The translations under genes were made by a program, and so were the position numbers. The notes under the pieces were generated by a model. That model was not told where the DNA came from. It ran no database searches and saw nothing but the letters and a program-made list of their open reading frames with translations. Source: Pseudomonadota bacterium (GTDB lineage: Bacteria; Pseudomonadota; Gammaproteobacteria; Burkholderiales; Burkholderiaceae_C). From it: DNA of 64,000 bases. Shown here piece after piece: positions 1 through 64,000 of this stretch. The stretch's first letter is position 1, and every line of letters starts with the position of its first letter. Location: NCBI GenBank assembly GCA_018241225.1, contig JAFEEG010000016.1, positions 179,872 through 243,871 of the forward strand, read 5' to 3'.

Positions 1-2
1 GT

Positions 3-572
3 GTTTCGCGGCCAGTGCTGCGACAGGCGCTGGCGCGACTTCGCGACGAGGGGCGCATCTATGCGCGCAAGGGCTCGGGCACCTACGTGACCGATGCGCT
101 GCCGCAGGAAAAGCCCATTTCGCTGAGCACGCTGAAGAACATCGGGGACATCCGCGCCTTCCTGGAATTTCGGCTGTTCATGGAAGGCGAGGCCGCTGCA
201 CGCGCGGCCCGCACGCGCACCGAGGACGAGATGCACCACATCCGCCGCTGCCGGGAGCGATTCGACCAGGCGCTGGCCGACGGCAGCGACGCCGTGGAGG
301 AAGACGTCGCCTTCCATGACGCGGTTGCCCAGGCGTGCGGCAACCGCTTCTTCAGCATGACGATGACGGCGCTGGCGCCGCAGACGCGCTTCAGCATTGG
401 GCTGTCGCGCAGTCTTGCGGGGCGGCCGCAGGGCGAGCGGCGCGAAGGCGTGTACCACGAGCACGCGGCCGTGGAGCAGGCCATCGAGCGCCAGGATGCC
501 GATGCCGCAAGGCTCGCCATGGAATTGCATCTGCGCGGCGGCATTTCTCGGCTGTTCGGCCGGGAGGCGTGA
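3..572 (+). CDS. GntR-family (FCD-type) transcriptional regulator, 5' end outside window
   Basis: The frame is open from base 3, so the N-terminus is cut by the window edge. What remains starts in the recognition helix of a winged helix-turn-helix (RPVLRQALARLRDEGRI) and its wing (KGSGTYV), followed by an all-helical FCD ligand-binding domain of about 130 residues. The FCD metal/ligand-site pattern is visible: D and H in EEDVAFHDAV, H in YHEHAAVEQAI, and H in MELHLRG. Members bind small carboxylates or sugar acids and usually repress a neighbouring catabolic operon. The natural target could be the amidohydrolase/ABC genes downstream or genes left of the window; this cannot be decided here. 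The family call is firm, the ligand unknown. Confidence 0.88.
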   Translation, partial: VSRPVLRQALARLRDEGRIYARKGSGTYVTDALPQEKPISLSTLKNIGDIRAFLEFRLFMEGEAAARAARTRTEDEMHHIRRCRERFDQALADGSDAVEEDVAFHDAVAQACGNRFFSMTMTALAPQTRFSIGLSRSLAGRPQGERREGVYHEHAAVEQAIERQDADAARLAMELHLRGGISRLFGREA

Positions 573-639
573 ATCCGAATCGGACCCCGGTGCCGCCGTC
601 CTTGGCAGCAGGCCACCTGAGGTACGGCGGGCTCCAAGG

Positions 640-800
640 GAACGTGCAGGTCAGCACCATCGGCATCGCCGCTCCGCTGATCGTGCCTCGCGTGGGATTG
701 GTTGGGTCGATGTCCCTGGTGTTTTCGATGGAGCGGCTCGCCATGGTCAATCCAGGAGGGCTCGCCGCCATCCTGAAAGCGTGCAACGGCGGGTCAACAA
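640..800 (+). pseudogene. possible remnant of an IclR-type effector domain in a 450-nt decayed region
   Basis: Between the GntR gene and the ferredoxin, bases 573-1023 hold no intact gene. Frame 2 around 645-795 reads STIGIAAPLIVP, then GLVGSMSLVFS and LAMVNPGGLAAILK, which resembles the beta-strand pattern of IclR effector domains (IAAP, GxxGSLSL). It has no start, no DNA-binding half and no conserved end. I read it as decayed coding DNA. The family assignment is tentative and rests on a short stretch. Confidence 0.25.
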
Positions 801-1023
801 AGGCTTCTGCGGCACGCCGGGCGCCACGGCACCGTCCGGCACCGGTCCGTGGCACGTGCCTCCCGATGGCGATGCGCGCCGCGCGGCCAAGGTCAGCTCG
901 GAGACGCGCGGCATGCATCGGCAGCGCGAGCACGCGGCGACTGACCAGACGCAGCGGCACCGGCTGCGGCGGCCTCGACGAGGTGTGGGTGAGCCGGCAT
1001 GCGGTGGCGCAGGCTGAGCCAGC

Positions 1024-1355
1024 ATGATCGAGATCATCGATGCCGCGCGCTGCACCGGCTGCAACATCTGCGTCATCGCCTGCCCGACCAATGTGTTCGA
1101 GCCGCACCGGCAGGACCGCCGCGCCTTGCGCGCCAGGAAGACGGCCAGACCTGCTTCATGTGCGAGCTCTATTGCCCCGAGGACGCGCTGTACGTGGCCC
1201 CCATCGCGGATCGCGCGGCAAGCCTGGCCGGGCGCGGCGCGGGTGCGGCGGCGCTGACGATGGGCGGCTACCGCAATGCGGTCGGCTGGGGCCGAGGACG
1301 GCAATCGACTGCGTCGCTGGACGCGAGTTTCGAGCTGCTCAATCGCGCGCATTGA
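1024..1355 (+). pseudogene. two-[4Fe-4S] ferredoxin-like protein, frameshifted
   Basis: An ATG at 1024 opens a protein starting MIEIIDAARCTGCNICVIAC, a complete CxxCxxCxxxCP cluster motif. After VFEP near 1110 the frame fails, and the second cluster motif (QTCFMCELYCPEDALYVAP) continues in another frame up to the stop at 1353-1355. One missing base at about 1108-1112 explains the break and restores an uninterrupted protein of about 110 residues. Proteins of this size carry electrons to flavoproteins and are often encoded beside sulfonate-type ABC genes, as here. Either the gene is dead or there is a sequencing error in this GC-rich stretch. Interruption is directly visible; partner is unknown. 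Confidence 0.7.
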
Positions 1356-1544
1356 CCCCGACGCGTTGCCGCGTTGCGCGAGCGGCGGACCACCTTGCGT
1401 AGTGCCGCCGCTGTCGCATGTATGGCCCCGCTGCGCCATATCCGGTGCGCACCAATGCAAATGCGAAAGCCTTCTTTGTCAGCCCCCTGGCCTGCTTTTA
1501 AGGTTGGTCCTGCAAATCTTGCGCAGACCCATCGGAGCCTCACC

Positions 1545-3062
1545 ATGAACACTCGCGTCAGCACTTTGAAAGCCTCCCGTTCGGCCGCACTCAAAAGCAG
1601 GCTGGACCATCCCGTGATCGACACCGACGTGCACGTCAACGACTACGCGCCAGTGCTCGAGGACTATATTGCCCAGTATGGCGGGCCCAAGCTGGTCGAT
1701 GCGCTGCGCAAGGCGCTGGGCGGGCGCTTTGTCACACGCGACGGCGGCGGCAAGGACTGGTACCAGCAGACCGCCGAGGAGCGCCAGTATCACCGCACCT
1801 TGCGTGCACCGTGGTGGGCCCGCGTGACGCGCAACACGTACGACCTGGCCACCTACACCATTCCCGCGCTGCTGTACGAGCGACTGGCCGAGCAGGGCTC
1901 GGACTACTCGGTGCTGTTCCCCAACGACGTACTGTCGCCGGCCGCGGCCGGCACCGAATACCGGCAGCCGCTGCACCGTGCGCTGAACCATTTCCATGCC
2001 GACCAGTACCGCGCCTATGCCGACCGTCTGACGCCTGTGGCCGGCATTCCCATGCACACGCCGCAGGAGGCCATCGAGGAGCTGGAGTTCGCCGTCAAGA
2101 CGCTGGGCTTGAAGGTGATCAACATTCCCGGCGGCGTGCGCCGCCCGATTCCGGCCATTGCCGAGAAGTATCCGAAGGACCAGCACCCCGACATCGCCAA
2201 GCATGTGGGCTACATCGACTTCTACGGCATCGACAGTCCCTATGACTACGACCCGTTCTGGGCCAAGGTGGTGGAGCTTGGCGTTCCCGTGACGACGCAC
2301 TACGGCAGCCAGGGCTGGACCGGCCGGCACTCGATCAGCAACTACATGTTCAACCACGTCGGCCACTTCGCCGATGGTTCGCAGGCTTTTGCTAAGGCGC
2401 TTTTCTTCGGCGGCGTTACGCGGCGCTTCCCGGGGCTGCGCGTGGGCTTGCTCGAAGGCGGTGCCGACTGGGGTTCGCACGTCTACACGCACCTGGTCGA
2501 CCGGTGGGAAAAGCGAAACCGCGAAGCCGTGCGCAACTACGACCCTGCGGAGGTCGACGTCGAGCTGCTCGCTGCGCTGTTCGAGAGCCACGGTGGCGCA
2601 TTGTTGCAGGGTCGCAAGGTCGACAAGGCAACGCTGGTGCGCGACAGCCTGGGTATCTCCGCGCTGCCGCACAGCCGCGAACCACGCGCCGACGAGATCG
2701 ACGACTTCGCTCTGGCCGGCATCGAGAAGGTGGAGGACATCCGCGCGCGCTGGGTCGACCCCTTCTTCTTCGGATCCGAGGCGGACGACCGCACGGTGGC
2801 TGCCGCGTTCAACTCTCGCGTGCATCCGGGCGGCGCGAAGGTCAACGCCATCTGGTCGTCGGACGTGGGCCATTGGGACGTCCCCGAATTCACGGAACCG
2901 CTGGCCGAGACCTGGGACCTGGTGGAGCAGGGCGTAATCAGCGCGCAGGACTTCCGCGCCTTCGTCTTCGAGAACCCGCTGCGCTTCTATACCGAAGCCA
3001 ATCCCCGCTTCTTCGAAGGCACCGAGGTTGGCCGCAAGCTGGCCGGCGCGCAGAAGGCCTGA
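1545..3062 (+). CDS. amidohydrolase-2 family metal-dependent hydrolase
   Basis: A 505-residue TIM-barrel hydrolase of the amidohydrolase-2 (ACMSD-like) group. The metal motif DTDVH lies at residues 26-30; later metal or active-site segments are TTHYGSQGW, LLEGGADWGSHVYTHL and SSDVGHWDVPE. The start at 1545 was chosen because GGAG lies about 10 nt upstream and homologous N-termini begin shortly before the DxDxH motif; the frame is open further 5' without a ribosome site. Family members hydrolyse or decarboxylate cyclic and aromatic acids. The gene leads an operon with a sulfonate/taurine-type ABC importer 25 nt downstream, so it probably acts on the imported compound. The substrate is unknown. 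Confidence 0.88.
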   Translation: MNTRVSTLKASRSAALKSRLDHPVIDTDVHVNDYAPVLEDYIAQYGGPKLVDALRKALGGRFVTRDGGGKDWYQQTAEERQYHRTLRAPWWARVTRNTYDLATYTIPALLYERLAEQGSDYSVLFPNDVLSPAAAGTEYRQPLHRALNHFHADQYRAYADRLTPVAGIPMHTPQEAIEELEFAVKTLGLKVINIPGGVRRPIPAIAEKYPKDQHPDIAKHVGYIDFYGIDSPYDYDPFWAKVVELGVPVTTHYGSQGWTGRHSISNYMFNHVGHFADGSQAFAKALFFGGVTRRFPGLRVGLLEGGADWGSHVYTHLVDRWEKRNREAVRNYDPAEVDVELLAALFESHGGALLQGRKVDKATLVRDSLGISALPHSREPRADEIDDFALAGIEKVEDIRARWVDPFFFGSEADDRTVAAAFNSRVHPGGAKVNAIWSSDVGHWDVPEFTEPLAETWDLVEQGVISAQDFRAFVFENPLRFYTEANPRFFEGTEVGRKLAGAQKA

Positions 3063-3087
3063 TGGCAGTCAACAGGAGGACATTGCA

Positions 3088-4194
3088 ATGACATCGAAAC
3101 GATCGCTCTTCAGTCGTTGGACCAGCGTATTCGCCGCGTCAGCGTGGTTGCTGGCTGCACTGCCGGCGCAGGCGGCGCCGGACACCATCCGCATCGGCGT
3201 GGCCACCGCAGGCGGCGGCGAGCCCGTCACTTGGGGCGGCTCGCCTGGCGGCGTGGCGCGCAGCGGCCAGTGGCTGGAAGAGGAATTCAAGGGCTCGGGC
3301 ATCAAGGTCGAGTGGCTCTTCTTCAAGGGCGCGGGACCTGCAGTCAACGAAGCCCTGTCGAACAAGCAGATCGACTTTGCCTACCAGGGCGATCTGCCGT
3401 CGCTGGTGGGGCGCTCCAATGGCCTGAACACCAAGCTGCTGCTGGCCAGCGGTACGCGCAACAACCTGTACGTGGTGGTGCCTCCGCAGTCGGACATCAA
3501 GTCCATCAAGGATCTGAAGGACCGCAAGGTCTCGATCTTTCGCGGCACCAACGGACACCTGGTCGCCATCAACGTGCTGGGTGCCAACGGTCTGGCCGAG
3601 CGCGACCTGAAGGGCGTCAACCTGGATACGGGCAGCGCGCAGGCTGCGCTGGTCTCAAACGGGGTGGACGCAGCCTTTGGTGGCTACGAGTGGTTCAAGG
3701 TGCGCGACCAGGGCTTGGCCCGGGTGGTCTATTCGACACAGGGCCAGGACCCGGCTTTCACGCGGCAGGCCGGCCTCGTGGTGCGCGGCGACTTCGAGCA
3801 GGCCAACCCTGCGGAGGTGCAGCGCGTGGTCGACGTCTTCGTGCGGGCGGCGCGTTGGGCATCCGACGAGAAGAACCGCACGGCGTTGTTCGAGACCTGG
3901 GCCAAGAGCGGCACGCCCGTGGCGTCATGGCAGGCCGAGTTCGAAGGGCAGAGCTTGAGCGTTCGCAATTCGCCCTTGCTCGATGAATTCGTTGTGTCGC
4001 GCTACAAGGCCGTGGCGGCGGACGCGCTCAACCTCAAGCTGATCCGCCGGAACGTGACAGTGGACGACTGGATCGAGCCCAAGTACCTGCGCGCATCGCT
4101 CAAGAAGCAGGGTCTGGAGGGTAACTGGACCGCCTACGACGCCAAGGGCAAGCCGGTGGGCAGCGTCGCGTCCGTCGCCACCAATGGCCGCTGA
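3088..4194 (+). CDS. ABC transporter substrate-binding protein, SsuA/NMT1-like
   Basis: A 368-residue periplasmic binding protein. It starts at ATG 3088 behind a perfect AGGAGGA box (3074-3080). The N-terminus is a Sec signal peptide (basic start, hydrophobic stretch, cleavage near LPAQAA). The mature part opens with a beta strand (IRIGVATAG) and contains the NMT1/SsuA-type segments DFAYQGDLPSLVG and IKDLKDRKVSIFRGTNGH. Binding proteins of this type deliver aliphatic sulfonates, taurine, nitrate or pyrimidine precursors to an ATP-driven importer. The gene overlaps the first permease by 11 nt. The ligand cannot be read from sequence. Confidence 0.9.
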   Translation: MTSKRSLFSRWTSVFAASAWLLAALPAQAAPDTIRIGVATAGGGEPVTWGGSPGGVARSGQWLEEEFKGSGIKVEWLFFKGAGPAVNEALSNKQIDFAYQGDLPSLVGRSNGLNTKLLLASGTRNNLYVVVPPQSDIKSIKDLKDRKVSIFRGTNGHLVAINVLGANGLAERDLKGVNLDTGSAQAALVSNGVDAAFGGYEWFKVRDQGLARVVYSTQGQDPAFTRQAGLVVRGDFEQANPAEVQRVVDVFVRAARWASDEKNRTALFETWAKSGTPVASWQAEFEGQSLSVRNSPLLDEFVVSRYKAVAADALNLKLIRRNVTVDDWIEPKYLRASLKKQGLEGNWTAYDAKGKPVGSVASVATNGR

Positions 4195-5038
4195 TCAAGT
4201 CTCCACGGCACTGCTGTCGGCCGCCGACTTGGCCGCGCCTTCGAGCGAGCTGGCCGCAGGGCAGGGCGCGCCGCTGGCGTTGGCGCGGCTGCGGCGCCTG
4301 GGCGCTGGTTTGCTGCCTTGGCTCCTGCCGGCTGCATTGCTGACGCTGTGGTTTGCCGGCGCCGCGCAGGGTTGGATCTCACCGCAGGTCTTGCCGCCGC
4401 CGCAGTTCGTGTTCGATACGCTGCGCGACCTGGCCAGCAGCGGCGAGCTGTGGCTGCACGTGTCGGCCAGCCTGCAGCGCGTGCTGGTCGGCTTTGCAGC
4501 GGGCGCGGTCCTGGGCCTCGTCCTGGGCTCGGCCATGGGGCTGTCGCGCAGCGTCGAAGCCTATCTGCTGCCGACCTTCAATGCACTGGTGCAGATTCCG
4601 GTACTGGCCTGGATGCCCTTTGTGCTGCTGCTGGTGGGCATCGGCGAGCCGCTGAAGTACATCCTCATTGCAAAGGCTGCGCTGGTGCCAGTGGCGCTGA
4701 ATACGCTGCAGGGCTTCAGGCAGACGCCCCAGGCGCTGCGCGAGGTCGGGGCGGTCTACGGCTACACGCGTCGCCAGCAGGTGCTGGAGATCGTGCTTCC
4801 GCACGCCGTGCCCACGCTCTTCACTGGCTTGCGCCTGGGCTTCACCAAGGCCTGGCTGTCGCTGGTGGTGGTGGAACTGGTCGCGTCCAGCGAAGGGCTG
4901 GGCTACCTGATCGTCTATGGCCGGCAGCTGTTCCAGCTCGACCAGGTCATGGCCGCCGTCATCGTGGTCGGCGCGATCGGCTATGCGATCGACCGTGTTC
5001 TCGACCTCGGCGAGCGAAGGTTCGGAGGCACCCGATGA
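4184..5038 (+). CDS. ABC transporter permease (SsuC/TauC-like), first of two
   Basis: A 284-residue inner-membrane permease with about six hydrophobic segments and the cytoplasmic coupling loop of this family (EVGAVYGYTRRQQVLEIVLPHAVP, conserved EAA-type glycine region). The ATG at 4184 lies inside the end of the binding-protein gene, and the stop overlaps the start of the next permease as ATGA, which indicates translational coupling. It should form the membrane channel with the second permease and the ATPase at 5844. Having two non-identical permeases in an Ssu/Tau-type operon is unusual, since these importers normally use a homodimer. Confidence 0.9.
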   Translation: MAADQVSTALLSAADLAAPSSELAAGQGAPLALARLRRLGAGLLPWLLPAALLTLWFAGAAQGWISPQVLPPPQFVFDTLRDLASSGELWLHVSASLQRVLVGFAAGAVLGLVLGSAMGLSRSVEAYLLPTFNALVQIPVLAWMPFVLLLVGIGEPLKYILIAKAALVPVALNTLQGFRQTPQALREVGAVYGYTRRQQVLEIVLPHAVPTLFTGLRLGFTKAWLSLVVVELVASSEGLGYLIVYGRQLFQLDQVMAAVIVVGAIGYAIDRVLDLGERRFGGTR

Positions 5039-5847
5039 GCGCGTCGGTCGAACGCGCGGAGTTGTCCGCACTGGAGCCGCTGCGCCCGCGCGGCGGTGGG
5101 CGTTGGCGCGGCCTGGTTCTGCCGGTTGCCGCCATCGCGCTGTGGTGCCTGGCAGCGCGCCTGGAACTGGTGAATTCGGCCTTGCTGGTGTCGCCCTCCA
5201 AGGTGCTTGCGACAGCTTGGGAGCAGATCGAGACAGGGCGCGTCTGGCGGGCGCTGGGCGCCAGTTTGGCGCGCGAGGCCACGGGCTTTCTCATCGGCAC
5301 TGCGGGGGGCCTCGTTCTGGGCACGCTGCTGGGGCTCTCGCCGCTGTTCGACCGGCTGCTCGGGCCGAGCTTCAACACCTTCAAGCAGATCTCGCTGTTT
5401 GCGTGGATACCGCTTATTTCCGTGTGGTTCGGGCTGGGAGACGTGGCCAAGGTGGTGTTCCTCTCGCTGGCCGCGCTGGTGCCGGTGGTAGTGAACACCT
5501 GTGATGGCATCCGCACCACGCCCCCTTCGCTCCTTGAGGTGGCGCGCGTGTACGGCTTCACACGCTGGCAGACGGTCACGCAGGTGGTGCTGCCGTCCGC
5601 CCTGCCGGCCATCTTCACCGGCATCTACCTGGCGCTGATCTATTCGTGGCTGGCGACGATCGGCGCCGAATACCTGCTGGTGTCGGGCCGCGGCATCGGC
5701 AACACCTTGATCGAAGGCAGCGAGCATTTCCGCATGGACCTGGTCCTGTTCGGGATGGTGGTCATCGGTTTCGTGGGCTGGAGCATGAATGCGTCGGCCC
5801 GTGCCTTGGAGCGCCGCCTGGCGCGTTGGTTGGGGAGAAGTTCTTGA
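5035..5847 (+). CDS. ABC transporter permease (SsuC/TauC-like), second of two
   Basis: A 270-residue permease with the same architecture as the preceding gene: hydrophobic segments, inner-membrane insertion, and an EAA-type loop (LLEVARVYGFTRWQTVTQVVLPS). ATG 5035 overlaps the previous stop as ATGA. The two permeases are clearly related but diverged, so this looks like an old duplication rather than a recent copy. Together they may form a heterodimeric channel; alternatively each could pair with itself. The 3' end overlaps the ATPase start by TTGA. Confidence 0.9.
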   Translation: MSASVERAELSALEPLRPRGGGRWRGLVLPVAAIALWCLAARLELVNSALLVSPSKVLATAWEQIETGRVWRALGASLAREATGFLIGTAGGLVLGTLLGLSPLFDRLLGPSFNTFKQISLFAWIPLISVWFGLGDVAKVVFLSLAALVPVVVNTCDGIRTTPPSLLEVARVYGFTRWQTVTQVVLPSALPAIFTGIYLALIYSWLATIGAEYLLVSGRGIGNTLIEGSEHFRMDLVLFGMVVIGFVGWSMNASARALERRLARWLGRSS

Positions 5848-6692
5848 GCATTTCGATCATTTCCGCGCAGAACGATCTGCGCATCAGCGGCCTGGGAAAG
5901 CGCTACGCGAGCACGCAGGCCAGCGGGGGCGAGTTGCAGGTCCTGCAGGACATCGACCTGCACGTGCCGGCCGGACGCTTCGTGAGCATCGTGGGCGCCA
6001 GCGGCTGCGGCAAGTCCACGCTGCTGCGTCTGGTGCTTGGCCTGGACGACCAGTACGAGGGTCGGATCACGCTGGGCGGGGCGCCCATCTCGGGCACGGG
6101 GCCGGAGCGTGGCATCGTGTTCCAGGACCACCGGCTGTTTCCCTGGCTCACGGTCGAGCAGAACATCGCGGTCGGCTTGCGCAACGCGCCGCTGTCGCTT
6201 GCGCAGAAGCGCGAGCGGGTGGCGGAGCACGTCGCGCTGGTGGGCCTGCAAGGCTTCGAGCGTTCATGGCCACACCAGATCTCGGGAGGCATGGCGCAAC
6301 GCGTGGCCATCGCGCGGGGCCTGGTCAACCGGCCGCGGGTGCTGCTGCTGGACGAGCCCTTTGGTGCGCTCGATGCGCTGACGCGCGCGCGCCTGCAGGT
6401 TGAGCTCCAGCGCATCTGGCAAGCCGAGAAGATCACCATGGCGCTGGTCACGCACGATGTGGACGAGGCCGTGTTCCTCGGAGACCAGGTCGTGATCATG
6501 CAGCCGCACCCCGGGCGCATCCGCCGTATCGTGAACGTCGATCTGCCGCATCCGCGCAGCCGCAGCGACCTGGAGTTCATTCGGTTAAGAGACGATGTAC
6601 TGAGCGATTTCACCGACGTCGTGCCAGAGACGGATTCGCCTCGCGATAGCGGCCAGGTGCGCTTGAGCCAGCCTTTTCAGCTGGCTTGGTAG
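5844..6692 (+). CDS. ABC transporter ATP-binding protein (SsuB/TauB-like)
   Basis: A 282-residue ATPase that energises the import system. All motifs are present: Walker A GASGCGKST (about residues 51-59), Q-loop FQDHRLFPW, signature ISGGMAQRVAIARG, Walker B VLLLDEPFGALDA and the switch histidine in VTHDVDEAV. No ATG fits. The best start is TTG 5844, which overlaps the permease stop (TTGA) and follows a GGGGAGAAG ribosome site. The C-terminal extension after the switch (to VRLSQPFQLAW) is short, as in SsuB. This is the last gene of the operon; a weak GGCGG/CCGCC hairpin follows the stop. Confidence 0.92.
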   Translation: MSISIISAQNDLRISGLGKRYASTQASGGELQVLQDIDLHVPAGRFVSIVGASGCGKSTLLRLVLGLDDQYEGRITLGGAPISGTGPERGIVFQDHRLFPWLTVEQNIAVGLRNAPLSLAQKRERVAEHVALVGLQGFERSWPHQISGGMAQRVAIARGLVNRPRVLLLDEPFGALDALTRARLQVELQRIWQAEKITMALVTHDVDEAVFLGDQVVIMQPHPGRIRRIVNVDLPHPRSRSDLEFIRLRDDVLSDFTDVVPETDSPRDSGQVRLSQPFQLAW

Positions 6693-6858
6693 AGCTAAGC
6701 CCAACGTCTATCAGGCGGCACGCAACCGCCGTCTCCCGATCCTGAAGGTCTGCGGGCAGATGGATTGAGGACGTTTGAATTGACCCCGTGGAAGGTTCGC
6801 TTCGCTGCAGCGCCGCGGTTCCGGCGGCGTTGGCCAATTCCCATTTGGGGAAAACCGC

Positions 6859-7092
6859 CTAGAGCTGAGGATCAATTCGCCCCGCAGACTCGTGAAGAGG
6901 CCTAGCGCGGCTAGCTTGAGCCTGGAGCAACTCATTGGTCCTCTTCTGCTCTCGTATCAATTGACGGAGCAGGTCCTTGGTCCCGAAGACCGCGAACGGC
7001 ATCAGGATCCATAGGATGTACAGGACTGCGGCAAACAGGACGATCAGTGCCCAGATGACGACGAGTGTCGTGCTGCCCATGGCAGTGCTCAT
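6859..7092 (-). CDS. small membrane protein, unknown function
   Basis: A 77-residue protein with one strong hydrophobic segment (about residues 8-35, from TTLVVIWALIVLFAAVLYIL onward) followed by a charged, probably cytoplasmic tail with RQLIREQKRTNELLQAQ, which could form a short coiled coil. A strong AGGAGG ribosome site stands 6-7 nt before the ATG, which supports expression. I do not recognise a named family. It is the nearest gene to the start of a leftward group of small genes. Confidence 0.7.
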   Translation of the reverse strand: MSTAMGSTTLVVIWALIVLFAAVLYILWILMPFAVFGTKDLLRQLIREQKRTNELLQAQASRARPLHESAGRIDPQL

Positions 7093-7273
7093 GTTGACCT
7101 CCTCTCGACTGTGTGAAGGCGACGGTAGTGCTAGCGCTGAGTTAAGTCGGTCAGCAACCCGTCGAAGCTTGCGATGTGCGAAAGGCAGCCCCGCTGGGAA
7201 TTTCCGTTGAGCCGTAGTTAGTAGGCTTCCGTGCTGGCCTACCTGGACGACCGCTTTCGCTGCCAGGGGGTGG

Positions 7274-7504
7274 CTAGCCTGAGGAGGTAGGTTCGAACGT
7301 GGCTGACGGATCGCTCAGGCCGTCAATGCTGTCCTTCTTTAGCGCATGGCCTTCGGCCGCTAGTTTCTCCAAGGCTCTACTTGCCTGTAGTGGGCTCACG
7401 CGCGCCGCTTTGGCGACCTCGTAGCCGTTCAGTACGCCCTTCGAACTCCTAAGTGCGGCAAGGACCGCTTCACGAGTGCTTCCGTTCGCTCCAGGTTTTG
7501 CCAT
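7274..7504 (-). CDS. small winged-helix-like DNA-binding protein
   Basis: A 76-residue protein starting at the ATG at 7504, preceded by AAAGGGGA. Its sequence STREAVLAALRSSKGVLNGY, EVAKAARVSPLQASRALEKL and AAEGHALKK follows the helix pattern of a MarR/ROK-like winged helix, with the recognition helix at VSPLQASRALEKL. Proteins this small with only the DNA-binding domain can be transcription factors or accessory subunits. The gene sits 13 nt downstream of 7518-8024, so the two are likely co-transcribed. Confidence 0.6.
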   Translation of the reverse strand: MAKPGANGSTREAVLAALRSSKGVLNGYEVAKAARVSPLQASRALEKLAAEGHALKKDSIDGLSDPSATFEPTSSG

Positions 7505-7517
7505 CAATCTTCCCCTT

Positions 7518-8024
7518 TCATTTCCTTTCTTCGCCGCGAAGACTCGCCCGTGTCTGTGTCGTCCCAGTATCGCCGGCAAGGTCCGCGCAGTGATCGCGAG
7601 TTGCTCTTCCGTTTCGGGGGAGCAGCTCCCCCCGACTCAAGTACCAAGACTGTGTCACTTCACCTGGCGCAAGAGCTGGGGTGAAGGCGCTGGCGGCAAG
7701 CCACTCGCACATTGAGGTGGTGCTGGGGTGCTCTACGACCAAGGTTTCGGCCTGAAGGGCATGACGCCCATAGGAGAAACAGGTGGCTACTGCTTGAACA
7801 ATGGCTTGTCCGCTCAAAGGATCCGCGATTTGAAGATCAGACAGACAGATTGCGGGCCTACCCGGCGCCGCGGCTTGATACCAAGAATATCGCACGCGCG
7901 CCCCTAGCGCAGCCGAGCTGTACCAGCAGCCACCGCCACCGAGTCCCTTTACTCGTCGCTCGAAATCTTGGAGCCACGCGAAAAAGTGGTCTACCTCGAC
8001 TCCTGCCCTTAGCCACTCGCTCAT
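7518..8024 (-). CDS. hypothetical protein, 168 residues
   Basis: The open frame starts with ATG at 8024 directly after GGGAGGC. The protein has a mixed hydrophobic and charged sequence with a central segment RYSWYQAAAPGRPAICLSDL and IADPLSGQAIVQAVATCFSY that looks like a folded alpha/beta domain. Its spacing with the downstream small DNA-binding gene suggests an operon. I do not recognise the family; the tail after residue 130 is rich in R, T and G and may be less ordered. Confidence 0.55.
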   Translation of the reverse strand: MSEWLRAGVEVDHFFAWLQDFERRVKGLGGGGCWYSSAALGARVRYSWYQAAAPGRPAICLSDLQIADPLSGQAIVQAVATCFSYGRHALQAETLVVEHPSTTSMCEWLAASAFTPALAPGEVTQSWYLSRGELLPRNGRATRDHCADLAGDTGTTQTRASLRGEERK

Positions 8025-8042
8025 GCCTCCCGTTCCTATTCG

Positions 8043-8537
8043 CTAGTCGAACGTACGGCACCGATCTAGCCTGGAGATCAGAGGATCCGCTTTTCTGCAT
8101 CTGGAAATGCAGCCCTGCCACATAGCACTGCCGACCTCCTCATCTGAACAATAGTGCCAACAGACTTCATAGTGACTGAAGAAAGCCGTGTGATCGGTGT
8201 GCGCCCTTTGCGTTGCGGCATTTGCGATGTGAGCGTCTTGGTCGGGTATGGCTGCCAAGCGCTCTCGCAATTTGCTCAAGCTTCGCTGATACTGCGCGAG
8301 TGAATCGGCCGCAGCCTCGCGAAGCGCGACGTTCTCACCGGAGCCTGCAATCAGCTGTTGATCAACCGCGGCCGACCGCTCAAGCGCCTCCAAGCAGTAG
8401 GCTATATCGATTGCCTCGTTGCCAAGTCCATCCTGCGGTGCGGCTGGTACGCAGATCATGGCTGTCAGCGCAAGAAGCAGCTTCTTCTTGGTCTTTCCAC
8501 GGGTGTGATCGCGAAGAGGACTGAAGCGCTCGAGCAT
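8043..8537 (-). CDS. hypothetical exported cysteine-containing protein
   Basis: I chose the start at 8537 (MLERFSPLRD). A basic stretch and hydrophobic segment (KTKKKLLLALTAMICVPAA) look like a signal peptide, with the mature protein beginning near QDGLGNEA. Cysteines occur in an early YCLEALERS segment and as paired residues near the end (CWHYC, then CISRC), a pattern consistent with disulfides in the periplasm. No named family is recognised. It lies 18 nt from the next leftward gene and is probably part of the same transcript. Confidence 0.5.
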   Translation of the reverse strand: MLERFSPLRDHTRGKTKKKLLLALTAMICVPAAPQDGLGNEAIDIAYCLEALERSAAVDQQLIAGSGENVALREAAADSLAQYQRSLSKLRERLAAIPDQDAHIANAATQRAHTDHTAFFSHYEVCWHYCSDEEVGSAMWQGCISRCRKADPLISRLDRCRTFD

Positions 8538-8709
8538 GGGTAGGGATTCCTGTAAGCACACCCGGCGGTTGACCCGCTTACCGGGCCTTCCGCTCATTCA
8601 CATGCAATCTGCTGGGGTGGATGCTAGACAGCGGCGCCGGCGTGAGATTTGCCGCGTGGGACGGCAGCTTTGCAGATTGGGACAGCCGATGGTGCTGCCA
8701 GTTGGGCGG

Positions 8710-8904
8710 CTAGCGTCCGGAATGCTGACTCTCGAACAGGTGCAACTGGTGTCGCGCTTGACCTGCGCTATACCTCCCTTCTCTGAGGTCAGAATCAAGT
8801 GCCGCGAGTATGCGCCGCAGCGTCGGCACGCGACCGGGGTCAAGGCTTGGGTCGTGGAAGCGTGAAGTACGTTGGCGTCGTCGGACTTGACGCATCAAAG
8901 CCAA
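8710..8904 (-). CDS. possible small protein (64 residues), weak
   Basis: This is the only frame in the 347-nt gap 8598-8944 that looks protein-like: PTLRRILAALDSDLREGRYSAGQARHQLHLFE could form amphipathic helices. It would start with TTG and has no clear ribosome-binding site, so it may be chance. Nothing else is visible in this gap. Confidence 0.25.
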   Translation of the reverse strand: MALMRQVRRRQRTSRFHDPSLDPGRVPTLRRILAALDSDLREGRYSAGQARHQLHLFESQHSGR

Positions 8905-8944
8905 TCAAATTGATTGAAGCCGCTCGTAGGCAAGCAAGTATGAA

Positions 8945-9286
8945 TCAACGCGGTGCATGGTCGCTCGCAATTTGCCGAGCTGTCATCACCATGAGCAGAG
9001 CGGCGGCCACATCGATGACGGCCCATGCGCTCTTCGGAAGAATCACCTTTACGGCAGGATTGAACACGATCGCCAGTGCGCCATAGATCCAAGGAAGCAC
9101 CCTATGTTTTCGCGTAACAGCAACGTATGCAGCAATGGCGAACACCACGCAGGCGCTCAGCCGCAGGAACAGGTAGTAGCCATAGGGCATCGGCAGGGCG
9201 CCCAAGGCAAGCACCAGCGCGAACATGTAGATGATGGGTTTGGGCACGGCCTGCGGTTTCTGGACTTGCGCACAATCTTGCATCAA
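8945..9286 (-). CDS. DUF6804-like small membrane protein
   Basis: A 113-residue protein with four hydrophobic segments. The pattern MPYGYYLFLRLSACVVFAIA, then WIYGALAIVFNPAVKVIL, matches small membrane proteins grouped as DUF6804, with the family-typical YYxxLR and NP residues. Function is unknown. It points left and is followed by unrelated short genes. The hydrophobic core and length make it a real gene; the family name comes from memory of the pattern. Confidence 0.7.
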   Translation of the reverse strand: MMQDCAQVQKPQAVPKPIIYMFALVLALGALPMPYGYYLFLRLSACVVFAIAAYVAVTRKHRVLPWIYGALAIVFNPAVKVILPKSAWAVIDVAAALLMVMTARQIASDHAPR

Positions 9287-9437
9287 ACTGCTCTATTCAA
9301 ACAATAGCGTGGCAGGTGGGGCAATGAGGAGAGGTCTCAAAGGCGCGATCACTGATGTGTTTGGGCTCGGCGGTTTGGTCTTGATGCTTGCGCCGCAGGT
9401 GGCGGTGGCCTACCGACGAGATACGACCCGGCCAGTC

Positions 9438-9719
9438 CTGGGTGCGGACTTGTTCGTGATGCTGACGGACGTGCCGGCGGTCTGCGCAGGATGGGGAACC
9501 CTACAGCAGAGATCCATTCGCAAAGCATCGCCGCCAGCCCTGGCGAAAATGAGCTTTGCGGCTGGCTCCATGGGGCCCAAGGTGGATGCGGCATGCCGCT
9601 TTGCGACACGCACCGGTAAGACAGCGGCGATCGGATCGCTGGCAGAATTGGGGCGAATCGTGGCCGGGGACGCAGGCACGACGGTGAGCACGCAGGCCAC
9701 AGGCATCACGCGGGAATAG
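9438..9719 (+). pseudogene. arcC: carbamate kinase C-terminal fragment
   Basis: From base 9438 the frame reads LGADLFVMLTDVPAVCAGWG, then KMSFAAGSMGPKVDAACRFA and TGKTAAIGSLAELGRIVAGDAGT, which is the conserved C-terminal third of carbamate kinase. The upstream part of the same frame (from ATG 9324) does not look like carbamate kinase at all, so the ATP- and carbamate-binding N-terminal two thirds are gone. No arginine-deiminase genes are nearby. This is a deletion remnant, and the junction near 9435 marks a rearrangement point. Confidence 0.75.
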
Positions 9720-9764
9720 GCCGTCACGCGTACAGCACGCGCCCCACAAAGGAAAGGACACGCA

Positions 9765-11225
9765 ATGTTCCGAATGACTTTCCGTCTCGCACGAATACTC
9801 TTGGTGGTCCTGGCATTCAGCGCCTCGCTCGGCTCGCAAGCGCAGCAGACATTCAGCAAGGAGCAGATCGACCAGATGATGGCGCCCATCGCGCTCTATC
9901 CGGATTCGCTGCTCTCGCAGGTCCTTATGGCCTCCACCTATCCAGCCGACGTGGCGGACGCGGCTAAGTGGTCCAAGGCCAATCCCAAACAGAGCGGCGA
10001 CGCCGCGGTGAAGGCGGTGCAGAGCCAGACCTGGGACCCGAGCGTGCAGTCGCTGGTGGCCTTTCCGCAGGTGATCCAGATGATGGGCGACCAGCCCGAC
10101 TGGGTGCAGAACCTGGGCGACGCCTTCCTGGCCTCCTCCAAGGACGTTCTCGACTCCGCCCAACGCCTGCGCACCAAGGCGCAGCAGACCGGCAGCCTGA
10201 AGTCCAACGAGCAGCAAACGGTGTTCGTGGAGCAGGAACCGCAGACGCAGGAGACCGTCATCCGTATTGAGCCCACCAGCCCGCAAACCGTTTATGTGCC
10301 GGCGTACGACCCGGCGGTGGTCTACGGCGCCTGGCCCTATCCGGCTTACCCGCCCTACTACTACCCACCCTACGCGGGCTGGTATCCGGGCGCGGCGCTG
10401 GCCACTGGCATCGCCTTCGGCGTGGGCGTGGCCGCGGTGGGCGCGCTCTGGGGCGGGTGCAACTGGGGCGGCGGCGACGTGAACATCAACACTAACCGCT
10501 ACAACAGCATCAACTCCAACCGGCAACTGTCGGCTGGCCAGAACAAGTTCCAGCACAACGCGGCCAACCGCCGCGGCGTGCCCTACCGGGATCAGCGCAG
10601 CCAGCAACAGTTCGGCAACCGCGCCGGCGGCGATCCGGGCAACCGTGCCGACTTCCGCGGGCGCGAAAACTCCGCCCGCAACGCCCAGCGCCAGCAGGCC
10701 GAGGGTGCGCTGCGCAACCGAGGCATGGACCCGGGACAAGGACGCGAGAGCCTGCGCAATGATCCAGGCACTCGCCAGCGCGCCCAACAGGCGGCGAACC
10801 GGACCGGCGACCGCGCTGGCGACCGGGCCGGCAATCGCGCCGGCGACCGTGCAGGAGATCGTGCGGGGGACCGCGCAGGCGGTGGCTTCGATCGCGGGGG
10901 CGCCGCCGGTAGTCGCGCGGGCGGTGGTGAACGCGGCGGAGGGGTTCAGCAGGTACAGAACCGCCGCAGCGACAACGCGTTTCGTGGGGCCAACGACGGA
11001 GGAGGCGCGGCACGGCAGAGCTTTGACCGTGGAAACGCCAGCCGACAGTCGGCGGGGGGTGGCAGCCGCGGAGGCGGCGGCGCCGGCTTCTCGGGCGGCG
11101 GGGGTGGCCGCGGCGGCGGTGGCTTCTCGGGAGGTGGCGGTGGCCGCGGTGGTGGTGGGTTCTCGGGTGGGGGCGGACGCGGCGGTGGTGGTGGTGGTGG
11201 TGGTGGGCGCGGCGGCCGGCGCTGA
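9765..11225 (+). CDS. DUF3300 domain exported protein with glycine-rich tail
   Basis: A 486-residue exported protein. It has an AAAGGAAAGG ribosome site, a signal peptide ending near LGSQAQ, then a DUF3300 domain (about residues 27-230) with the hallmark start IAPIALYPD-like segment (MMAPIALYPDSLLSQVLMAS) and YVPAYDPAVVYGAWPYPAYP. After an N/Q-rich linker the C-terminal 200 residues are low-complexity: six GDRA/GNRA units, then long GGGGRGGG and FSGGGGGRGG runs ending in RGGRR. The folded domain is probably periplasmic or envelope-attached. DUF3300 genes commonly precede DUF2950 genes, as here. Biochemical role unknown. Confidence 0.9.
   Translation: MFRMTFRLARILLVVLAFSASLGSQAQQTFSKEQIDQMMAPIALYPDSLLSQVLMASTYPADVADAAKWSKANPKQSGDAAVKAVQSQTWDPSVQSLVAFPQVIQMMGDQPDWVQNLGDAFLASSKDVLDSAQRLRTKAQQTGSLKSNEQQTVFVEQEPQTQETVIRIEPTSPQTVYVPAYDPAVVYGAWPYPAYPPYYYPPYAGWYPGAALATGIAFGVGVAAVGALWGGCNWGGGDVNINTNRYNSINSNRQLSAGQNKFQHNAANRRGVPYRDQRSQQQFGNRAGGDPGNRADFRGRENSARNAQRQQAEGALRNRGMDPGQGRESLRNDPGTRQRAQQAANRTGDRAGDRAGNRAGDRAGDRAGDRAGGGFDRGGAAGSRAGGGERGGGVQQVQNRRSDNAFRGANDGGGAARQSFDRGNASRQSAGGGSRGGGGAGFSGGGGGRGGGGFSGGGGGRGGGGFSGGGGRGGGGGGGGGRGGRR
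10806..10877 (+). repeat. six 12-nt tandem units encoding G-[DN]-R-A
   Basis: Six consecutive 12-nt units encode GDRA or GNRA inside the DUF3300 tail. The units differ at third codon positions (for example ggcgaccgcgct and ggagatcgtgcg), so the array is old or held at the protein level. It is followed from about 11050 by an imperfect glycine-codon repeat. Confidence 0.85.
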
Positions 11226-11288
11226 GTGCGGTGGCCTTCGGTACCGATCCACTTGATCAGCAGCAACCAACACGAGGTCCAAAGCATC

Positions 11289-12185
11289 ATGCTCATCCAC
11301 CCGCATCGAGTCATGGCCCTGGCCCGCGCCACGGTTACGGCCATCACGTTGAGCCTTCCGGCCCTCGCGCTGGCGCAGCAGAACTACCCCAGCCCCGAGG
11401 CCGCGTCGCAGGCCTTCTTCAACGCTATCGTGAACAACGACGAGGCTGCGCTTCGTACGGTGCTCGGCGCTGATTGGAAGCGCTTCGTTCCCACCGACGA
11501 AATCGACAGGGAAGACATTTACGCCTTCCTCGAGCAATGGTCCAAGGGGCACAGCATCGTGCCCGAGGGCAACGACCGCGCCTATCTAGGTGCAGGCACG
11601 GCCGGGTGGACGTTGCCCGTTCCCCTGGTGAAGGGCGCGGGTGGATGGCACTTCGACCCGCGCGCTGGCAGGGACTTGATGGAGACGCGCCGTATCGGCC
11701 GCAACGAACTGTCGGCCATGCGTGCCGTGATGGCCTACTACGATGCGCAGCGCGAGTACGCCTCGGTCGATCGTGACAACAACGGCGTGCTGGAGTACGC
11801 GGAAAAGTTCGCCAGCTCACCGGGCAAGCATGACGGCCTGTACTGGCCCACGGAGCCAGGCAAGCCGGAAAGTCCGCTGGGCCGCGTGTATGCCATCGAC
11901 CGGCCCGGCGAGGGTTATCACGGCTACCTCTACAAGATATTGAAGGCCCAAGGCCCACATGCGAAGGGTGGCGCCTATGACTACGTGATCGGCAAGCGCA
12001 TGCGCTCGGGTTTCGCGCTGATCGCCTGGCCCCTTCAGTACGCAGAGACTGGTGTCATGAGTTTCATGGTGAGTCACGACGGTCAGCTCTACCAGAAGGA
12101 CCTTGGCGCTCGTACTGATGCGATGGCGCGCGAGATGTCGCGCTTCGATCCGGGTGAGGGTTGGCAGAAGGTCGATGCACCATGA
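11289..12185 (+). CDS. DUF2950 family exported protein
   Basis: A 298-residue exported protein. The signal peptide runs to about ALALAQQ. The mature domain matches DUF2950: YPSPEAASQAFFNAIVNNDE at the start, WTLPVPLVKGAGGWHFDPRAG, the segment RRIGRNELSAMRAVMAYYDA, and a C-terminal WPLQYAETGVMSFMVSHDGQ. The start at 11289 precedes the signal peptide; a second Met eight codons later is also possible. It lies 63 nt after the DUF3300 gene, in the usual order of this pair, so the two probably act together in the envelope. No enzymatic motif is known to me. Confidence 0.9.
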   Translation: MLIHPHRVMALARATVTAITLSLPALALAQQNYPSPEAASQAFFNAIVNNDEAALRTVLGADWKRFVPTDEIDREDIYAFLEQWSKGHSIVPEGNDRAYLGAGTAGWTLPVPLVKGAGGWHFDPRAGRDLMETRRIGRNELSAMRAVMAYYDAQREYASVDRDNNGVLEYAEKFASSPGKHDGLYWPTEPGKPESPLGRVYAIDRPGEGYHGYLYKILKAQGPHAKGGAYDYVIGKRMRSGFALIAWPLQYAETGVMSFMVSHDGQLYQKDLGARTDAMAREMSRFDPGEGWQKVDAP

Positions 12186-12306
12186 TGTGATGGCGGCCAC
12201 GCATGCGGACGGGGTAGGTTGAGGCAGTATGCTCGTCTACGCGGCGGAAATCGGCGAAACTACATCAAGCATGGCCGCAATGTGAGGTGATGGCCGGCCG
12301 GCGGGA

Positions 12307-12552
12307 TCACCGATGTCCATCCTTCAACGCGAGGCGGGCGGAAATGAGCACTTTGGAGATTGGGTACTGGCTCCGGGCGAGAACCAGAAGAGCAACGCCC
12401 AATGTCGACAGGACAAGCGGAACACCAAGCAAGAGGGCCGACAGGACAAGCGCGACATCAAGTATTGAGCGATATTCAAGTAGGAATCGTCCATTGACTA
12501 CGCTTTCAGGGTACCGACGTGTTCGAACGTCGGCAAGATGACCGCGACACAC
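12307..12552 (-). CDS. possible small membrane protein opposite the intergenic gap
   Basis: The gap 12186-12537 has one frame with a clear hydrophobic run (ILDVALVLSALLLGVPLVLS, then TLGVALLVLARS), 81 residues in total, on the minus strand. It overlaps the first bases of the next plus-strand gene and has no convincing ribosome site, so it could be chance. Otherwise the gap shows nothing. Confidence 0.28.
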   Translation of the reverse strand: MCRGHLADVRTRRYPESVVNGRFLLEYRSILDVALVLSALLLGVPLVLSTLGVALLVLARSQYPISKVLISARLALKDGHR

Positions 12553-13800
12553 ACGCCCGAGCCGCTATCCAGAATCCTGCGCCCACCAGCGCGCGTCGTG
12601 GGCGCGCTGTTCCTCTGGGCATCGTGTGCAGTGCTCGTTGGGGCGTGGGGGCCGGCATCGGCGCAGGAAACGTCGGACCGTCCTCAAGATGACGCGGCGC
12701 GGGAGCCGCCATCGTTGCAGGGTTCCTCGGAGAAGACCCCGCTACGTTTCCGCGATCCTGAGGATGGCCAAGTCGACGTCACCGACTTTCTTGAGCACCC
12801 CTTCGGATTCCTGCCCATACCCATCATCGTTACCGAGCCGGCGGTGGGCTACGGGGCAGGTCTCGCGGGAATGTTCCTTCGACCACGCGAGGAGGCGGGC
12901 GCCGAAGGTTGGGCTCGCCCCAATATTTCTGGCCTGGGCGCCTTCGCGACGGAGAACGGTTCGCAGGGCGCATTCGCGGGCGATGCCAGTCGATGGATGG
13001 ATGGTCGCCTGCGCACCCTGGTGGGAGCCATGACCGGGAAAATCAACCTCGACTTCTACGGGGTGGGCTCCGGGCTTTCCTCGATCGACCAGAAACTGAG
13101 CTACTCGCTGCAGTTCTCGGGCGCAGTCGCACAGATCAATTGGCAGTTGGCGCCCAAATCGCCCTGGGCGGTGGGAATGCGCTATGTGTTCGCCGATGTC
13201 GATCCGACGCTGCGCAGTGAACCGCTGCTGCCGAATGCGGCCGAGCGTGCCCGGGTCACGGTCTCCGCGCCAACCGCCATCCTCGAGTTCGACACGCGCG
13301 ACAACATCTTCACGCCGACGAGCGGCGTCTATGCCGAGACCTCCTACCTGGCCGCCAGGGAGGCCCTAGGGTCGAGCGACGACTTCGAGCGACTGCAGCA
13401 GATTGCAATGGGGTGGCTGACGTTGTCTAAGGGCGTGATACTTGGCGCCAGAGGCAACTACACGTGGTCGTCCAAAGGCACGCCCTTCTTCCTGCGGCCT
13501 TTCATCCAACTGCGTGGCGTGCCGGCGATGCGCTATCAAGGCGACCAGATGGCGTCGGTGGAAGTAGAAGGGCGCTTGCGCTTGGAAGGTCGTTGGAGCG
13601 GTGTCGTGTTCGGCGGGTACGGTGGGACCCGAACGGAGCGCGAGAGCACGACTTCGACCAAGGACGTCACCAGCGGCGGGCTGGGCGTTCGCTACAACAT
13701 TTCGCAAAAGTTCGGCCTGGACGTCGGGCTCGATGTGGCCCGAAGTCCTGGTACGACAGCGGTCTATCTCGTGGTGGGCAACAGTTGGTTCAGGCCTTGA
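12538..13800 (+). CDS. outer-membrane beta-barrel protein, D15/BamA-like surface antigen
   Basis: A 420-residue exported protein with a signal peptide (to about ASAQETS). The sequence then moves into GFLPIPIIVTEPAVGYGAGL, the typical opening of single-barrel D15/bacterial surface antigen proteins, and continues with alternating strands such as EFDTRDNIFTPTSGVYAETS, the family signature D[TN]xxNIFxPxxG. It ends with YNISQKFGLDVGLDVARSPG and VGNSWFRP. No POTRA domains are present, so it is not BamA or TamA itself but a short relative of unknown role in the outer membrane. The ATG at 12538 fits the signal peptide start. Confidence 0.85.
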   Translation: MTATHTPEPLSRILRPPARVVGALFLWASCAVLVGAWGPASAQETSDRPQDDAAREPPSLQGSSEKTPLRFRDPEDGQVDVTDFLEHPFGFLPIPIIVTEPAVGYGAGLAGMFLRPREEAGAEGWARPNISGLGAFATENGSQGAFAGDASRWMDGRLRTLVGAMTGKINLDFYGVGSGLSSIDQKLSYSLQFSGAVAQINWQLAPKSPWAVGMRYVFADVDPTLRSEPLLPNAAERARVTVSAPTAILEFDTRDNIFTPTSGVYAETSYLAAREALGSSDDFERLQQIAMGWLTLSKGVILGARGNYTWSSKGTPFFLRPFIQLRGVPAMRYQGDQMASVEVEGRLRLEGRWSGVVFGGYGGTRTERESTTSTKDVTSGGLGVRYNISQKFGLDVGLDVARSPGTTAVYLVVGNSWFRP

Positions 13801-14076
13801 GTTCGCAACTGGCTACCCAATGAGTGCTCCGATTGGCGCGTCGACCTGGGCGCAGGTCGGCGTGGTCTATCAGGACAAGTCCCGCGCAACGTGGACGCGT
13901 TCGGCTCCGCGGACTACGACCTCCCGCCGTACAGCGGCAACAGCGACGGCTGGAGCGGCCGCCTGGCGCTGCGCGAAGCGGGGCAATGGCACTGCATTGA
14001 AGGAAGCACGGGTTGAAGCAGACTGAAGAGGCGCGCTCGCGCTGAGCGCTCATGACACCCTGCAAAGGAGAAAACT
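13801..14076 (+). other. short intergenic gap with possible coding remnant
   Basis: In the same frame as the preceding barrel gene the sequence stays open after its stop, reading for example VDLGAGRRGL and NVDAFGSADYDLPPYSGNSD up to a TGA near 14014. The composition is protein-like but has no start and no recognised family. It may be a gene fragment. A clear AAAGGAG ribosome site at 14063-14069 belongs to the next gene. Confidence 0.3.
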
Positions 14077-14637
14077 GTGAAACTTTCCATGACGCTCGTC
14101 GTCAGCGCGGCGCTTACCTCGCTTATGCCAGGCACCGCATTCGCGCAGGACAAAGCCACACAGCAGGCCGAGGTCAAAGCAAGGGCCGTAGAGGCGTTAC
14201 AAGACTTCTACAAAGCCGATTCCAAGATCAAAGAGGCGGTGAACAAGGCACCCGGCTACGCCGTGTTCACCACCTTCGGTCTGCGATTCGTCCTTGGCGG
14301 AGCCGGTGGGAAGGGAATCGCGCACGACAACAAGTCCAAAGGGGACACCTACATGGCCATCGCACAGGCCAGCGCCGGGGTTCAAATCGGGGCAGCCGAC
14401 GCGCGCTTCTTGTTCATCTTCAAGGACTCCAAGTCACTCGCCGACTTCATCGAAAACGGCTGGGACGCCTCTGTCGGGGCAGGCGCAGGCGCCGGCACCG
14501 GAAATGAGGATGCCAATTTGAAAGCCGGAGCCATCGCATTCACGGGCGGCAAGGCCTATGTGCTGACGAAGGCGGGGCTCCAGGCTGGGGTCGCTCTCGG
14601 CGGCTCCAAAGTCTGGCGGGACAGGGACCTGAACTAG
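14077..14637 (+). CDS. SYLF/YSC84-like lipid-binding domain protein
   Basis: A 186-residue exported protein starting at GTG 14077, 7 nt after AAAGGAG. The signal peptide ends near GTAFAQD. The remainder is a SYLF (YSC84) domain: helix with AVEALQDFYKADSKIKEAVN, then APGYAVFTTFGLRFVLGGAG, AGVQIGAADARFLFIFKD, and AGLQAGVALGGSKVW. SYLF domains bind phosphoinositides in eukaryotes and probably lipids in bacteria, where the proteins are periplasmic. It stands alone. The family call is strong; the physiological role is open. Confidence 0.88.
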   Translation: MKLSMTLVVSAALTSLMPGTAFAQDKATQQAEVKARAVEALQDFYKADSKIKEAVNKAPGYAVFTTFGLRFVLGGAGGKGIAHDNKSKGDTYMAIAQASAGVQIGAADARFLFIFKDSKSLADFIENGWDASVGAGAGAGTGNEDANLKAGAIAFTGGKAYVLTKAGLQAGVALGGSKVWRDRDLN

Positions 14638-14861
14638 GAGGCGGCGCGAATCGCCATCTCTGGCGCGCCGGCCAACCTCCCGATGCCACCGAGTTCGTTG
14701 TGGCGCGGCGGACTCTAGGCGCTCTCGTCCCTGGAGGGGAGGGGCGGTTCCCCTTCGCGCGCCCACCCCTGACGTCCGGCCCAGCAGCGGATCCCGTGCC
14801 TACAATGCAACTTGGCGAAAGAATCATCTTCGCCGCGCGGCAATTCACTAGGGAATGGAAG

Positions 14862-15296
14862 ATGATCTCCCAATGGAACTCGAAGAGCAGGCCGGGACGT
14901 AGCCCGATGCTTTCGCTTGCGTTTGGGATGAGCTGTCTTGTTGCGGGATCAGTTCTCAGTGCACAGCCCGCGCACAAGTACGATGGCGTTTACTACGGAA
15001 AGAGAGTGCTGACCAAAGGTACTCCATCCAGAATCTGCCCCGCTGAAGATGATGTGTCAGTTGCTATTGAAGGCAATTTACTGACGTTCACGGATAGCGC
15101 ATTGAAGAAGTTCGTGGAGCCTTTTCAACCTCGTCCGGATGGCTCATTCGGCGAAATATATATCCAAGCGCGTGGTGGGGGTGCCACCGTGGAATATCAC
15201 GGTCGTGTAGTCGGGGACATCATCGAAGCTGATGTCGTTAACTATTTGACCTATCCACCTTGTGAGTATCGTTGGCGTCTGAAAAAGGGACGTTGA
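14862..15296 (+). CDS. hypothetical exported protein, 144 residues
   Basis: The chosen start ATG 14862 precedes a hydrophobic segment (SPMLSLAFGMSCLVAGSVLS) ending in AQPAHKYDG, a likely signal peptide; an internal ATG at 14907 is also possible. The mature protein has the pattern YDGVYYGKRVLTKGTPSRIC, a DxSVxIxxN strand and a later VEYHGRVVGDIIEADV, which looks like a small beta-rich domain repeated in many exported proteins of unknown role. GC content is lower than in neighbours, which hints at transfer. Family not named. Confidence 0.65.
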   Translation: MISQWNSKSRPGRSPMLSLAFGMSCLVAGSVLSAQPAHKYDGVYYGKRVLTKGTPSRICPAEDDVSVAIEGNLLTFTDSALKKFVEPFQPRPDGSFGEIYIQARGGGATVEYHGRVVGDIIEADVVNYLTYPPCEYRWRLKKGR

Positions 15297-15544
15297 CCCT
15301 GGCACTAAACGACTGCATCACATAGGTGGGTTGCTTCCCGCGGAGCTGTCGCTCACACGAAAGCGTCGAGCGACAGCAATGGGCTGGGGACGGTCCTTCG
15401 GCAGGCAAGAAGGAATGGCCGGTCAAAGTCACTGAACGGCCAACTGCAGTTGGTTCACATTGCTCATCACGCCGACATTCAAGTGTCGGCTCCGCTCAAG
15501 CACGAAATATTGTCGGTTGGACCCGTGGCGGTTCCTGGGCGCGT

Positions 15545-15754
15545 TCAATGGAACAGCTCAGAAGAATTGAGGTAGCCAGAACCAAGCCCTCCCGCTTCGA
15601 GCACTCGCCCATCCGGGAGCAACGTAGCAGTTTGCTGACTTCGGGCATGGTGAAGGCTGCCAGCCAGTGACCACGTGCCGTCGGACGGATCGTAAAGTTC
15701 CGTGGAGAACAGGGCACTTGAAGCGCCGCTTCCGCCCGCAACGAGGCCACTCCT
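15545..15754 (-). pseudogene. kelch-repeat protein fragment
   Basis: On the minus strand the frame reads LVAGGSGASSALFSTELYDP, SDGTWSLAGSLHHARSQQTA and TLLPDGRVLEAGGLGSG, two adjacent kelch units with the diagnostic ELYDPxxGTW and HTATLLPDGRVLVAGG-like patterns. Nothing kelch-like continues on either side. A complete propeller needs five to seven units, so this is a fragment of a deleted gene. The surrounding gap 15297-15873 holds nothing else I can support. Confidence 0.65.
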
Positions 15755-15879
15755 CGCCGCTCTGCCGAACCTAACGATGGTCCGGTGCCGTCCCAGGTCG
15801 CTATCTATTCGGTGGGTGTAGGGAATCTTTTGGCCATCAGGGACGCCGGTGTAGAGTTGAATCAACTCGAAAGGTGATC

Positions 15880-16365
15880 GTGAAAAGCCTCTTTCTAGTG
15901 CGGCATGCCAATTCGAGCCGCGACGATCCATCCTCGCCCGACCTGGAGCGACCGTTGAACGATCGCGGCCGCCAGGAAGCGCCTGCAATGGGCAGGCGCC
16001 TCAGCAAGCGCGGGGTGAAGCCCGATCTGCTTGTGTCCAGCCCGGCGCTGCGCGCGCTGACGACGGCGGAGTTCATTGCCGACGAGATCGGCTATTTTCG
16101 TAAGGACATCATCGTCGATGAACGGCTCTATGCCAGCACCCCTGGCGACTTGCTCGCGATCATTTGCGCAATCGGTGACCAGGTAGACCGCGTGATGCTC
16201 TTCGGTCACAACCCCGCGTTCACTGACCTCGCACACCGCCTTTCGAGCGAGGTCATCGACATGCCCACATGCTCCGTCGCCGAGTTCGTGTTCGATACAA
16301 ACGTGTGGGCCGATGTCGGAAAGTTCAGCCCAGCAAAGGTCAAACTGAGCACGCCAAAGAAATGA
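15880..16365 (+). CDS. sixA: phosphohistidine phosphatase SixA-like
   Basis: A 161-residue histidine phosphatase. The catalytic motif LFLVRHANSS lies at the N-terminus, followed by the SixA-type DxxRPLNDRGRQEAPAMGR, LLVSSPALRALTTAEF and the second catalytic histidine in MLFGHNPAFTDLAH. SixA removes phosphate from histidine phosphotransfer domains and, in some bacteria, from PTS proteins. I prefer GTG 15880 because AAGG lies 5 nt upstream; GTG 15874 in frame is an alternative that adds two residues. The gene stands alone, so its phosphorelay partner is not known. Confidence 0.85.
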   Translation: MKSLFLVRHANSSRDDPSSPDLERPLNDRGRQEAPAMGRRLSKRGVKPDLLVSSPALRALTTAEFIADEIGYFRKDIIVDERLYASTPGDLLAIICAIGDQVDRVMLFGHNPAFTDLAHRLSSEVIDMPTCSVAEFVFDTNVWADVGKFSPAKVKLSTPKK

Positions 16366-16614
16366 CCCACCGTTCGAGGCCGCGGCGTTTGCACGTCCAC
16401 GCGCAGTGGGCGCCGATGGCGCGAATGGCGACCGCCCATGCCTGCCTGTCGCTTCGGGCCTGCCAGGCAGCGTTTGAGGATGAATACGGGCAACTGCAAA
16501 CTGGCGCTCCCCAGGGCGGCCATGGCCCCCTCCACTGGCGGAGCGGGATGTCGAGAAGTGCCCGTGACTCTCTTTTCCGTCCCAGGATTGGCCGATAGGA
16601 GATCAAGTACTGAC

Positions 16615-17070
16615 CTAGATTGCGTCGCCTCGTGCCGGGCCAACAGTCTTGTCCCGAACCAAGAAGTAGCCGGCCGTCAACACCAGCACGATCGCAGCTA
16701 TCCCGATGAGCGAACTGCCCGCCATGTGCTCGACATCCAGATTGATAACGTGGCGGCCGATGGCGATGATGGCCACTGCCAAGATGGTTTCCAGTCGAAT
16801 GCGGTGCGATTTGAAGTACACCCGCAGTGTTTCCATCAGCTCAAGTCCGAGGATCACGAGCAGTAACCCGGAGAAGGCCGTCTGCACCGACTTCATCAGC
16901 TCCGGGACAGAATCTATGTTGCTCAATTGGTCGCCAAGAGCCGACGCAAACATGGCCCACAGTTGGATGACCATTGCCAGGATGACTGCCATCAACAAGA
17001 CCTGAGCGGCCACCAAGACGCACTGTTCAAACCTCTTGGTCAATCTGGAGCCTAGTTTCTGTTCCTGCAT
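16615..17070 (-). CDS. psiE: PsiE-like phosphate-starvation-inducible membrane protein
   Basis: A 151-residue membrane protein with four hydrophobic segments. The hydrophobic segments and the motif VFLGLELMETLRVYF-like sequence (VILGLELMETLRVYFKSHRI) followed by RLETILAVAIIAIGRHVINL are the PsiE hallmark. Start at 17070 (MQEQKLGSRL) was chosen over the longer open frame because the extra N-terminus is basic and unlike a membrane protein. The function of PsiE is unknown; expression responds to phosphate in enteric bacteria. It is divergent from the LysR gene at 17282. Confidence 0.82.
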   Translation of the reverse strand: MQEQKLGSRLTKRFEQCVLVAAQVLLMAVILAMVIQLWAMFASALGDQLSNIDSVPELMKSVQTAFSGLLLVILGLELMETLRVYFKSHRIRLETILAVAIIAIGRHVINLDVEHMAGSSLIGIAAIVLVLTAGYFLVRDKTVGPARGDAI

Positions 17071-17281
17071 GGTCAATGAATTCCTCTTCAAGGTGTTTCT
17101 GGAGTGGCGCCTACGCAGCGACTCTCGCGGCGATGCAAAAAGGCCGAGGCATGGACGGGCCGGAGACCTGTCGGCGACTGCCTCGCCAGAGGCGTACCCC
17201 GGCGGCTCTAACGGCGTCGGAGTCTGAACGGTCGCTGCTAGTATCAGCTTCGGAAGAATTCGTTTCCACTTGAGATCTCGC

Positions 17282-18226
17282 ATGGCTGGCATTCACATGG
17301 TCAATCTCAGAAGTGTCGATTTGAACCTCCTGCCCATTTTTGAGGCGGTGTATGAGGAGCGAAACCTGACGAGTGCGGCACTCCGTCTAGCCATGAGTCA
17401 ACCAGCCGTCAGCAACGCTGTTGCGCGTTTGCGAGCGGTCTTCAATGACGACCTGTTTGTGCCTCACGGGCGGGGCGTGTCTTTGACGGCAACTGCGGAC
17501 GCGGTCTACGCGAAGTTGCACGGCGTCCTGAGCACCGTTCGCGACTCAGTCTCGGAATCTCGAGGTTTTGACCCTAAGTCATCGACACGATCCTTCTTCA
17601 TTAGCGTGCCACACCCACTGGGGCCACTGCTTGCAATTCGCCTTCGAGATCGCTTGGCGGTGGCTGCGCCAGGTGTCAAAGTCCTGTTCAGCACTCGGTC
17701 GCGGCCGGTCGAGCAAGAGCAAGCTTTGCTGGACGGTCGATTTGACGCGGCAGTCGATTGGCTAGTGCCAGAGCGGAACCGGTTCAGTGAGACCGTACTC
17801 TTTGAAGACGCAATAGTTGCGGTGGCGCGCCAGGATCACCCAGCGATTCACAAGACACGCACGAAGAAAGCGTTGAATGCGCTGACCTTTGTCGCTTTGC
17901 GTCCTCGTGTCGAGGGAGGGAGTCTCATCCCCGGCATTCAAGAGTGGTCGCATTTGATGCCGAACATGGCACTGGAAGTGTCGGAGTTTCTTGAGGTCTT
18001 GGTGGTTGCTAGTCAATCCGATCTTGTTGGCTTGATACCCAGGAGCATGTTGAAGTTGGCACGTGAATCCTTTCAGCTTCGAGCATTGCCTGTGGCTGTC
18101 ACCACAAAGACCATACCTATCAAGTTGTTCTGGACAACGAGCAGGTCAGCGGACCCGGCTCAGATTTTCATTCGCAAGCAGATCGAGTCGGCATCACGGG
18201 CTGTGACCGGGCGTGACTTGCGTTGA
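17282..18226 (+). CDS. LysR-family transcriptional regulator
   Basis: A 314-residue regulator with an N-terminal winged helix-turn-helix (VDLNLLPIFEAVYEERNLTS, then AALRLAMSQPAVSNAVARLR) and a C-terminal two-lobed effector domain. The N-terminal sequence resembles the NodD/PcpR-like branch. The start at ATG 17282 keeps the shortest sensible leader; ATG 17297 is equally possible. It is less GC-rich than its neighbours, which suggests acquisition. It is divergent to psiE, with 211 nt between them, so either gene could be a target. Ligand unknown. Confidence 0.9.
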   Translation: MAGIHMVNLRSVDLNLLPIFEAVYEERNLTSAALRLAMSQPAVSNAVARLRAVFNDDLFVPHGRGVSLTATADAVYAKLHGVLSTVRDSVSESRGFDPKSSTRSFFISVPHPLGPLLAIRLRDRLAVAAPGVKVLFSTRSRPVEQEQALLDGRFDAAVDWLVPERNRFSETVLFEDAIVAVARQDHPAIHKTRTKKALNALTFVALRPRVEGGSLIPGIQEWSHLMPNMALEVSEFLEVLVVASQSDLVGLIPRSMLKLARESFQLRALPVAVTTKTIPIKLFWTTSRSADPAQIFIRKQIESASRAVTGRDLR

Positions 18227-18681
18227 CGTTAGCCGGGATAGTTGGCACCGGCGCGCTGGAGCCTTGCTTCCCCGAGGCGAAATTGTCGAACTTCGGTCCG
18301 ATTAGCCGCATCCGGTTTTGAACCGCGGACAAGCTTGGAGCCGTTTGCAGAGTAGGCGGCTGGTCGCGTCGGCGAAGCCCGTACTCCAGGCAGCGTCCTG
18401 AGACCAGGCTGTGAGCGTCCGCATAGCGCCGGCGAACTGACGTTCGATCATGCCCGGCTGTACTTTCGCTTTCGCTGCCTCACGGAAGCCGCTTTCTGGG
18501 GCGGCCAACGGTGCCTGCTACTCCGAGGTGGTGTATTCCGAGGGCAGGCGGGAAGTCACGCGTCCTACGTTCGTCCTGTTGGAAGCCCACCAACTCAGCG
18601 CCTTGCACTTTCGGCAACTATGCACAAGCCGCGGGCGTCCGCCAAACCATCTTGAACGACGCGACCCGGTCGCCGAGGATG
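18227..18681 (+). other. gap without recognisable genes
   Basis: I see no ribosome-site-supported frame and no known domain between the LysR gene and the IS66 remnant. The right end is probably part of the old insertion or its flank. Confidence 0.5.
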
Positions 18682-18708
18682 GTGTCCACCAAGGACTTAG
18701 GTGGAAAC
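18682..18708 (+). promoter_or_regulatory. hairpin just upstream of remnant tnpA start
   Basis: GTGTCCACC at 18682-18690 pairs with GGTGGAAAC at 18700-18708 (one mismatch) around a 9-nt loop that contains AAGGA. The start codon of the remnant tnpA follows at 18710. The intact IS66 copy has a hairpin in the same place, so it is probably a translational control element. Confidence 0.5.
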
Positions 18709-18709
18709 C

Positions 18710-18952
18710 ATGGAAGCCAGGCAAGCGGCAAAGCGCCGCCGTCACGATGATGGTCTGAAGCAAGCTGTGCTGAGCGAGTGCTCGGTGCTCGGTGCTCGTG
18801 CCGCTGCCGTGATGAGCTTGGTGAACTCGGCGCGACTCAACGGGCATGACCCCTATGCCTACTTGCGCGACGTACTGGAACGCCTTCCGACGCAGCCAGC
18901 CAGTCGAATTGGAGAGCTACTTCCGCACCGCTGGTCAACAGCGTTGGGGTAG
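18710..18952 (+). mobile_element. internally deleted IS66-family remnant (TnpA start fused to TnpC end)
   Basis: The frame starts as an IS66-type TnpA (MEARQAAKRRRHDDGLKQAV, LSECSVLGA) and then jumps directly to the C-terminal tail of the IS66 transposase TnpC (MSLVNSARLNGHDPYAYLRD, VLERLPTQPASRIGELLPHR W). TnpB and most of TnpC are missing. A deletion inside the element has fused first and last genes into one 80-residue frame. The sequence differs from the intact copy at 21863-24387, so it comes from a different IS66 lineage. No transposase activity is expected. Confidence 0.78.
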
Positions 18953-18963
18953 CGCGCTACCCG

Positions 18964-19362
18964 TCAGACGTTCCGCCAGGTCGTCCACCAGTACCAAGCG
19001 GCCCAACACGCCAACAGCCAAAGCAACACGATGAGGGCGGCGCCGACCTTGCTGGTCGGCTTGGCCCCCTTGGAGGCCATCCACTCATCCGCTTGGCCAC
19101 GGCATTCCGCGAGGACGTCTGCAGGCAGCAGCTTGATGGTCAACAATATCAAGCCCGGAAGGAGCAAAACGTCGTCGACGTAGCCCAGGACCGGAATGAA
19201 GTCCGGAATGAGGTCTATGGGGCTCAGCGCGTACGCCACCACGAACACCCCAAGGGCCTTGGCATACCAAGGGGTTCGGGAATTCTTGCCTGCAAACCAA
19301 AGCGTGACCCCATCGCGTTTGATTCGCTTGGCCCAAGCCCTCAAGCTGCTGCTGATACTCAT
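18964..19362 (-). CDS. YkvA/DUF1232 membrane protein
   Basis: A 132-residue protein with the DUF1232 signature WYAKALGVFVVAYALSPIDL, then IPDFIPVLGYVDDVLLLPGL. A final hydrophobic segment (ALIVLLWLLACWAAWYWW) anchors the C-terminus. I chose the start at 19362 (MSISSSLRAW); longer in-frame starts add sequence unlike the family. YkvA proteins are small membrane proteins of unknown function. The gene lies just right of the IS66 remnant and may have been part of an older transcription unit that was disrupted. Confidence 0.85.
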   Translation of the reverse strand: MSISSSLRAWAKRIKRDGVTLWFAGKNSRTPWYAKALGVFVVAYALSPIDLIPDFIPVLGYVDDVLLLPGLILLTIKLLPADVLAECRGQADEWMASKGAKPTSKVGAALIVLLWLLACWAAWYWWTTWRNV

Positions 19363-19527
19363 GGGCCGCAGCATGCCACGCCCGCATGTCAGCCCTTGGA
19401 TGTTCGCGCAGGCATCGTCGGCGCCCGCTATCGGGGGACGTCTAGATGCCATCGCCAAACGCCTGCCAAGCCGCTGCCGCACCGTCGATAGTTGTGCAGG
19501 TCTAGACAAAGCAAATTGGTCAATTAC

Positions 19528-19555
19528 TTCATGCGACCTTTAAGGTCGGTATAAT
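19528..19555 (+). promoter_or_regulatory. possible promoter with palindrome before a decayed gene
   Basis: TATAAT at 19550-19555 stands about 17 nt after TTCATG (19528-19533), a poor -35. Between them lies the perfect odd palindrome GACCTTTAAGGTC (19535-19547), a likely operator. About 57 nt downstream is ATG 19612, which opens MNANFPQAKPT and stops. The promoter therefore seems to lead into a dead gene. Confidence 0.4.
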
Positions 19556-20324
19556 CCCTAGCGTGGCGCAGCGATAACGCAGCACCCTCAACCCTTCAAG
19601 GACGTACACCCATGAACGCGAACTTTCCGCAAGCCAAGCCCACGTGACGGGCTCTGGCGACGATCAGGCGAAATCTTCCATGCGGATGACGCCCCCGGTC
19701 ACTGACTATCGGGCATCCCACTCTCCGTGACCTGCAATTGCTCAAGGAGCACTTCGGACTGACCGCCATACGAAATGGCGCGACTATTCGCAGTGCAGCC
19801 CGAGCAATGGCGCAAGCCCACGGGCGGCCAGAGCCCGAGGGAGATCAGCGTGACCAGGGCGTTCTTCATGGCGGCATTCCAAGTGCTCGGTGACGAAGAG
19901 ATCGAGCGCATCGTCGCGCACATGGCCGGCTTCGGCGTCGTGTGGAACACGTCGTGCCGCCATCCAGGCCGCAGCCGCGCTATCGACCGCGCGACGAAGT
20001 GTCCTGACCTGATCTTTCAAGCGCCCGCAAACCGTCGACGCATGCACCGCAGCTGAGTGCATGCGTGGGCGATGTTGCCCCGCATTTGAAAGGAAGCAGA
20101 TCGATGCCAAGTCGCTATGCCTTCGCTCGCGGCAATCGTTCCCGCCGACCCTGCCGGTCCGGCATTGTGGGCGCGTCCCTCTGCTGAAAACCAATAGAGG
20201 CGCCAGCTTCGGCGCACTTCTGGGCCATTGAGCCGCTCCCCCTGCGCGACCAGACGCTGTACTTCTTTCAAGCACCCAGAGTCGAGCGTCGCGCCTGTCC
20301 CGAACCATCGAATTTGACTGAACC
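19556..20324 (+). other. decayed region between YkvA and the FG-GAP gene
   Basis: No intact gene is visible. After the short frame at 19612, two different frames read protein-like pieces: LRDLQLLKEHFGLTAIRNGA near 19730-19790, then EISVTRAFFMAAFQVLGDEE and IERIVAHMAGFGVVW at about 19840-19945. They overlap and are broken by stops. I cannot name a family. This looks like one frameshifted ancestral gene behind the promoter at 19528-19555. Confidence 0.35.
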
Positions 20325-21862
20325 ATGAGCAAGATCTCTTCGCCGGCAATTGCGTTGGCGCTCACCCTGGTACTTACCGCTTGTGGCGGTGGCGGCGGCG
20401 GCGCGTTTGACGCGAGTGGCGGCACTGCGTCCCCGCCGACTGGCGGCGGGTCCGACGGGAGTCGGCCGCCGAGTGCTGATGCACCCGCAGCTCCTCCAGA
20501 ATCGCCGCCCGTATCCCCCGCGCCGCCGGCACAGTCGGAGGGGCCTGACGCACCACCTGTGCAGCCCCCGGCAGTTCCTCTGCCGGTTGAGCCACCCGTG
20601 ACGCCACCGAGTCCAACGTTGCCGCAGGCTCCGGGTGCTGCCGCTCGACCGTCGGTGACCTACGCAGTCAAGTCGTTCTCCTTCAACTGGAGCGCAGTGC
20701 CCACGGCCACCTTCTACCGCGTCGGTTCTTCACCCGTGCCGGACAGCGGCGCCAGCGGTGGCGTCAGGGTGGAGGCAGACAAGATTTCAGCCCTCACGCT
20801 ACAGATGAACGGCATTGAACTAACTTCCAAGGTGGGAGGCCTCTTCATGCAGAACTACTTCGTGCAAGCCTGCAATGACGTCGGCTGCGGGCCTTGGTCT
20901 GCTTCGGCCAAGGCTGATCCCAATAGCGCAGTGGGCTACTTCAAGAGCGTGGACGCAATCCATACCGAACAGTTGGGCAAGGCGGTAGCAATTTCGGGCG
21001 ACGGCAAGACCATCGCATTGGGCGCGCCAGAGTATTCGAATGCCGCTGGTCGCGTGGTCGTCTATACCAACCGCGATGGCAAAGGCTGGGTTTCCAGCAC
21101 TCCGCTGGCCATTGCGCTGCCCAACGCAGGGGACAGATTTGGACAGGCAGTCGCGCTCTCGGACGACGGCGATACGTTGGCGGTTGGAGTGCCCGGAATA
21201 TTCGGACAGGGCGTCGTAATGGTATTTCGCCGTATGGAGGCTGACGGCCGCAGCTACTGGGCGCAGTACAAGTCGCTGCCTTCCAATACCGCCCAGGGCA
21301 ACGAAACGGGAGCCTCGGTTGCGATCTCGGGCGACGGCCGGACCGTGGCGTTTGGAGCGCCAGGCCAAAACTATGGCGCCGGTGCGGTGTACGTGGCGGA
21401 CCTCAGTCTGACTGCGCTTCCCATTGCTCTCTTCCCGCCAGTTCAGACCGTCGGTGCACGGTTTGGGGAACGTCTGGCTCTGTCGGCCGATAGCAAGTCG
21501 TTGATTGCAGGGATGGCGAGAACGGGGTCGAGCGCATCGCGTGCCCTGATCTTCCGTGGTTCCTCGCTCCAGTGGCAGGCCACGAATAGCCTTCAAGACC
21601 CGAACAATTGGATGCCGCTGGGCTTTGTACCCAACGTTGCCCTATCCGGCGACGGGACGCGGGCGGCATTGGGTGACCTGCAAAGCTGGGGCATCTACTT
21701 CCGCATGGATGCTGGAAATTACATCTATACGGGGGGCAGGTTCGACCAAGACTATTCCGGCGGCCCGCTTGCATTTTCTTTCGATGGGAAGCGCCTGCTG
21801 GTCAGCCTGGAAAGCAGCCGTGCTCGCGGTGAAGGCGTCTGGGCCGTCCCTGAAAGCGATCC
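20325..21862 (+). pseudogene. FG-GAP repeat lipoprotein gene, 5' part, disrupted by IS66
   Basis: Encodes an exported lipoprotein: signal peptide with lipobox LTAC (the Cys is about residue 20), a proline-rich spacer (residues 25-110), a fibronectin-like segment (FNWSAVPTATFYRVG, ACNDVGCGPWSA), and then a series of FG-GAP propeller blades with repeated pattern FG-AVALSDDGDTLAVGVPG and VAISGDGRTVAFGAPG. The IS66 element enters at 21863; the apparent stop TAA (21864-21866) comes from the IS inverted repeat. The present product would be 513 residues, lacking the last blade. The missing end is at 24388-24645; rejoined at the target duplication the gene is open over 595 codons. Confidence 0.85.
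21855..21862 (+). repeat. left copy of 8-bp IS66 target duplication
   Basis: AGCGATCC stands directly before the left inverted repeat and is repeated at 24388-24395 directly after the right one. Eight bases is the usual IS66-family duplication length. Confidence 0.92.
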
Positions 21863-21920
21863 GTAAGCCGTCAATTAACCACGCCCTGGTAGCTGAGGCG
21901 TTCGTCGTGTAGAGAGTCGT

Positions 21921-23498
21921 CTACGGCGCGGCCAGGTCGATGTTCCAAGGCAGCAGAGCCTCGTAGTCATCGACGGTCTGCGCCAGAGGCAGCTTCTTGA
22001 ACAGCGCGACGAGGTAGCGGTAGGGCTCGATGTTGTTGGCCTTCGCTGTCTCGATGAGCGAATAGAGATTGGCACTCGCATTCGCGCCGCCCACGGTGTC
22101 GGCGAACAACCATGACTTGCGTCCGACCACGAAGGGACGGATCGCGTTCTCCACCGGGTTGGAGTCCAACGGCCAGGAGCCGTTTTCCAGGAACCGCACG
22201 AGCTTGGGCCACTGCCCATGCAGGTAGTGCAGCGCTTCGCCGAGCAAGCTTGAGGGCGCGACGGCGTGCAGATGCGTGAGCAGCAACCGCTCGATCTCGC
22301 GCACGACGGCGGCGCTGTAGCGCGAGCGCAGCCGCAGTCGACGCGCGGGCGTCCAGTCCCTGGCCAACGCCTCTGCGCGGTACAGCTTGCCAATGAGCCG
22401 CACGAACCGCGTCGCGACCTGGTCAGGCGAACGAGCTGCCTTCGGTATGGCTTCCTCGGCCTTGATCAGCGGTCGACGTGCGTGAACCCAGCATCCAAGG
22501 TGCGTGAGACCACCGGCCTTCGCGATGCCGTTGTAGACCTCGTAGCCATCACTCATGAGCGTGGTGCCGGGGCGGATGCCGGCGTAGAGCTTTTCCGCGT
22601 GCACGGCGCCGCGCCCCGGTGCATAGGCAAACAGCCGTACCGGTGGACCGGTACCGTTCATCTGCGCCCACATAAAGCTCTTCGTCTGTGCCTTGCGCCC
22701 GGGCTCCTTCAGGACCTGGACGGTGGTCTCGTCCCCGTAGATCAGATCCGAGTCCAACAGGTGATCGCGCAGCAGATTGATGACGGGCTGCACGGCCTGG
22801 CCAATGCGCACCACGCCCGCGGCCAGGGTGTTGCTCACGATGTCGCCGCCGAAGCGACGCAGCAGTGCGGCTGTGCGGTATAGCGGCATGCCGAACTGGT
22901 ACTTGCCGGTGATGACCCAGGCTTGCGCCTCCTCGGTGAGCAGACCGCGCGGGATGATGCGCGCTGGCGTCGGCGCGACCTTCAGGCTCAGGTCACAGCA
23001 GGGGCAGGCGTACTTGATGCGGTGGTGCTGCAGCACGCGCACCTGCTCGGGGATGACGTGCATCTGCTCGCTGACCTCGGCTCCAATCTCCACCAGGGCA
23101 TGGCCATCGTGAGCGCAGACACGCTCGGACTCTGGCAACTCGTGGCGCACGATGTCGCGCGGCAGCGCCGGGTCCAGCGGCTTGCGACCGCGCTTCTTGC
23201 GTTGGTGACCCGCGACCGGTGTCGATTCCTCTTCCTCGGTCTCGGCCGGCGGCGTCTGATCGGTCGGGGCCAGCGCCTCGGCCTCGTTGAGGAACAGGTC
23301 CTTCTGATCGGTGCCGCGGGCCTCGCTCTTGGCGGCGAACAGCTGGCGCTGCAGCGACCTCAGCCGCTCCAGTGCGAGGTCTCGCTCGGTGGTGGCCACC
23401 CGCAGTGCGCCGGCCAGCGCGTCGCGCTCGGCAATGAGCGCGGCGAGTTCTTCAGCGGTGATGGTGGCAGGCGACGACACGCCAGCTTGGATCGGCAT
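21921..23498 (-). CDS. tnpC: IS66 family transposase TnpC
   Basis: A 525-residue DDE transposase. An N-terminal coiled-coil-like leucine-rich region (ALIAERDALAGALRVATTER) is followed by a zinc-finger-like segment (YACPCCDLSLKV) and the IS66 catalytic core: first Asp in YGDETTVQV (about residue 252), second Asp in SDGYEVYNG (about 318), and Glu in NPVENAIRPF (about 448). The C-terminal domain ends with NNIEPYRYLVALFKKLPLAQ, the usual IS66 tail. No internal stop or frameshift is seen. It acts with TnpA and TnpB in transposition. Confidence 0.93.
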   Translation of the reverse strand: MPIQAGVSSPATITAEELAALIAERDALAGALRVATTERDLALERLRSLQRQLFAAKSEARGTDQKDLFLNEAEALAPTDQTPPAETEEEESTPVAGHQRKKRGRKPLDPALPRDIVRHELPESERVCAHDGHALVEIGAEVSEQMHVIPEQVRVLQHHRIKYACPCCDLSLKVAPTPARIIPRGLLTEEAQAWVITGKYQFGMPLYRTAALLRRFGGDIVSNTLAAGVVRIGQAVQPVINLLRDHLLDSDLIYGDETTVQVLKEPGRKAQTKSFMWAQMNGTGPPVRLFAYAPGRGAVHAEKLYAGIRPGTTLMSDGYEVYNGIAKAGGLTHLGCWVHARRPLIKAEEAIPKAARSPDQVATRFVRLIGKLYRAEALARDWTPARRLRLRSRYSAAVVREIERLLLTHLHAVAPSSLLGEALHYLHGQWPKLVRFLENGSWPLDSNPVENAIRPFVVGRKSWLFADTVGGANASANLYSLIETAKANNIEPYRYLVALFKKLPLAQTVDDYEALLPWNIDLAAP

Positions 23499-23532
23499 GC
23501 CCCATCATCGTTCCTACATCACCAGTTCTTTT

Positions 23533-23883
23533 TTAAGCCACGCTGGCGTAGCGCAGATGGGGGTGGCGTTGGACTACCGCGATGTCGATTCCCTCCAGCA
23601 ACCAGTGCAGTTGCTCGGCCGTCAGCGTGGGAGCCGCTTCGGCCGAAGGCCAGATGAACCTGTCCTTCTCGAGGCGCTTGAGCAACAGCCAGAAGCCGTT
23701 GCGCTCCCAGCCCAGGATCTTCACCCGGTCGCGCCGGCGGTTGCTAAACACGTACGCGCACGAGGCGAACGGATCCAGGCCAAGGGCCTGCTCCACCAGC
23801 ACTGCCAGGCCATTGATGTTCAGCCGGAAGTCCACCGGCTCGCGGTGCAGGTAGACCTTCAGTCCTTCGTCGAAGCGGAACAC
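23533..23883 (-). CDS. tnpB: IS66 accessory protein TnpB
   Basis: A 116-residue protein with the TnpB hallmark pattern: VYLHREPVDFRLNINGLAVL, DPFASCAYVFSNRRRDRVKI, LGWERNGFWLLLKRLEKDRF and a final QLHWLLEGID. Required for transposition of IS66-type elements, but the biochemical role is not settled. The start overlaps the end of tnpA by 25 nt, so the two genes are probably translationally coupled. Confidence 0.93.
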   Translation of the reverse strand: MFRFDEGLKVYLHREPVDFRLNINGLAVLVEQALGLDPFASCAYVFSNRRRDRVKILGWERNGFWLLLKRLEKDRFIWPSAEAAPTLTAEQLHWLLEGIDIAVVQRHPHLRYASVA

Positions 23884-24302
23884 CGCACCCTCCCGAACGC
23901 CTGGACGACTTCGTCGACGATGCGCAGCTCAACACCGCGAAGATCGATCGCCACGCCGTTGGGCAAGCGTGCCTGCACGTCCATCACGGCGGCGATGTCG
24001 TCGCCGCTTCGGGCCCCGGTTGGCGACACTGGCGGCAACGAGACCGCCACGAACGCCGAAGGCGTCGGCGCTACGTTGGCAACGGCCTTGCGCGCTCGAC
24101 CACCGTGCCCATGCTCGCGAAGCCACCGGCTCACCTGGTTGGCATTGACGCCGCACTCGCGCGCCAGGCGTGACACCGAGGCGCCAGGCTGCCGACACAG
24201 TGCCACCAGTTCCAGCTTCGCCGCTTCGTCGTACACGCTGCGTCCGTCGCTCTTGTGCCCCACCACCAGTCGGCGCTTGAGGTCTTCCAACTCGTCTGAC
24301 AT
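23859..24302 (-). CDS. tnpA: IS66 accessory protein TnpA (helix-turn-helix)
   Basis: A 147-residue protein. The N-terminal half has a helix-turn-helix: YDEAAKLELVALCRQPGASV, SRLARECGVNANQVSRWLRE. The C-terminal half contains LPNGVAIDLRGVELRIVDEV, as in IS66 OrfA. It probably binds the element ends or regulates the operon. The ATG at 24302 is only 4 nt from the foot of a perfect hairpin and has no separate ribosome-binding site, which is unusual. Confidence 0.92.
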   Translation of the reverse strand: MSDELEDLKRRLVVGHKSDGRSVYDEAAKLELVALCRQPGASVSRLARECGVNANQVSRWLREHGHGGRARKAVANVAPTPSAFVAVSLPPVSPTGARSGDDIAAVMDVQARLPNGVAIDLRGVELRIVDEVVQAFGRVRCSASTKD

Positions 24303-24306
24303 TTAC

Positions 24307-24332
24307 GTTCCCACGTTGATCTACGTGGGAAC
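24307..24332 (-). promoter_or_regulatory. perfect 10-bp hairpin before tnpA
   Basis: GTTCCCACGT (24307-24316) and ACGTGGGAAC (24323-24332) are exact inverted copies around a 6-nt loop. In the tnpA direction the hairpin ends 4 nt before the start codon. It could block translation of transcripts that enter from outside, or serve as an operator. The deleted IS66 copy at 18682-18708 has an equivalent hairpin. Confidence 0.7.
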
Positions 24333-24387
24333 ATAGGCTGTCAGGTCACAGCTCGCGGCTCAAGGACGTGGTTCATTGATCGCATAC

Positions 24388-24645
24388 AGCGATCCCACTG
24401 TGAGCGTGCGGCCTGGCGCCGTTGCCATCCTTGATGAGGCGGCTGATCACACGTGGCCCACCGCAAAGATGATCAAGGCCACCAACCCTGACGACGGCGA
24501 CTCCTTTGGTGCAGCAGTGGGGTTGTCGGCCGACGGCAAGACGATCTTGGTAGGCGCACCCAAAGAGGCGGGCAGTGCATCCGGACTCAACGGTGATCAG
24601 GCCAGCAACAGTCAGCCTGGCGCGGGCGCCGCCTATCTCTACTAG
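24388..24645 (+). pseudogene. FG-GAP lipoprotein gene, 3' part separated by IS66
   Basis: Starting with the right target duplication (24388-24395), this segment encodes the missing end of the gene at 20325: SDPTVSVRPGAVAILDEAAD, then a complete FG-GAP blade (DGDSFGAAVGLSADGKTILV, GAPKEAGSASGLNG) and the terminal AGAAYLY with stop at 24643-24645. When one duplication copy and the element are removed, frame and sequence sense are restored exactly. No start codon with a ribosome site exists here, so this part is not expected to be made. Confidence 0.88.
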
Positions 24646-24696
24646 CACCACGCCTATTGGCACCACGGCACCCGCAACCCCAATTGGTATTGAGCA

Positions 24697-25023
24697 ATGA
24701 GCACACCTCTGCGTGAGTGGTGGGTCTTCGTACACGCTCCCGATGTCGGATACATCGGGACCGTCGAGGAATCTACCGAGGAGTTCGCCCGCCTTGCGGC
24801 TCTTTCTAAGTACGCCAAGAAGGGCGAGCGCGCGGAACGGTCCAAGCGCCGCCAGATGCGGCGCCCCGAAACAATGCACATCTATGAAGATGATGAGTTC
24901 GATGTGAGGCTCGAGTGCTCACCCATCATGGTTGCGGCCTTGCAGGAGAAGCATGCCGGCTGCATGCCCCCTAGAAAAGGTGCTGATGCAGTAAATCGCT
25001 CTCAACCGGAACCTGGAGTATGA
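24697..25023 (+). CDS. hypothetical protein, 108 residues
   Basis: An ATG at 24697 opens a protein with WWVFVHAPDVGYIGTVEEST, then a very basic helical middle (ALSKYAKKGERAERSKRRQM) and an acidic stretch EDDEFDVRLECS. I know no family. The composition looks like a real cytoplasmic protein, but the ribosome site is weak. It follows the FG-GAP gene closely and may once have been its downstream operon partner, now cut off from that promoter by the IS66 insertion. Confidence 0.5.
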   Translation: MSTPLREWWVFVHAPDVGYIGTVEESTEEFARLAALSKYAKKGERAERSKRRQMRRPETMHIYEDDEFDVRLECSPIMVAALQEKHAGCMPPRKGADAVNRSQPEPGV

Positions 25024-25098
25024 ATACCTCAAGTTTCAGAACCCCATCTTTTAGAACCATCGGCACGTTCGTGCGGTCCGGGAGTTGCTCGACTTCCC

Positions 25099-25965
25099 CT
25101 AAGGCGACCCTCTGGCCGCCTGTTGGCGCGCATCAGGTGCGTCAGGCAGGCGTCCGAGCCAAAGGGACGTCAGTTCGGCCCTGTTGTGTACCCCGAACTT
25201 GGCATAGATCGACTTAACGTGGATATGCGTTGTGTTCGGGCTTTGGCCAAGGAGAGCAGCTGTGGCCTTTTCGCTTCTCCCGTCCAACAGCTCCAGCAAC
25301 ACCTTGCGTTCCGTCGCAGTGAGCGCAGCCTTGGCAATGAGCAGCCCGTGGCTGAGAACCTGTTGCCGGTAGAGCCAACGCAAGCCCCGCAACACCAGAC
25401 CGAAAGGCTCCTTGTCGGTGGATGCAAATCGCGGCGCCTGCGCGCTGCGAAAGACAAAGATGTGCACGCGCACATCCTCATTGAGGGAGCAGCGCATGGA
25501 CATGCTGTCCCGATGGCCGACGGCCAGGTAGTGGCGCTGGTAATGCGGGCCGTCGAACCACTCGGGCGGGAGCGCCTCGAAGAGCAGCCTGGTGCGGAAT
25601 GTCTCGTCACCGGCCATTGCGAGGACTTGCGAGATGTCCAGCGACTGCGACCACAACGCGTCGAACTGCTCCTGGACGGATGCGGCAACGTGCGCGAGGG
25701 GCTTGAGCAGCTTGACGATGCGCGGGCGCCAGCCATTCAAAGGATCTCCTGAAGCCGGGCTTGGCAAGCGAACGACCACCGACCAGAGGGCGTTCTGCGC
25801 GCCGAAGATGGCACACAGCCGCGATAGCAGGTGCGCAACGGCGGCGTCGCCGTCACCGACCGCAAAGTCCGCGAGCTCATCCCAGAGTGCGAATACCGTG
25901 TCGTCGGGCCGACTGTCGGAAGTGGCCGGCAGAGGTGCTGTCGGCGCTGGCTTGGTGGGACTCAT
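25099..25965 (-). CDS. LuxR-type transcriptional regulator
   Basis: A 288-residue regulator. The C-terminal 60 residues are a LuxR/GerE helix-turn-helix: LTATERKVLLELLDGRSEKA, then TAALLGQSPNTTHIHVKSIY and AKFGVHNRAELTSLW. The N-terminal 200 residues (FGAQNALWSVVVRLP, GHRDSMSMRCSLNEDVRVHI) fit a PAS/GAF-like sensor fold but no named domain is evident; no receiver aspartate is present. Its start is only 56 nt from the start of the divergent Cache-like gene, which makes it a candidate regulator of the signalling operon at 26022-32224. The signal is unknown. Confidence 0.85.
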   Translation of the reverse strand: MSPTKPAPTAPLPATSDSRPDDTVFALWDELADFAVGDGDAAVAHLLSRLCAIFGAQNALWSVVVRLPSPASGDPLNGWRPRIVKLLKPLAHVAASVQEQFDALWSQSLDISQVLAMAGDETFRTRLLFEALPPEWFDGPHYQRHYLAVGHRDSMSMRCSLNEDVRVHIFVFRSAQAPRFASTDKEPFGLVLRGLRWLYRQQVLSHGLLIAKAALTATERKVLLELLDGRSEKATAALLGQSPNTTHIHVKSIYAKFGVHNRAELTSLWLGRLPDAPDARQQAARGSP

Positions 25966-26021
25966 GCGGTCACCTGTTCAGGTTATTTTGCGGCGCCGGA
26001 GAACTATCTACGATCCCGCGG

Positions 26022-26555
26022 ATGATCCAAGCGGCAATCGTATTGCAGGGTGAATCTGATGGGCTACCGGCATCGCCCGAACCGTCTCCCCAAGTTTGGG
26101 TAGGCAGGCGATCAGCTCTATTGATCCTGCTGTCGTCCCTGTCGAGTCGGATTGCCGCCGCTGCCGAGTTCGGCACCAAGGAAGAAGCCGTCGCCATGGT
26201 CAAGCGCGTGCAGGCAAAGTTCAAGGCGGAAGGCGCAGAGGCCACCTTCAAATCGGTATCGGACAAGGCGGACCCTGAGTTCCATGACCGCGACCTCTAC
26301 CCCTTCGTCTATGACATGGCGGGCGTCAACGTCGCCCATGGCGCGCGGCCGGCACTGATCGGCAAGAACCTGCTCACGCTGAAGGACCAGGACGGCAAGT
26401 TCCTCATCCGCGACATGCGCGACCTCGTCAATGCCAAGGGCAGCGGCTGGTACGACTACAAGTGGCCCAATCCAATTACCAACAAGATCGAAGACAAGAC
26501 TAGCTATGTCGAGCGAATGGGCGACTACTGGGTTGGCGTGGGCGTCTACCGCTAG
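26022..26555 (+). CDS. exported single-Cache-domain protein
   Basis: A 177-residue protein with a hydrophobic segment after an arginine pair (GRRSALLILLSSLSSRIAAA, cleavage near AAAEFG), so it is probably exported. The rest matches a single Cache domain of the type found in chemoreceptors: KEEAVAMVKRVQAKFKAEGA, then DPEFHDRDLYPFVYDMAGVN, VAHGARPALIGKNLLTLKD and GSGWYDYKWPNPITNKIEDK, ending YWVGVGVYR. Cache domains bind small metabolites outside the cytoplasm. The start at 26022 is the only ATG upstream of the signal. It is 32 nt ahead of the hybrid kinase and may serve as its periplasmic sensor partner. Confidence 0.78.
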   Translation: MIQAAIVLQGESDGLPASPEPSPQVWVGRRSALLILLSSLSSRIAAAAEFGTKEEAVAMVKRVQAKFKAEGAEATFKSVSDKADPEFHDRDLYPFVYDMAGVNVAHGARPALIGKNLLTLKDQDGKFLIRDMRDLVNAKGSGWYDYKWPNPITNKIEDKTSYVERMGDYWVGVGVYR

Positions 26556-26587
26556 GCCTCCCGGCATACCCGCCTCAGGACGGACGC

Positions 26588-28972
26588 GTGGGCAACTTCA
26601 ATAACTTGTCCATCCAGTTCAAGGCCACCTTCGCCTCGGCATTGCTGCTGGCCTGCCTGCTTGGCCTGGGAGCTCACGCCTACATGACGTCCTTCCGGTC
26701 TGCCGCTGGACTGAACGTTCTGTCCGGCGAACTCGTGCCTAAGCAGGAAGCCTTCTCCGATGTCGGTGCCGAGGTGGCCGCGACACATATGAAGATCTTC
26801 CGCTACGTCTCCTGGGCGAGCAACGGCCTGGCCCCCGGTGTGCTCAAGCGCCTGGAAGACGAGATCGCGCTCGACCTGAACACGCTGTCGGCCCAAATCG
26901 AAGCGTTGACGCGGCGCCCCGATCTGTCCGAGCACGAAAGCGTCGCATTGCAGGCCCTCGACGCGAAGTGGCGCAATTGCAGAGCGCAGGCACTCGACAC
27001 TCTCGATGTGGGGCGCACAGACGCCGCAATGGCCACGATGATGATCGGCCAGACAGACGACAGCTTCGAGGCGGTCGACGCCGACCTACGCAACATGACG
27101 CAGGCGATGATCTCCAACGCCACGGCGCTGCAACGCCAGCTCTCTGCACAGGCGCAGCGCAATCGTCAGGTGGTCGTGTGGGTGGGGTTGCTTGGCCTGC
27201 TGATCAGCTTCGGGGTGGCGATGATGATCAGCCGCTCGATCGTTCGTCCGATCCGCCAGATCACCAATGTCATGCAACGCCTGTCGACTGGACAGACGCA
27301 GGTCGAGCTGGACCACGGCGTGCGACGCGATGAGATCGGCAAGATGGCCGACGCCATCGAGATATTCCGTACGCACATCATGGAGAACGCGCGGCTCTTC
27401 AAGCAAATTGAGGAAAAGAGCATGCAGCTGGAGGCCGCCAGCGAGCACAAGTCGCAGTTTCTCGCCAACATGAGCCACGAGCTTCGCACGCCCATGAACG
27501 CCATCATCGGCGTCTCGGAGATGCTGCTCGAGGACGCGCGCGACCTCAATCGTACGGACGACATCGAGCCGCTCGAGCGTATCCTGCGCGCGGCGCAGCA
27601 TCTGCTTGCGCTCATCAACGACATCCTGGACCTTTCCAAGATCGAGGCAGGCAAGATGGAGCTCAACATCGAGTCTTTCGCTGTCGAGCCCCTCGTGCAG
27701 GATGTCATAGCGACCGTCCTGCCGATTGCCAAGAAGAACGGCAATGACTTGAAGTTCGTGTGCGCGGCTGACGTGGGGGTCCTGACCGCGGACCCAATGC
27801 GGCTGCGCCAGGCGCTGCTCAACCTGGCGAGCAACGCTGCGAAGTTCTCGGAGCGCGGCACGATAACCGTGCGGGTGCAGCGACGTTCGGTCTCCGGACG
27901 TGAATGGGTCGATCTCGAAGTGACTGATACCGGCATCGGGATGACGCCCGAGCAGGTCTCCCGCCTGTTCCAGGAATTCGTTCAGGCCGATGCCTCGACG
28001 ACAAGAAAGTACGGTGGCACGGGCCTCGGGCTGGCGATCAGCCAGCGATTCTGCAGAATGATGGGCGGCGAGATTTCCGTGCGTAGCGAACTTGGGCGCG
28101 GCTCCACCTTCACGATCCATCTTCCGGCGGACGCAGCGCAACAGACCGGCATCACGGCCCAGGACCGCGCCCCCGCGCTCGCGCAGCGGGCGCCCTCTGC
28201 GCAGCAGCGCACCGTACTCGTGATCGACGACGACCCGACGGTGCGCCAGCTCATGGAGCGGCACCTTCTGCGCGAAGGCTTCCAGGTCGTCACGGCGGAT
28301 AGTGGCGCGGCAGGCATCGCGCAGGCGAAGGAGCGGCATCCGAGCGCCATCACGCTGGACATCATGATGCCGGACATCGATGGCTGGACGGTGCTCGCCG
28401 CTCTCAAGGGCGACCCGCGCCTGCAGGACATCCCGGTCGTGCTGGTGACGATCGTGGACGAGAAGCAGCGTGGTTACACGCTGGGTGCCACCGACTACCT
28501 GATCAAGCCCGTGAACCGCGAGCGCCTGGCCAGCACTCTGCGCACGATCTGCCGCCGTGAAGGTGGGCAGCTGTTGATCGTCGAGGATGACGAGGCGGCG
28601 CGAATGCTCGCGCGCCACGGAATGGAGCGCGACGGCTGGGAGGTGGCCGAGGCTGCGAATGGACGACTCGCGCTGCACGCGATTCAGGCATGCGAACCCG
28701 ATGCGATCGTGCTCGACCTGATGATGCCCGAGATGGATGGCTTTGAATTCCTGACCGAGCTTCGACGCCATGCGCGCTGGCGCGACATCCCCGTGGTCGT
28801 CGTCACGGCACTGGACCTGTCGGCCGAGGATCACCGGCGCCTGAACGGCTTCGTCGCCAGCGTAATCCAGAAGAGCGGACAGGACCGCGAGCAGCTGCTG
28901 CATGAGGTCAGCACCCAGCTCGCGTCGCTCACGCTGCGCGAAGACGCCCCGACGCTGGAGCCCGCCACATGA
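26588..28972 (+). CDS. hybrid sensor histidine kinase with two C-terminal receivers
   Basis: A 794-residue membrane kinase starting at GTG 26588. Order: TM1 (about 10-32), periplasmic helical bundle, TM2 (about 197-217), HAMP, coiled-coil linker, HisKA with phospho-accepting His in NMSHELRTPMNAIIG (about residue 297), HATPase (N-box NLASNAAKFSE, G1 DTGIGMT, G2 YGGTGLGLAIS), receiver 1 (IDDDPT, phospho-Asp in TLDIMMPD about 589, Lys in DYLIKP), receiver 2 (VEDDEAA, Asp in VLDLMMPE about 709). It has no Hpt domain, so phosphate must pass to a separate protein. The start of the downstream receiver overlaps the stop (ATGA). Confidence 0.93.
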   Translation: MGNFNNLSIQFKATFASALLLACLLGLGAHAYMTSFRSAAGLNVLSGELVPKQEAFSDVGAEVAATHMKIFRYVSWASNGLAPGVLKRLEDEIALDLNTLSAQIEALTRRPDLSEHESVALQALDAKWRNCRAQALDTLDVGRTDAAMATMMIGQTDDSFEAVDADLRNMTQAMISNATALQRQLSAQAQRNRQVVVWVGLLGLLISFGVAMMISRSIVRPIRQITNVMQRLSTGQTQVELDHGVRRDEIGKMADAIEIFRTHIMENARLFKQIEEKSMQLEAASEHKSQFLANMSHELRTPMNAIIGVSEMLLEDARDLNRTDDIEPLERILRAAQHLLALINDILDLSKIEAGKMELNIESFAVEPLVQDVIATVLPIAKKNGNDLKFVCAADVGVLTADPMRLRQALLNLASNAAKFSERGTITVRVQRRSVSGREWVDLEVTDTGIGMTPEQVSRLFQEFVQADASTTRKYGGTGLGLAISQRFCRMMGGEISVRSELGRGSTFTIHLPADAAQQTGITAQDRAPALAQRAPSAQQRTVLVIDDDPTVRQLMERHLLREGFQVVTADSGAAGIAQAKERHPSAITLDIMMPDIDGWTVLAALKGDPRLQDIPVVLVTIVDEKQRGYTLGATDYLIKPVNRERLASTLRTICRREGGQLLIVEDDEAARMLARHGMERDGWEVAEAANGRLALHAIQACEPDAIVLDLMMPEMDGFEFLTELRRHARWRDIPVVVVTALDLSAEDHRRLNGFVASVIQKSGQDREQLLHEVSTQLASLTLREDAPTLEPAT

Positions 28973-29337
28973 AGATCCTGTACGTCGAGGACAACGACGA
29001 CAACATCTACGTCATCAGGCACCGCTTGGGCCGCGCCGGATACACGATCATCGTCGCAACTGACGGCGAGTTGGGCGTTTCGATGGCCAGGACCGAACGG
29101 CCCGACCTGATCCTGATGGACTTGCGGCTGCCGGGGCTTGACGGTTGGGAGGCGACGCGCCAACTCAAGGCCATGAGCGAGACGCGCAGCATCCCGGTCA
29201 TCGCGCTCTCGGCGCATGCCATGGCGGGGGACCGGCAAAAGGCGCTCGCCGCAGGCTGCGAAGACTATGACACCAAGCCGGTCGACATCGCCAGGCTGCG
29301 CGCGAAGATCCAGGCGCTTCTGCCGCCCGCCGGATGA
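28969..29337 (+). CDS. single-domain response regulator (CheY/DivK-like)
   Basis: A 122-residue receiver without output domain. Acidic pocket YVEDNDDNIY, phospho-Asp in LILMDLRLPGLDGWE, Thr/Ser in VIALSAHAM and Lys in YDTKPVD are all present, so it should be phosphorylated. The DNDDNIYVIR start is DivK-like. Overlaps with both neighbours by four bases (ATGA at 28969 and at 29334) show tight coupling to the hybrid kinase and to the permease fusion. It may shuttle phosphate between the kinase and the other proteins of the locus. Confidence 0.93.
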   Translation: MKILYVEDNDDNIYVIRHRLGRAGYTIIVATDGELGVSMARTERPDLILMDLRLPGLDGWEATRQLKAMSETRSIPVIALSAHAMAGDRQKALAAGCEDYDTKPVDIARLRAKIQALLPPAG

Positions 29338-31025
29338 CGCCGCCGTCGAACGTCGCGTATGCCGTGGACGACAAGCCACCGGCCGGGGTCCTGATCCTCG
29401 CCGGGCTGCAGCACGTGGCACTCATGTCGATGGACCTTGTCTACCCGGTGCTGCTGGCACAGGCAACCGGCGCTTCGCCGCAGATCGCGGCGGCAATGGT
29501 TAGCCTCACGCTGGTAGCCATGGCCGTCGGCACGCTGATGCAGGTGATCGGCGTCGGTCCGGTGGGCTCGCGCTTCCTGTGCCAGCCGAGCACGTCGGTC
29601 ATCTATCTCGTCCCGTCGCTGCTGGCTGCGAAGCTAGGTGGCCTGCCCCTCGTCTTCGGCATGACGATGGCGGCGGGCGCCGCGGAAGTGCTCCTGGCGC
29701 GGGCCTTGAAGCACATGCGCTCGCTGCTGCCGCCCGAGATCAGCGGCCTGGTGGTGCTGCTGATCGGCGTGGCAACGGGCATTGTCGGGTTGCGCAGCAT
29801 CTTCAGCGCCGCGGGCGGACACGGCGACCTGCAGGACCTGGGCATTGGTTTCGCAACCATCCTGGTCATGCTGGTGCTCAACATCTGGAGCCGTGGCATG
29901 TTGCGGCTGCTCAGCGTGCTCATCGGCATGGTGGCGGGCTACGCGATGGCGGTCCTGACGGGACGCACCAGCTTTGGCGCGCTCGACGAAAGCGCCTTGA
30001 TCGCCCTGCCGCAGGTCAGCCACCTGGGCTGGTCCTTCGAGCCGAGCCTGCTGATCCCGTTCGGCGTGGCGGCGATCGCGGCCACGCTCAAGGTCACGGG
30101 TAACGTGACCACATCGCAGAAAGCGAATGACAACGATTGGAAGCGCCCAGACCTGCAATCAATCTCTCGTGGTGTTCTCGCCGATGGCCTGGCGACTGTC
30201 GTCGCAGGCGGCGTCGGCGCGTCGGGCCTCAGTTCGTCCACGTCGGCCGTCGGCCTGGCTGCTGCGACCGGTGTTCTCAGCCGGCGCATCGGCTATGCGA
30301 TCGCAGCGATGCTGCTGGTGCTGGCCTTCGTGCCGCGACTGGGGATGCTGTTCTACCTGATGCCGCGGGCCGTCGCGGGTGCTGCCCTGGTGTTTTCCTC
30401 CACGTTCATTGTGGTGAACGGGCTGGAGATCATCACCTCCCGCCTGCTGGACGCGCGAAAGACGATCGTCATCGGCCTGGCGCTCGTCCTCGGTTTGGCC
30501 GTGGACATCTTTCCCGCATTTTTCCAGTCGCTCCCGGCGGAGATGCAGACGCTCTTCGGCACGTCGATGGCCTTCGGCACCATCACGGCTCTAGGGCTGA
30601 ACGCGATTTTTCGCATCGGCGTGATGAAGCGCACCAGCCTCGTGCTGCCTGTTGGGCCGCTGGACGGAGACAAGCTCTATGACTTCATGGAGGTCGCCGG
30701 CCAGCGCTGGGGCGCGCGCCGTGACGTCATCGAACGCGCCCAGTTCAATCTCGCCCAGTCAGTCGAGACGATCATCGTCGGCTGTGCTCCCCAGAGTCCG
30801 CTGCAGGTCGATGCGACCTTCGACGAGTTCAACCTGGAAGTGCGCGTTTCCTATTTGGGCGCGGCCCTCGCGCTTCCCGAGCAGCGGCCCTCGAAGGCGG
30901 AGATCATCGCCTCGGAAGAGGGCGAGCGAAAGCTCGCGGGCTACATGCTGCGCCGCTACGCCGACCGGGTCACGAGCACGCACAAGGCGGGCCGCTCGAC
31001 GGTCCTGTTCCACTTCAACCATTGA
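29334..31025 (+). CDS. NCS2-like nucleobase permease fused to a C-terminal HATPase-like domain
   Basis: A 563-residue fusion. Residues 1-440 form an NCS2/SLC23-type permease: TM1 QH motif in LAGLQHVALMSMDLVYPVLL, the GPVGSRFLCQPSTSVIYLVP segment, and a TM10-like region ASGLSSSTSAVGLAAATGVL followed by SRRIGYAI. The usual substrate residues (Glu in TM8, Gln-Asn in TM10) appear replaced (LKVTGNVTTSQK; SSSTSA), so transport of a normal purine is uncertain. Residues 450-563 look like an anti-sigma-type HATPase fold: helix VIERAQFNLAQSVETIIVG, strand DEFNLEVRVSYLG, then RKLAGYMLRRYADRV and STVLFHFNH. The ATP-lid glycines are degenerate. Its place inside a signalling operon argues for a transporter-like receptor. 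Confidence 0.85.
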   Translation: MTPPSNVAYAVDDKPPAGVLILAGLQHVALMSMDLVYPVLLAQATGASPQIAAAMVSLTLVAMAVGTLMQVIGVGPVGSRFLCQPSTSVIYLVPSLLAAKLGGLPLVFGMTMAAGAAEVLLARALKHMRSLLPPEISGLVVLLIGVATGIVGLRSIFSAAGGHGDLQDLGIGFATILVMLVLNIWSRGMLRLLSVLIGMVAGYAMAVLTGRTSFGALDESALIALPQVSHLGWSFEPSLLIPFGVAAIAATLKVTGNVTTSQKANDNDWKRPDLQSISRGVLADGLATVVAGGVGASGLSSSTSAVGLAAATGVLSRRIGYAIAAMLLVLAFVPRLGMLFYLMPRAVAGAALVFSSTFIVVNGLEIITSRLLDARKTIVIGLALVLGLAVDIFPAFFQSLPAEMQTLFGTSMAFGTITALGLNAIFRIGVMKRTSLVLPVGPLDGDKLYDFMEVAGQRWGARRDVIERAQFNLAQSVETIIVGCAPQSPLQVDATFDEFNLEVRVSYLGAALALPEQRPSKAEIIASEEGERKLAGYMLRRYADRVTSTHKAGRSTVLFHFNH

Positions 31026-31033
31026 ATGACCAC

Positions 31034-32224
31034 ATGAACCCGCTGGAGGCGCGCCTGCTGGTCGTCGACGACAACGAGGACAACCGCTACACGCTGCGCC
31101 AGCGCCTGAAACGCCTGGGCCATACCTCCATCGAAACAGCGACCAACGGCCGGGAGGCGCTCGATCTGCTGGGCCAGCGCGAGTTCGATCTCGTGCTGCT
31201 CGACGTAATGATGCCGGAGCTGAACGGCTACGAGGTGCTAGAGCAGCTCAAGGCAGACCCGCGCCGGCGCGACGTTCCCGTCATCATGATTTCCGCGCTC
31301 GACCAGATCGAGAGCGTGATCCGCTGCGTGGAGCTAGGCGCCGAGGACTACCTGCCCAAGCCGTTCAATCCGACGCTGCTGGCAGCGCGGGTGGGTGCGA
31401 GCCTGGAGAAGAAGAGGTTGCGCGACGAACTGCACGCGAGCCTGAATCGCCTCGAAAAGGAACTGGAGGCGGCCCGACGGCTGCAGGTCAGTATGCTGCC
31501 GCGCGAGTTTCCGGCGTTCACCGAGCAGCAGCCAGTTGACATTCATGCGCTGATGCAGGCGGCGCGCGAGGTAGGTGGCGACCTTTACGATTTTTTCTAC
31601 TCGTCGCCGGAGCGACTGTTCTTTCTTGTCGCCGATGTCTCGGGCAAGGGCGCCGACGCCGCGATGTTCATGGCCCGAACGCGCAGCCTCGTTCGCATGG
31701 CCGTCGAGCTACTGCACGAGGTCGGTGCCACGGATGTCACGCCGGGCCGGGTGCTGGACACGGTCAATCGCGAGCTGTGCCAGAACAACCGGGAGAAGAT
31801 GTTCGTCAGCGTGTTCTTGGGTGCTCTGGACGTGCGGACCGGGGGACTTGAATTTTCGAATGCCGGCCACCCGCCACCCTATAGGATCAGCGTTGCGGGT
31901 GGTCTGGAGCGCCTCGGCGGTACCCCGCAGGCGCCACTGGGGATCCGGCAGGCCACGAGCTACACGACCAGCACTCTCGATCTGGACAAGGCTGACACGC
32001 TGTTTGTCTGCACGGACGGCGTTGTGGAGGCATCGGACGAGGACCAGAACATGTATGGAGACGAGCGGCTGCAAGCGCTGCTGAACTCAACGACTGAATC
32101 GAGCGCGCAGGCCCGGGTAACACAGGTGAAGGACGCGATCGATTCTTTTGCGGCGGGTGCCCCGCCGGCAGACGACGTGACGATGCTCGTGCTGAGCTGG
32201 CGGCCAACTGCAGCCATCCGTTGA
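31034..32224 (+). CDS. response regulator with PP2C/SpoIIE-type phosphatase output (RsbU-like)
   Basis: A 396-residue protein. Residues 5-125 are a receiver (VVDDNEDNRY, phospho-Asp in LVLLDVMMPELNGYE, Lys in LPKPFNP). A coiled-coil linker (RDELHASLNRLEKELEAARR) joins it to a PP2C-type phosphatase with metal-binding acidic residues in REVGGDLYDFF and DVSGKGADAAMFMA and a late acidic motif in CTDGVVEASDED. Such proteins dephosphorylate STAS antagonists. I prefer ATG 31034; TTG 31022, overlapping the permease stop, is an alternative start. It ends 12 nt from the convergent STAS gene, its likely substrate. Confidence 0.9.
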   Translation: MNPLEARLLVVDDNEDNRYTLRQRLKRLGHTSIETATNGREALDLLGQREFDLVLLDVMMPELNGYEVLEQLKADPRRRDVPVIMISALDQIESVIRCVELGAEDYLPKPFNPTLLAARVGASLEKKRLRDELHASLNRLEKELEAARRLQVSMLPREFPAFTEQQPVDIHALMQAAREVGGDLYDFFYSSPERLFFLVADVSGKGADAAMFMARTRSLVRMAVELLHEVGATDVTPGRVLDTVNRELCQNNREKMFVSVFLGALDVRTGGLEFSNAGHPPPYRISVAGGLERLGGTPQAPLGIRQATSYTTSTLDLDKADTLFVCTDGVVEASDEDQNMYGDERLQALLNSTTESSAQARVTQVKDAIDSFAAGAPPADDVTMLVLSWRPTAAIR

Positions 32225-32236
32225 CTGGCAAACGTC

Positions 32237-32587
32237 TCAGCCCAGCTGTCGGATCGCCTCGTCGCAGGTGCCCTGGATCGCGAACGCATCGAGCAGGCCG
32301 CCCATCTCGAACAGTTCTCGCACCTGGCCCTTGACGCTGCAGAGGATGAGCTGCGCGGCTCTTCGTTCCGCTTCATCCGCAGCGACGAGCAGGGCTCGGA
32401 ACGCTGCACTCGTCAAGTAGACGACCTGTTTCAGATCGACGAGGACGCGGGCTTCTCCCGCGCCGAGCAAGGCGCATAAGCGGGTCATGACCTGCTCCGC
32501 ATTCGTGCTGTCGATGCGGCCTGCAAGGGTCACGATACACACCTCGCCCTTCTTTGCTTCCTGGATCTGCAACGAACCTTCTGCCAT
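32237..32587 (-). CDS. STAS-domain anti-sigma factor antagonist
   Basis: A 116-residue single STAS domain. The start VCIVTLAGRIDSTNAEQVM and the central VLVDLKQVVYLTSAAFRALL match SpoIIAA/RsbV-type antagonists; Ser60 in TSAA is the predicted phosphorylation site, preceded by Thr59. A phosphorylated STAS protein is inactive; dephosphorylation by the PP2C protein would free it to bind the anti-sigma-type kinase encoded upstream (32605). It lies 17 nt after that kinase gene in the same operon. Two Cys (residues 37 and 83) are not part of the motif. Confidence 0.9.
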   Translation of the reverse strand: MAEGSLQIQEAKKGEVCIVTLAGRIDSTNAEQVMTRLCALLGAGEARVLVDLKQVVYLTSAAFRALLVAADEAERRAAQLILCSVKGQVRELFEMGGLLDAFAIQGTCDEAIRQLG

Positions 32588-32604
32588 GACTGATCCTCAT
32601 GCTC

Positions 32605-33027
32605 CTAGTTCAACTGTTTGGTGATTGTGACGTGGTTGGTTGCGCCAATTCGCGCATACGCCATCCTGTCAACAAGCTGGCGCACCATGTGCAGGCCCAC
32701 CCCTCCGGGACGTGGGCGCTGCCCAGGCTGGAGCGGTGCAACCGGGGATGCCTCGAGAGGATTGAATTTCGCGCCATCGTCATCGAACTCCAGCGTGACC
32801 GCGTTGTCGCTCACGCCGAAGGACACCGACAGTTCATGTGCACTATCGTCCGACCATGCGTACTTGATGATGTTGCTAACCATCTCGTCCAGTACAACCT
32901 GGAGCTGATTGATGGCCTGTACGGGAATGCAGTGCTGTTGGCCGAATTGCTCGAACGCTTGTTGCAGCTTCGGCAGGTTCGCCAAGTCGTTGCTAATCTT
33001 CACTTGCTCACTGGGAGCAATTGGCAC
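32605..33027 (-). CDS. RsbW/SpoIIAB-like serine kinase (anti-sigma factor type HATPase)
   Basis: A 140-residue stand-alone HATPase. N-box VVLDEMVSNIIKYAW, G1 EFDDDGAKFNP and G2 PGGVGLHMVRQLVDRM are complete, so ATP binding and STAS phosphorylation are plausible. It starts with GTG 33027 after GGGAAA. A TATAAT on the minus strand at 33056-33061, about 29 nt before the start, may be its -10 box; no good -35 is seen. Its binding target may be a sigma factor, but none is encoded in the window, so the output could instead be an enzyme or another switch protein. Confidence 0.88.
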   Translation of the reverse strand: MPIAPSEQVKISNDLANLPKLQQAFEQFGQQHCIPVQAINQLQVVLDEMVSNIIKYAWSDDSAHELSVSFGVSDNAVTLEFDDDGAKFNPLEASPVAPLQPGQRPRPGGVGLHMVRQLVDRMAYARIGATNHVTITKQLN

Positions 33028-33183
33028 GAATTTTCCCGTTCATGATTGGAGAAAAATTATAGGCTCCGGAACTTCTCAAGGCCTGGGAGTGTCCGAGACA
33101 CAACGGCAACCGGACGCTTGTTTAGAGGACTGCGCTTTTGGTCATTGACGCGCTTTCCATGCATGATTTTCTACTTCGAACAA

Positions 33184-33543
33184 TCAGACCGCATCGGCGT
33201 TTGGCGCGTCCTCCATGGCCAGCGCGATATGCCGGCATGGATGCAAGCATCGGACGTCGGCTCCTGACCTGCATTCCACGCAGTTAGAAGCAATCGCTGC
33301 ATTCCGGCCGAGGAGGTTCAAGGAAATGCAGGCAGACAGGAGGCTGCCCGCCAGCCACGGCGAGTCACCCGGCAACATGCCTTGCACCGGCAAACCCCAC
33401 GGCGAGGCGAGCAAGATGGCAAACACAGCGGCGAGCGGGTCGGGTTCCAACCCGAACCATCCTTTGGCACTAGCGGGGATGACGAGCAGCGAGAGCACCC
33501 CGACGATACCGTAGGCATAGAGCAGCAGGAGAAGGGTGCGCAT
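33184..33543 (-). CDS. hypothetical membrane protein
   Basis: Starts at ATG 33543 and encodes two to three hydrophobic segments (MRTLLLLLYAYGIVGVLSLL, then PLAAVFAILLASPWGLPVQG and SLLSACISLNLLG), a pattern seen in small Burkholderiales membrane proteins. After about residue 85 the sequence becomes polar and Cys-rich (ASNCVECRSGADVRCLHPCR), which does not fit and may follow a frameshift. Function unknown. Confidence 0.5.
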   Translation of the reverse strand: MRTLLLLLYAYGIVGVLSLLVIPASAKGWFGLEPDPLAAVFAILLASPWGLPVQGMLPGDSPWLAGSLLSACISLNLLGRNAAIASNCVECRSGADVRCLHPCRHIALAMEDAPNADAV

Positions 33544-33548
33544 CTGGC

Positions 33549-33812
33549 TCAGGTCACCACAGAAATCTTGAGCGTGTACGCAGCCGACTTGCCCTGGCGG
33601 GCAGCCGCACGGCTGAGGAAAACGCGCACCCGATAGTCGCCGCTGGAGGGCAAGACACCCGACCACCTGGGTTCGCCAGCCACCTCGCCACGGTAGAGCG
33701 CCTCTTCGCTGCCAGGCGCCAGCCCGTTGAAATAGGCTGAGGTGGACTTCTTCTGCATCTCCACGGTCATTTTCTGGTCTGCGCCAGCACGCACAATGTT
33801 CGAGAAGTCCCC
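33549..33812 (-). pseudogene. C-terminal fragment of a periplasmic pre-peptidase-like/PliG-type domain
   Basis: The frame reads VRAGADQKMTVEMQKKSTSA, then YFNGLAPGSEEALYRGEVAG and SGDYRVRVFLSRAAARQGKS AAYTLKISV, the usual C-terminal beta-sandwich of exported lysozyme-inhibitor-like proteins. The N-terminal signal and first strands are not found upstream; the open frame further left is only low-complexity. The fragment ends 5 nt before the membrane gene. It may also be a complete small gene with a start I cannot see. Confidence 0.45.
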
Positions 33813-34116
33813 CGTATGCAATGAACATTGGAGTCCGGCCTTGCTGCATCGTGCTGAACTCGAACGCGTGACCGTCCTCCTCAAAAAGGATGAGGGCTTC
33901 TCGGTCGCCGAGGTGGAGGCGCTCGCTGCTCGCATCGTGAAGGTCTGCTTACGAGCGCATTGAAGGTCGTCGCCGAACGGCCGGTCCTGCGAAGCCATCA
34001 GGGACTTGTCGCGTGCGCGTAGTCTTCACGCCGCATCTTCTTTGTCGCGCGTTTCTTTGATTTGGCCTCGCTCAAGTGGCATTTCAAGCCGCATTTGACC
34101 CGCTACATCGTTTTGC

Positions 34117-34202
34117 GGGCCACATATGGCCCAAAACTTGACGACAGGGGTTCGCGGGTCTAATATGGCCCGCAAACCTACCTAACGGGTCGCATATGGC
34201 TC
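34117..34202 (+). promoter_or_regulatory. hipBA promoter with three operator-like boxes
   Basis: A strong sigma70-type promoter is readable: TTGACG (34138-34143), 17-nt spacer, TAATAT (34161-34166). Three related boxes surround it: GGGCCA-CATA-TGGCCC at 34117-34132 upstream of -35; GCGGGTC-N6-GGCCCGC at 34154-34173 across -10; and the weaker GGGTCGCATATGGCTC at 34187-34202 across the hipB start codon. This fits cooperative repression by HipB or HipBA binding to inverted repeats. The start codon itself is part of the third box. Confidence 0.72.
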
Positions 34203-34531
34203 ACGAAGCAACCAACCAACTCCCTCGAGAAGTGCGCTCGCGCCTTGAAGAGCTTGGCCGCAATATCCGGACTGCCCGCGTGCGCCGCCGCATGAGAACA
34301 GAGGACCTGGCCAAGGCCTGTGGCATTGGCCGGCGCTCCCTGTATCGCATCGAAAACGGCGAACCGGGCGTAGCCTTGGGCACAGTCATGGGCGTCCTTT
34401 GGACCCTCGGGCTCCTGGACACCTTCCGGGATGTCGCCAACCCTGACAAGGACGACCACGGAAAGATTCTTGAGGCAGCTTCCCGCCCTCAACGTCTGCA
34501 CACCCCCGTCTCCGAAGACAACGACTTCTGA
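34196..34531 (+). CDS. hipB: HipB-like antitoxin, XRE-type DNA-binding protein
   Basis: A 111-residue protein with an XRE helix-turn-helix: LGRNIRTARVRRRMRTEDLA, then KACGIGRRSLYRIENGEPGV. It neutralises the HipA kinase and represses the operon by binding the boxes at 34117-34202. The C-terminal tail (HTPVSEDNDF) is acidic. ATG 34196 was chosen because it is the first ATG behind the promoter and gives a full domain. The hipA start lies 12 nt downstream. Confidence 0.85.
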   Translation: MAHEATNQLPREVRSRLEELGRNIRTARVRRRMRTEDLAKACGIGRRSLYRIENGEPGVALGTVMGVLWTLGLLDTFRDVANPDKDDHGKILEAASRPQRLHTPVSEDNDF

Positions 34532-34543
34532 ACTCCGCCCCAC

Positions 34544-35824
34544 ATGGCTGACAAAGAAAACCTCTGCTACGTCTACACGCAACTGCCTGGCACCTTCGAG
34601 TGGGTCCCCTGCGCCTCGCTGAAAGTCAAGGAACTGGGAGCGGGGGCCTTTCAGGGCACCTTCACCTATGGCAAGCGATACCTGGTCCGCCAAAACGTCA
34701 TCGAGCTTGACCCCTTCCACCTCAAGCTCACCGACAAGCCGATGCAGTTCACGAAGCTCAAGGGCATCCCTGGGGCATTGCGCGACGCCAGTCCGGACGC
34801 CTGGGGCCGCCGTGTCATCCAGGCGCGGCTCGAGCGGGAGGAGTCGGAAATCTCGGAGATGGAGTATCTCCTCAACGGTCCTGATGACGGGGCCGGCAGC
34901 TTGCGCTTCGGTCTTTCCGCGCAGCCCCCTGGTCCTGCCAAGCCGTTCAATCGCACACACCAGCTCGAGGCCTTGACCAAGGCGGCTGAACAGCTGGAAG
35001 AAACTGGAAAACTGCCGTACGAGGTGCTCGAGGGCCTGGAGCCCGGTACCAGCATGGGGGGAGCGCGTCCGAAGGTCACAGTGGAAGACGACCATCGCAT
35101 CTATCTGGCCAAGCTCCCCGAAAAAGGAGACAGGCACAACATGCAGCGCATTGAGTACGCCACGCTCGAGCTTGCGCGCGCGGCGGGCCTCCACGTATGC
35201 GGAACGAGGATGGAGAAGGTTGGCAAAGCCGAAGCGCTGATGCTGCTGCGCTTTGACCGCGAGTGGAATCCTGACGCCGGCGCGTACGCTCGGCACGGCC
35301 TGGTATCCGGACTCACCGTCTTGGACGCAGAAGATGGCTACACCGGCCGCGAGCGCTGGTCGTACCTACTGCTCGCCGATGAACTGCGCCGCTGGTCCGC
35401 CAAGCCCGATGCCGACAGGCTCGAACTCTTCAAGCGCATGGTCTTCAACGCGATGGTCACGAACAACGACGACCATCCGCGGAACCACGCCATGCTGCGC
35501 ACGAGCGGCGGCTGGCGGCTGTCCCCAGCTTACGACATTGTTCCGGTGCCGCTCATCTCCCTGGAACGGCGGGACCTCGCGCTCGAGGCCGGGCGCTATG
35601 GCCGCGTGGCCAGCATCTACAACCTGCTGTCGGACTGCACAAGCTTCGGACTAGAGCACGACGAAGCGCGGCAAGTTATCCAGCAGCTGGTGCAGGCCGT
35701 TCAAGGCTGGCGCGAGGTGTTCGCCAGGCACCAAGTGGAGGAGCGCTCCATTGAACACATCTCTGGCGCCATCCTGCCGGAATGCTTTTTTCGCGAGGAG
35801 CCGCTCCCGACACCTCGGCCGTAG
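34544..35824 (+). CDS. hipA: HipA-like serine/threonine kinase toxin
   Basis: A 426-residue HipA-type kinase. An N-terminal subdomain (CYVYTQLPGTFEWVPCASLK) leads into the kinase core: the P-loop-like autophosphorylation segment EPGTSMGGARPKVTVEDD, the catalytic NNDDHPRNHAML (about residue 305) and the metal-binding DIVPVP. Known HipA proteins phosphorylate glutamyl-tRNA synthetase and cause growth arrest; related kinases have other targets. All catalytic residues appear intact. It is 12 nt behind hipB in a two-gene operon. Confidence 0.9.
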   Translation: MADKENLCYVYTQLPGTFEWVPCASLKVKELGAGAFQGTFTYGKRYLVRQNVIELDPFHLKLTDKPMQFTKLKGIPGALRDASPDAWGRRVIQARLEREESEISEMEYLLNGPDDGAGSLRFGLSAQPPGPAKPFNRTHQLEALTKAAEQLEETGKLPYEVLEGLEPGTSMGGARPKVTVEDDHRIYLAKLPEKGDRHNMQRIEYATLELARAAGLHVCGTRMEKVGKAEALMLLRFDREWNPDAGAYARHGLVSGLTVLDAEDGYTGRERWSYLLLADELRRWSAKPDADRLELFKRMVFNAMVTNNDDHPRNHAMLRTSGGWRLSPAYDIVPVPLISLERRDLALEAGRYGRVASIYNLLSDCTSFGLEHDEARQVIQQLVQAVQGWREVFARHQVEERSIEHISGAILPECFFREEPLPTPRP

Positions 35825-36229
35825 CGACGGGACTGTTTACCGGCTCAACCCCCGGCGGCTTCTCCATGCTCTCCCGCACATCCAACTATCTATACGCTAC
35901 GCTTAGCGTCTCAAATTGAGACATTGCACTCAGATTCGCACCCTTGCCCCTGACCCGGTTCGAGTGACCGCTGTCGGTCGGGAACGGCTAGGGGACATCG
36001 CGCGACGGGGCAAGGCAAGCGGTGGAGGGAGCTTTTGCCGCTACTGTTGCAGCGCTTTGCGTGCAACCAGTCGCGACAGTCGGTGCATCGCCGGCCTAGA
36101 GATGCTCGGACATTTGAATCGACTGCCGGTTCAGAACTGCGACGCAACACATGCAGGCACGGCGTTTGGCTGCGTGGAGATTTCGCGCCAGAGCCCAGGT
36201 TTTTTCCAGTGACGTCGCAAACCCGGCTG
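35825..36229 (+). other. intergenic region with palindrome after hipA
   Basis: About 400 nt without a supported gene. At 35908-35922 there is an exact odd palindrome GTCTCAAATTGAGAC, preceded by the short stem CGCTA-CGCT-TAGCG (35895-35908). They could be the operator of a lost gene or the hipA terminator, although no T-run follows. The remaining sequence shows no known domain on either strand. Confidence 0.45.
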
Positions 36230-37480
36230 CTAGTCCATGAAAAGGAGGGCTGGAGACTCCAGTGCTGCTCGCATTGCCTGCACAAACCCGGCCGCGTACT
36301 GGCCGTCGAGGACGCGGTGGTCGAAGGAGCATGACAGGTTCATCATGCTGCGGGGCAGCATCGCGCCGTCGCGCACGACTGGCCGCAGCACGATGCGGTT
36401 GACCCCCACGATCGCCACCTCGGGCAGGTTGATGATCGGTGTGGAAGCGATACCGCCCAGAGCCCCCAGGCTGGTGATAGTGATGGTGGAGCCGCTCAGC
36501 TCGTCGCGCGTGGCATGGCCGGCGCGCGCGGCGGCGGCCAGGCGCGCGATCTCGGCCGCGCTGGACCAAGGGTCGCGCGCCTCGGCATGGCGCAGCACCG
36601 GCACCATGAGGCCGGCCTCGGTCTGGGTGGCGATGCCCACGTGCATCGCGCCGTGGCGCGTGAGCACGCCGGCCTCGTCGTCGAAGCGGCCATTGGCCTG
36701 GGGATAGCGCTGCACCGCCAGCACCAGGGCGCGTACCACCAGAGGCAGTAACGTCAGGTGCGGGCGCTCGCCGCCCCACCGCTCGTTGAGTTGCGCGCGC
36801 AGCCGCTCCACTTCACCTACATCGACTTCCTCGACGTAGGTGAAATGCGGGATGCGGCGCGCCGACTCTTGGGTGTGCTGCGCGATGCGTCGGCGCACGC
36901 CGGTGAGAGGCACGGCCTCTTCGTCGTGGCGCTCCACGCCGCGCAGAGCGCTTGCGTAGGGCTGCTGGGGTGCACTCTGTCCGCCGGGATGGCGAGCCTG
37001 CCAGGCGTCGAGGTCGGCCTGGACGATGCGGCCGGCGGTGCCGCTGGCGGGCATCTGCCGCAGGTCGATGCCGAGCTCCCATGCGCGGCGCCGTACAGCG
37101 GGCGAGGCGATGGGGCGCTCGTCCGGTTGCGCGGGAGCGGGCTTGACGGCTGAAGTGGCGGCCGGGAGCACCGGTGCTGGCGCCGATGCCAGCGTGGGCC
37201 CGGCCGTCTGCGTGCCAGCCACCTCCACGTTGCCGCCCCCCTTCACCTCGAGGCGAATCAGCTCCGCACCCACCGCGATCAGCTGCCCCACCGTGCCCCC
37301 CAGCGAGAGCACCTTGCCGGCGACTGGCGAGGGAAGTTCGACGGTGGCCTTGTCGGTCATCAGGTCGGCCAGTACCTGGTCTTCCGCCACCGGATCGCCC
37401 GGCTGGACCCGCCAGGCGACCAGCTCCACTTCGGCGATGCCTTCGCCGATGTCCGGCACTTTGATCGCAAGCTCGCCCAT
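36230..37480 (-). CDS. bkdB: branched-chain 2-oxo-acid dehydrogenase E2 (dihydrolipoyl acyltransferase)
   Basis: A 416-residue acyltransferase. Residues 1-80 form a lipoyl domain with lipoyl-lysine in LMTDKATVELPS. An Ala/Pro linker leads to the E1/E3-binding domain (ASPAVRRRAWELGIDLRQMP, ASGTAGRIVQADL), then the catalytic domain with active-site CSFDHRVLDGQYAAGF. It transfers the acyl group from E1 to CoA in the breakdown of Val, Leu and Ile. It is the last of three genes with 4-nt gaps. No E3 (lpd) follows, so the complex must use an E3 encoded elsewhere. Confidence 0.93.
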   Translation of the reverse strand: MGELAIKVPDIGEGIAEVELVAWRVQPGDPVAEDQVLADLMTDKATVELPSPVAGKVLSLGGTVGQLIAVGAELIRLEVKGGGNVEVAGTQTAGPTLASAPAPVLPAATSAVKPAPAQPDERPIASPAVRRRAWELGIDLRQMPASGTAGRIVQADLDAWQARHPGGQSAPQQPYASALRGVERHDEEAVPLTGVRRRIAQHTQESARRIPHFTYVEEVDVGEVERLRAQLNERWGGERPHLTLLPLVVRALVLAVQRYPQANGRFDDEAGVLTRHGAMHVGIATQTEAGLMVPVLRHAEARDPWSSAAEIARLAAAARAGHATRDELSGSTITITSLGALGGIASTPIINLPEVAIVGVNRIVLRPVVRDGAMLPRSMMNLSCSFDHRVLDGQYAAGFVQAMRAALESPALLFMD

Positions 37481-37484
37481 TCGC

Positions 37485-38498
37485 TCAGTCCTCCATTACG
37501 CGCCTGAAGGCGGCGCCAACGCGCGCCGGGCCTGGGAAGTAAGCCCACTCCTGCGCATGCGGATAGGGCGTATCCCAGCCGGCCACGCGCTCGATCGGCG
37601 CCTCGAGGTGGTAGAAGCAGTGCTCCTGCACCAGCGCCGTCAGCTCTGCGCCGAGGCCGCTGGTGCGCGTGGCCTCGTGCACGATCACGCAGCGGCCGGT
37701 CTTCTTGACCGAGGCCACCAACGTGGGCAGGTCCAGCGGCCACAGGCTGCGCAGGTCGATGATCTCCACATCGATGCCGGTCTCGCGCGCCGCCGCCTCG
37801 CAGACGAAAACCATGGTGCCGTAGGCGATGGCCGTGAGCGCGCTGCCGGGCCGGTACACAGTGGCCGACTCCAGCGGCACCGTGTAGTAGCCCTCGGGCA
37901 CCTCGCCCAGCGGATGCTGGGGCCAGGGCACCAGCGGCTGGTCGTGGTGGCCGTCGAAGGGGCCGTTGTAGAGGCGCTTGGGCTCCAGGAAGATCACGGG
38001 GTCGTCGTGCTCGATCGAGGCGATCAGCAGGCCTTTGGCGTCGCGCGGATTCGAGGGCATCACCGTGCGCAGCCCGCAGACATGGGTGAACAGCACCTCT
38101 GGGCTCTGGCTGTGCGTCTGCCCGCCGTAGATGCCGCCGCCGCAGGGCATGCGGATGGTGATGGGCGCGAAGAAGTCGCCGGCCGAGCGGTAGCGCAGCC
38201 GCGCCGCCTCCGACACGATCTGGTCGTAGGCCGGGTAGAAGTAGTCGGCGAACTGCACCTCCACCACCGGCCGCAGTCCGTAGGCCCCCATACCGATGGC
38301 CGAGCCGACAATGCCGCCCTCGGAGATCGGCGCATCGAACACACGCGAGCGCCCGTATTTGGCCTGCAGGCCTTCGGTAACGCGGAACACGCCGCCGAAA
38401 TAGCCCACGTCCTGGCCGTAGATCACAACGTTGTCGTCGCGTTCGAGCATCAGGTCCAAGGCCGAACGCAGCGCCTGGATCATGGTCATGACGGGCAT
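37485..38498 (-). CDS. bkdA2: branched-chain 2-oxo-acid dehydrogenase E1 beta subunit
   Basis: A 337-residue subunit with the transketolase pyrimidine-binding domain (DDNVVIYGQDVGYFGGVFRV, FDAPISEGGIVGSAIGMGAY) and the C-terminal transketolase domain (GIDVEIIDLRSLWPLDLPTL). It pairs with E1 alpha to decarboxylate branched-chain oxo-acids with thiamine diphosphate. I used ATG 38498 (MPVMTMIQ); the longer frame reads into the E1 alpha gene. It starts 4 nt after the E1 alpha stop. Confidence 0.93.
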   Translation of the reverse strand: MPVMTMIQALRSALDLMLERDDNVVIYGQDVGYFGGVFRVTEGLQAKYGRSRVFDAPISEGGIVGSAIGMGAYGLRPVVEVQFADYFYPAYDQIVSEAARLRYRSAGDFFAPITIRMPCGGGIYGGQTHSQSPEVLFTHVCGLRTVMPSNPRDAKGLLIASIEHDDPVIFLEPKRLYNGPFDGHHDQPLVPWPQHPLGEVPEGYYTVPLESATVYRPGSALTAIAYGTMVFVCEAAARETGIDVEIIDLRSLWPLDLPTLVASVKKTGRCVIVHEATRTSGLGAELTALVQEHCFYHLEAPIERVAGWDTPYPHAQEWAYFPGPARVGAAFRRVMED

Positions 38499-38502
38499 TG
38501 CT

Positions 38503-40377
<1,875 letters not shown>

Positions 40378-40842
40378 ATGAGGAAGTCGCTGAAGTTCAT
40401 CCTGCCTTTGATCCTTGCGTTGCCAGGATGGGCAACTGCGGATTCGCCCAGGAAGTGCGGGCTCGAGACGTTGAAGGGAACCTATGTCTTCACCGCCAGC
40501 GGATTCCAGCGGCCGCCGGCCAGCGCGCCCGGAACGCCGTGGTTTCCCAAGGCGATCATCGAGATGCTCCAGTTCAATGGCGATGGCACCGTGAGTTCGC
40601 CGGAGGCCATCATTGCCAACCCGCCTTTCCCGACATTCGATGGCGGCATCGTCTCGACGCCCGCCCCAGGCGCGAACGGCAGCTACTCGCTGGGGGCCGA
40701 CTGCAGCGGAAGCGTGCAATTCTTCGACGCGCGCAACGTGAGCTTCTACATCCGCGTCACCGAGCGGGGCGACGCCATCCAGATGCTCCAGACCAATCCG
40801 GCGCAGAACGTCTTCCTCGGCGAGGCGAGGCGGCAGGAATGA
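40378..40842 (+). CDS. hypothetical exported protein, 154 residues
   Basis: Starts at ATG 40378 after GGGGGAGAG. A signal peptide (KSLKFILPLILALPGWATA) is followed by CGLETLKGTYVFTASGFQRP and, later, IIEMLQFNGDGTVSSPEAII and NGSYSLGADCSGSVQFFD. The pattern G-x-Y-x-F...DGxGxxS...G-x-Y-x-x-x-x-D-C is common in exported beta-barrel-like proteins of unknown function in soil bacteria. The two Cys could form a disulfide. Confidence 0.75.
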   Translation: MRKSLKFILPLILALPGWATADSPRKCGLETLKGTYVFTASGFQRPPASAPGTPWFPKAIIEMLQFNGDGTVSSPEAIIANPPFPTFDGGIVSTPAPGANGSYSLGADCSGSVQFFDARNVSFYIRVTERGDAIQMLQTNPAQNVFLGEARRQE

Positions 40843-41088
40843 GCGATGCCGTGTCAGGCAAGGGGCCATCGGACCGCTGTCCCGCGCGCCCAGCTTGGCG
40901 CAACGGGGTGCCGAAGGGCTACCATGGCGCGTCGTGCGATTGGACGGATGCCAGGATTCGCGCCAGCATCGTCGATAGATCGCCCGACGATCGCGACGAT
41001 GTGACGCGCCGAATCCATGCCACCCCCCTTCGCCGCGCAAACAGGGAGCCGGTCCGGTGCTTGAACCCGAGGTCGACCAGTTGCAGGA

Positions 41089-42864
41089 GTGAGCGACCTA
41101 TCCGCCAATGCGGACTCGTCCGCGTCAACGACCGATCCGCCGCCTCCGGCAGCGGCAGGCGCCGGGCGGGTGACGTTCGGCGATTTCGCTTTCGACCCGG
41201 ACCGGCAGGAGCTCAGCCGCGGCGGCGCGCCGATCGCCCTGACACCCAAGTCGCTGGCGCTTCTGCTCTACTTCCTTTCGCACCCCCAGCGCGTGCTGGC
41301 CAAGGACGAACTGATCACCGCGATCTGGGGCGCGGTGGTCGTCACCGACGACTCGCTGGTGCAGTGCGTCAAGGACTTGCGCGGCGCCATGGAGGACAAG
41401 GAACAGAAGCTCATCCGGACGCTGCCACGGCGTGGCTACATGTTCGATTCGCTCCCGCTCCCGCTGCCGGCGCCGTCCACGGCAGCGCCCCTCGCCGCCA
41501 TGCCCGCGGCGGGCAGCGACCCGCGTGGACGCAGCCCGCGCCGCTGGGCATGGTGGTGGGCCGGCGTGGTGGTGCTGGCCTTGATGGCGCTGCTGGCCGG
41601 TCGCATGGCTTGGGAGCGCAGCACGGCGCCGCCATCGAACATTGACGAGGAGATCAAGCTCCGCCGCGCGCTGGCGGTGCTGGCCTTCACCGATCAGCGC
41701 GGCAGGGCGACGGGTTCGACCTTGGGCGATGACCTGGCCGATGCTATCGGCGCCCAGCTGGTGCGCGGCGGCAGCCGGGTAATCGGCCGCGCCGCCACGG
41801 TACGCCAGGACGCGGCGGCACCGGAGTTTGAGCGGATCGGACACGAACAGGGCGTGCGCTTCGTCATCGGCGGGCGCATCAACCGCGAGCGCGGCGCGAT
41901 CCGCGTCGACACCTACCTGACGGAAATCGCCACCGGTGCGGTCTACCGCTTGCACGAGGTGCAATTCCAGAATGATGAGGCTGTTGGCTTCGCGGCCTTC
42001 GGAAGAGAAGTCGCGCTCGCTCTGCAGGCTCGTTTCTACGAACTCGAGACGGCGCATACCTGGCGCGCGGGTGGCCGGGACGATCCGGTGGACGCCATCG
42101 CGCTCGCCTGGCGTGAACTGGATCAGGGCAACTCCGAGGCCGCCCTCATGCGGGCGCGGTACGGCTTCGAGTTGGCCGCACGGGCCGACCCGCGTTCGGT
42201 GCAGGCCGCTGCCGGCGTCGGCGCCACGGACCTGGTCGAGTTCTACGGCCTACACAGCAACGCACCCGGCCAGACGCTGGAGCACGCCGAGCAGGCGCTG
42301 AAGCGGGCGCTCGACCTGGCACCGGACGACCCACAGTCGCTGACGGCCTGGGCCGAGATGCTGCTGCTGCGCAATCAGCCGGATGTCGCGATCTGGCTGT
42401 GGCAGAAAGCGATCGGCCTGGACCCGGACTTCCAGATCGCCCGCCTTCGCCTGGCCCATGGCTTGGTTCGCCAGGGTCGCTACAACGAAGCCGCTCAGCA
42501 ACTGGCGCAGGTCACCGACCTGCGGCCCTACCAGATGCGCCGGCTGCAGGCGCTGAGCCAGGCACGTGCTGACCTGGCATTTGCGCAGGGCCACGACGAT
42601 GAAGCCTACGAGATCCTGTCGCGATGGGCGGCCGAATCACCCAACAACGGCAAGCCCCAGCTCATGCTGGCCGCCATTGATGCGCTCCACCAGCGCAGCG
42701 ATGCCGCCGCGGCGCATATGGCCAGGCACCGGCAACTGTTGCCGCGCAGCACCGTTGCCTACGTGCTGATGACCTACCCGTCGAGCAACCCGGATTTCCT
42801 GGCGCAGCGCGCCCGCCTCATCGACGGCGCGCGCAAGGCCGGATTGCCGGAGGGGGCGCCATGA
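41089..42864 (+). CDS. CadC-like membrane-anchored transcriptional regulator with TPR-like domain
   Basis: A 591-residue protein starting with GTG 41089. Residues 28-120 form an OmpR/CadC winged helix (ELSRGGAPIALTPKSLALLL, TDDSLVQCVKDLRGAMEDKE, TLPRRGYMFD). A proline-rich linker and one TM helix (about 155-176) follow. Outside the membrane is a FlgO/TolB-like segment (AVLAFTDQRGRATGSTLGDD) and several tetratricopeptide-like units (residues about 350-560). It probably senses an envelope signal and activates transcription from the membrane. The downstream hydrolase-like gene overlaps its stop (ATGA) and may be part of the sensing or response. Confidence 0.85.
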   Translation: MSDLSANADSSASTTDPPPPAAAGAGRVTFGDFAFDPDRQELSRGGAPIALTPKSLALLLYFLSHPQRVLAKDELITAIWGAVVVTDDSLVQCVKDLRGAMEDKEQKLIRTLPRRGYMFDSLPLPLPAPSTAAPLAAMPAAGSDPRGRSPRRWAWWWAGVVVLALMALLAGRMAWERSTAPPSNIDEEIKLRRALAVLAFTDQRGRATGSTLGDDLADAIGAQLVRGGSRVIGRAATVRQDAAAPEFERIGHEQGVRFVIGGRINRERGAIRVDTYLTEIATGAVYRLHEVQFQNDEAVGFAAFGREVALALQARFYELETAHTWRAGGRDDPVDAIALAWRELDQGNSEAALMRARYGFELAARADPRSVQAAAGVGATDLVEFYGLHSNAPGQTLEHAEQALKRALDLAPDDPQSLTAWAEMLLLRNQPDVAIWLWQKAIGLDPDFQIARLRLAHGLVRQGRYNEAAQQLAQVTDLRPYQMRRLQALSQARADLAFAQGHDDEAYEILSRWAAESPNNGKPQLMLAAIDALHQRSDAAAAHMARHRQLLPRSTVAYVLMTYPSSNPDFLAQRARLIDGARKAGLPEGAP

Positions 42865-43877
42865 ACGCGCGGCCGACCCGCCGCCGGCCCTGGCTCGGCC
42901 GTTGTGCTCTGACGCTGGCCGCCATGGTGCTCGCGCCCGCTGCCACACACGCGCAACTTCATGCGTGGCCCTTCGCCCCCTATGGTCCGGTTGACTGGTA
43001 CAGCCCGCCCACTGGCGGCGAGGCCGTGCGCATCCGCTCGTCGCAAGCGGGCGGAGGCGAACTCATGATTCCCGGTGTGCTCTACAAGCCCACCGGCAGC
43101 GCGAAGGGAGCCGTCGTCATCGTCGACTCGACAATGGGATGGCGCGACACGCGCGAAGGACACTACGGGCGCTCGCTAAGTTCGGCAGGCTACGTTGTGC
43201 TGGCCATCGACACCTTCGGTCCGCGCAGCATCAACGACATGCAGACCGACCTGGGCCTGCTTGATCCGTACGCGCAGTTGCGCGACGCCTTCGCGGCACG
43301 CCAATACCTCGTCGGGCTCGGCCAGCCTGCGGACCGCCTGGCGATCATGGGGACAGGCCGAGGCGGCACCATCGCACTCCTGGCTGCGGATCGGACCTTC
43401 CTGCCAGGCGAGACACAGCGCTTCAGCCTGGCCATGGCGGTGACGCCCGGGTGCTTCCTGCGTCCGCGCGATCCGAAGCCCGTCGCCAAGGTGTTCATGG
43501 CACTCGCCCAGAAGGACGACATCGCCGGCGTCGCGCCGTGCCAGGCCCTGGCCACCGACTACATAGCCGCCGGCGGTGCTGCCACATACAAGACCTACGC
43601 CAATGCGTCCAACAGCTTTGACGGCAACCCCGTGGTGGTGCGGATGGTGCGCGAGCCCTTCATCGAGTCCTTTGGAAGATGCGAGGTCGCCGTCGAACCG
43701 GATGGCTTGGCGGTGTACGACGCAAGGCACTTTGCGCCGAACGAGTTCGGCGCCCTGGTTGCCCAGATGCGCAAGTCCTGCATCCAGCGCGGGGGAACGG
43801 TCTGGACCAACCTCACGCGCAAGGCGAACCTCACCCTGGATCTCATCGAATTCCTGGACGCCAGTTTTCGCCGCTGA
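42861..43877 (+). CDS. exported dienelactone-hydrolase-like protein lacking the nucleophile
   Basis: A 338-residue exported protein (signal to about ATHAQLH) with a dienelactone-hydrolase alpha/beta fold: VVIVDSTMGWRDTREGHYGR, GYVVLAIDTFGPRS, RDAFAARQYLVGLGQPADRL. The nucleophile elbow, normally G-x-[CS]-x-G-G, reads GTGRGG (residues 164-169), so the catalytic Cys or Ser is replaced by Gly166. The later Asp/His region is present (ALAQKDDIAG; SFDG). The protein may be a pseudo-enzyme that binds rather than cleaves. It is translationally coupled to the CadC-like regulator. Confidence 0.8.
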   Translation: MNARPTRRRPWLGRCALTLAAMVLAPAATHAQLHAWPFAPYGPVDWYSPPTGGEAVRIRSSQAGGGELMIPGVLYKPTGSAKGAVVIVDSTMGWRDTREGHYGRSLSSAGYVVLAIDTFGPRSINDMQTDLGLLDPYAQLRDAFAARQYLVGLGQPADRLAIMGTGRGGTIALLAADRTFLPGETQRFSLAMAVTPGCFLRPRDPKPVAKVFMALAQKDDIAGVAPCQALATDYIAAGGAATYKTYANASNSFDGNPVVVRMVREPFIESFGRCEVAVEPDGLAVYDARHFAPNEFGALVAQMRKSCIQRGGTVWTNLTRKANLTLDLIEFLDASFRR

Positions 43878-44044
43878 AACGCTGTGGCGGCGCGAATCGG
43901 CAAAGCATTGGCAAGACTCGGCAAATGCTCGGCCTGTGCTCGGCGATCGAACGTGGCGCCCGTGGCCGCCTCGCCTACCTTGAACACACCGGCACCCGGG
44001 CAGATCCGCCCGCACCGGCGTCCATCCAGATCGAGGTAAGCACC

Positions 44045-44479
44045 ATGACTCGCACCATTCTTGTCGTCACAGCGGCCCTGGCCACTCTGGTCAGCACGGG
44101 ACTGCGCGCCCAGGGCGCGTCCGGCGGGCGCACAGCATCTGAAGTCCAGGCCGAAGCCATCGCCGCTTCCCATGCGCCCGACCAGAATGGCTCGGTCGGA
44201 ACGCGCGGTTTCGGCTACACGAACTTCGTCTCGGGGGCAGACCCCGAGCAAGTGCGTCAGAGCGCCGTCCAGGCCGCCAACGCGCCGGCCGCGACGGGGG
44301 CCGACGCAACCGGTGGCATCGGCAGCAATTTCAAGAGCACCCGCGCCCCCGACAGCGTGGCTGCCGAAGCGCAGGCCACCGCAGCGGCAGTTGACCAGAA
44401 CGTCCCGGATGGCTCAAAGGTCAACAGCAAGGTGATCTCCACCATGACGGCGGTGCCCACGGTGAGTGCCGGCAAGTAG
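44045..44479 (+). CDS. hypothetical exported low-complexity protein
   Basis: A 144-residue protein with a clear signal peptide (TILVVTAALATLVSTGLRAQ). The mature part is rich in Ala, Gly, Ser and Asn, with two similar halves: TASEVQAEAIAASHAPDQNG and DSVAAEAQATAAAVDQNVPD, plus GFGYTNFVSGADPEQVRQSA. It is probably flexible and located in the periplasm or envelope. ATG 44045 fits the signal. It lies 167 nt after the hydrolase-like gene, and its relation to it is unclear. Confidence 0.65.
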   Translation: MTRTILVVTAALATLVSTGLRAQGASGGRTASEVQAEAIAASHAPDQNGSVGTRGFGYTNFVSGADPEQVRQSAVQAANAPAATGADATGGIGSNFKSTRAPDSVAAEAQATAAAVDQNVPDGSKVNSKVISTMTAVPTVSAGK

Positions 44480-44639
44480 TGCATCTTGGCGACGGGCTCT
44501 TGCGACGGCACGAGCTCGTACGCTGCGCTGCGCCCATGCAGCCTCCCGCTTGGCTCAGAGACCCGAACTGCCTGAAGGGCAGCCGACGAGGGCTTGGGCG
44601 ATGCGCCGCCTCACCGTCTTGACCGGCCTCAGCAGGCGT

Positions 44640-44861
44640 TCATTTGCCGATCTTCGAGTTCAGTGTCTCCGCAAGGTAGTTTGTTGCCAGCACCTGGGCG
44701 AGTTGCAGCGCCCATCGCGTCTGCTCCTCATGCACGACCACTCCGCCCATGCTTGTCTGAACAAGTTCCTTCGCGTATTCCAGTTGCTCGCGCGTCACCG
44801 CTTGTGCCCGTGCAAGCATCGTCTGCTGAAAGGCGTTGGTCTTGGCTGGATCTTTGGACAT
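44640..44861 (-). CDS. small helical protein, unknown function
   Basis: A 73-residue protein with a GGAGA ribosome site 8 nt before ATG 44861. The sequence (TNAFQQTMLARAQAVTREQL, then WALQLAQVLATNYLAETLNS) is fully amphipathic-helical, reminiscent of phasin-like or filament-associated proteins, but too short for a firm call. Confidence 0.55.
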   Translation of the reverse strand: MSKDPAKTNAFQQTMLARAQAVTREQLEYAKELVQTSMGGVVVHEEQTRWALQLAQVLATNYLAETLNSKIGK

Positions 44862-45216
44862 CTGCTTGTCTCCGCATCAGGAAAGCCGCAGTATGAAGGA
44901 GCGCCCGAGCGACGCCAGATGGTCTGCATTGCCCCCTCAGTCTCGCGTTCAACGGTCAGGGCGCGTCGACGCCATTGGGCCGCATCTTGGACCGCCTCTT
45001 GGGCCAATTCTTCAGCTCGAGGCCATGACCCTGCGGCCCAGTCCGGCCCGCAGTGGGTCGTCGAGATTGCCTCGGAATTTTCGCGAAGGCGATGCGAGTT
45101 AGCAGCCTCACCGCTAAGTCGTCGGATGTGCGCCATCGACGCAAGAGAATGCGTGCTGGCGCGTCCCACGAGAATCGATCTCGTGGATCACCGACAGAAG
45201 AATCCCACCTACAGCC
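44862..45216 (-). other. gap with one overlapping open frame, no firm gene
   Basis: A minus-strand frame 44795-45169 could encode 124 residues including RAEELAQEAVQDAAQWRRRA, but its last 67 nt lie inside the small gene at 44640-44861 and its ribosome site is unclear. I do not see any other feature here. Confidence 0.3.
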
Positions 45217-45555
45217 CTACAGCGGGGGCGAACAACTGACTTGCCGCGCCACTACGTCGCTTGCGAACACCAGGTGAACCTCGGCCTCCGTTACTTCGTC
45301 CCAAGCGATTTCCAGCAGGCGGAAGTCCCTCAAGCCCGCGTGATCGAGAATTAAGACTTCGACATCGGATCTATCCGAGAGGGGGGCGCACTCGCGCGCG
45401 AAACTGCTCGCTACCTCGCATTTGACGCCTACCCGTTGCAGGCGCTCTAAGAGCCGATCCATCTGAGGTCGCAACAAGGCCAACCGATCGGTACTTTCCT
45501 GGCGCAGGAACGGGGAGAAGGTGCGGCGCAGTCCGGTCAGCGTGTGCAGATTCAT
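45217..45555 (-). CDS. hypothetical protein with a degenerate nucleotidyltransferase-like motif
   Basis: A 112-residue protein starting at ATG 45555 (MNLHTLTGLR). Its middle, VKCEVASSFARECAPLSDRS then DVEVLILDHAG, resembles the MNT-type nucleotidyltransferase pattern GSFARGxxxxxSDxDLLV, but the glycine-serine start is altered. A final EVTEAEVHLVFASDVV could be the last strand. If related, it is probably an inactive or divergent member. It is alone and opposite to the SulP gene. Confidence 0.5.
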   Translation of the reverse strand: MNLHTLTGLRRTFSPFLRQESTDRLALLRPQMDRLLERLQRVGVKCEVASSFARECAPLSDRSDVEVLILDHAGLRDFRLLEIAWDEVTEAEVHLVFASDVVARQVSCSPPL

Positions 45556-45837
45556 GGCCGTCTCGAAATTCTGGAGGGGGGCACATTCTGATCTCAAACT
45601 GGTGCCGGAGCTGCCCGAGTGCGCCGCTTTCAAAGATTCCAAATGCAACTTATCGGTGGCCTTTCGAATTGCGGTAGGGGTAGGTCGCAGGGTTGCCAGG
45701 TGGAATGCTACGTGCAGCCTCCCTTGCATGCCATGTGCATTGGGGCCAGACTAAATGGTGGGATCGCAGCGCGGCCCCCGACTCGCCCGGCCAGCCGAAC
45801 GCCCGGCGGGCACTGCCTGTTCGGCGGAGGACTTCTC

Positions 45838-47532
45838 GTGCAAGATCTCGTCACCGCCTCGGACGGGCACGCCCAATCTGCCGCGCAAGGGCGTGCGCAT
45901 CGCTACAGCCGAGAATGGGCCAAAGCGGATGTCGTCGCTGGCTTGACGGTAGCGGCTGTGGTGATTCCCAAAGCGCTGGCGTACGCCAGCGTCGCAGGAC
46001 TGCCGATCCAGGTGGGGCTCTATACGGCCTTTTTGCCGATGGTGATCTATGCCTTCCTCGGCACCTCGCGACCGCTTAGCGTCAGCACCTCGGCGACACT
46101 TGCAATCCTGACCGCAGCCGCACTGGGCAAGGTCGTACCTGACGGCAACCTGGCCAGCTTGACGACGGCCACCGCAACCCTGACGGCGCTTGTGGGGGTC
46201 ACGCTCCTATTGGCATCACTTCTGCGCCTCGGCTTCGTCGCGAACTTCATATCGGACCCCGTGCTCACGGGCTTCAAGGCTGGCGTCGCCATCGTGATCG
46301 TTGCGGACCAATTGCCCAAGCTCATTGGCATTCACTTTGCCAAGGGACCGTTTTTCCACAGCGTGTACGAGATCCTGGCGGGGCTGCCCCATCTGTCGCC
46401 CGCAACGCTGGCAGTCGGCGTGGGCACCGTGTGCGTCCTGTTGATACTCGAACATCTGTGGCCGAAAGCACCGGCGCCCCTCATCGCCGTCGCTCTCGGG
46501 ATCGCCGCCGTACCGCTGCTCAATCTGTCATCGCACGGCGTGGAAGTGGTAGGCAATGTCCCGACGGGTCTGCCTCCCCTGACCCTGCCCGACCGCTCGA
46601 TGATCCTGGCGCTCTGGCCGCCTGCCGTGGGCATTGCGCTCATGAGTTTCACCGAGACGATCGCAGCCGGCCGTGCCTTTGTGCGCGACGACGAGCCGAT
46701 GCCTTCGGCCAACCGCGAGTTGCTCGCAACCGGGGCCGCCAACCTTGGAGCGGCATTCCTGGGCGCCATGCCCGGTGGCGGTGGCACCACTCAGACAGCG
46801 GTCAATCGATTGGTCGGTGCGCGCACCCAGGTTGCCGAACTGGTCACCGCAGCAGCCACGCTCTGCACGATGCTGGTGCTGGGCCCATTCATCGCGATGA
46901 TGCCCCATGCCACGCTGGCGGCAGTGGTCATCGTGTACTCCGTGACCCTGATCAAACCGTCCGAATTTCGGGCCATCCTGTCGATTCGCAAGACAGAGTT
47001 CGTTTGGGCGTTGGTTGCGGCCGTGGGTGTCGTACTGCTCGGCACGCTGCAGGGCATCGAGGTTGCCATTACCGTCTCGCTTCTCGCACTTGCGCATCAG
47101 GTGTCCGATCCGACGCTAAACGTCCTCGGGCGCAAGCCAGGAACCAGGCTTTTCAGACCGACCTCGCCGGAACACCCCGATGACGAGAAGATCAACGGAC
47201 TTCTGATTCTGCGGCCCGAAGGGCGGATCTTTTTTGCGAATGCTGAACGCCTCGCCCACAAGATGTCGCAACTGATTTCGGAGGCCAATCCACGCGTGAT
47301 CGTGCTCGACCTGCGCGCAGTGTTCGACATCGAGTACACGGCGCTGAAGATGCTGACGGCTGCAGAGAAGAAGACGCGCGAAAGCGGCAAGGAAGTCTGG
47401 TTCGTCGGCATGACGCCGGGCGTCATGCAACTGGTACGGCGATCACCGTTGAACGATGCGCTAGGCCAGGAGCGAATGTTCGCTCGGCTGGAAGACGCCG
47501 TTGCAAAGTTTGAAACGACTGCCAAGGCATAG
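45838..47532 (+). CDS. SulP-family anion transporter with STAS domain
   Basis: A 564-residue transporter. GTG 45838 stands 7 nt after GCGGAGG; the longer open frame upstream is not membrane-like. The membrane part starts DVVAGLTVAAVVIPKALAYA SVAGLP, the SulP signature, and includes ISDPVLTGFKAGVAIVIVAD and AMPGGGGTTQTAVNRLVGAR. The last 120 residues are a cytoplasmic STAS domain (GLLILRPEGRIFFANAERLA, RVIVLDLRAVFDIEYTALKM). SulP proteins move sulfate, bicarbonate or dicarboxylates. The substrate here is not clear. Confidence 0.92.
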   Translation: MQDLVTASDGHAQSAAQGRAHRYSREWAKADVVAGLTVAAVVIPKALAYASVAGLPIQVGLYTAFLPMVIYAFLGTSRPLSVSTSATLAILTAAALGKVVPDGNLASLTTATATLTALVGVTLLLASLLRLGFVANFISDPVLTGFKAGVAIVIVADQLPKLIGIHFAKGPFFHSVYEILAGLPHLSPATLAVGVGTVCVLLILEHLWPKAPAPLIAVALGIAAVPLLNLSSHGVEVVGNVPTGLPPLTLPDRSMILALWPPAVGIALMSFTETIAAGRAFVRDDEPMPSANRELLATGAANLGAAFLGAMPGGGGTTQTAVNRLVGARTQVAELVTAAATLCTMLVLGPFIAMMPHATLAAVVIVYSVTLIKPSEFRAILSIRKTEFVWALVAAVGVVLLGTLQGIEVAITVSLLALAHQVSDPTLNVLGRKPGTRLFRPTSPEHPDDEKINGLLILRPEGRIFFANAERLAHKMSQLISEANPRVIVLDLRAVFDIEYTALKMLTAAEKKTRESGKEVWFVGMTPGVMQLVRRSPLNDALGQERMFARLEDAVAKFETTAKA

Positions 47533-47868
47533 GGCAACGCACCGGCGATGACGAACAGGCCCGGCCATCCAGGGAATGCGGAACACCCGCATGGCGCGCA
47601 CCTATACCTGAGCGGCGAAGAGCGCGCGAGCGAGGGACGAAAGCTGCGCGACAAGCGACCGCTAACGCTCCGGGGCGGGGGGCGAGCCCGGCAGTCAGGT
47701 GTGGAGCAGCCGTTAGGCTGCACCATCCATGGCTACGGCAGTTTCCATTGCATCAATTGGCACAATGCGGAGTTATGTGGAAACGGGAGTGCAGCGGCCC
47801 GACGAACTAGACCCGTGGGGTCCATTCGCCGGAACACCTTCCCCCAAATTTAGCCAGCCGGCGCGGCC
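47533..47868 (+). other. convergent gap between SulP and porin genes
   Basis: The 336-nt gap contains no supported gene and no clear hairpin plus T-run terminator. Open frames here are only extensions of antisense frames over the SulP gene. Confidence 0.5.
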
Positions 47869-48882
47869 TCAGAAGGAGTGACGCAAGCCTAGGCTCACCA
47901 CAGTCTGATCGACGCCTGGGGCGCCCGCGCCGTAGAAGCGTTCACTGGCGCTGCCATCGTTCTTCAGCCACACCACGTTGCCCATGAGCGAGGTTCGCTT
48001 CGACAAGTAGTACTGCGCCTGGATGCGCCAGAAGTGCGCGTCGTTTCCGCTGCTCAACTGATCCTTGACTACGTAGTCGGCGTCCACGACCCATGGGGCG
48101 TTGGGAGACCAGGTTAGGCCCACGTCATAGGACCGCGCCTTGGGAAAGCCGGAGGCTTGCGAGTCGCTCTGCGACCACCCGACGTGCGGCTTGAAATTGC
48201 CGATGGCGTAGCTTGCACCCGCCGAGGTCAGCTTGTCAGCCGCGCCAGCGAGGTTCTTCGCCTCCCGATAGCTGGCGCCCGCACTCAGGTTGCCGCTGCT
48301 GTAGTTCAATGCCACTTCACCTGTGGAGCCGGTGGTGCCTTCGCCCAAGCCATAGAGACCACGCAGTCTGAAGCCGCCCCATGACTGCGAGACGTATTTG
48401 AAGGAGTTGTTCACCAGGTCGCTGATGAAGCCGAACTCACGGAAGCGGAAGGCCGAATAGCCACCGAAGATGAAGTAGTTGCCCATGATGTCGTCATTCG
48501 TGTTCCATTGACGACCCAACGTCAGCGTGCCCAGGACGGGGTCGGTAAGACCCACATAGCTTCCACGATTCCACAGCGTGCCATTGCTGGAGCCGGCAGA
48601 GCCGGTATCCAGGCCGATGCCCGATTCCAGGCCAAACACCGCGCCAAGGCCCCCGCCCAGGTCCTCGACGCCTTTGAACCCAAGCCGGGAGGTCGTCACT
48701 TGGCTGTTGTCAAGGCGCGTTTGAGTTCCGGTGGCGCTGGCGCCAGCCACTGGCGCCACACCGGTGACATGCACCAATTCGACCGCCGTGATGCCGTAGA
48801 TGGTGACCTGACTCTGTGCCTGGGCAGCGGGCAGAGCAGTGATGGAGAGCAGTGCTGCAGCAATCGACAAGCGAGTATTCAT
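47869..48882 (-). CDS. Gram-negative porin (Burkholderiales type)
   Basis: A 337-residue outer-membrane porin. Signal peptide ends AAQAQS, then the usual first strand QVTIYGITAVELVHVTG. The family marker SRLGFKGVEDLGGGLGAVFG and the L3-type loop region NGTLWNRGSYVGLTDPVLGT LTLGRQ are present, and the chain ends with the terminal aromatic residue (VSLGLRHSF) required for assembly. The start was set at 48882 because the longer frame is not a signal peptide. It may supply outer-membrane entry for substrates of the catabolic genes to its right. Confidence 0.93.
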   Translation of the reverse strand: MNTRLSIAAALLSITALPAAQAQSQVTIYGITAVELVHVTGVAPVAGASATGTQTRLDNSQVTTSRLGFKGVEDLGGGLGAVFGLESGIGLDTGSAGSSNGTLWNRGSYVGLTDPVLGTLTLGRQWNTNDDIMGNYFIFGGYSAFRFREFGFISDLVNNSFKYVSQSWGGFRLRGLYGLGEGTTGSTGEVALNYSSGNLSAGASYREAKNLAGAADKLTSAGASYAIGNFKPHVGWSQSDSQASGFPKARSYDVGLTWSPNAPWVVDADYVVKDQLSSGNDAHFWRIQAQYYLSKRTSLMGNVVWLKNDGSASERFYGAGAPGVDQTVVSLGLRHSF

Positions 48883-48957
48883 GATGGAGTGTTTTGTCTC
48901 GAGCAAATTCAGATTGAGGGGACGGAAAAGAAATGGAGAGCCGTCCACGCCGGGGGC

Positions 48958-48978
48958 TCGACCCCCTTCGGGGGTCGA
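48958..48978 (-). terminator. GC-rich hairpin between MFS gene and porin
   Basis: A perfect 9-bp stem with 3-nt loop (TCGACCCCC-TTC-GGGGGTCGA) lies 32 nt past the MFS stop and 76 nt before the porin start in the leftward direction. It lacks a T-run, so it may attenuate rather than end transcription, or control porin leader RNA. Confidence 0.45.
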
Positions 48979-49009
48979 TGCTCTTCATGTCATGGATAGC
49001 GGGAAGGCC

Positions 49010-50335
49010 TCAGGCCTTGTTCTTGGGGATGAACTTGAGGATCAGTAGCGCGGCGCAGATTTCAACCGCCGCGATGACAAATAGGCCCGGGGAAAGCAGC
49101 CCCGTGGCGGTCTTGATGCTGCCGAGCAGGAAAGGCGCACCAAAGCCGGCAAGGTTCGCCAACGAATTGATGGTTGCTACGCCCACAGCCGCCGCCGCCC
49201 CGGTGAGAAAGCGGTTGGGAAGTTGCCAGAACACGGGTATTGCCATGCTGGTGCCGACGACCGCAACCACCAGCGACGCGATAGTGAGCGCCGCGCTTTG
49301 CTTGAGGAACAGGCCCGCGCAGAGCAAGCCGAGCGAACCCACGACGACGGCCACCGAGCAATTGATGCGCAGTTCCTTCTGACGATCGGCACGCCTGCCG
49401 ATCAGCACTTGGCCTACCGCGCCGCACAGGAAGGCGCCCGACATGATCCATCCGATGACCACGGGGTTCGAGAAGCCCAGTTCCTTGACCACGCTGGGAC
49501 CGTAGAAGTTCAACGTCGCATTGGCAGCAACGATGCAGAAGTAGATGAGGATCAACAGCCACAGGCGCGAGTCGCGCAGCGAAGCCAACACGCTGTGTTC
49601 GCGCCCACTCAGCGCCTGATCGTCCTTGGCAAGGTCGGCGATGACGCGCCGCTTCTCTTCCTCGGTCAGCCACTTCGCGTCGCGCGGTCGGTTGGTCAGA
49701 TAGAAGAAGGTGGCGATACCCGCAAGGATCGAGGGGATGCCTTCAATCAGGAAGACCCACTGCCAGCCCGTCCAGCCGTTGACCCCGTTCAGGTTGTTCA
49801 TGATGGTGCCGGCCAACGGACCTCCGATCACACCCGACAGTGCGCCCGCCGCCACGAACATGCCAAAGGCGGAGGCGCGCCGATGACTGGGGTACCAGTA
49901 GGTCAGGTACAGAATCACCCCGGGCTGGAAGCCGGCCTCGAAAGCGCCCATCAGGAAGCGCAAGAAATAGAACATCTCCGGCGTCTTGACGAACATCATC
50001 GCCACGCAGGTGGCACCCCAGCCGATGGTGATGCGCATCAGTGTCTTTCGCGCGCCAATCTTCTGCAGGAGCACGTTGCTCGGCACCTCGAAGAAGAAGT
50101 AGCCGAGAAAGAAGATGCCTGCACCCAGGCCGTACACGGCCTCGCTCCAGCGCAGATCCTGCAGCATCGTCAGCTTCACGTAGCCGACGTTGATGCGGTC
50201 GATCCAGGCCAGCAGCCACAGCAGTCCGAGGAATGGAATCAGGCGCCACGTGATCTTCTTGTAGGTGGCGTCGCTGAACGCATCGGCCGCGACGTTCGCG
50301 GTCGCTGTGCGCGCGATCAATGGGGTAGAGGTCAT
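49010..50335 (-). CDS. MFS transporter, anion:cation symporter (ACS) family
   Basis: A 441-residue carrier with 12 predicted segments. The start region ITWRLIPFLGLLWLLAWIDR INVGYVKL and the loop EVPSNVLLQKIGARKTLMRI are typical of ACS-family importers of organic acids (tartrate, phthalate, glucarate types). A second half starts around RDSRLWLLILIYFCIVAANA. ATG 50335 was chosen by family N-terminus. It lies 38 nt after the amidohydrolase gene, so it probably imports the substrate of that pathway. Confidence 0.92.
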   Translation of the reverse strand: MTSTPLIARTATANVAADAFSDATYKKITWRLIPFLGLLWLLAWIDRINVGYVKLTMLQDLRWSEAVYGLGAGIFFLGYFFFEVPSNVLLQKIGARKTLMRITIGWGATCVAMMFVKTPEMFYFLRFLMGAFEAGFQPGVILYLTYWYPSHRRASAFGMFVAAGALSGVIGGPLAGTIMNNLNGVNGWTGWQWVFLIEGIPSILAGIATFFYLTNRPRDAKWLTEEEKRRVIADLAKDDQALSGREHSVLASLRDSRLWLLILIYFCIVAANATLNFYGPSVVKELGFSNPVVIGWIMSGAFLCGAVGQVLIGRRADRQKELRINCSVAVVVGSLGLLCAGLFLKQSAALTIASLVVAVVGTSMAIPVFWQLPNRFLTGAAAAVGVATINSLANLAGFGAPFLLGSIKTATGLLSPGLFVIAAVEICAALLILKFIPKNKA

Positions 50336-50373
50336 GTCTTGTTGTCCTTGAATCGATCCAAAAAGTAAGGCTC

Positions 50374-51927
50374 TCAGGCGATCGGCCTGCCACTGGTGCT
50401 TGGCAACCAGCGGTTCATGCCGACGTCCTGTGCGCAAGCGCGTTCGTACATCTGGCGGTATGGGGTCTCTAGGCGCTGAGCGTCCTGCGCGGCTGCCGCG
50501 GCCTGCTTGCGGTAGTCCTTCATCAGTTCACGAAGTTCGGCACGCAATGCACGCTCATCGACGGTGGTGATACGGCCATCTTCGAACACGACACGGCCGT
50601 CGACGATGGTGGTACGCACCGAGCCCCCGTCTTCGCAATGCACTAGTTGGCGCGACAGATCGTTCAGTGGCGTGAAGGACACCGTGTCGAGGTCCAGCAG
50701 CGCGATGTCGGCCGCGCACCCCGCGGCGAGCTGGCCGAGATCGCCTGCGCGCCGCAATGCCCGCGCCCCGCCTCGTGTCGCGGCATGCAGAATTTCGCCC
50801 GGCTGAGGCCAACGGTCGTAGTCCGGCGTGGCCAGCGTGTGCAGCAGCGCGGCGGTCTTGGCGACGAACCAGAGGTTCACCGAGTCATCGGTGTTCATTT
50901 CGTCGGTTCCCATGCAAATGGGTACGCCGGCGTCGCGCAGAGCACGGTAGGGCATCACGCCGCTGCCAAGACGCAGGTTGCACACAGGGTTGTGCGCCAC
51001 GGTGCAGCCCGAGCGCGCCAGCAGGGCGATGTCCTCGTCGTCGATCCAGATGGCGTGGATCACCATCATGCGTTCGTCCAGCAGGCCCAGGTCGTGCACG
51101 TAGCGCACCAGCGACTTGCCGAACTTTTCCTGGCCCAGCACGCGCTGCAGCTTGGTCTCTAGGATGTGGATGTTGAACGGCAGGTCGTGCTGTTTCGACA
51201 GGGCCGAAAGCGCCTGGAAGTAGTCCACCGTTACCCGTTGCGGCGCGGAGCAGGACACTGCGGCGGCCAGCCGCCCGTCCGCTGCGCCGTGCCAGCGTTC
51301 GATCAGGTAGCGGTACAGTGCGATCAGTTCGTCGCCGCTCTGACGCGGTGCGGCATCCATGGCGCGCCGATCCGATTCCGGCAGGATCTCGGCCAGGTAC
51401 GGGTACTTGTCGTACTCGACGATGTTGGGTTGATCGATGGCAACAGTCGCGCGAATGCCCGCGTCCTGGTAGGCCTGCATGATCGCGTCGATGGAGCCGG
51501 TGCTGGCCACCGGCACGTGGTAGGCATCGTCGTGCACGGCTGTGATGCCCCGGCGCAGCATTTCCAGCGCGCCGAGCATGGTGCGCACGTAGGCGACCCG
51601 GTTCGCATCGCCGCTGGGCGCCAGCGGCGGCACCTCGTGCAGCATGAAAATCTCCAGCGGATAGCCGGGCAGCATGCCCTTCATTAGATTGCCGGGCGAA
51701 TGGAAGTGGGCATTGATCAGCCCAGGCATGGCCAGTTGGCCCTCGGCATCGATCACGCGGCCGAACGGGCGCGGCCAGTCGCGGCCGGCGTCCGGCCCGA
51801 TGGCCGCGATGCGGCCGCCTTCGATCACGATGTCGGCACGCGGCCATTCGTGGCCGACGTCGTCCAGGGTCAGCACATGGGCATTGCGGATGAGCAGGGA
51901 AGGGTGTGGCAGGGTCGAAGCTGTCAT
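50374..51927 (-). CDS. amidohydrolase-superfamily deaminase-like enzyme (TrzA/8-oxoguanine-deaminase type)
   Basis: A 517-residue cyclic-amidohydrolase-type enzyme. Metal ligands are in INAHFHSPGN (HxH), HILETKLQRV, IHAIWIDDEDI and GTDEMNTDDSVN, a pattern shared with chlorohydrolases and 8-oxoguanine or S-adenosylhomocysteine deaminases. C-terminal RRAGDLGQLAAGCAADIALL is the usual second beta-sandwich piece. The C-terminus is extended by about 50 residues (RKQAAAAAQDAQRLETPYRQ). ATG 51927 overlaps the next gene's stop. It should deaminate or dechlorinate an N-heterocycle; the substrate is unknown. Confidence 0.88.
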   Translation of the reverse strand: MTASTLPHPSLLIRNAHVLTLDDVGHEWPRADIVIEGGRIAAIGPDAGRDWPRPFGRVIDAEGQLAMPGLINAHFHSPGNLMKGMLPGYPLEIFMLHEVPPLAPSGDANRVAYVRTMLGALEMLRRGITAVHDDAYHVPVASTGSIDAIMQAYQDAGIRATVAIDQPNIVEYDKYPYLAEILPESDRRAMDAAPRQSGDELIALYRYLIERWHGAADGRLAAAVSCSAPQRVTVDYFQALSALSKQHDLPFNIHILETKLQRVLGQEKFGKSLVRYVHDLGLLDERMMVIHAIWIDDEDIALLARSGCTVAHNPVCNLRLGSGVMPYRALRDAGVPICMGTDEMNTDDSVNLWFVAKTAALLHTLATPDYDRWPQPGEILHAATRGGARALRRAGDLGQLAAGCAADIALLDLDTVSFTPLNDLSRQLVHCEDGGSVRTTIVDGRVVFEDGRITTVDERALRAELRELMKDYRKQAAAAAQDAQRLETPYRQMYERACAQDVGMNRWLPSTSGRPIA

Positions 51928-52673
51928 TCGGTGTATTCCTGTGCGAACACGCGGCCCCAGGCAGCGGCCGGCGCGGTGTCGATGCCCGCCAGACGCAGGG
52001 CGCCCCAGACCCCGATCGAGACGGAGTCGAACATCGGGATTCCGGTCTCGGCTTCGATAGTCGGGATCACGCTGGCCGCGGGGAAGTTGGTGCAGAGCGT
52101 GAGCACGGCATCGGGCTTGTGCGCGGCGGCCTCGCGCACCATCGTTGCGATGGCTTCCTGCGGAATCGAGGCGAAGGAGATGTTGTCCTTCAGCGCCCGG
52201 TGGCGCTCGGCGACGACCTCGAAGCCGGCGGCGCGGTAGCCTTCGACCAGGCCCGCCTGATAGTGCGCGTCGTAAGGCGAGACGATGGCCACGCGCATCA
52301 AGCCGCGCCGGCGCAGCAGCGCGTGCAGCGCCATGATCGAGGTGGTGGTGGGGATGCCAGTTTCCTCCTGCGCCCGCTGCACGTAGGCGTGGTCGTGCTG
52401 CTCGCCGATCTTGGCGCCTTTGCTGCCGTTCCACAGCAGCACGTCGGGCTTGGCGTGCGCAAGCAGTCGGGCGGCCGCGAGCATGTCGTCCACGGCGTAG
52501 CTGGCCGGAAATGGGTCGGATTCGCCGAACACCGAGGTCCGGGAAAACAGCGGCCAGACGTTGGGGAAGCTGCGCAGGATTGCAAGCGTCACACGCTCGA
52601 CCACTGTGTTTCCTGATGGGGTGACCACACCTACGAAGCGCGGTCCCTGAGCAAAAAGGTCTGCGGGGTTCAT
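51924..52673 (-). CDS. Asp/Glu-racemase-superfamily enzyme, AMDase/maleate-isomerase-like, single Cys
   Basis: A 249-residue protein with the superfamily start VGVVTPSGNTVVERV, typical of maleate isomerase and arylmalonate decarboxylase. The second catalytic position is conserved (Cys194 in LTLCTNFPAA), but the first, where racemases and isomerases need Cys, reads LLWNGSKGAK with Asn82/Gly83. A single Cys in this place is the arrangement of arylmalonate decarboxylase. Its stop overlaps the amidohydrolase start, so it probably acts in the same pathway, as a decarboxylase or isomerase of an acidic intermediate. Confidence 0.85.
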   Translation of the reverse strand: MNPADLFAQGPRFVGVVTPSGNTVVERVTLAILRSFPNVWPLFSRTSVFGESDPFPASYAVDDMLAAARLLAHAKPDVLLWNGSKGAKIGEQHDHAYVQRAQEETGIPTTTSIMALHALLRRRGLMRVAIVSPYDAHYQAGLVEGYRAAGFEVVAERHRALKDNISFASIPQEAIATMVREAAAHKPDAVLTLCTNFPAASVIPTIEAETGIPMFDSVSIGVWGALRLAGIDTAPAAAWGRVFAQEYTE

Positions 52674-52678
52674 CGTGC

Positions 52679-53986
52679 TCACACCGCCAGCTTCTTGCTG
52701 TAGTCGATCATCATCGAGGCGATGAACATTGCCACGCCGGCACTGGCCATGAACATCAGCGCGCCGAAGTAGGAGCCGCCGCTGGACTGCACGATTACGC
52801 CGATGATGATCGGCACCCCGATGCCCGAAATCTGGCCCGACAGGTTCATCGTGCCGCCGACGAAGCCGGCACGCTCGCGCCCGCCGAGGATTGCAGGCAG
52901 CGACCAGAACAGGCCGAACCAGCGCAGGAAGAACAGCGCGATGCACAGCAGCGCCACGGCGAGCACTGCGTCCGACACGTAGGCCACGGCGAAGATCGAT
53001 GCGGTGGCGATCACCGCGGCCACGCCGAACATCGTGCGGTAGACCTGGTTGGTGGTGGCGCCGCGGGCCTTCCAGTTGTCGGCCAGCCAGCCGGCGACCA
53101 GTTCGCCGATGAAGCCCGAGATGTAGATCAGGAAGCTTGCGCCGCCCATGGTCTTGATGTTGAAGCCGTAGCTGGCCAGTAGGTAGCTCGGCAGCCAGGC
53201 GATGAAGCCGGTGAACATTACCGAGAAGCCCATCCAGCCCAGGCACATGCCCCAGATGGAGCGATAGCGGAAGAAATTGAGCACGTTGCCGCCCTGGGAG
53301 GGCGTCGACTGCGCGTCTTCCTGCTTGTGGGCCGCCTCGATGTAGGCGGCTTCGGCTTCGTTGACGTCCGGATGCTCGCGCGGCGTGTTGCGGATGAAGT
53401 ACCAGCACCACAGGCCGGCGATGATGGTGCCGACCCCGGCCACGACGAAGGATAGGCGCCACGATCCGAGCGAGGCGATCAGCCACGCAATGATGATCGA
53501 GCCCAGCGCGGCGCCCAGCGGCGCGCCGCCGTCCAGCAGCGTGGCCCCGCGCCCGCGCTCGTTCTGCGTGAGCCACATGGCATTGAGCTTGGCCCCGGCC
53601 GGATACAGCGGGGCCTCGGAAGCGCCCAGGCCCAGGCGCGTGATGAGCAGCGTCACGAAGCTGGTCGAGCCCGCCGCGATGGCCTGGAAGAAGCCCCACA
53701 GGATGGTGGATGAGGCGATGACCACGCGCGGCTTGAAGCGGTCGGCCAGCATGCCGCCGGGTACCTGCATCACGGCGTAGGCCCAGAAGAAGGAGCTCAG
53801 CAACAAGCCCTGCATGGCCGGCGACAGATCGAACTCCTTGGCAATGATCGGCATGGCCACCGACAGCGAGGCGCGATCGATGTAGTTCACGGCCATGAGG
53901 AAGAGGATGGCCAGAAAGATCTTCCAGCGGACGCGGGTTTTGGCCTCGACGGCCTCAAGAGGCAGCGATGCGGAGGTGGGTGTCAT
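52679..53986 (-). CDS. MFS transporter, ACS family (second of the cluster)
   Basis: A 435-residue carrier starting at ATG 53986. The opening RWKIFLAILFLMAVNYIDRA SLSVAMPII and the loop QVPGGMLADRFKPRVVIASS are typical of glucarate/galactarate-type symporters. It is the first gene of a leftward operon with the racemase-like and amidohydrolase genes (5-nt gap, then ATGA overlap), and is divergent from the GntR gene, whose likely operator lies 53 nt upstream. It probably imports the compound that induces the cluster. Confidence 0.92.
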   Translation of the reverse strand: MTPTSASLPLEAVEAKTRVRWKIFLAILFLMAVNYIDRASLSVAMPIIAKEFDLSPAMQGLLLSSFFWAYAVMQVPGGMLADRFKPRVVIASSTILWGFFQAIAAGSTSFVTLLITRLGLGASEAPLYPAGAKLNAMWLTQNERGRGATLLDGGAPLGAALGSIIIAWLIASLGSWRLSFVVAGVGTIIAGLWCWYFIRNTPREHPDVNEAEAAYIEAAHKQEDAQSTPSQGGNVLNFFRYRSIWGMCLGWMGFSVMFTGFIAWLPSYLLASYGFNIKTMGGASFLIYISGFIGELVAGWLADNWKARGATTNQVYRTMFGVAAVIATASIFAVAYVSDAVLAVALLCIALFFLRWFGLFWSLPAILGGRERAGFVGGTMNLSGQISGIGVPIIIGVIVQSSGGSYFGALMFMASAGVAMFIASMMIDYSKKLAV

Positions 53987-54038
53987 GAGGGTTCCTGAGT
54001 TGTCCGATTGTTTGCATGCACCAGTCAACAAAATGGTA

Positions 54039-54054
54039 TGCAATCTGGATTGCA
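54039..54054. promoter_or_regulatory. palindromic operator between divergent MFS and GntR genes
   Basis: TGCAATC-TG-GATTGCA is an exact inverted repeat of 7-bp arms, 16 bp in total, lying between the divergent genes at 53986 and 54137. Additional TTGCAT and TTGCAATGC half-sites flank it. Its position fits a site for the GntR regulator controlling both operons. Confidence 0.6.
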
Positions 54055-54136
54055 ATGCAGAACAATGCTCCACATAATCAGGGACAACCCTGATAGTGGG
54101 GTCAGCTTCACACTGCGCGACCCTCTCTATGTGAAG

Positions 54137-54928
54137 ATGGATCAATACAATGTTCACGCCGAGAAAAATGTGGTGCACAATCGCGACATTGATCGCATGC
54201 AATTCACGATCAAGGAGTCCAAAATCGAAACACTGGAACATCTGAAGAGCTCGACCGCGGCCCGAAAGAGCCTGAGCGTCGAAGACATCTACGAGCGCAT
54301 CCTCATGGCCGTCAGTGAGCACCGCCTGCAGCCGGGCATGCAACTGGTGGAAGACCGTCTGGCGAAGATCTTTGATGTCAGTCGAACCAAGATCCGCGAG
54401 GCCACCGTACGGCTGGTACATGACCGCATCGCGATCAACATCCCCAACCGCGGTGCCTTCGTTGCGAGTCCGACAGCCGATGAAGCGCGACAGCTTTTTG
54501 CAGCCCGCCGCCTCATCGAGCCGGAGCTGATGCGCCTGGCCGCGCGCAACGCGACGCCCAAGCAGGTCGCCATGTTGCGCGCGCACATCGAGAAGGAAAA
54601 CGCTGCGCGCAAGAAGAATGGCTTTGCCATCATTCCGCTGTCCGGCGAATTCCACCTGACTGTGGCCGAGATGGCGGGTAACAGCTTCCTGGCGCGCACG
54701 CTGCGCGAACTCGAGTCGATCACCTGCCTGGTGATCATCCTGTACGACACGCACGGCGCGCACGGCTGCCCCTACGACGATCACCAATTTCTGGTCGACG
54801 CCATCGAGGCGCGCGACCCGGATCGGGCCGGCAGGCTGATGCTCGAGCACCTTGACCACATCGAGGCGTCGCTCAACCTCACGCCACCGGCCGAGCGCCA
54901 CATTGCGCTCGAAGAGGCCTTTCGCTAG
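54137..54928 (+). CDS. GntR-family (FCD-type) transcriptional regulator
   Basis: A 263-residue regulator. The winged helix (SVEDIYERILMAVSEHRLQP, LAKIFDVSRTKIREATVRLV, NRGAFVASP) is followed by an FCD domain with the metal/ligand pattern in SGEFHLTVAEMAGN, DDHQFLVDAI and LMLEHLDHIE. The start at ATG 54137 was chosen after GTGAAG; ATG 54197 is possible and still keeps the DNA-binding domain. It is transcribed with the racemase-like and deacetylase genes and likely represses both this unit and the divergent MFS operon. Confidence 0.9.
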   Translation: MDQYNVHAEKNVVHNRDIDRMQFTIKESKIETLEHLKSSTAARKSLSVEDIYERILMAVSEHRLQPGMQLVEDRLAKIFDVSRTKIREATVRLVHDRIAINIPNRGAFVASPTADEARQLFAARRLIEPELMRLAARNATPKQVAMLRAHIEKENAARKKNGFAIIPLSGEFHLTVAEMAGNSFLARTLRELESITCLVIILYDTHGAHGCPYDDHQFLVDAIEARDPDRAGRLMLEHLDHIEASLNLTPPAERHIALEEAFR

Positions 54929-54942
54929 GAGTCGCCACCGCC

Positions 54943-55704
54943 ATGCGCCTCTTGCTTGTCAACTCCAACACATCTGAATTCGTCACCGGCAAGGTGTACG
55001 ACGCGGCGCGCGCCGCGGCGTCGCCGGCCACTCAAGTCGTCCCGGTCACGGGGCGCTTCGGCGCGCGCGTTATCTCGACGCGCACCGAACTGGCAATCGC
55101 CGAGCACGCAACGATCGATCTGTTGGCCGAGCATGCCCCCGGCTGCGATGCAGTGGTGATCGCGGTTTCCTACGACGTGGCGCTGTGGGCGGCGCGCGAG
55201 ATGCTCGACATTCCGGTGGTCGGTATTACGGAATCGGCGCTGCTGACAGCCTGCATGCTGGGCACGCGTGTCGGCATGGTGGTGTTTGGGCGCCGGGTAC
55301 TGCCGATCTACCAGGAGCGTGCCGCCCAGGCCGGCCTGGCAAACCGGATCGCCGGCTGGCGCGCGATCGAAAGCTCGGCGCCCTATGCCGCCGGCGATCA
55401 GCGCGAGGCCGACGCCTTGACGCTCGCCGCCATCGACGCGTTGGTTGAACAAGATGGCGCCGAAGTGGTGGTGCTTACGGGCGCAGTGATGGCGGGGGTG
55501 CCCCAGCGCCTGCAGCCGCGCGCGCCGGTCCCGCTGCTCGACGGCGTCAGTTGCGGCGTTCGCCAGGCGGAGCTGTTGGCTGCACTTGCACCGGCGAAAC
55601 CTCGATCCGGAAGCCTTGCGCCATTGCCCGCACGTGAGCTCGTCGACGTCGCACCCGCCATCGGCGCGTTCTTTGGGCGCGCAAGCACGAACAACAAGGA
55701 ATAG
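54943..55704 (+). CDS. Asp/Glu/hydantoin racemase-like protein lacking both active-site Cys
   Basis: A 253-residue protein with the hydantoin-racemase start LLLVNSNTSEFVTGKVYDAA and the segment STRTELAIAEHATIDLLAEH. In active members two Cys lie in IACFGD-like and GCAGM-like motifs; here the positions read IAVSYDVAL (residues 74-82) and LTGAVMAGV (178-186), so both are absent. The three Cys present (68, 104, 204) are elsewhere. It may use other residues or be non-catalytic. It starts 14 nt after the GntR gene. Confidence 0.82.
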   Translation: MRLLLVNSNTSEFVTGKVYDAARAAASPATQVVPVTGRFGARVISTRTELAIAEHATIDLLAEHAPGCDAVVIAVSYDVALWAAREMLDIPVVGITESALLTACMLGTRVGMVVFGRRVLPIYQERAAQAGLANRIAGWRAIESSAPYAAGDQREADALTLAAIDALVEQDGAEVVVLTGAVMAGVPQRLQPRAPVPLLDGVSCGVRQAELLAALAPAKPRSGSLAPLPARELVDVAPAIGAFFGRASTNNKE

Positions 55705-55708
55705 ATGA

Positions 55709-56587
55709 ATGAAAGAGTTGCGGTTTCCTCTGCGACAGCACGGGCGCTTTGCCTATAGCCCGATCGTCGAGCGCAAGCTCGACCCCTGGCCCAACGGGCA
55801 GCGACTGGCGGTCTACGTGGCTATGAACCTCGAGCAGTACGCCTTCGGGGAGGGCTTGGTCGAAGACCTGGTGCCAGGTATCCCTGCGCCCGACGTGCTC
55901 AACAACTCCTGGCGCGAGTACGGCAATCGAGTCGGCGCCTGGCGCCTGCTGAAGCTGCTTGGGCAGCATCAATTGTCAACGACGCTGCTCATCAATTCCG
56001 AGCTCTACGCCGCGGCGCCGCAATTGATCGAGGCTTATCGTGCGCAAGGTGCCGAGATCGCAGCGCATGGCCAAACCAACTCCCAGCACCAGGCGGGCCT
56101 CAGCGAAGCGCAGGAGCAGGCACTGATCGCGCATGTGAGCAATACCATTGCCGAGCACGAGGGGCGGCCACCTGCAGGGTGGTTGAGCCCGTGGATTGCC
56201 GAGACCGAACGCACGCCCGACCTGCTGCAGGAAGCAGGGTATCGGTATGTACTGGACTGGTGCATGGATGATCAACCGGTCTGGTTGAAAACGCGGCGAG
56301 GTCGTCTGCTGTCGGTGCCCTATCCCCAGGAGCTCAACGACAGCGCTGCCATCATTGGTCGTCAGGTCGGCGCCGCGGAGTTTGCCGACATGGTGATCGA
56401 CCAGTTCGAAGAGATGCTCTTGCAGGCCCAGGAGCAACCGCTCGTGATGGGCATCGCGTTGCACGCGATGATCGCAGGGCAGCCGTTTCGCCTCAGGCAC
56501 CTGCGCCGAGCTTTTGCCCACATCGCAGCCAAGCGCGAACAATGTTGGTTTGCCACCGCGGGCGAGATCGCGCAGTGCATGGGATGA
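55709..56587 (+). CDS. polysaccharide-deacetylase-like enzyme, PuuE/allantoinase type
   Basis: A 292-residue NodB-fold enzyme. The N-terminus RFPLRQHGRFAYSPIVERKL is typical of PuuE-type allantoinases and related amidases rather than polysaccharide enzymes; EIAAHGQTNSQHQ holds the H of the second NodB motif, and SPWIAETERTPDLLQEAGYR corresponds to motif three. A C-terminal ALHAMIAGQPFRLRHL provides the last His. An AAGGAA site precedes ATG 55709. With the racemase-like gene it suggests degradation of a hydantoin- or ureide-like compound. The exact substrate is unknown. Confidence 0.85.
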   Translation: MKELRFPLRQHGRFAYSPIVERKLDPWPNGQRLAVYVAMNLEQYAFGEGLVEDLVPGIPAPDVLNNSWREYGNRVGAWRLLKLLGQHQLSTTLLINSELYAAAPQLIEAYRAQGAEIAAHGQTNSQHQAGLSEAQEQALIAHVSNTIAEHEGRPPAGWLSPWIAETERTPDLLQEAGYRYVLDWCMDDQPVWLKTRRGRLLSVPYPQELNDSAAIIGRQVGAAEFADMVIDQFEEMLLQAQEQPLVMGIALHAMIAGQPFRLRHLRRAFAHIAAKREQCWFATAGEIAQCMG

Positions 56588-56788
56588 GCGGTCGTCCACG
56601 TTGGCAAGCGGCATGCGTCATGCAGCCGACAGCCAGCGTGATCATCGCCGTTCACACGGTGATGGTGCAGCCGCCATGCCGCGCGAGAATCCGCTTTCGA
56701 CTCGAAATGTCCGCTTGAGGCTGTTCCAAGGTACCGAGCGAGTATCGCAGGACAACCTGCAAGCGTTCTGTCGTCGCTTCGTGCGCCG

Positions 56789-57703
56789 TCATGTGGCGGA
56801 GCGCTTCGCTGCCGGCCCCATCATTTGCTGTGACAGCCTGGAAAATGCAAGCGCTGCTGGCGACAAGGTTCGATTTGCTTGCATCACTAGGCTGTAGTGG
56901 GTATGCATCGCACTGAGCTTCTTCACTGGCAGTCGCACCAGCGGAACGGCCGATGTTGCTTCAACCGCCAGATCTGGAGCCAGGACTACCGCCTGCGCTG
57001 TTGCCGCAAAGTGAAGCAGCGTGCTGAGGTCGTCGCACTGCACGTTGAAGACCTCGCGATCGCTGCGCTTGGTCAGCGCGTCGAACATGGCTGTCACCGC
57101 AGCGGGCAATTGCGGGCTGGCCATGGGAAATTCCATGGCTTCGTCCAGGCTCATCGCCGCGCCGCGGGAAAGCAAGGGATGCCCCTCGACCACGAAGAGG
57201 GACACCGCCAGATTGGGCAGCTTCTTGATGGCCAGACCTGGTTGTTTCTTGAGCTCGCGCGTATCCGCTATGAACAGCTCGATCTGGCGCTGATGCAGCT
57301 GTTCGCACAAGGAGTTCGCGTCGCCGACTTCGAATCTGACCTTGAGTTGTGGTTGGCGCTGAAGCAACTGTGCGATGACTGGCCGGCCGAGCATCCCCGC
57401 GGCGAACGGCCCCAGTCCCACGTTGAGCGTGCCGATGGCCAGTCCCTTCAGCAGTGCCAGGTCGTGCTTGACCTGATGCATACCTGCCACTAGTTCGCGT
57501 GCGCGCGCCAACACCAGTTCGCCCGCCGCCGTGAAGTGAACGCGGCCATAGGCCCGATCGACCAAGCGCGCGCCCAGGAGCTCCTCTAGGCTGTCGATGC
57601 TTCGCGAGAGCGCCGGCTGGGAAAGATGCACGGCGTCAGCGGCGCGGCCGAAGCTGCCCTGATCGGCCAGCGCCAAGAGGTGCGTGAGCTGTTTGAGGTT
57701 AAT
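56789..57703 (-). CDS. LysR-family regulator with probable ATT start codon
   Basis: A 304-residue regulator if started at ATT 57701-57703. LysR N-termini begin with MNLKQLTHLLALADQGSFGR-like sequence; here the codons are ATT AAC CTC AAA CAG, and an in-frame TGA lies nine codons upstream with no ATG, GTG, TTG or CTG between. TTG 57676 would cut the first helix. GGGGA lies 7 nt upstream of the ATT. The HTH (AADAVHLSQPALSRSIDSLE) and effector domain are otherwise complete. It is divergent from the Bug-protein gene and probably controls it. Confidence 0.85.
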   Translation of the reverse strand: MNLKQLTHLLALADQGSFGRAADAVHLSQPALSRSIDSLEELLGARLVDRAYGRVHFTAAGELVLARARELVAGMHQVKHDLALLKGLAIGTLNVGLGPFAAGMLGRPVIAQLLQRQPQLKVRFEVGDANSLCEQLHQRQIELFIADTRELKKQPGLAIKKLPNLAVSLFVVEGHPLLSRGAAMSLDEAMEFPMASPQLPAAVTAMFDALTKRSDREVFNVQCDDLSTLLHFAATAQAVVLAPDLAVEATSAVPLVRLPVKKLSAMHTHYSLVMQANRTLSPAALAFSRLSQQMMGPAAKRSAT

Positions 57704-57723
57704 TTTGCAGTCCCCGCAAAATT
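57701..57723. promoter_or_regulatory. LysR-type operator overlapping the regulator's own start
   Basis: AATTTTGC-N7-GCAAAATT is a perfect 8-bp inverted repeat containing the T-N11-A LysR motif. It covers the ATT start (57701-57703) and ribosome site (57711-57715) of the LysR gene. A further half-site ATTTTGC lies at 57733-57739 toward the divergent gene. Confidence 0.75.
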
Positions 57724-57801
57724 GAAGTACTCATTTTGCATTGGATGTTGAATCGGCCCTTGCCGAGAATCGGGCAACAAAAGATCCGGAGACATTCAGA
57801 A

Positions 57802-58785
57802 ATGCATCTATCACTCGCATGGCGCTCAAGCGTCGCCATACTTTCCTTTGGCGTGCTCGCGGTGACGGCAAGCGCCCAGGATTTCCCCCGCAAGCCGGTC
57901 ACCCTGGTGGTGCCCTACGCCGCAGGTGGCGGCACCGACGTGGTGGCGCGTTCCTTGGCCGAGGAGATGAGCAAGCAGTTCGGCCAGCCCGTCATCGTGG
58001 ACAACAAGCCTGGCGCCAGCGGCATCCTGGGCACATCCTTTGCCGCCAAGTCGGCGCCAGACGGCTACACCGTGCTGGTGGGGCTGAACCAGTCGCTGCT
58101 GAACAACCAGTTTCTCTACACCAAGCTGCCGTACGACCCGCAGCGCGACCTTGCGCTTGTGAGCCAAGTAGCCAGTGCGCCGCTGGTGCTGCTGGTGCCG
58201 GCCTCTTCCGCCATCCGTAGCGTAAGCGACCTGCAGCGAACACTGCGCAGCAACGCGCAGGGCGGCAATTGCGGCTCCTGGGGCGCCGGCTCGTATCCGC
58301 ACCTGGCCTGCGCGTACATGGCATCGAGTTGGAAGGTCGACCTGGCCCATGTGCCGTACAAGGGCGAGGCGCCCATGCTGCAGGACTTGGCGGGTGGTTC
58401 GCTGACCTTCACCATCGGCAGTGTCGCGGCTGCCAAGCCGTTGATCGACGGCGGCCGGCTGCGGGCCATTGCCGTGGCGGCGGACAGCCGGAGTAGCGCA
58501 CTGCCGGAGGTGCCCACTTTCAAGGAGTCGGGTTTTGCCGATCCGGAGTACCGGGTGCTGGGCTGGCTCGCACTCGCAGTGCCCAAGGCAACGCCGCCAG
58601 CGGTCATCGAGCGCCTGCAGAATGCCGCCCAGCAGGCCGTGCGTTCGCCAGAACTCACCAAGCGCTTCGAGGCCTTGGGCATGCAGGGCATGGGCACTAG
58701 CGCGCAGCAGTTTCGTGCGAGCTACGCCGCAGACTGGCCCGTGTGGGAGAGCTTGGTGAAAGCTTCCGGCGCCAAGCTGGATTGA
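57802..58785 (+). CDS. Bug-family periplasmic solute-binding protein (TTT-type)
   Basis: A 327-residue exported protein (signal to about TASAQDFP) with the Bug signature: FPRKPVTLVVPYAAGGGTDV VARSLAEEM, QPVIVDNKPGASGILGTSFA AKSAPDGYT, and the late LPEVPTFKESGF. Bug proteins bind carboxylates, nicotinate and similar compounds, often serving tripartite tricarboxylate transporters or signalling; no membrane subunits are encoded nearby. ATG 57802 follows GGAGA. Its 3' end overlaps the end of a truncated gene on the other strand. Confidence 0.92.
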   Translation: MHLSLAWRSSVAILSFGVLAVTASAQDFPRKPVTLVVPYAAGGGTDVVARSLAEEMSKQFGQPVIVDNKPGASGILGTSFAAKSAPDGYTVLVGLNQSLLNNQFLYTKLPYDPQRDLALVSQVASAPLVLLVPASSAIRSVSDLQRTLRSNAQGGNCGSWGAGSYPHLACAYMASSWKVDLAHVPYKGEAPMLQDLAGGSLTFTIGSVAAAKPLIDGGRLRAIAVAADSRSSALPEVPTFKESGFADPEYRVLGWLALAVPKATPPAVIERLQNAAQQAVRSPELTKRFEALGMQGMGTSAQQFRASYAADWPVWESLVKASGAKLD

Positions 58786-59764
58786 GCGATGCGTAAGGTG
58801 AACGACAGCATGAACCCGGCAACGCTTGAGCGCACGCACGAAGAAGGCCAGCAGGTGCGTCGTCCGGCTTGAAGGGCTTGCCCTTGTCGACGCCCAGCGA
58901 GGCGAGCATGTCCATCATCACCTTGTCCTGCGCCTTCACCGGCTCGATGCTGAAGATGGCATGCAGGTCGCTGAAGTGCCGCTCGTCGTAGATCGGGATG
59001 GTGGGGTAGCGATCGTTCGATGGGTCGACGAACTTCTGCTTGGGCGGGTTGGCAGCTTCCGACAGGTAGTACATGCGCAGCCGGTGCGCGTAGTTGAACG
59101 CGTCCTCCTGGGTCTTGCCTTTGGCGATCACTGACCTGAAGGCCAGCGCGATGCGGTAGTTGGGCGACGGAACATGCAGGTACCCAGCCGGCACCTTGCC
59201 CTTGTAGCCGGGCGGCGTGAACAGGTACTTGGCGGCCTTGCCCTTGTCCATGCCCGAAGGGCCAACGTCCGCGATGGTGAACTGCCATGCGTCCACGACC
59301 TGGCCGTAGCGACTGCCATCCGGTCCAGTTGCAGGAACTTCCAGGACGACCGGCCCTTTGCTCAGGTCGGTGTAAGCCGCGATATGGGGTGTGCTCGAGT
59401 TGGCCGTGATGGCTTCGAGCTTGGGCGTGGCCGCGTGCGAGTAGGCAATGATGTCGTTGTCCTTCATGCCCAGGTCCTCGAAGGCGGCCGCGCGGAAGCG
59501 GTAGATGGCGACCGCAGGCGCCGCCCACCACACGAGTTCCATGGCCCGCTGACGCTTGATCTGGAACTGCAAGTCGCCGGACGGCAGCGAGTCGCCCTTG
59601 AGTGGCTGCCCACCGACCGGCTGCGCCGGCGGATTGCCTGGGGGCTGGTAGGCGGTGATGCCCGGCGGTGTTGTCCCTTCGGCCGCCAGCGCCGGGCCAG
59701 TGTGTGCGCCCGCGAAGAGAAGCGATCCCGCCGCCAGGGCCGAGCGCCTCGACAACTCCTTCAT
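58697..59764 (-). pseudogene. DUF1254 protein gene, 3'-truncated into the Bug gene
   Basis: Starts at ATG 59764 after AAGGGAGC. The N-terminus (RRSALAAGSLLFAGAHTGPA) is a probable signal, possibly Tat-type. The following DUF1254 region (MELVWWAAPAVAIYRFRAAA, PHIAAYTDLSKGPVVLEVPA, PSPNYRIALAFRSV) is intact, but family members continue with a DUF1214 domain to about 450 residues. Here conservation stops at GKPFKPDD, near 58858, and the frame then runs antisense through the Bug gene to 58697. The C-terminal part is lost, so this is a truncated, probably non-functional gene. Confidence 0.75.
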
Positions 59765-59862
59765 CCGTAGCTCCCTTGTAAACAAAGCCGCGAACAATGG
59801 CGGCAGTTCAAGCACTAGTCAAGCTTCGGGACGCAGCTTTTCCAACTGCGATGACGGAGTTC

Positions 59863-61158
59863 TTAGGCCGGCGTGGGCTGAGAAAAGTCCTGCGTTCCTC
59901 CGATGGTGCGCATCGAGCGCTCCGGATCGATCATCCACGCGCTGACCAGGCCGCCCAGCACCATCATCACGCCGCACACGGCAAAGCCCATGTGATAACC
60001 CGCCGCACCGCCCAGGTGCTGCACGTAGTAACCCATCAGGATGGGCGCGCCCACGCCGGCGAAGGACGCGATCGAGTTGTCGATGGCCAGCACTGCGCCA
60101 CGCTGAGCGCCTGGTGTCACCTCGGCCAGCATGGCCGGGCCGAGCGAATAGATGACCGGCGAGAGACTCACGGCCAGGGCAATGGCCACGATCCGCGAGG
60201 CCGTCGGGAGCAGCTCAGACATCAGGCTCATGAAGGCAAGGCCGGAGACAACGAGCAGGATCGCCGAGAACACGCCGCGCGCCACACGCGAGCTCGCGCC
60301 ACGCGAAAGCATCCGCTGCGAGATCCACGACACCAGGACCGCAGCGGGCACGCCCACCGCGACGATGATTGCGTAGATCCGGCCCGATTGGATGTTGGTG
60401 AAGCCCAGGCCGCGCTGCAGATACGCCGGCAGCCACGTCAGCGTGAGGGCCAAGCACAGGAAGGCGACGAAGTGCAGCAGGAAACAGCCCAGCACCGTCC
60501 TGTCCAGCAGCAGCCGGCGGTAGGGAAGGGGGGGCTGGTGTGAGCCGGCTCCGGCCGTGGCGTTCTCTGCGCCGATCTTCCCTTCCCCGCCAAAGACCAG
60601 CCAGAGCACCGCCCACGCAATGCCCACGATGGCCAGCAGATAGAAGTTGGCGCGCCAGCCCCAATGCTCGGTGATCAGGGGGATGCCGATGCCCGCCAGC
60701 AGCAGGCCTACCCCGGCGCCCTGAGAGAACACGGTAACCGGGACATTGCGGCGTTCGCTCGGGAACCACTTGTAGCAGGCGTGCACGGCCACCGGGAACG
60801 ACGGCCCTTCGGCGATGCCCAGCAGCACCCGCGAGATGATCAGCACCGCCAGGCTCGACGACAAGGCCATGGGCAACTGGAACACTGACCAGGCCACCGC
60901 CATGACCAGTAGCATGCCGGTGGTGGCAACCCGGTTGGAGACGAAGCCGCCAATCACGCCGGCGATCGAGAACAGCCAGAAGAAGCTGCTGCCTACCAGG
61001 CCGAACTCCTGTGGCGTGAGTTTGAGATCTTCCATCATCGGCACCGCCAGCAGGCCGACGACCGTCTTGTCGACGAAGTTCACGGCCATGAAGAGGAAGA
61101 GCAGGGAAGCAATGCCCCAGGCCCTGGCTGGCTGGTACTGCGCATCGGGTTTCGTCAT
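59863..61158 (-). CDS. MFS transporter, organic acid type
   Basis: A 431-residue carrier. The start SLLFLFMAVNFVDKTVVGLL AVPMMEDL and the loop SNRVATTGMLLVMAVAWSVF are typical of GudP/ExuT-like symporters; LLGIAEGPSFPVAVHACYKW FPSERR is the conserved family segment. AGGAGA stands 10 nt before ATG 61158. It is 42 nt downstream of the GMC oxidoreductase gene, so it is part of a leftward catabolic operon starting at the decarboxylase genes. Confidence 0.92.
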   Translation of the reverse strand: MTKPDAQYQPARAWGIASLLFLFMAVNFVDKTVVGLLAVPMMEDLKLTPQEFGLVGSSFFWLFSIAGVIGGFVSNRVATTGMLLVMAVAWSVFQLPMALSSSLAVLIISRVLLGIAEGPSFPVAVHACYKWFPSERRNVPVTVFSQGAGVGLLLAGIGIPLITEHWGWRANFYLLAIVGIAWAVLWLVFGGEGKIGAENATAGAGSHQPPLPYRRLLLDRTVLGCFLLHFVAFLCLALTLTWLPAYLQRGLGFTNIQSGRIYAIIVAVGVPAAVLVSWISQRMLSRGASSRVARGVFSAILLVVSGLAFMSLMSELLPTASRIVAIALAVSLSPVIYSLGPAMLAEVTPGAQRGAVLAIDNSIASFAGVGAPILMGYYVQHLGGAAGYHMGFAVCGVMMVLGGLVSAWMIDPERSMRTIGGTQDFSQPTPA

Positions 61159-61200
61159 CGTTGTTGTCTCCTGGTGTTGTTGATCTGCGTGTGCGGAAAC

Positions 61201-62817
61201 TCAGCGCATGCCCAGGATGAGGTCGGCCGCCTTCTCGCCGATCATGATGGACGCCGCATTGGTGTTGGACGAGCACATCGTGGGCATGACCGACGAGTCG
61301 ACCACGCGCACGCCGGGTACGCCGCGAACGCGAAGCTGGGGGTCGACCACGGCCATCTCGTCCTGGCCCATCCGGCAGGTGCCGACCGGATGCCATGAGG
61401 TCTGTCCGGATTTCTTGATGTAGTCCAGCAGGCCGGTATCGTCCATCACGTCAGCGCCGGGGCGTGTTTCGCGCTTGACGAAAGCAGCCATGCTCGATTG
61501 CGCAATGACCTGCCGCGACAGGCGCAGCGCAGCCAACATGGACTGCTGGTCCTCGTCGGTGGCTAAGTAGTTCGGATCAATCACCGGATCGACTCCCGGA
61601 TCGGGGCTGCGCACATGCAGGTGCCCGCGCGACTGCGGCCGCAACTGGAAGAAGCCCACGGCAAAGCCCGGAAACGGATCGAGGCCGAAGCCCTTGCCCG
61701 CGTAACGGTCGGCACCGGTGAGGTGATGCAGCTGGATCTTCACGCAGGGCCGCTGCTCTCTCGGCGAAGTGCGCGCCAGCGCATGGACGGTGGCCGAGGG
61801 CGTGGCCATGATGCCGCGCCGGCGAAGGAGGTAGCCCGCGCCCATGGCTGCCTGGCGCCACGGGCTTCGCACGACCTCGTTGAGCGTGACGCGTTGCCGG
61901 CATTCGAAGGTGATGCGCGACTGCAGGTGGTCGATGAGGTTCTCGCCCACACCCGGCAGGTGCCGCCGTACCTCGATGCCCAGTGCGCGCAGCCGCTCTC
62001 CGTCGCCGATCCCCGAAAGTTCGAGCAGCTGGGGCGACTTGATCGGCCCCGCGCTCAGAATCACTTCGCGGCGGGCGGTTGCCGTGCGAAGCGTTCCGCC
62101 TTGCATGTATTCCACGCCGACGACTTTCTCGCCCTCGAACACGAGCCGGGTGGCTAGCGCCTCAGTGGCGATGTCGAGGTTGCTCTGCGGGCGCCCGTGC
62201 AGATAGGCCGCGGCCGTACTGCAGCGACGCCCGTTGCGCGTGGAAAGCTGCAGATAGTTGACACCCTCGTAGCTTTCACCGTTGTAGTCCGGCGTCTTGG
62301 GAATGCCGGACTGCACGCAAGCGTTCAGGAAAGCGTCGCTCAAGGGGTTGGGATGCACCTTGGAGATCTGCGATACCGATACCGGTCCGTCGTGCCCGCG
62401 GAGCTGCGGATCACCGAAGGCGGCGTTTTCCAGCTGCTTGAAATACGGCAGCAGCGAGGCGTGGTCCCAGCCCTCGTTGCCTAGTGCGGCCCAATGGTCA
62501 AATTCGGCGGGCTCGCCGCGCACATAGATCATCCCGTTGACCGAGCTGGATCCGCCAGGCATGCGTCCGCGCGGCCAGTAGATCTGCTGGCCTGCAAGCT
62601 GTGGCTGCGGCGTGGTCTGGAACTGCCAGACGTATTGGGAGTCGGTCAGGATCTTGGCGATGCCCAGCGGCACGGTCACCCAGAAGTCACGTTCGCGCGA
62701 TGCGCCCGCTTCGAGCAGCAGTACACGGCCTGTCTGACGCTCGGCAAGGCGGGTGGCCAAGGTGGCACCTGAGGAACCTGCACCGATGACGATGAAGTCG
62801 TAAGCGGCGGCAGTCAC
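61201..62817 (-). CDS. GMC-family FAD-dependent oxidoreductase (choline-dehydrogenase-like)
   Basis: A 538-residue flavoenzyme. The FAD-binding DFIVIGAGSSGATLATRLAE and GMC signature (YWPRGRMPGGSSSVNGMIYV RG) are intact, as is ILSAGPIKSPQLLELSGIGD. The active-site His is in TSWHPVGTCRMGQDEMAVVD, and NTNAASIMIGEKAADLI ends the chain. It starts with GTG 62817 overlapping the preceding gene's stop (GTGA). Such enzymes oxidise alcohols to aldehydes or acids. Next to a TPP decarboxylase it may oxidise an alcohol that is later split. Substrate unknown. Confidence 0.92.
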   Translation of the reverse strand: MTAAAYDFIVIGAGSSGATLATRLAERQTGRVLLLEAGASRERDFWVTVPLGIAKILTDSQYVWQFQTTPQPQLAGQQIYWPRGRMPGGSSSVNGMIYVRGEPAEFDHWAALGNEGWDHASLLPYFKQLENAAFGDPQLRGHDGPVSVSQISKVHPNPLSDAFLNACVQSGIPKTPDYNGESYEGVNYLQLSTRNGRRCSTAAAYLHGRPQSNLDIATEALATRLVFEGEKVVGVEYMQGGTLRTATARREVILSAGPIKSPQLLELSGIGDGERLRALGIEVRRHLPGVGENLIDHLQSRITFECRQRVTLNEVVRSPWRQAAMGAGYLLRRRGIMATPSATVHALARTSPREQRPCVKIQLHHLTGADRYAGKGFGLDPFPGFAVGFFQLRPQSRGHLHVRSPDPGVDPVIDPNYLATDEDQQSMLAALRLSRQVIAQSSMAAFVKRETRPGADVMDDTGLLDYIKKSGQTSWHPVGTCRMGQDEMAVVDPQLRVRGVPGVRVVDSSVMPTMCSSNTNAASIMIGEKAADLILGMR

Positions 62818-63425
62818 TGCGCATGCTCCGGGACCGTCTCCGCGTACCAGCCCGCCAGGTGTTCCGCCTCGATGCCCATGCGGGCGAACTGGCGATCCGG
62901 CATTTCCGGCTGCGGGCGCTCGGAGCCAAACTGTGAGGTTTCAGGCTCGACCACCAGCGTCACGAACGTCGGCCCGGCCTCTTGCAGCAGCGCCGGCATC
63001 GCATCGGTCAAAGCCTCCAACGAGTCGAATCGGTGAGCGCCGCGATAGCCGGCAGCACTTGCCATGGCGCAAAAGTCCACATCCTGACCACCCGGAACGG
63101 CCAGGTTGGAAGCGCCGGTGAACTGCGTGCCGTTGTGCACCACGAAGTGCAGCAATCGCTGCGGTCGGTTGTCGGCCACGCTGACCAGTCCGCCCAGTTG
63201 CATCAGAAGGCTGGCATCACCGTCGATCACGATGGTGCCGATGTCTGGCCGCGCTAGGCTCAGGCCCAGGGCCAAGCTGGCAGCCCCGCCCATGAGGGGC
63301 ACGGAACTGAGGCGGCGCTCCGCGACGCCCAGCGCGTCGAGCGCGAACATCGCACCCATAGTGGCAACGATCACCCGGTCGCCGCGGCCTTGCGCGATGA
63401 CCTTGCAGGCTTGTCCGATTCTCAT
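62814..63425 (-). CDS. TPP-dependent decarboxylase, beta (C-terminal) subunit
   Basis: A 203-residue subunit with the thiamine-diphosphate-binding half of a 2-oxo-acid decarboxylase: VATMGAMFALDALGVAERRL, SLARPDIGTIVIDGDASLLM QLGGLVSVAD, ending with the metal-binding N in HFVVHNGTQFTG. It resembles the beta subunit of sulfopyruvate decarboxylase and the matching half of phosphonopyruvate decarboxylase. ATG 63425 follows AAGGAGA. The alpha subunit is encoded 19 nt upstream. The natural substrate may be a sulfonated or phosphonated pyruvate, or another 2-oxo acid. Confidence 0.85.
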   Translation of the reverse strand: MRIGQACKVIAQGRGDRVIVATMGAMFALDALGVAERRLSSVPLMGGAASLALGLSLARPDIGTIVIDGDASLLMQLGGLVSVADNRPQRLLHFVVHNGTQFTGASNLAVPGGQDVDFCAMASAAGYRGAHRFDSLEALTDAMPALLQEAGPTFVTLVVEPETSQFGSERPQPEMPDRQFARMGIEAEHLAGWYAETVPEHAQ

Positions 63426-63444
63426 TGCGTCTTCTCCTTGCTGC

Positions 63445-63972
63445 TCAATGCCACGCAATGGCCTGGTTCACGATCAGCGCGGCTGCTCCGCGCCGCACGG
63501 TCGCGCTCTCGAACGCCATGCCCAGCGATGACAGGTCATCCGGCGTGTTGAGCCGCCAATACGGCACCTGCAGCGTATCGAGCAGCGGCTCCAGCAGGCT
63601 GACGACCCGTCGGCTCGACTGCGTGGTCGGCCGGCCGATGTTTGCGTTCTCGCGGCCGAACTGCCCGATAAGGAATACGGTTGGAATTCGCGCGTCTAGT
63701 GCCACGGCGCGCACGGTATTGATGCAGGCATAGAGGCCCTGGTTCTGCAACGCCACGATGGGCTGCTTGCCGCCGATGCGAAGGCCCGCGGCCGCACACA
63801 CGGCCTGGTCTTCGTTGCAGGTGCGAACCAACGCCATGGGGCTGTCGCCTCGCTCGATGGCCTGGTGCAGGGCCAGTTGGACGAAATCGGGCACCGTCAC
63901 GAAATGCGTGACGCCTGCCCCTTGCAGCGCTTCGAGGTATTGCGAAGCGCCGATGCCGGAGTGCTCGGTCAT
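63445..63972 (-). CDS. TPP-dependent decarboxylase, alpha (N-terminal) subunit
   Basis: A 175-residue subunit equal to the pyrimidine-binding half of the enzyme: ASQYLEALQGAGVTHFVTVP DFV, RTCNEDQAVCAAAGLRIGGK QPIVALQNQGLYACINTV, and IPTVFLIGQFGRENANIGRP. The catalytic Glu is in CNEDQAV. It is a sulfopyruvate-decarboxylase alpha-like protein; AAGGAG lies 7 nt before ATG 63972. As the first gene seen it starts the operon to GMC oxidoreductase and MFS, unless more genes lie right of the window. Confidence 0.85.
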   Translation of the reverse strand: MTEHSGIGASQYLEALQGAGVTHFVTVPDFVQLALHQAIERGDSPMALVRTCNEDQAVCAAAGLRIGGKQPIVALQNQGLYACINTVRAVALDARIPTVFLIGQFGRENANIGRPTTQSSRRVVSLLEPLLDTLQVPYWRLNTPDDLSSLGMAFESATVRRGAAALIVNQAIAWH

Positions 63973-64000
63973 TGGGTGTCTCCTTATATGTCTCAGATCA

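Follow-up and report, generated by a model that had tools for sequence, protein, structure and literature searches.

Gene content of the locus

Within the window (the whole stretch of DNA analysed, 64,000 nucleotides), the seven genes that an earlier note had read from the sequence were borne out by their open reading frames and Pfam domains. They are listed below together with two codons and one domain of the permease.

26022..26555, plus strand: exported Cache protein, hydrophobic at about residues 32-50, followed by dCache_2/sCache_2 (Pfam dCache_2, 1.4e-21)
26588..28972, plus strand: membrane hybrid histidine kinase with HAMP, HisKA, HATPase_c and two Response_reg domains (Pfam)
28969..29337, plus strand: stand-alone receiver with Asp51 (Pfam)
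29334..31025, plus strand: NCS2-type permease fused to a predicted pseudo-HATPase tail, 563 aa (Xan_ur_permease 9e-50, residues 20-390)
30090..30092, plus strand: codon of K253, the TM8 glutamate position (UraA E241, UapA E356) by alignment
30243..30245, plus strand: codon of S304, the TM10 glutamine/glutamate position (UraA E290, UapA Q408) by alignment
30651..31022, plus strand: degenerate RsbW-type HATPase domain, residues 440-563 of the permease, by profile comparison
31022..32224, plus strand: receiver-PP2C (SpoIIE-type) phosphatase (SpoIIE 3.3e-48; receiver Asp61)
32237..32587, minus strand: STAS switch protein (Pfam STAS 1.4e-18; switch-loop serine Ser60 kept)
32605..33027, minus strand: HATPase_c_2 serine kinase of the RsbW/SpoIIAB type (4.1e-20; N- and G-box residues kept)

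The hybrid kinase (26588-28972) carries His297 in its HisKA domain and the receiver aspartates Asp591 and Asp710; as previously read, it has two receivers and no Hpt domain in the Pfam listing. The reported four-base overlaps were found between the kinase and receiver genes (28969-28972) and between the receiver and permease genes (29334-29337), and a third, between the permease and PP2C genes (31022-31025), is valid if a TTG start is used. The STAS gene is convergent to the permease operon and lies outside it. A SpoIIE-type PP2C, a serine-bearing STAS protein and an RsbW-type kinase are encoded together, which is the composition of a partner-switching module. In agreement with the earlier note, the Pfam listing of the seven proteins contained no sigma-factor domain. 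No STAS domain fused to the permease (29334-31025) was detected by Pfam, and an Rfam scan of the window gave no match above thresholds.

The permease and its C-terminal tail

By sequence comparison, the window permease is a member of a distinct proteobacterial clade. It matched Xan_ur_permease at 169.9 bits (Pfam cut-off 27) and a uracil permease in the PDB (2.6e-12), and was below the NCBIfam cut-offs for ncs2 (178 vs 291.8 bits), pbuX (248.5 vs 414.15 bits) and NCS2_1 (32.9 vs 40 bits), the last of which was narrowly passed by three named relatives (40.7-44.8 bits). Five proteins from three named carriers are entered in the databases simply as 'solute carrier family 23 protein', a name under which a signalling role would be missed.

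In UraA and UapA, a TM8 glutamate and a TM10 glutamine or glutamate contact nucleobases. The excerpted text of PMC3405029 states that UapA requires both residues, that its TM8 glutamate is irreplaceable and that E356D gives higher affinity but no transport; it also describes ascorbate carriers of the superfamily that lack the TM10 residue and have shifted specificity. Neither residue was present in any of the 37 aligned tailed proteins, the window's included, compared with 49/49 ordinary permeases for each (49 proteins from 50 loci; L005 was unmatched by the permease profile and its residues were left out). The TM8 position is occupied by aspartate in 16/37 tailed proteins. The TM10 motif of Gln/Glu followed by Asn reads S304-A305 in the window permease, the Asn by itself being kept in 18/37. 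A clade member without the tail (L135 12284-13618) also lacks both residues; the loss is thus not strictly tied to the tail. It may reflect a new substrate rather than lost transport, and the permease domain is kept across the whole clade. An N-terminal extension was present on the permease in two genomes of one genus, identified by Pfam as a GAF domain in one of these; one genus has both a GAF-bearing permease and kinase neighbours.

The HATPase-like C-terminus proposed earlier was upheld by profile comparison, with its nucleotide-binding residues lost. A tail profile from relatives of the window protein matched an RsbW-type kinase profile along almost its full length, the profile-profile comparisons giving 91% (E 1e-6), 95.8% (E 7.6e-9) and 96% (E 4.2e-9; 114 columns). 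Beside the 95.8% comparison, none of the controls (six profiles, and 20 kinase profiles with shuffled columns) scored above 1.2%, and beside the 96% comparison the highest score was one control at 2.4%; the similarity is therefore beyond chance. The tail profile also retrieved a PP2C-HATPase protein through its HATPase domain. Pfam gave no match for the window tail, including when it was searched alone, a sequence profile of the kinases retrieved 0/37 tailed proteins, and, in the PDB, a profile search started from the tail returned only ribosomal-protein matches (E 0.7 and 1.1). Structure prediction of the tail alone was suggestive at most: the AlphaFold model had low confidence (pLDDT 59.7), and its Foldseek list included many HATPases (PDK, RsbW, SpoIIAB, UsfX), with no match at E <0.001 and two H-NOX heme proteins among the top five. 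A full-length AlphaFold model from two sequences was unusable (pLDDT 36.7).

Across 27 tabulated tails, the N-box Asn was retained in 0/27, the G1 Asp in 1/27 and the three G2 glycines in 0/27, 4/27 and 0/27. The G1 Gly (24/27) and an Asp aligned with kinase D120 (23/27) were kept, and new motifs were seen at W459 (24/27), D497 (25/27) and E498 (24/27). The last ~124 residues of the permease are thus assigned as a degenerate RsbW/SpoIIAB-type HATPase domain which, having lost its ATP-binding residues, is best regarded as a pseudo-kinase domain and not as an active one. Four tails were the most decayed; their genomes contained no SpoIIE match (G803, G887) or one weak match (G820 1.8e-10, G530 1.8e-4), a grouping that was chosen post hoc and in which three of the four genomes form one clade.

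Two candidates from the tail searches were rejected. A third Thiodictyon match, considered as a free-standing domain, proved to be the remnant of another permease copy (last TM helix and tail), and the weak match L106 was a dynamin-like protein. L105 was another weak match. The PP2C-HATPase protein L101 was excluded from the permease counts.

Gene neighbourhoods of the relatives

Relatives of the permease carry the HATPase-related tail, and so the fusion described in the earlier note stands. Its surroundings were counted over 35 tailed loci with narrow home-made profiles, and the presences are therefore lower bounds; tandem pairs were counted once, and L077, on a 3 kb contig with the tail cut off, was left out. 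A STAS gene lay within 8 kb at 15/35 loci, accompanied by PP2C at 13/35 and by both PP2C and kinase at 11/35. With these profiles, no STAS gene was found within 8 kb at the remaining 20/35, where the partner would be encoded elsewhere or the tail would have another role. The proposed tie between the permease and the STAS/PP2C/HATPase switch is thus supported for part of the genomes, at 13 to 15 of the 35 loci. As for the neighbourhood, its gene content recurs around the tailed permease while the gene order varies, the STAS gene directly adjoining the permease gene in several genomes. In the aligned neighbours, the STAS serine (13/13) and the kinase N-box E/N (11/11) were retained, and the PP2C acidic residues, judged by eye, appeared to be kept in 10.

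Plain NCS2 permeases of the same genomes had a neighbouring STAS gene in 1/18 cases and PP2C in 0/18, and the difference from the tailed loci, once these were collapsed, gave p 0.004 (STAS) and 0.001 (PP2C) with kinship ignored. The single plain case, with STAS 7.9 kb away, is a broken frame (G1064 C80). The comparison takes one row per permease; five further fragments of genes already counted were omitted, as were two matches below the cut-off (G375 C1:399166, G299 C1:1497572). Two permeases first counted as plain (G865 C1:813700, G691 C24:241665) have a HATPase tail of another type and were removed from the final comparison.

Purine catabolism was considered as a general context and rejected: four purine-catabolism queries found no homologue (guaD, puuD or xdh-like) in the open reading frames of the window or of 28 loci other than L124-L136. 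Relatives had metabolic genes close by, among them guaD/puuD and thiamin genes, with no consistent metabolic neighbourhood seen across them. For two named relatives, genes of the purine-catabolism type are in the vicinity, and the signal may therefore still be purine-related.

Interpretation and comparison with known systems

We give about an even chance to the reading that a former nucleobase permease has become a membrane component of a sigma-free, two-component-controlled partner switch, with its tail docking the STAS protein and its core serving chiefly as receptor or anchor. In this model the membrane protein would be an extra partner of the switch, replacing or joining a sigma factor. 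The Cache protein and hybrid kinase would sense an envelope signal, and phosphotransfer to the receiver-PP2C would alter the level of STAS dephosphorylation, opposing the STAS protein's own HATPase kinase. Unphosphorylated STAS would then dock on the RsbW-like pseudo-HATPase tail, and the conformation of the permease core would set the tail's grip on STAS, feeding a second signal into the switch. The module composition, the homology and degeneracy of the tail, the loss of binding residues and the recurring neighbourhood are read directly from sequence; we infer from them the docking, the direction of the signal, the ligand and the output. In our view, the loss of the UraA/UapA nucleobase-binding residues points to a core that is chiefly a membrane receptor or anchor. 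Of the earlier proposal of a receptor for a purine-like ligand, the receptor-like role gains support from the loss of both contact positions in 37/37 proteins and from the N-terminal extension, GAF in one genome, while the purine ligand is weakened by that same loss (K253, S304) and by the lack of purine-catabolism homologues in the window and at the 28 loci searched.

The signal could also run the other way, with a STAS-gated transporter in place of a receptor. The permease would then be the output: it would transport a substrate that has changed (modified, or no nucleobase at all) and would be gated by unphosphorylated STAS docking on the tail, comparable to the STAS domain of SulP in cis. 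The clade-wide retention of the permease domain, the lack of another evident output among the seven proteins, the nearby metabolic genes of some relatives, the shifted ascorbate carriers in the excerpt of PMC3405029 and the three relatives just over one NCBIfam purine/pyrimidine permease cut-off are consistent with this. We consider it somewhat unlikely, since the TM8 glutamate, irreplaceable in UapA according to that excerpt, is absent throughout, the GAF fusion suggests signalling and the metabolic neighbourhoods follow no consistent pattern.

It is quite improbable that the tail serves dimerisation or stability in a divergent family of permeases, with the switch nearby through shared regulation or chance. 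RsbW-type domains do dimerise, and STAS is absent nearby at 20/35 loci; UraA dimers are also mentioned in the part of PMC11362169 consulted. This explanation is opposed by the STAS and PP2C association above that of plain permeases, by the recurrence of the same gene set in several orders and, with the reservations given, by the decayed tails in genomes poor in SpoIIE matches. A tail acting as a still-active serine kinase on STAS would suit L096 and L097, where the order is STAS-permease-PP2C and no separate kinase was detected nearby. HATPase_c_2 genes elsewhere in the same two genomes (G779, G1064) and the loss of the N-box Asn, G1 Asp and G2 glycines in nearly all tails make it very unlikely.

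A wider form of the partner-switch reading is put forward tentatively, at somewhat less than an even chance: that a proteobacterial nucleobase-permease family gave up nucleobase transport and became membrane receptors that signal by offering STAS a catalytically inactive anti-sigma-kinase domain, a sigma-free, membrane-bound partner-switch target. Where no sigma factor lies nearby, the output of a partner switch is often unknown, and a membrane protein bearing an inactive duplicate of the kinase domain offers a concrete, testable target. If correct, the reading would also provide a bacterial example of an SLC23-type carrier that became a receptor, and the precise residues lost are accessible to assay. 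Among the titles and abstract openings returned by searches of open-licence PMC papers, none described an NCS2/HATPase fusion or a permease partner of STAS.

Like SpoIIE/SpoIIAA/SpoIIAB and RsbU/RsbV/RsbW, the locus has a PP2C phosphatase, a serine-bearing STAS protein and an RsbW-type kinase; unlike them, it has no sigma factor among its proteins and bears an extra RsbW-like domain, devoid of ATP residues, on a membrane permease. HsbR/HsbA of Pseudomonas aeruginosa shares the receiver-type PP2C input and, unlike this locus, acts on RpoS; we know of no permease-HATPase partner for it. As described in the part of PMC6482189 consulted, it is likewise a partner switch in a Gram-negative bacterium. 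The permease resembles the NCS2/NAT (SLC23) proteins UraA, UapA and PbuX in its family domain and overall sequence, and differs from them in lacking the TM8 Glu and TM10 Gln/Glu, in its scores below the NCBIfam cut-offs and in its HATPase-derived C-terminal domain. SulP/SLC26 transporters, which share fold kinship with NCS2, combine a STAS fusion with 7+7 inverted repeats, and one with a C-terminal STAS domain is also encoded in the window (45619-47532). As in these transporters, a permease here bears a partner-switch-related C-terminal domain; if the proposed reading is correct the arrangement would be their mirror image, with the STAS-partner-type domain fused and the STAS protein separate.

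The window locus

The window (G000:C7:179872-243871) belongs to a genome of 6.4 Mb. The earlier note had named seven proteins: a Cache protein, a hybrid histidine kinase (HK), a receiver (RR), an NCS2-type permease, a receiver-PP2C protein and, converging on these, a HATPase kinase and a STAS protein. All seven were found by ORF and Pfam analysis, with the domains as claimed. The key residues are His297 and the receiver residues Asp591 and Asp710 in the hybrid kinase, Asp51 in the stand-alone receiver, and Asp61 in the receiver of the PP2C protein. The sole PDB match of the HATPase kinase was RsbW (7.7e-7). STAS Ser60 aligned with the serine following Asp in SpoIIAA chain 1th8_B, presumably the phosphorylated one. 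The flanking features were as follows.

Features flanking the locus
21921-24302, -, IS66-type transposase set adjoining the locus (DDE_Tnp_IS66 by Pfam; accessory ORFs by eye only)
25099-25965, -, LuxR-type (GerE) regulator and candidate output regulator, transcribed divergently from the Cache-kinase operon
34196-35824, +, HTH protein and HipA-type protein directly downstream, looking like a toxin-antitoxin pair

The C-terminal tail

Ordinary NCS2 permeases end soon after the last helix, with a median of 16 residues beyond the column of window residue 430 (n = 49). The exceptions were three proteins with 53-56 residues and two (L022 and L031) with about 200 residues of another kind, ending in a stretch that resembles OHCU decarboxylase by motif. 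The tailed proteins (n = 37) extend 124-166 residues beyond the same column. A tail profile, in whose building part of the 37 had been used, matched 37/37 tailed and 0/49 ordinary proteins.

Profile-profile comparison with RsbW-type kinases from near these loci gave 91% (E 1e-6) for 15 tails, 95.8% (E 7.6e-9) for 27 tails, and 96% (E 4.2e-9, over 114 columns) for 37 tails. Six control profiles (STAS, receiver, PP2C, Cache, and the DHp and HATPase_c parts of the histidine kinase) and 20 column-shuffled kinase profiles each reached at most 1.2% against the 27-tail profile; the HATPase_c control rose to 2.4% against the 37-tail profile. Matches of single tails to Pfam HATPase_c_2 were weak (0.024 for one tail of 15; 0.012 for the tail at L130). 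The plain kinase sequence profile matched 0/37 tails, and a Pfam search of the window tail gave no match. A two-sequence AlphaFold model of the tail showed the element order H-H-E-E-H-H-E-E (pLDDT 59.7).

Judged by its residues, the tail has probably lost kinase activity. The N-box Asn was present in 0/27 tails and the N-box Glu in 16/27; the G1 Asp was found in 1/27 and the G1 Gly in 24/27, and the three G2 glycine positions held Gly in 0/27, 4/27 and 0/27. The Asp aligned with kinase D120 was kept in 23/27. In seven aligned neighbouring kinases, no variation was seen at Glu and Asn of the N-box, at either G1 Asp or at any of the three G2 Gly. In a wider set, the N-box E and N were present in 11/11 kinases, with G1 reading DDA instead of DDG in three and DSG in one. 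Newly conserved in the tails, in place of these, were G456, W459, R468, E478 and F496-D497-E498 (each in 22 to 25 of 27).

Permease core and phylogeny

By phmmer alignment, K253 of the window permease aligned with UraA E241, and S304 with UraA E290. These UraA residues lie within the substrate site, with a triple alanine mutant including H245 serving as negative control (PMC11362169), and the UapA equivalents E356 and Q408 touch the purine, E356D raising affinity 18-fold and abolishing transport (PMC3405029). The TM8 Glu was present in 49/49 ordinary versus 0/37 tailed proteins (D in 16, R in 9, K in 6, N in 5 and H in 1), as was the TM10 Gln/Glu (49/49 versus 0/37); one candidate ordinary permease, L005, was unalignable and was excluded from these counts.

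In a tree of 71 rows, 22 tailed permeases formed one side of a branch (support 100/100). A quick tree of 89 rows placed all 37 tailed proteins in one group (99) with a single protein that has no tail (L135 12284-13618) and in which the TM8 and TM10 residues are likewise both lost. Joining this group, also at 99, were two NCS2 permeases of a second kind, again with a HATPase-like tail:

L124 7830-9680; tail matches HATPase_c_2 at 4.7e-4, under the curated cut-off
L125 7117-8946; no match to HATPase_c_2 within E 0.1

Both retain the TM8 Glu, with T or D at TM10, so tail acquisition may have preceded loss of the TM8 Glu.

Genomic neighbourhood and distribution

In uniform Pfam searches of 20 genomes, STAS was found within 8 kb of 11/23 tailed permeases and SpoIIE within 8 kb of 10/23. 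With tandem copies collapsed and a truncated contig removed, the counts were 10/20 and 9/20, versus 1/18 and 0/18 for the plain NCS2 permeases that those genomes carry (Fisher's test, 0.004 and 0.001, uncorrected for kinship and in genomes picked for having the fusion). Across 35 loci including the window, STAS was present in 15, PP2C in 13, the kinase in 12, STAS with PP2C in 13, and all three in 11; a histidine-kinase core was present in nine and Cache in two, with L135 having an additional Cache neighbour by Pfam. STAS, PP2C and kinase were found at none of six control loci (four plain, two of the second kind), one of which had a histidine-kinase core. Gene content was recurrent and gene order variable.

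Gene arrangements at the window and at loci of relatives
Window, L009: Cache-HK-RR-permease-PP2C, converging on kinase-STAS
L040: kinase-STAS-permease against opposing PP2C-RR-HK
L076: PP2C divergent from kinase-STAS-permease, then HK-RR
L083: permease-STAS-kinase, then opposite-strand RR-HK-PP2C
L043: PP2C-kinase-STAS-permease
L096, L097: STAS-permease-PP2C
L135 9489-13618: dCache_2 protein and a tail-less member of the permease clade, with the fused permease divergent from them
L130 7961-10534: opposite-strand STAS match within the 5' portion of a permease ORF that is over-long; the true start probably lies later, with STAS a divergent neighbour of the permease

At L078 and L079 (two genomes, one genus), the permease carries an N-terminal extension of ~285 residues, with a histidine kinase and receiver adjoining; the extension is a GAF domain at L079 (Pfam 6.7e-15) and is assigned at L078 by N-terminal similarity only.

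STAS was missing nearby in 20/35 loci, where the named neighbours were metabolic or unrelated (thiamin, TPP enzyme, ETF-QO, glutamate dehydrogenase, kelch, GDSL lipase). A Pfam search found no SpoIIE phosphatase in genomes G803 and G887, and one weak match each in G820 (1.8e-10) and G530 (1.8e-4), both scored as over the cut-off. The tails of these four genomes were the most decayed (4-7/13 consensus residues versus 9-13/13 in the other 23), which fits partner loss, in a post hoc grouping in which three of the four genomes are one clade and the SpoIIE search spanned only part of the 23. Purine genes were found neither in the window nor in 28 loci tested; guaD and puuD lie near one Azospirillum copy, and the Thiodictyon pair has two xanthine-dehydrogenase-type subunits at a distance of about 8 kb.

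In a family sample of 200 genomes, six had matches beyond residue 500 among the matches listed (G000, G197, G018, G182, G013, G180). The tail profile matched 9/369 genomes of a class sample (including G965, where the match is a PP2C-HATPase protein), 6/398 of a phylum sample (two weakly, G720 and G586) and 8/160 in the order of genome G484. The G720 match was a dynamin-like protein and was rejected. Named carriers were Azospirillum thermophilum (two), Candidatus Thiodictyon syntrophicum (two) and Pseudoroseomonas cervicalis (one), all with fused permeases from plasmid records; the MAG SZAS-59 (93%) was a further carrier. Additional copies were noted:

L110 13067-13588: third fused permease of Thiodictyon, a remnant directly upstream of a STAS gene
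L044 7776-9164 and 10800-12707: tandem fused permeases, one incomplete and partly masked

The most secure step of the proposed mechanism is that permease and switch serve one pathway at the 13 to 15 of 35 loci where their genes adjoin. A non-catalytic docking role for the tail comes second; the weakest parts are which way information flows and what the ligand is. No description of an NCS2-HATPase fusion was found in open-licence literature, by titles and starts of abstracts. A review of STAS-only proteins covers STAS in SLC26, and the words 'permease' and 'HATPase' are absent from its available portion (PMC8256260). Elsewhere in the window (45619-47532, +; Pfam), a SulP permease carries a fused STAS domain, an arrangement that is the mirror image of the NCS2-HATPase fusion.
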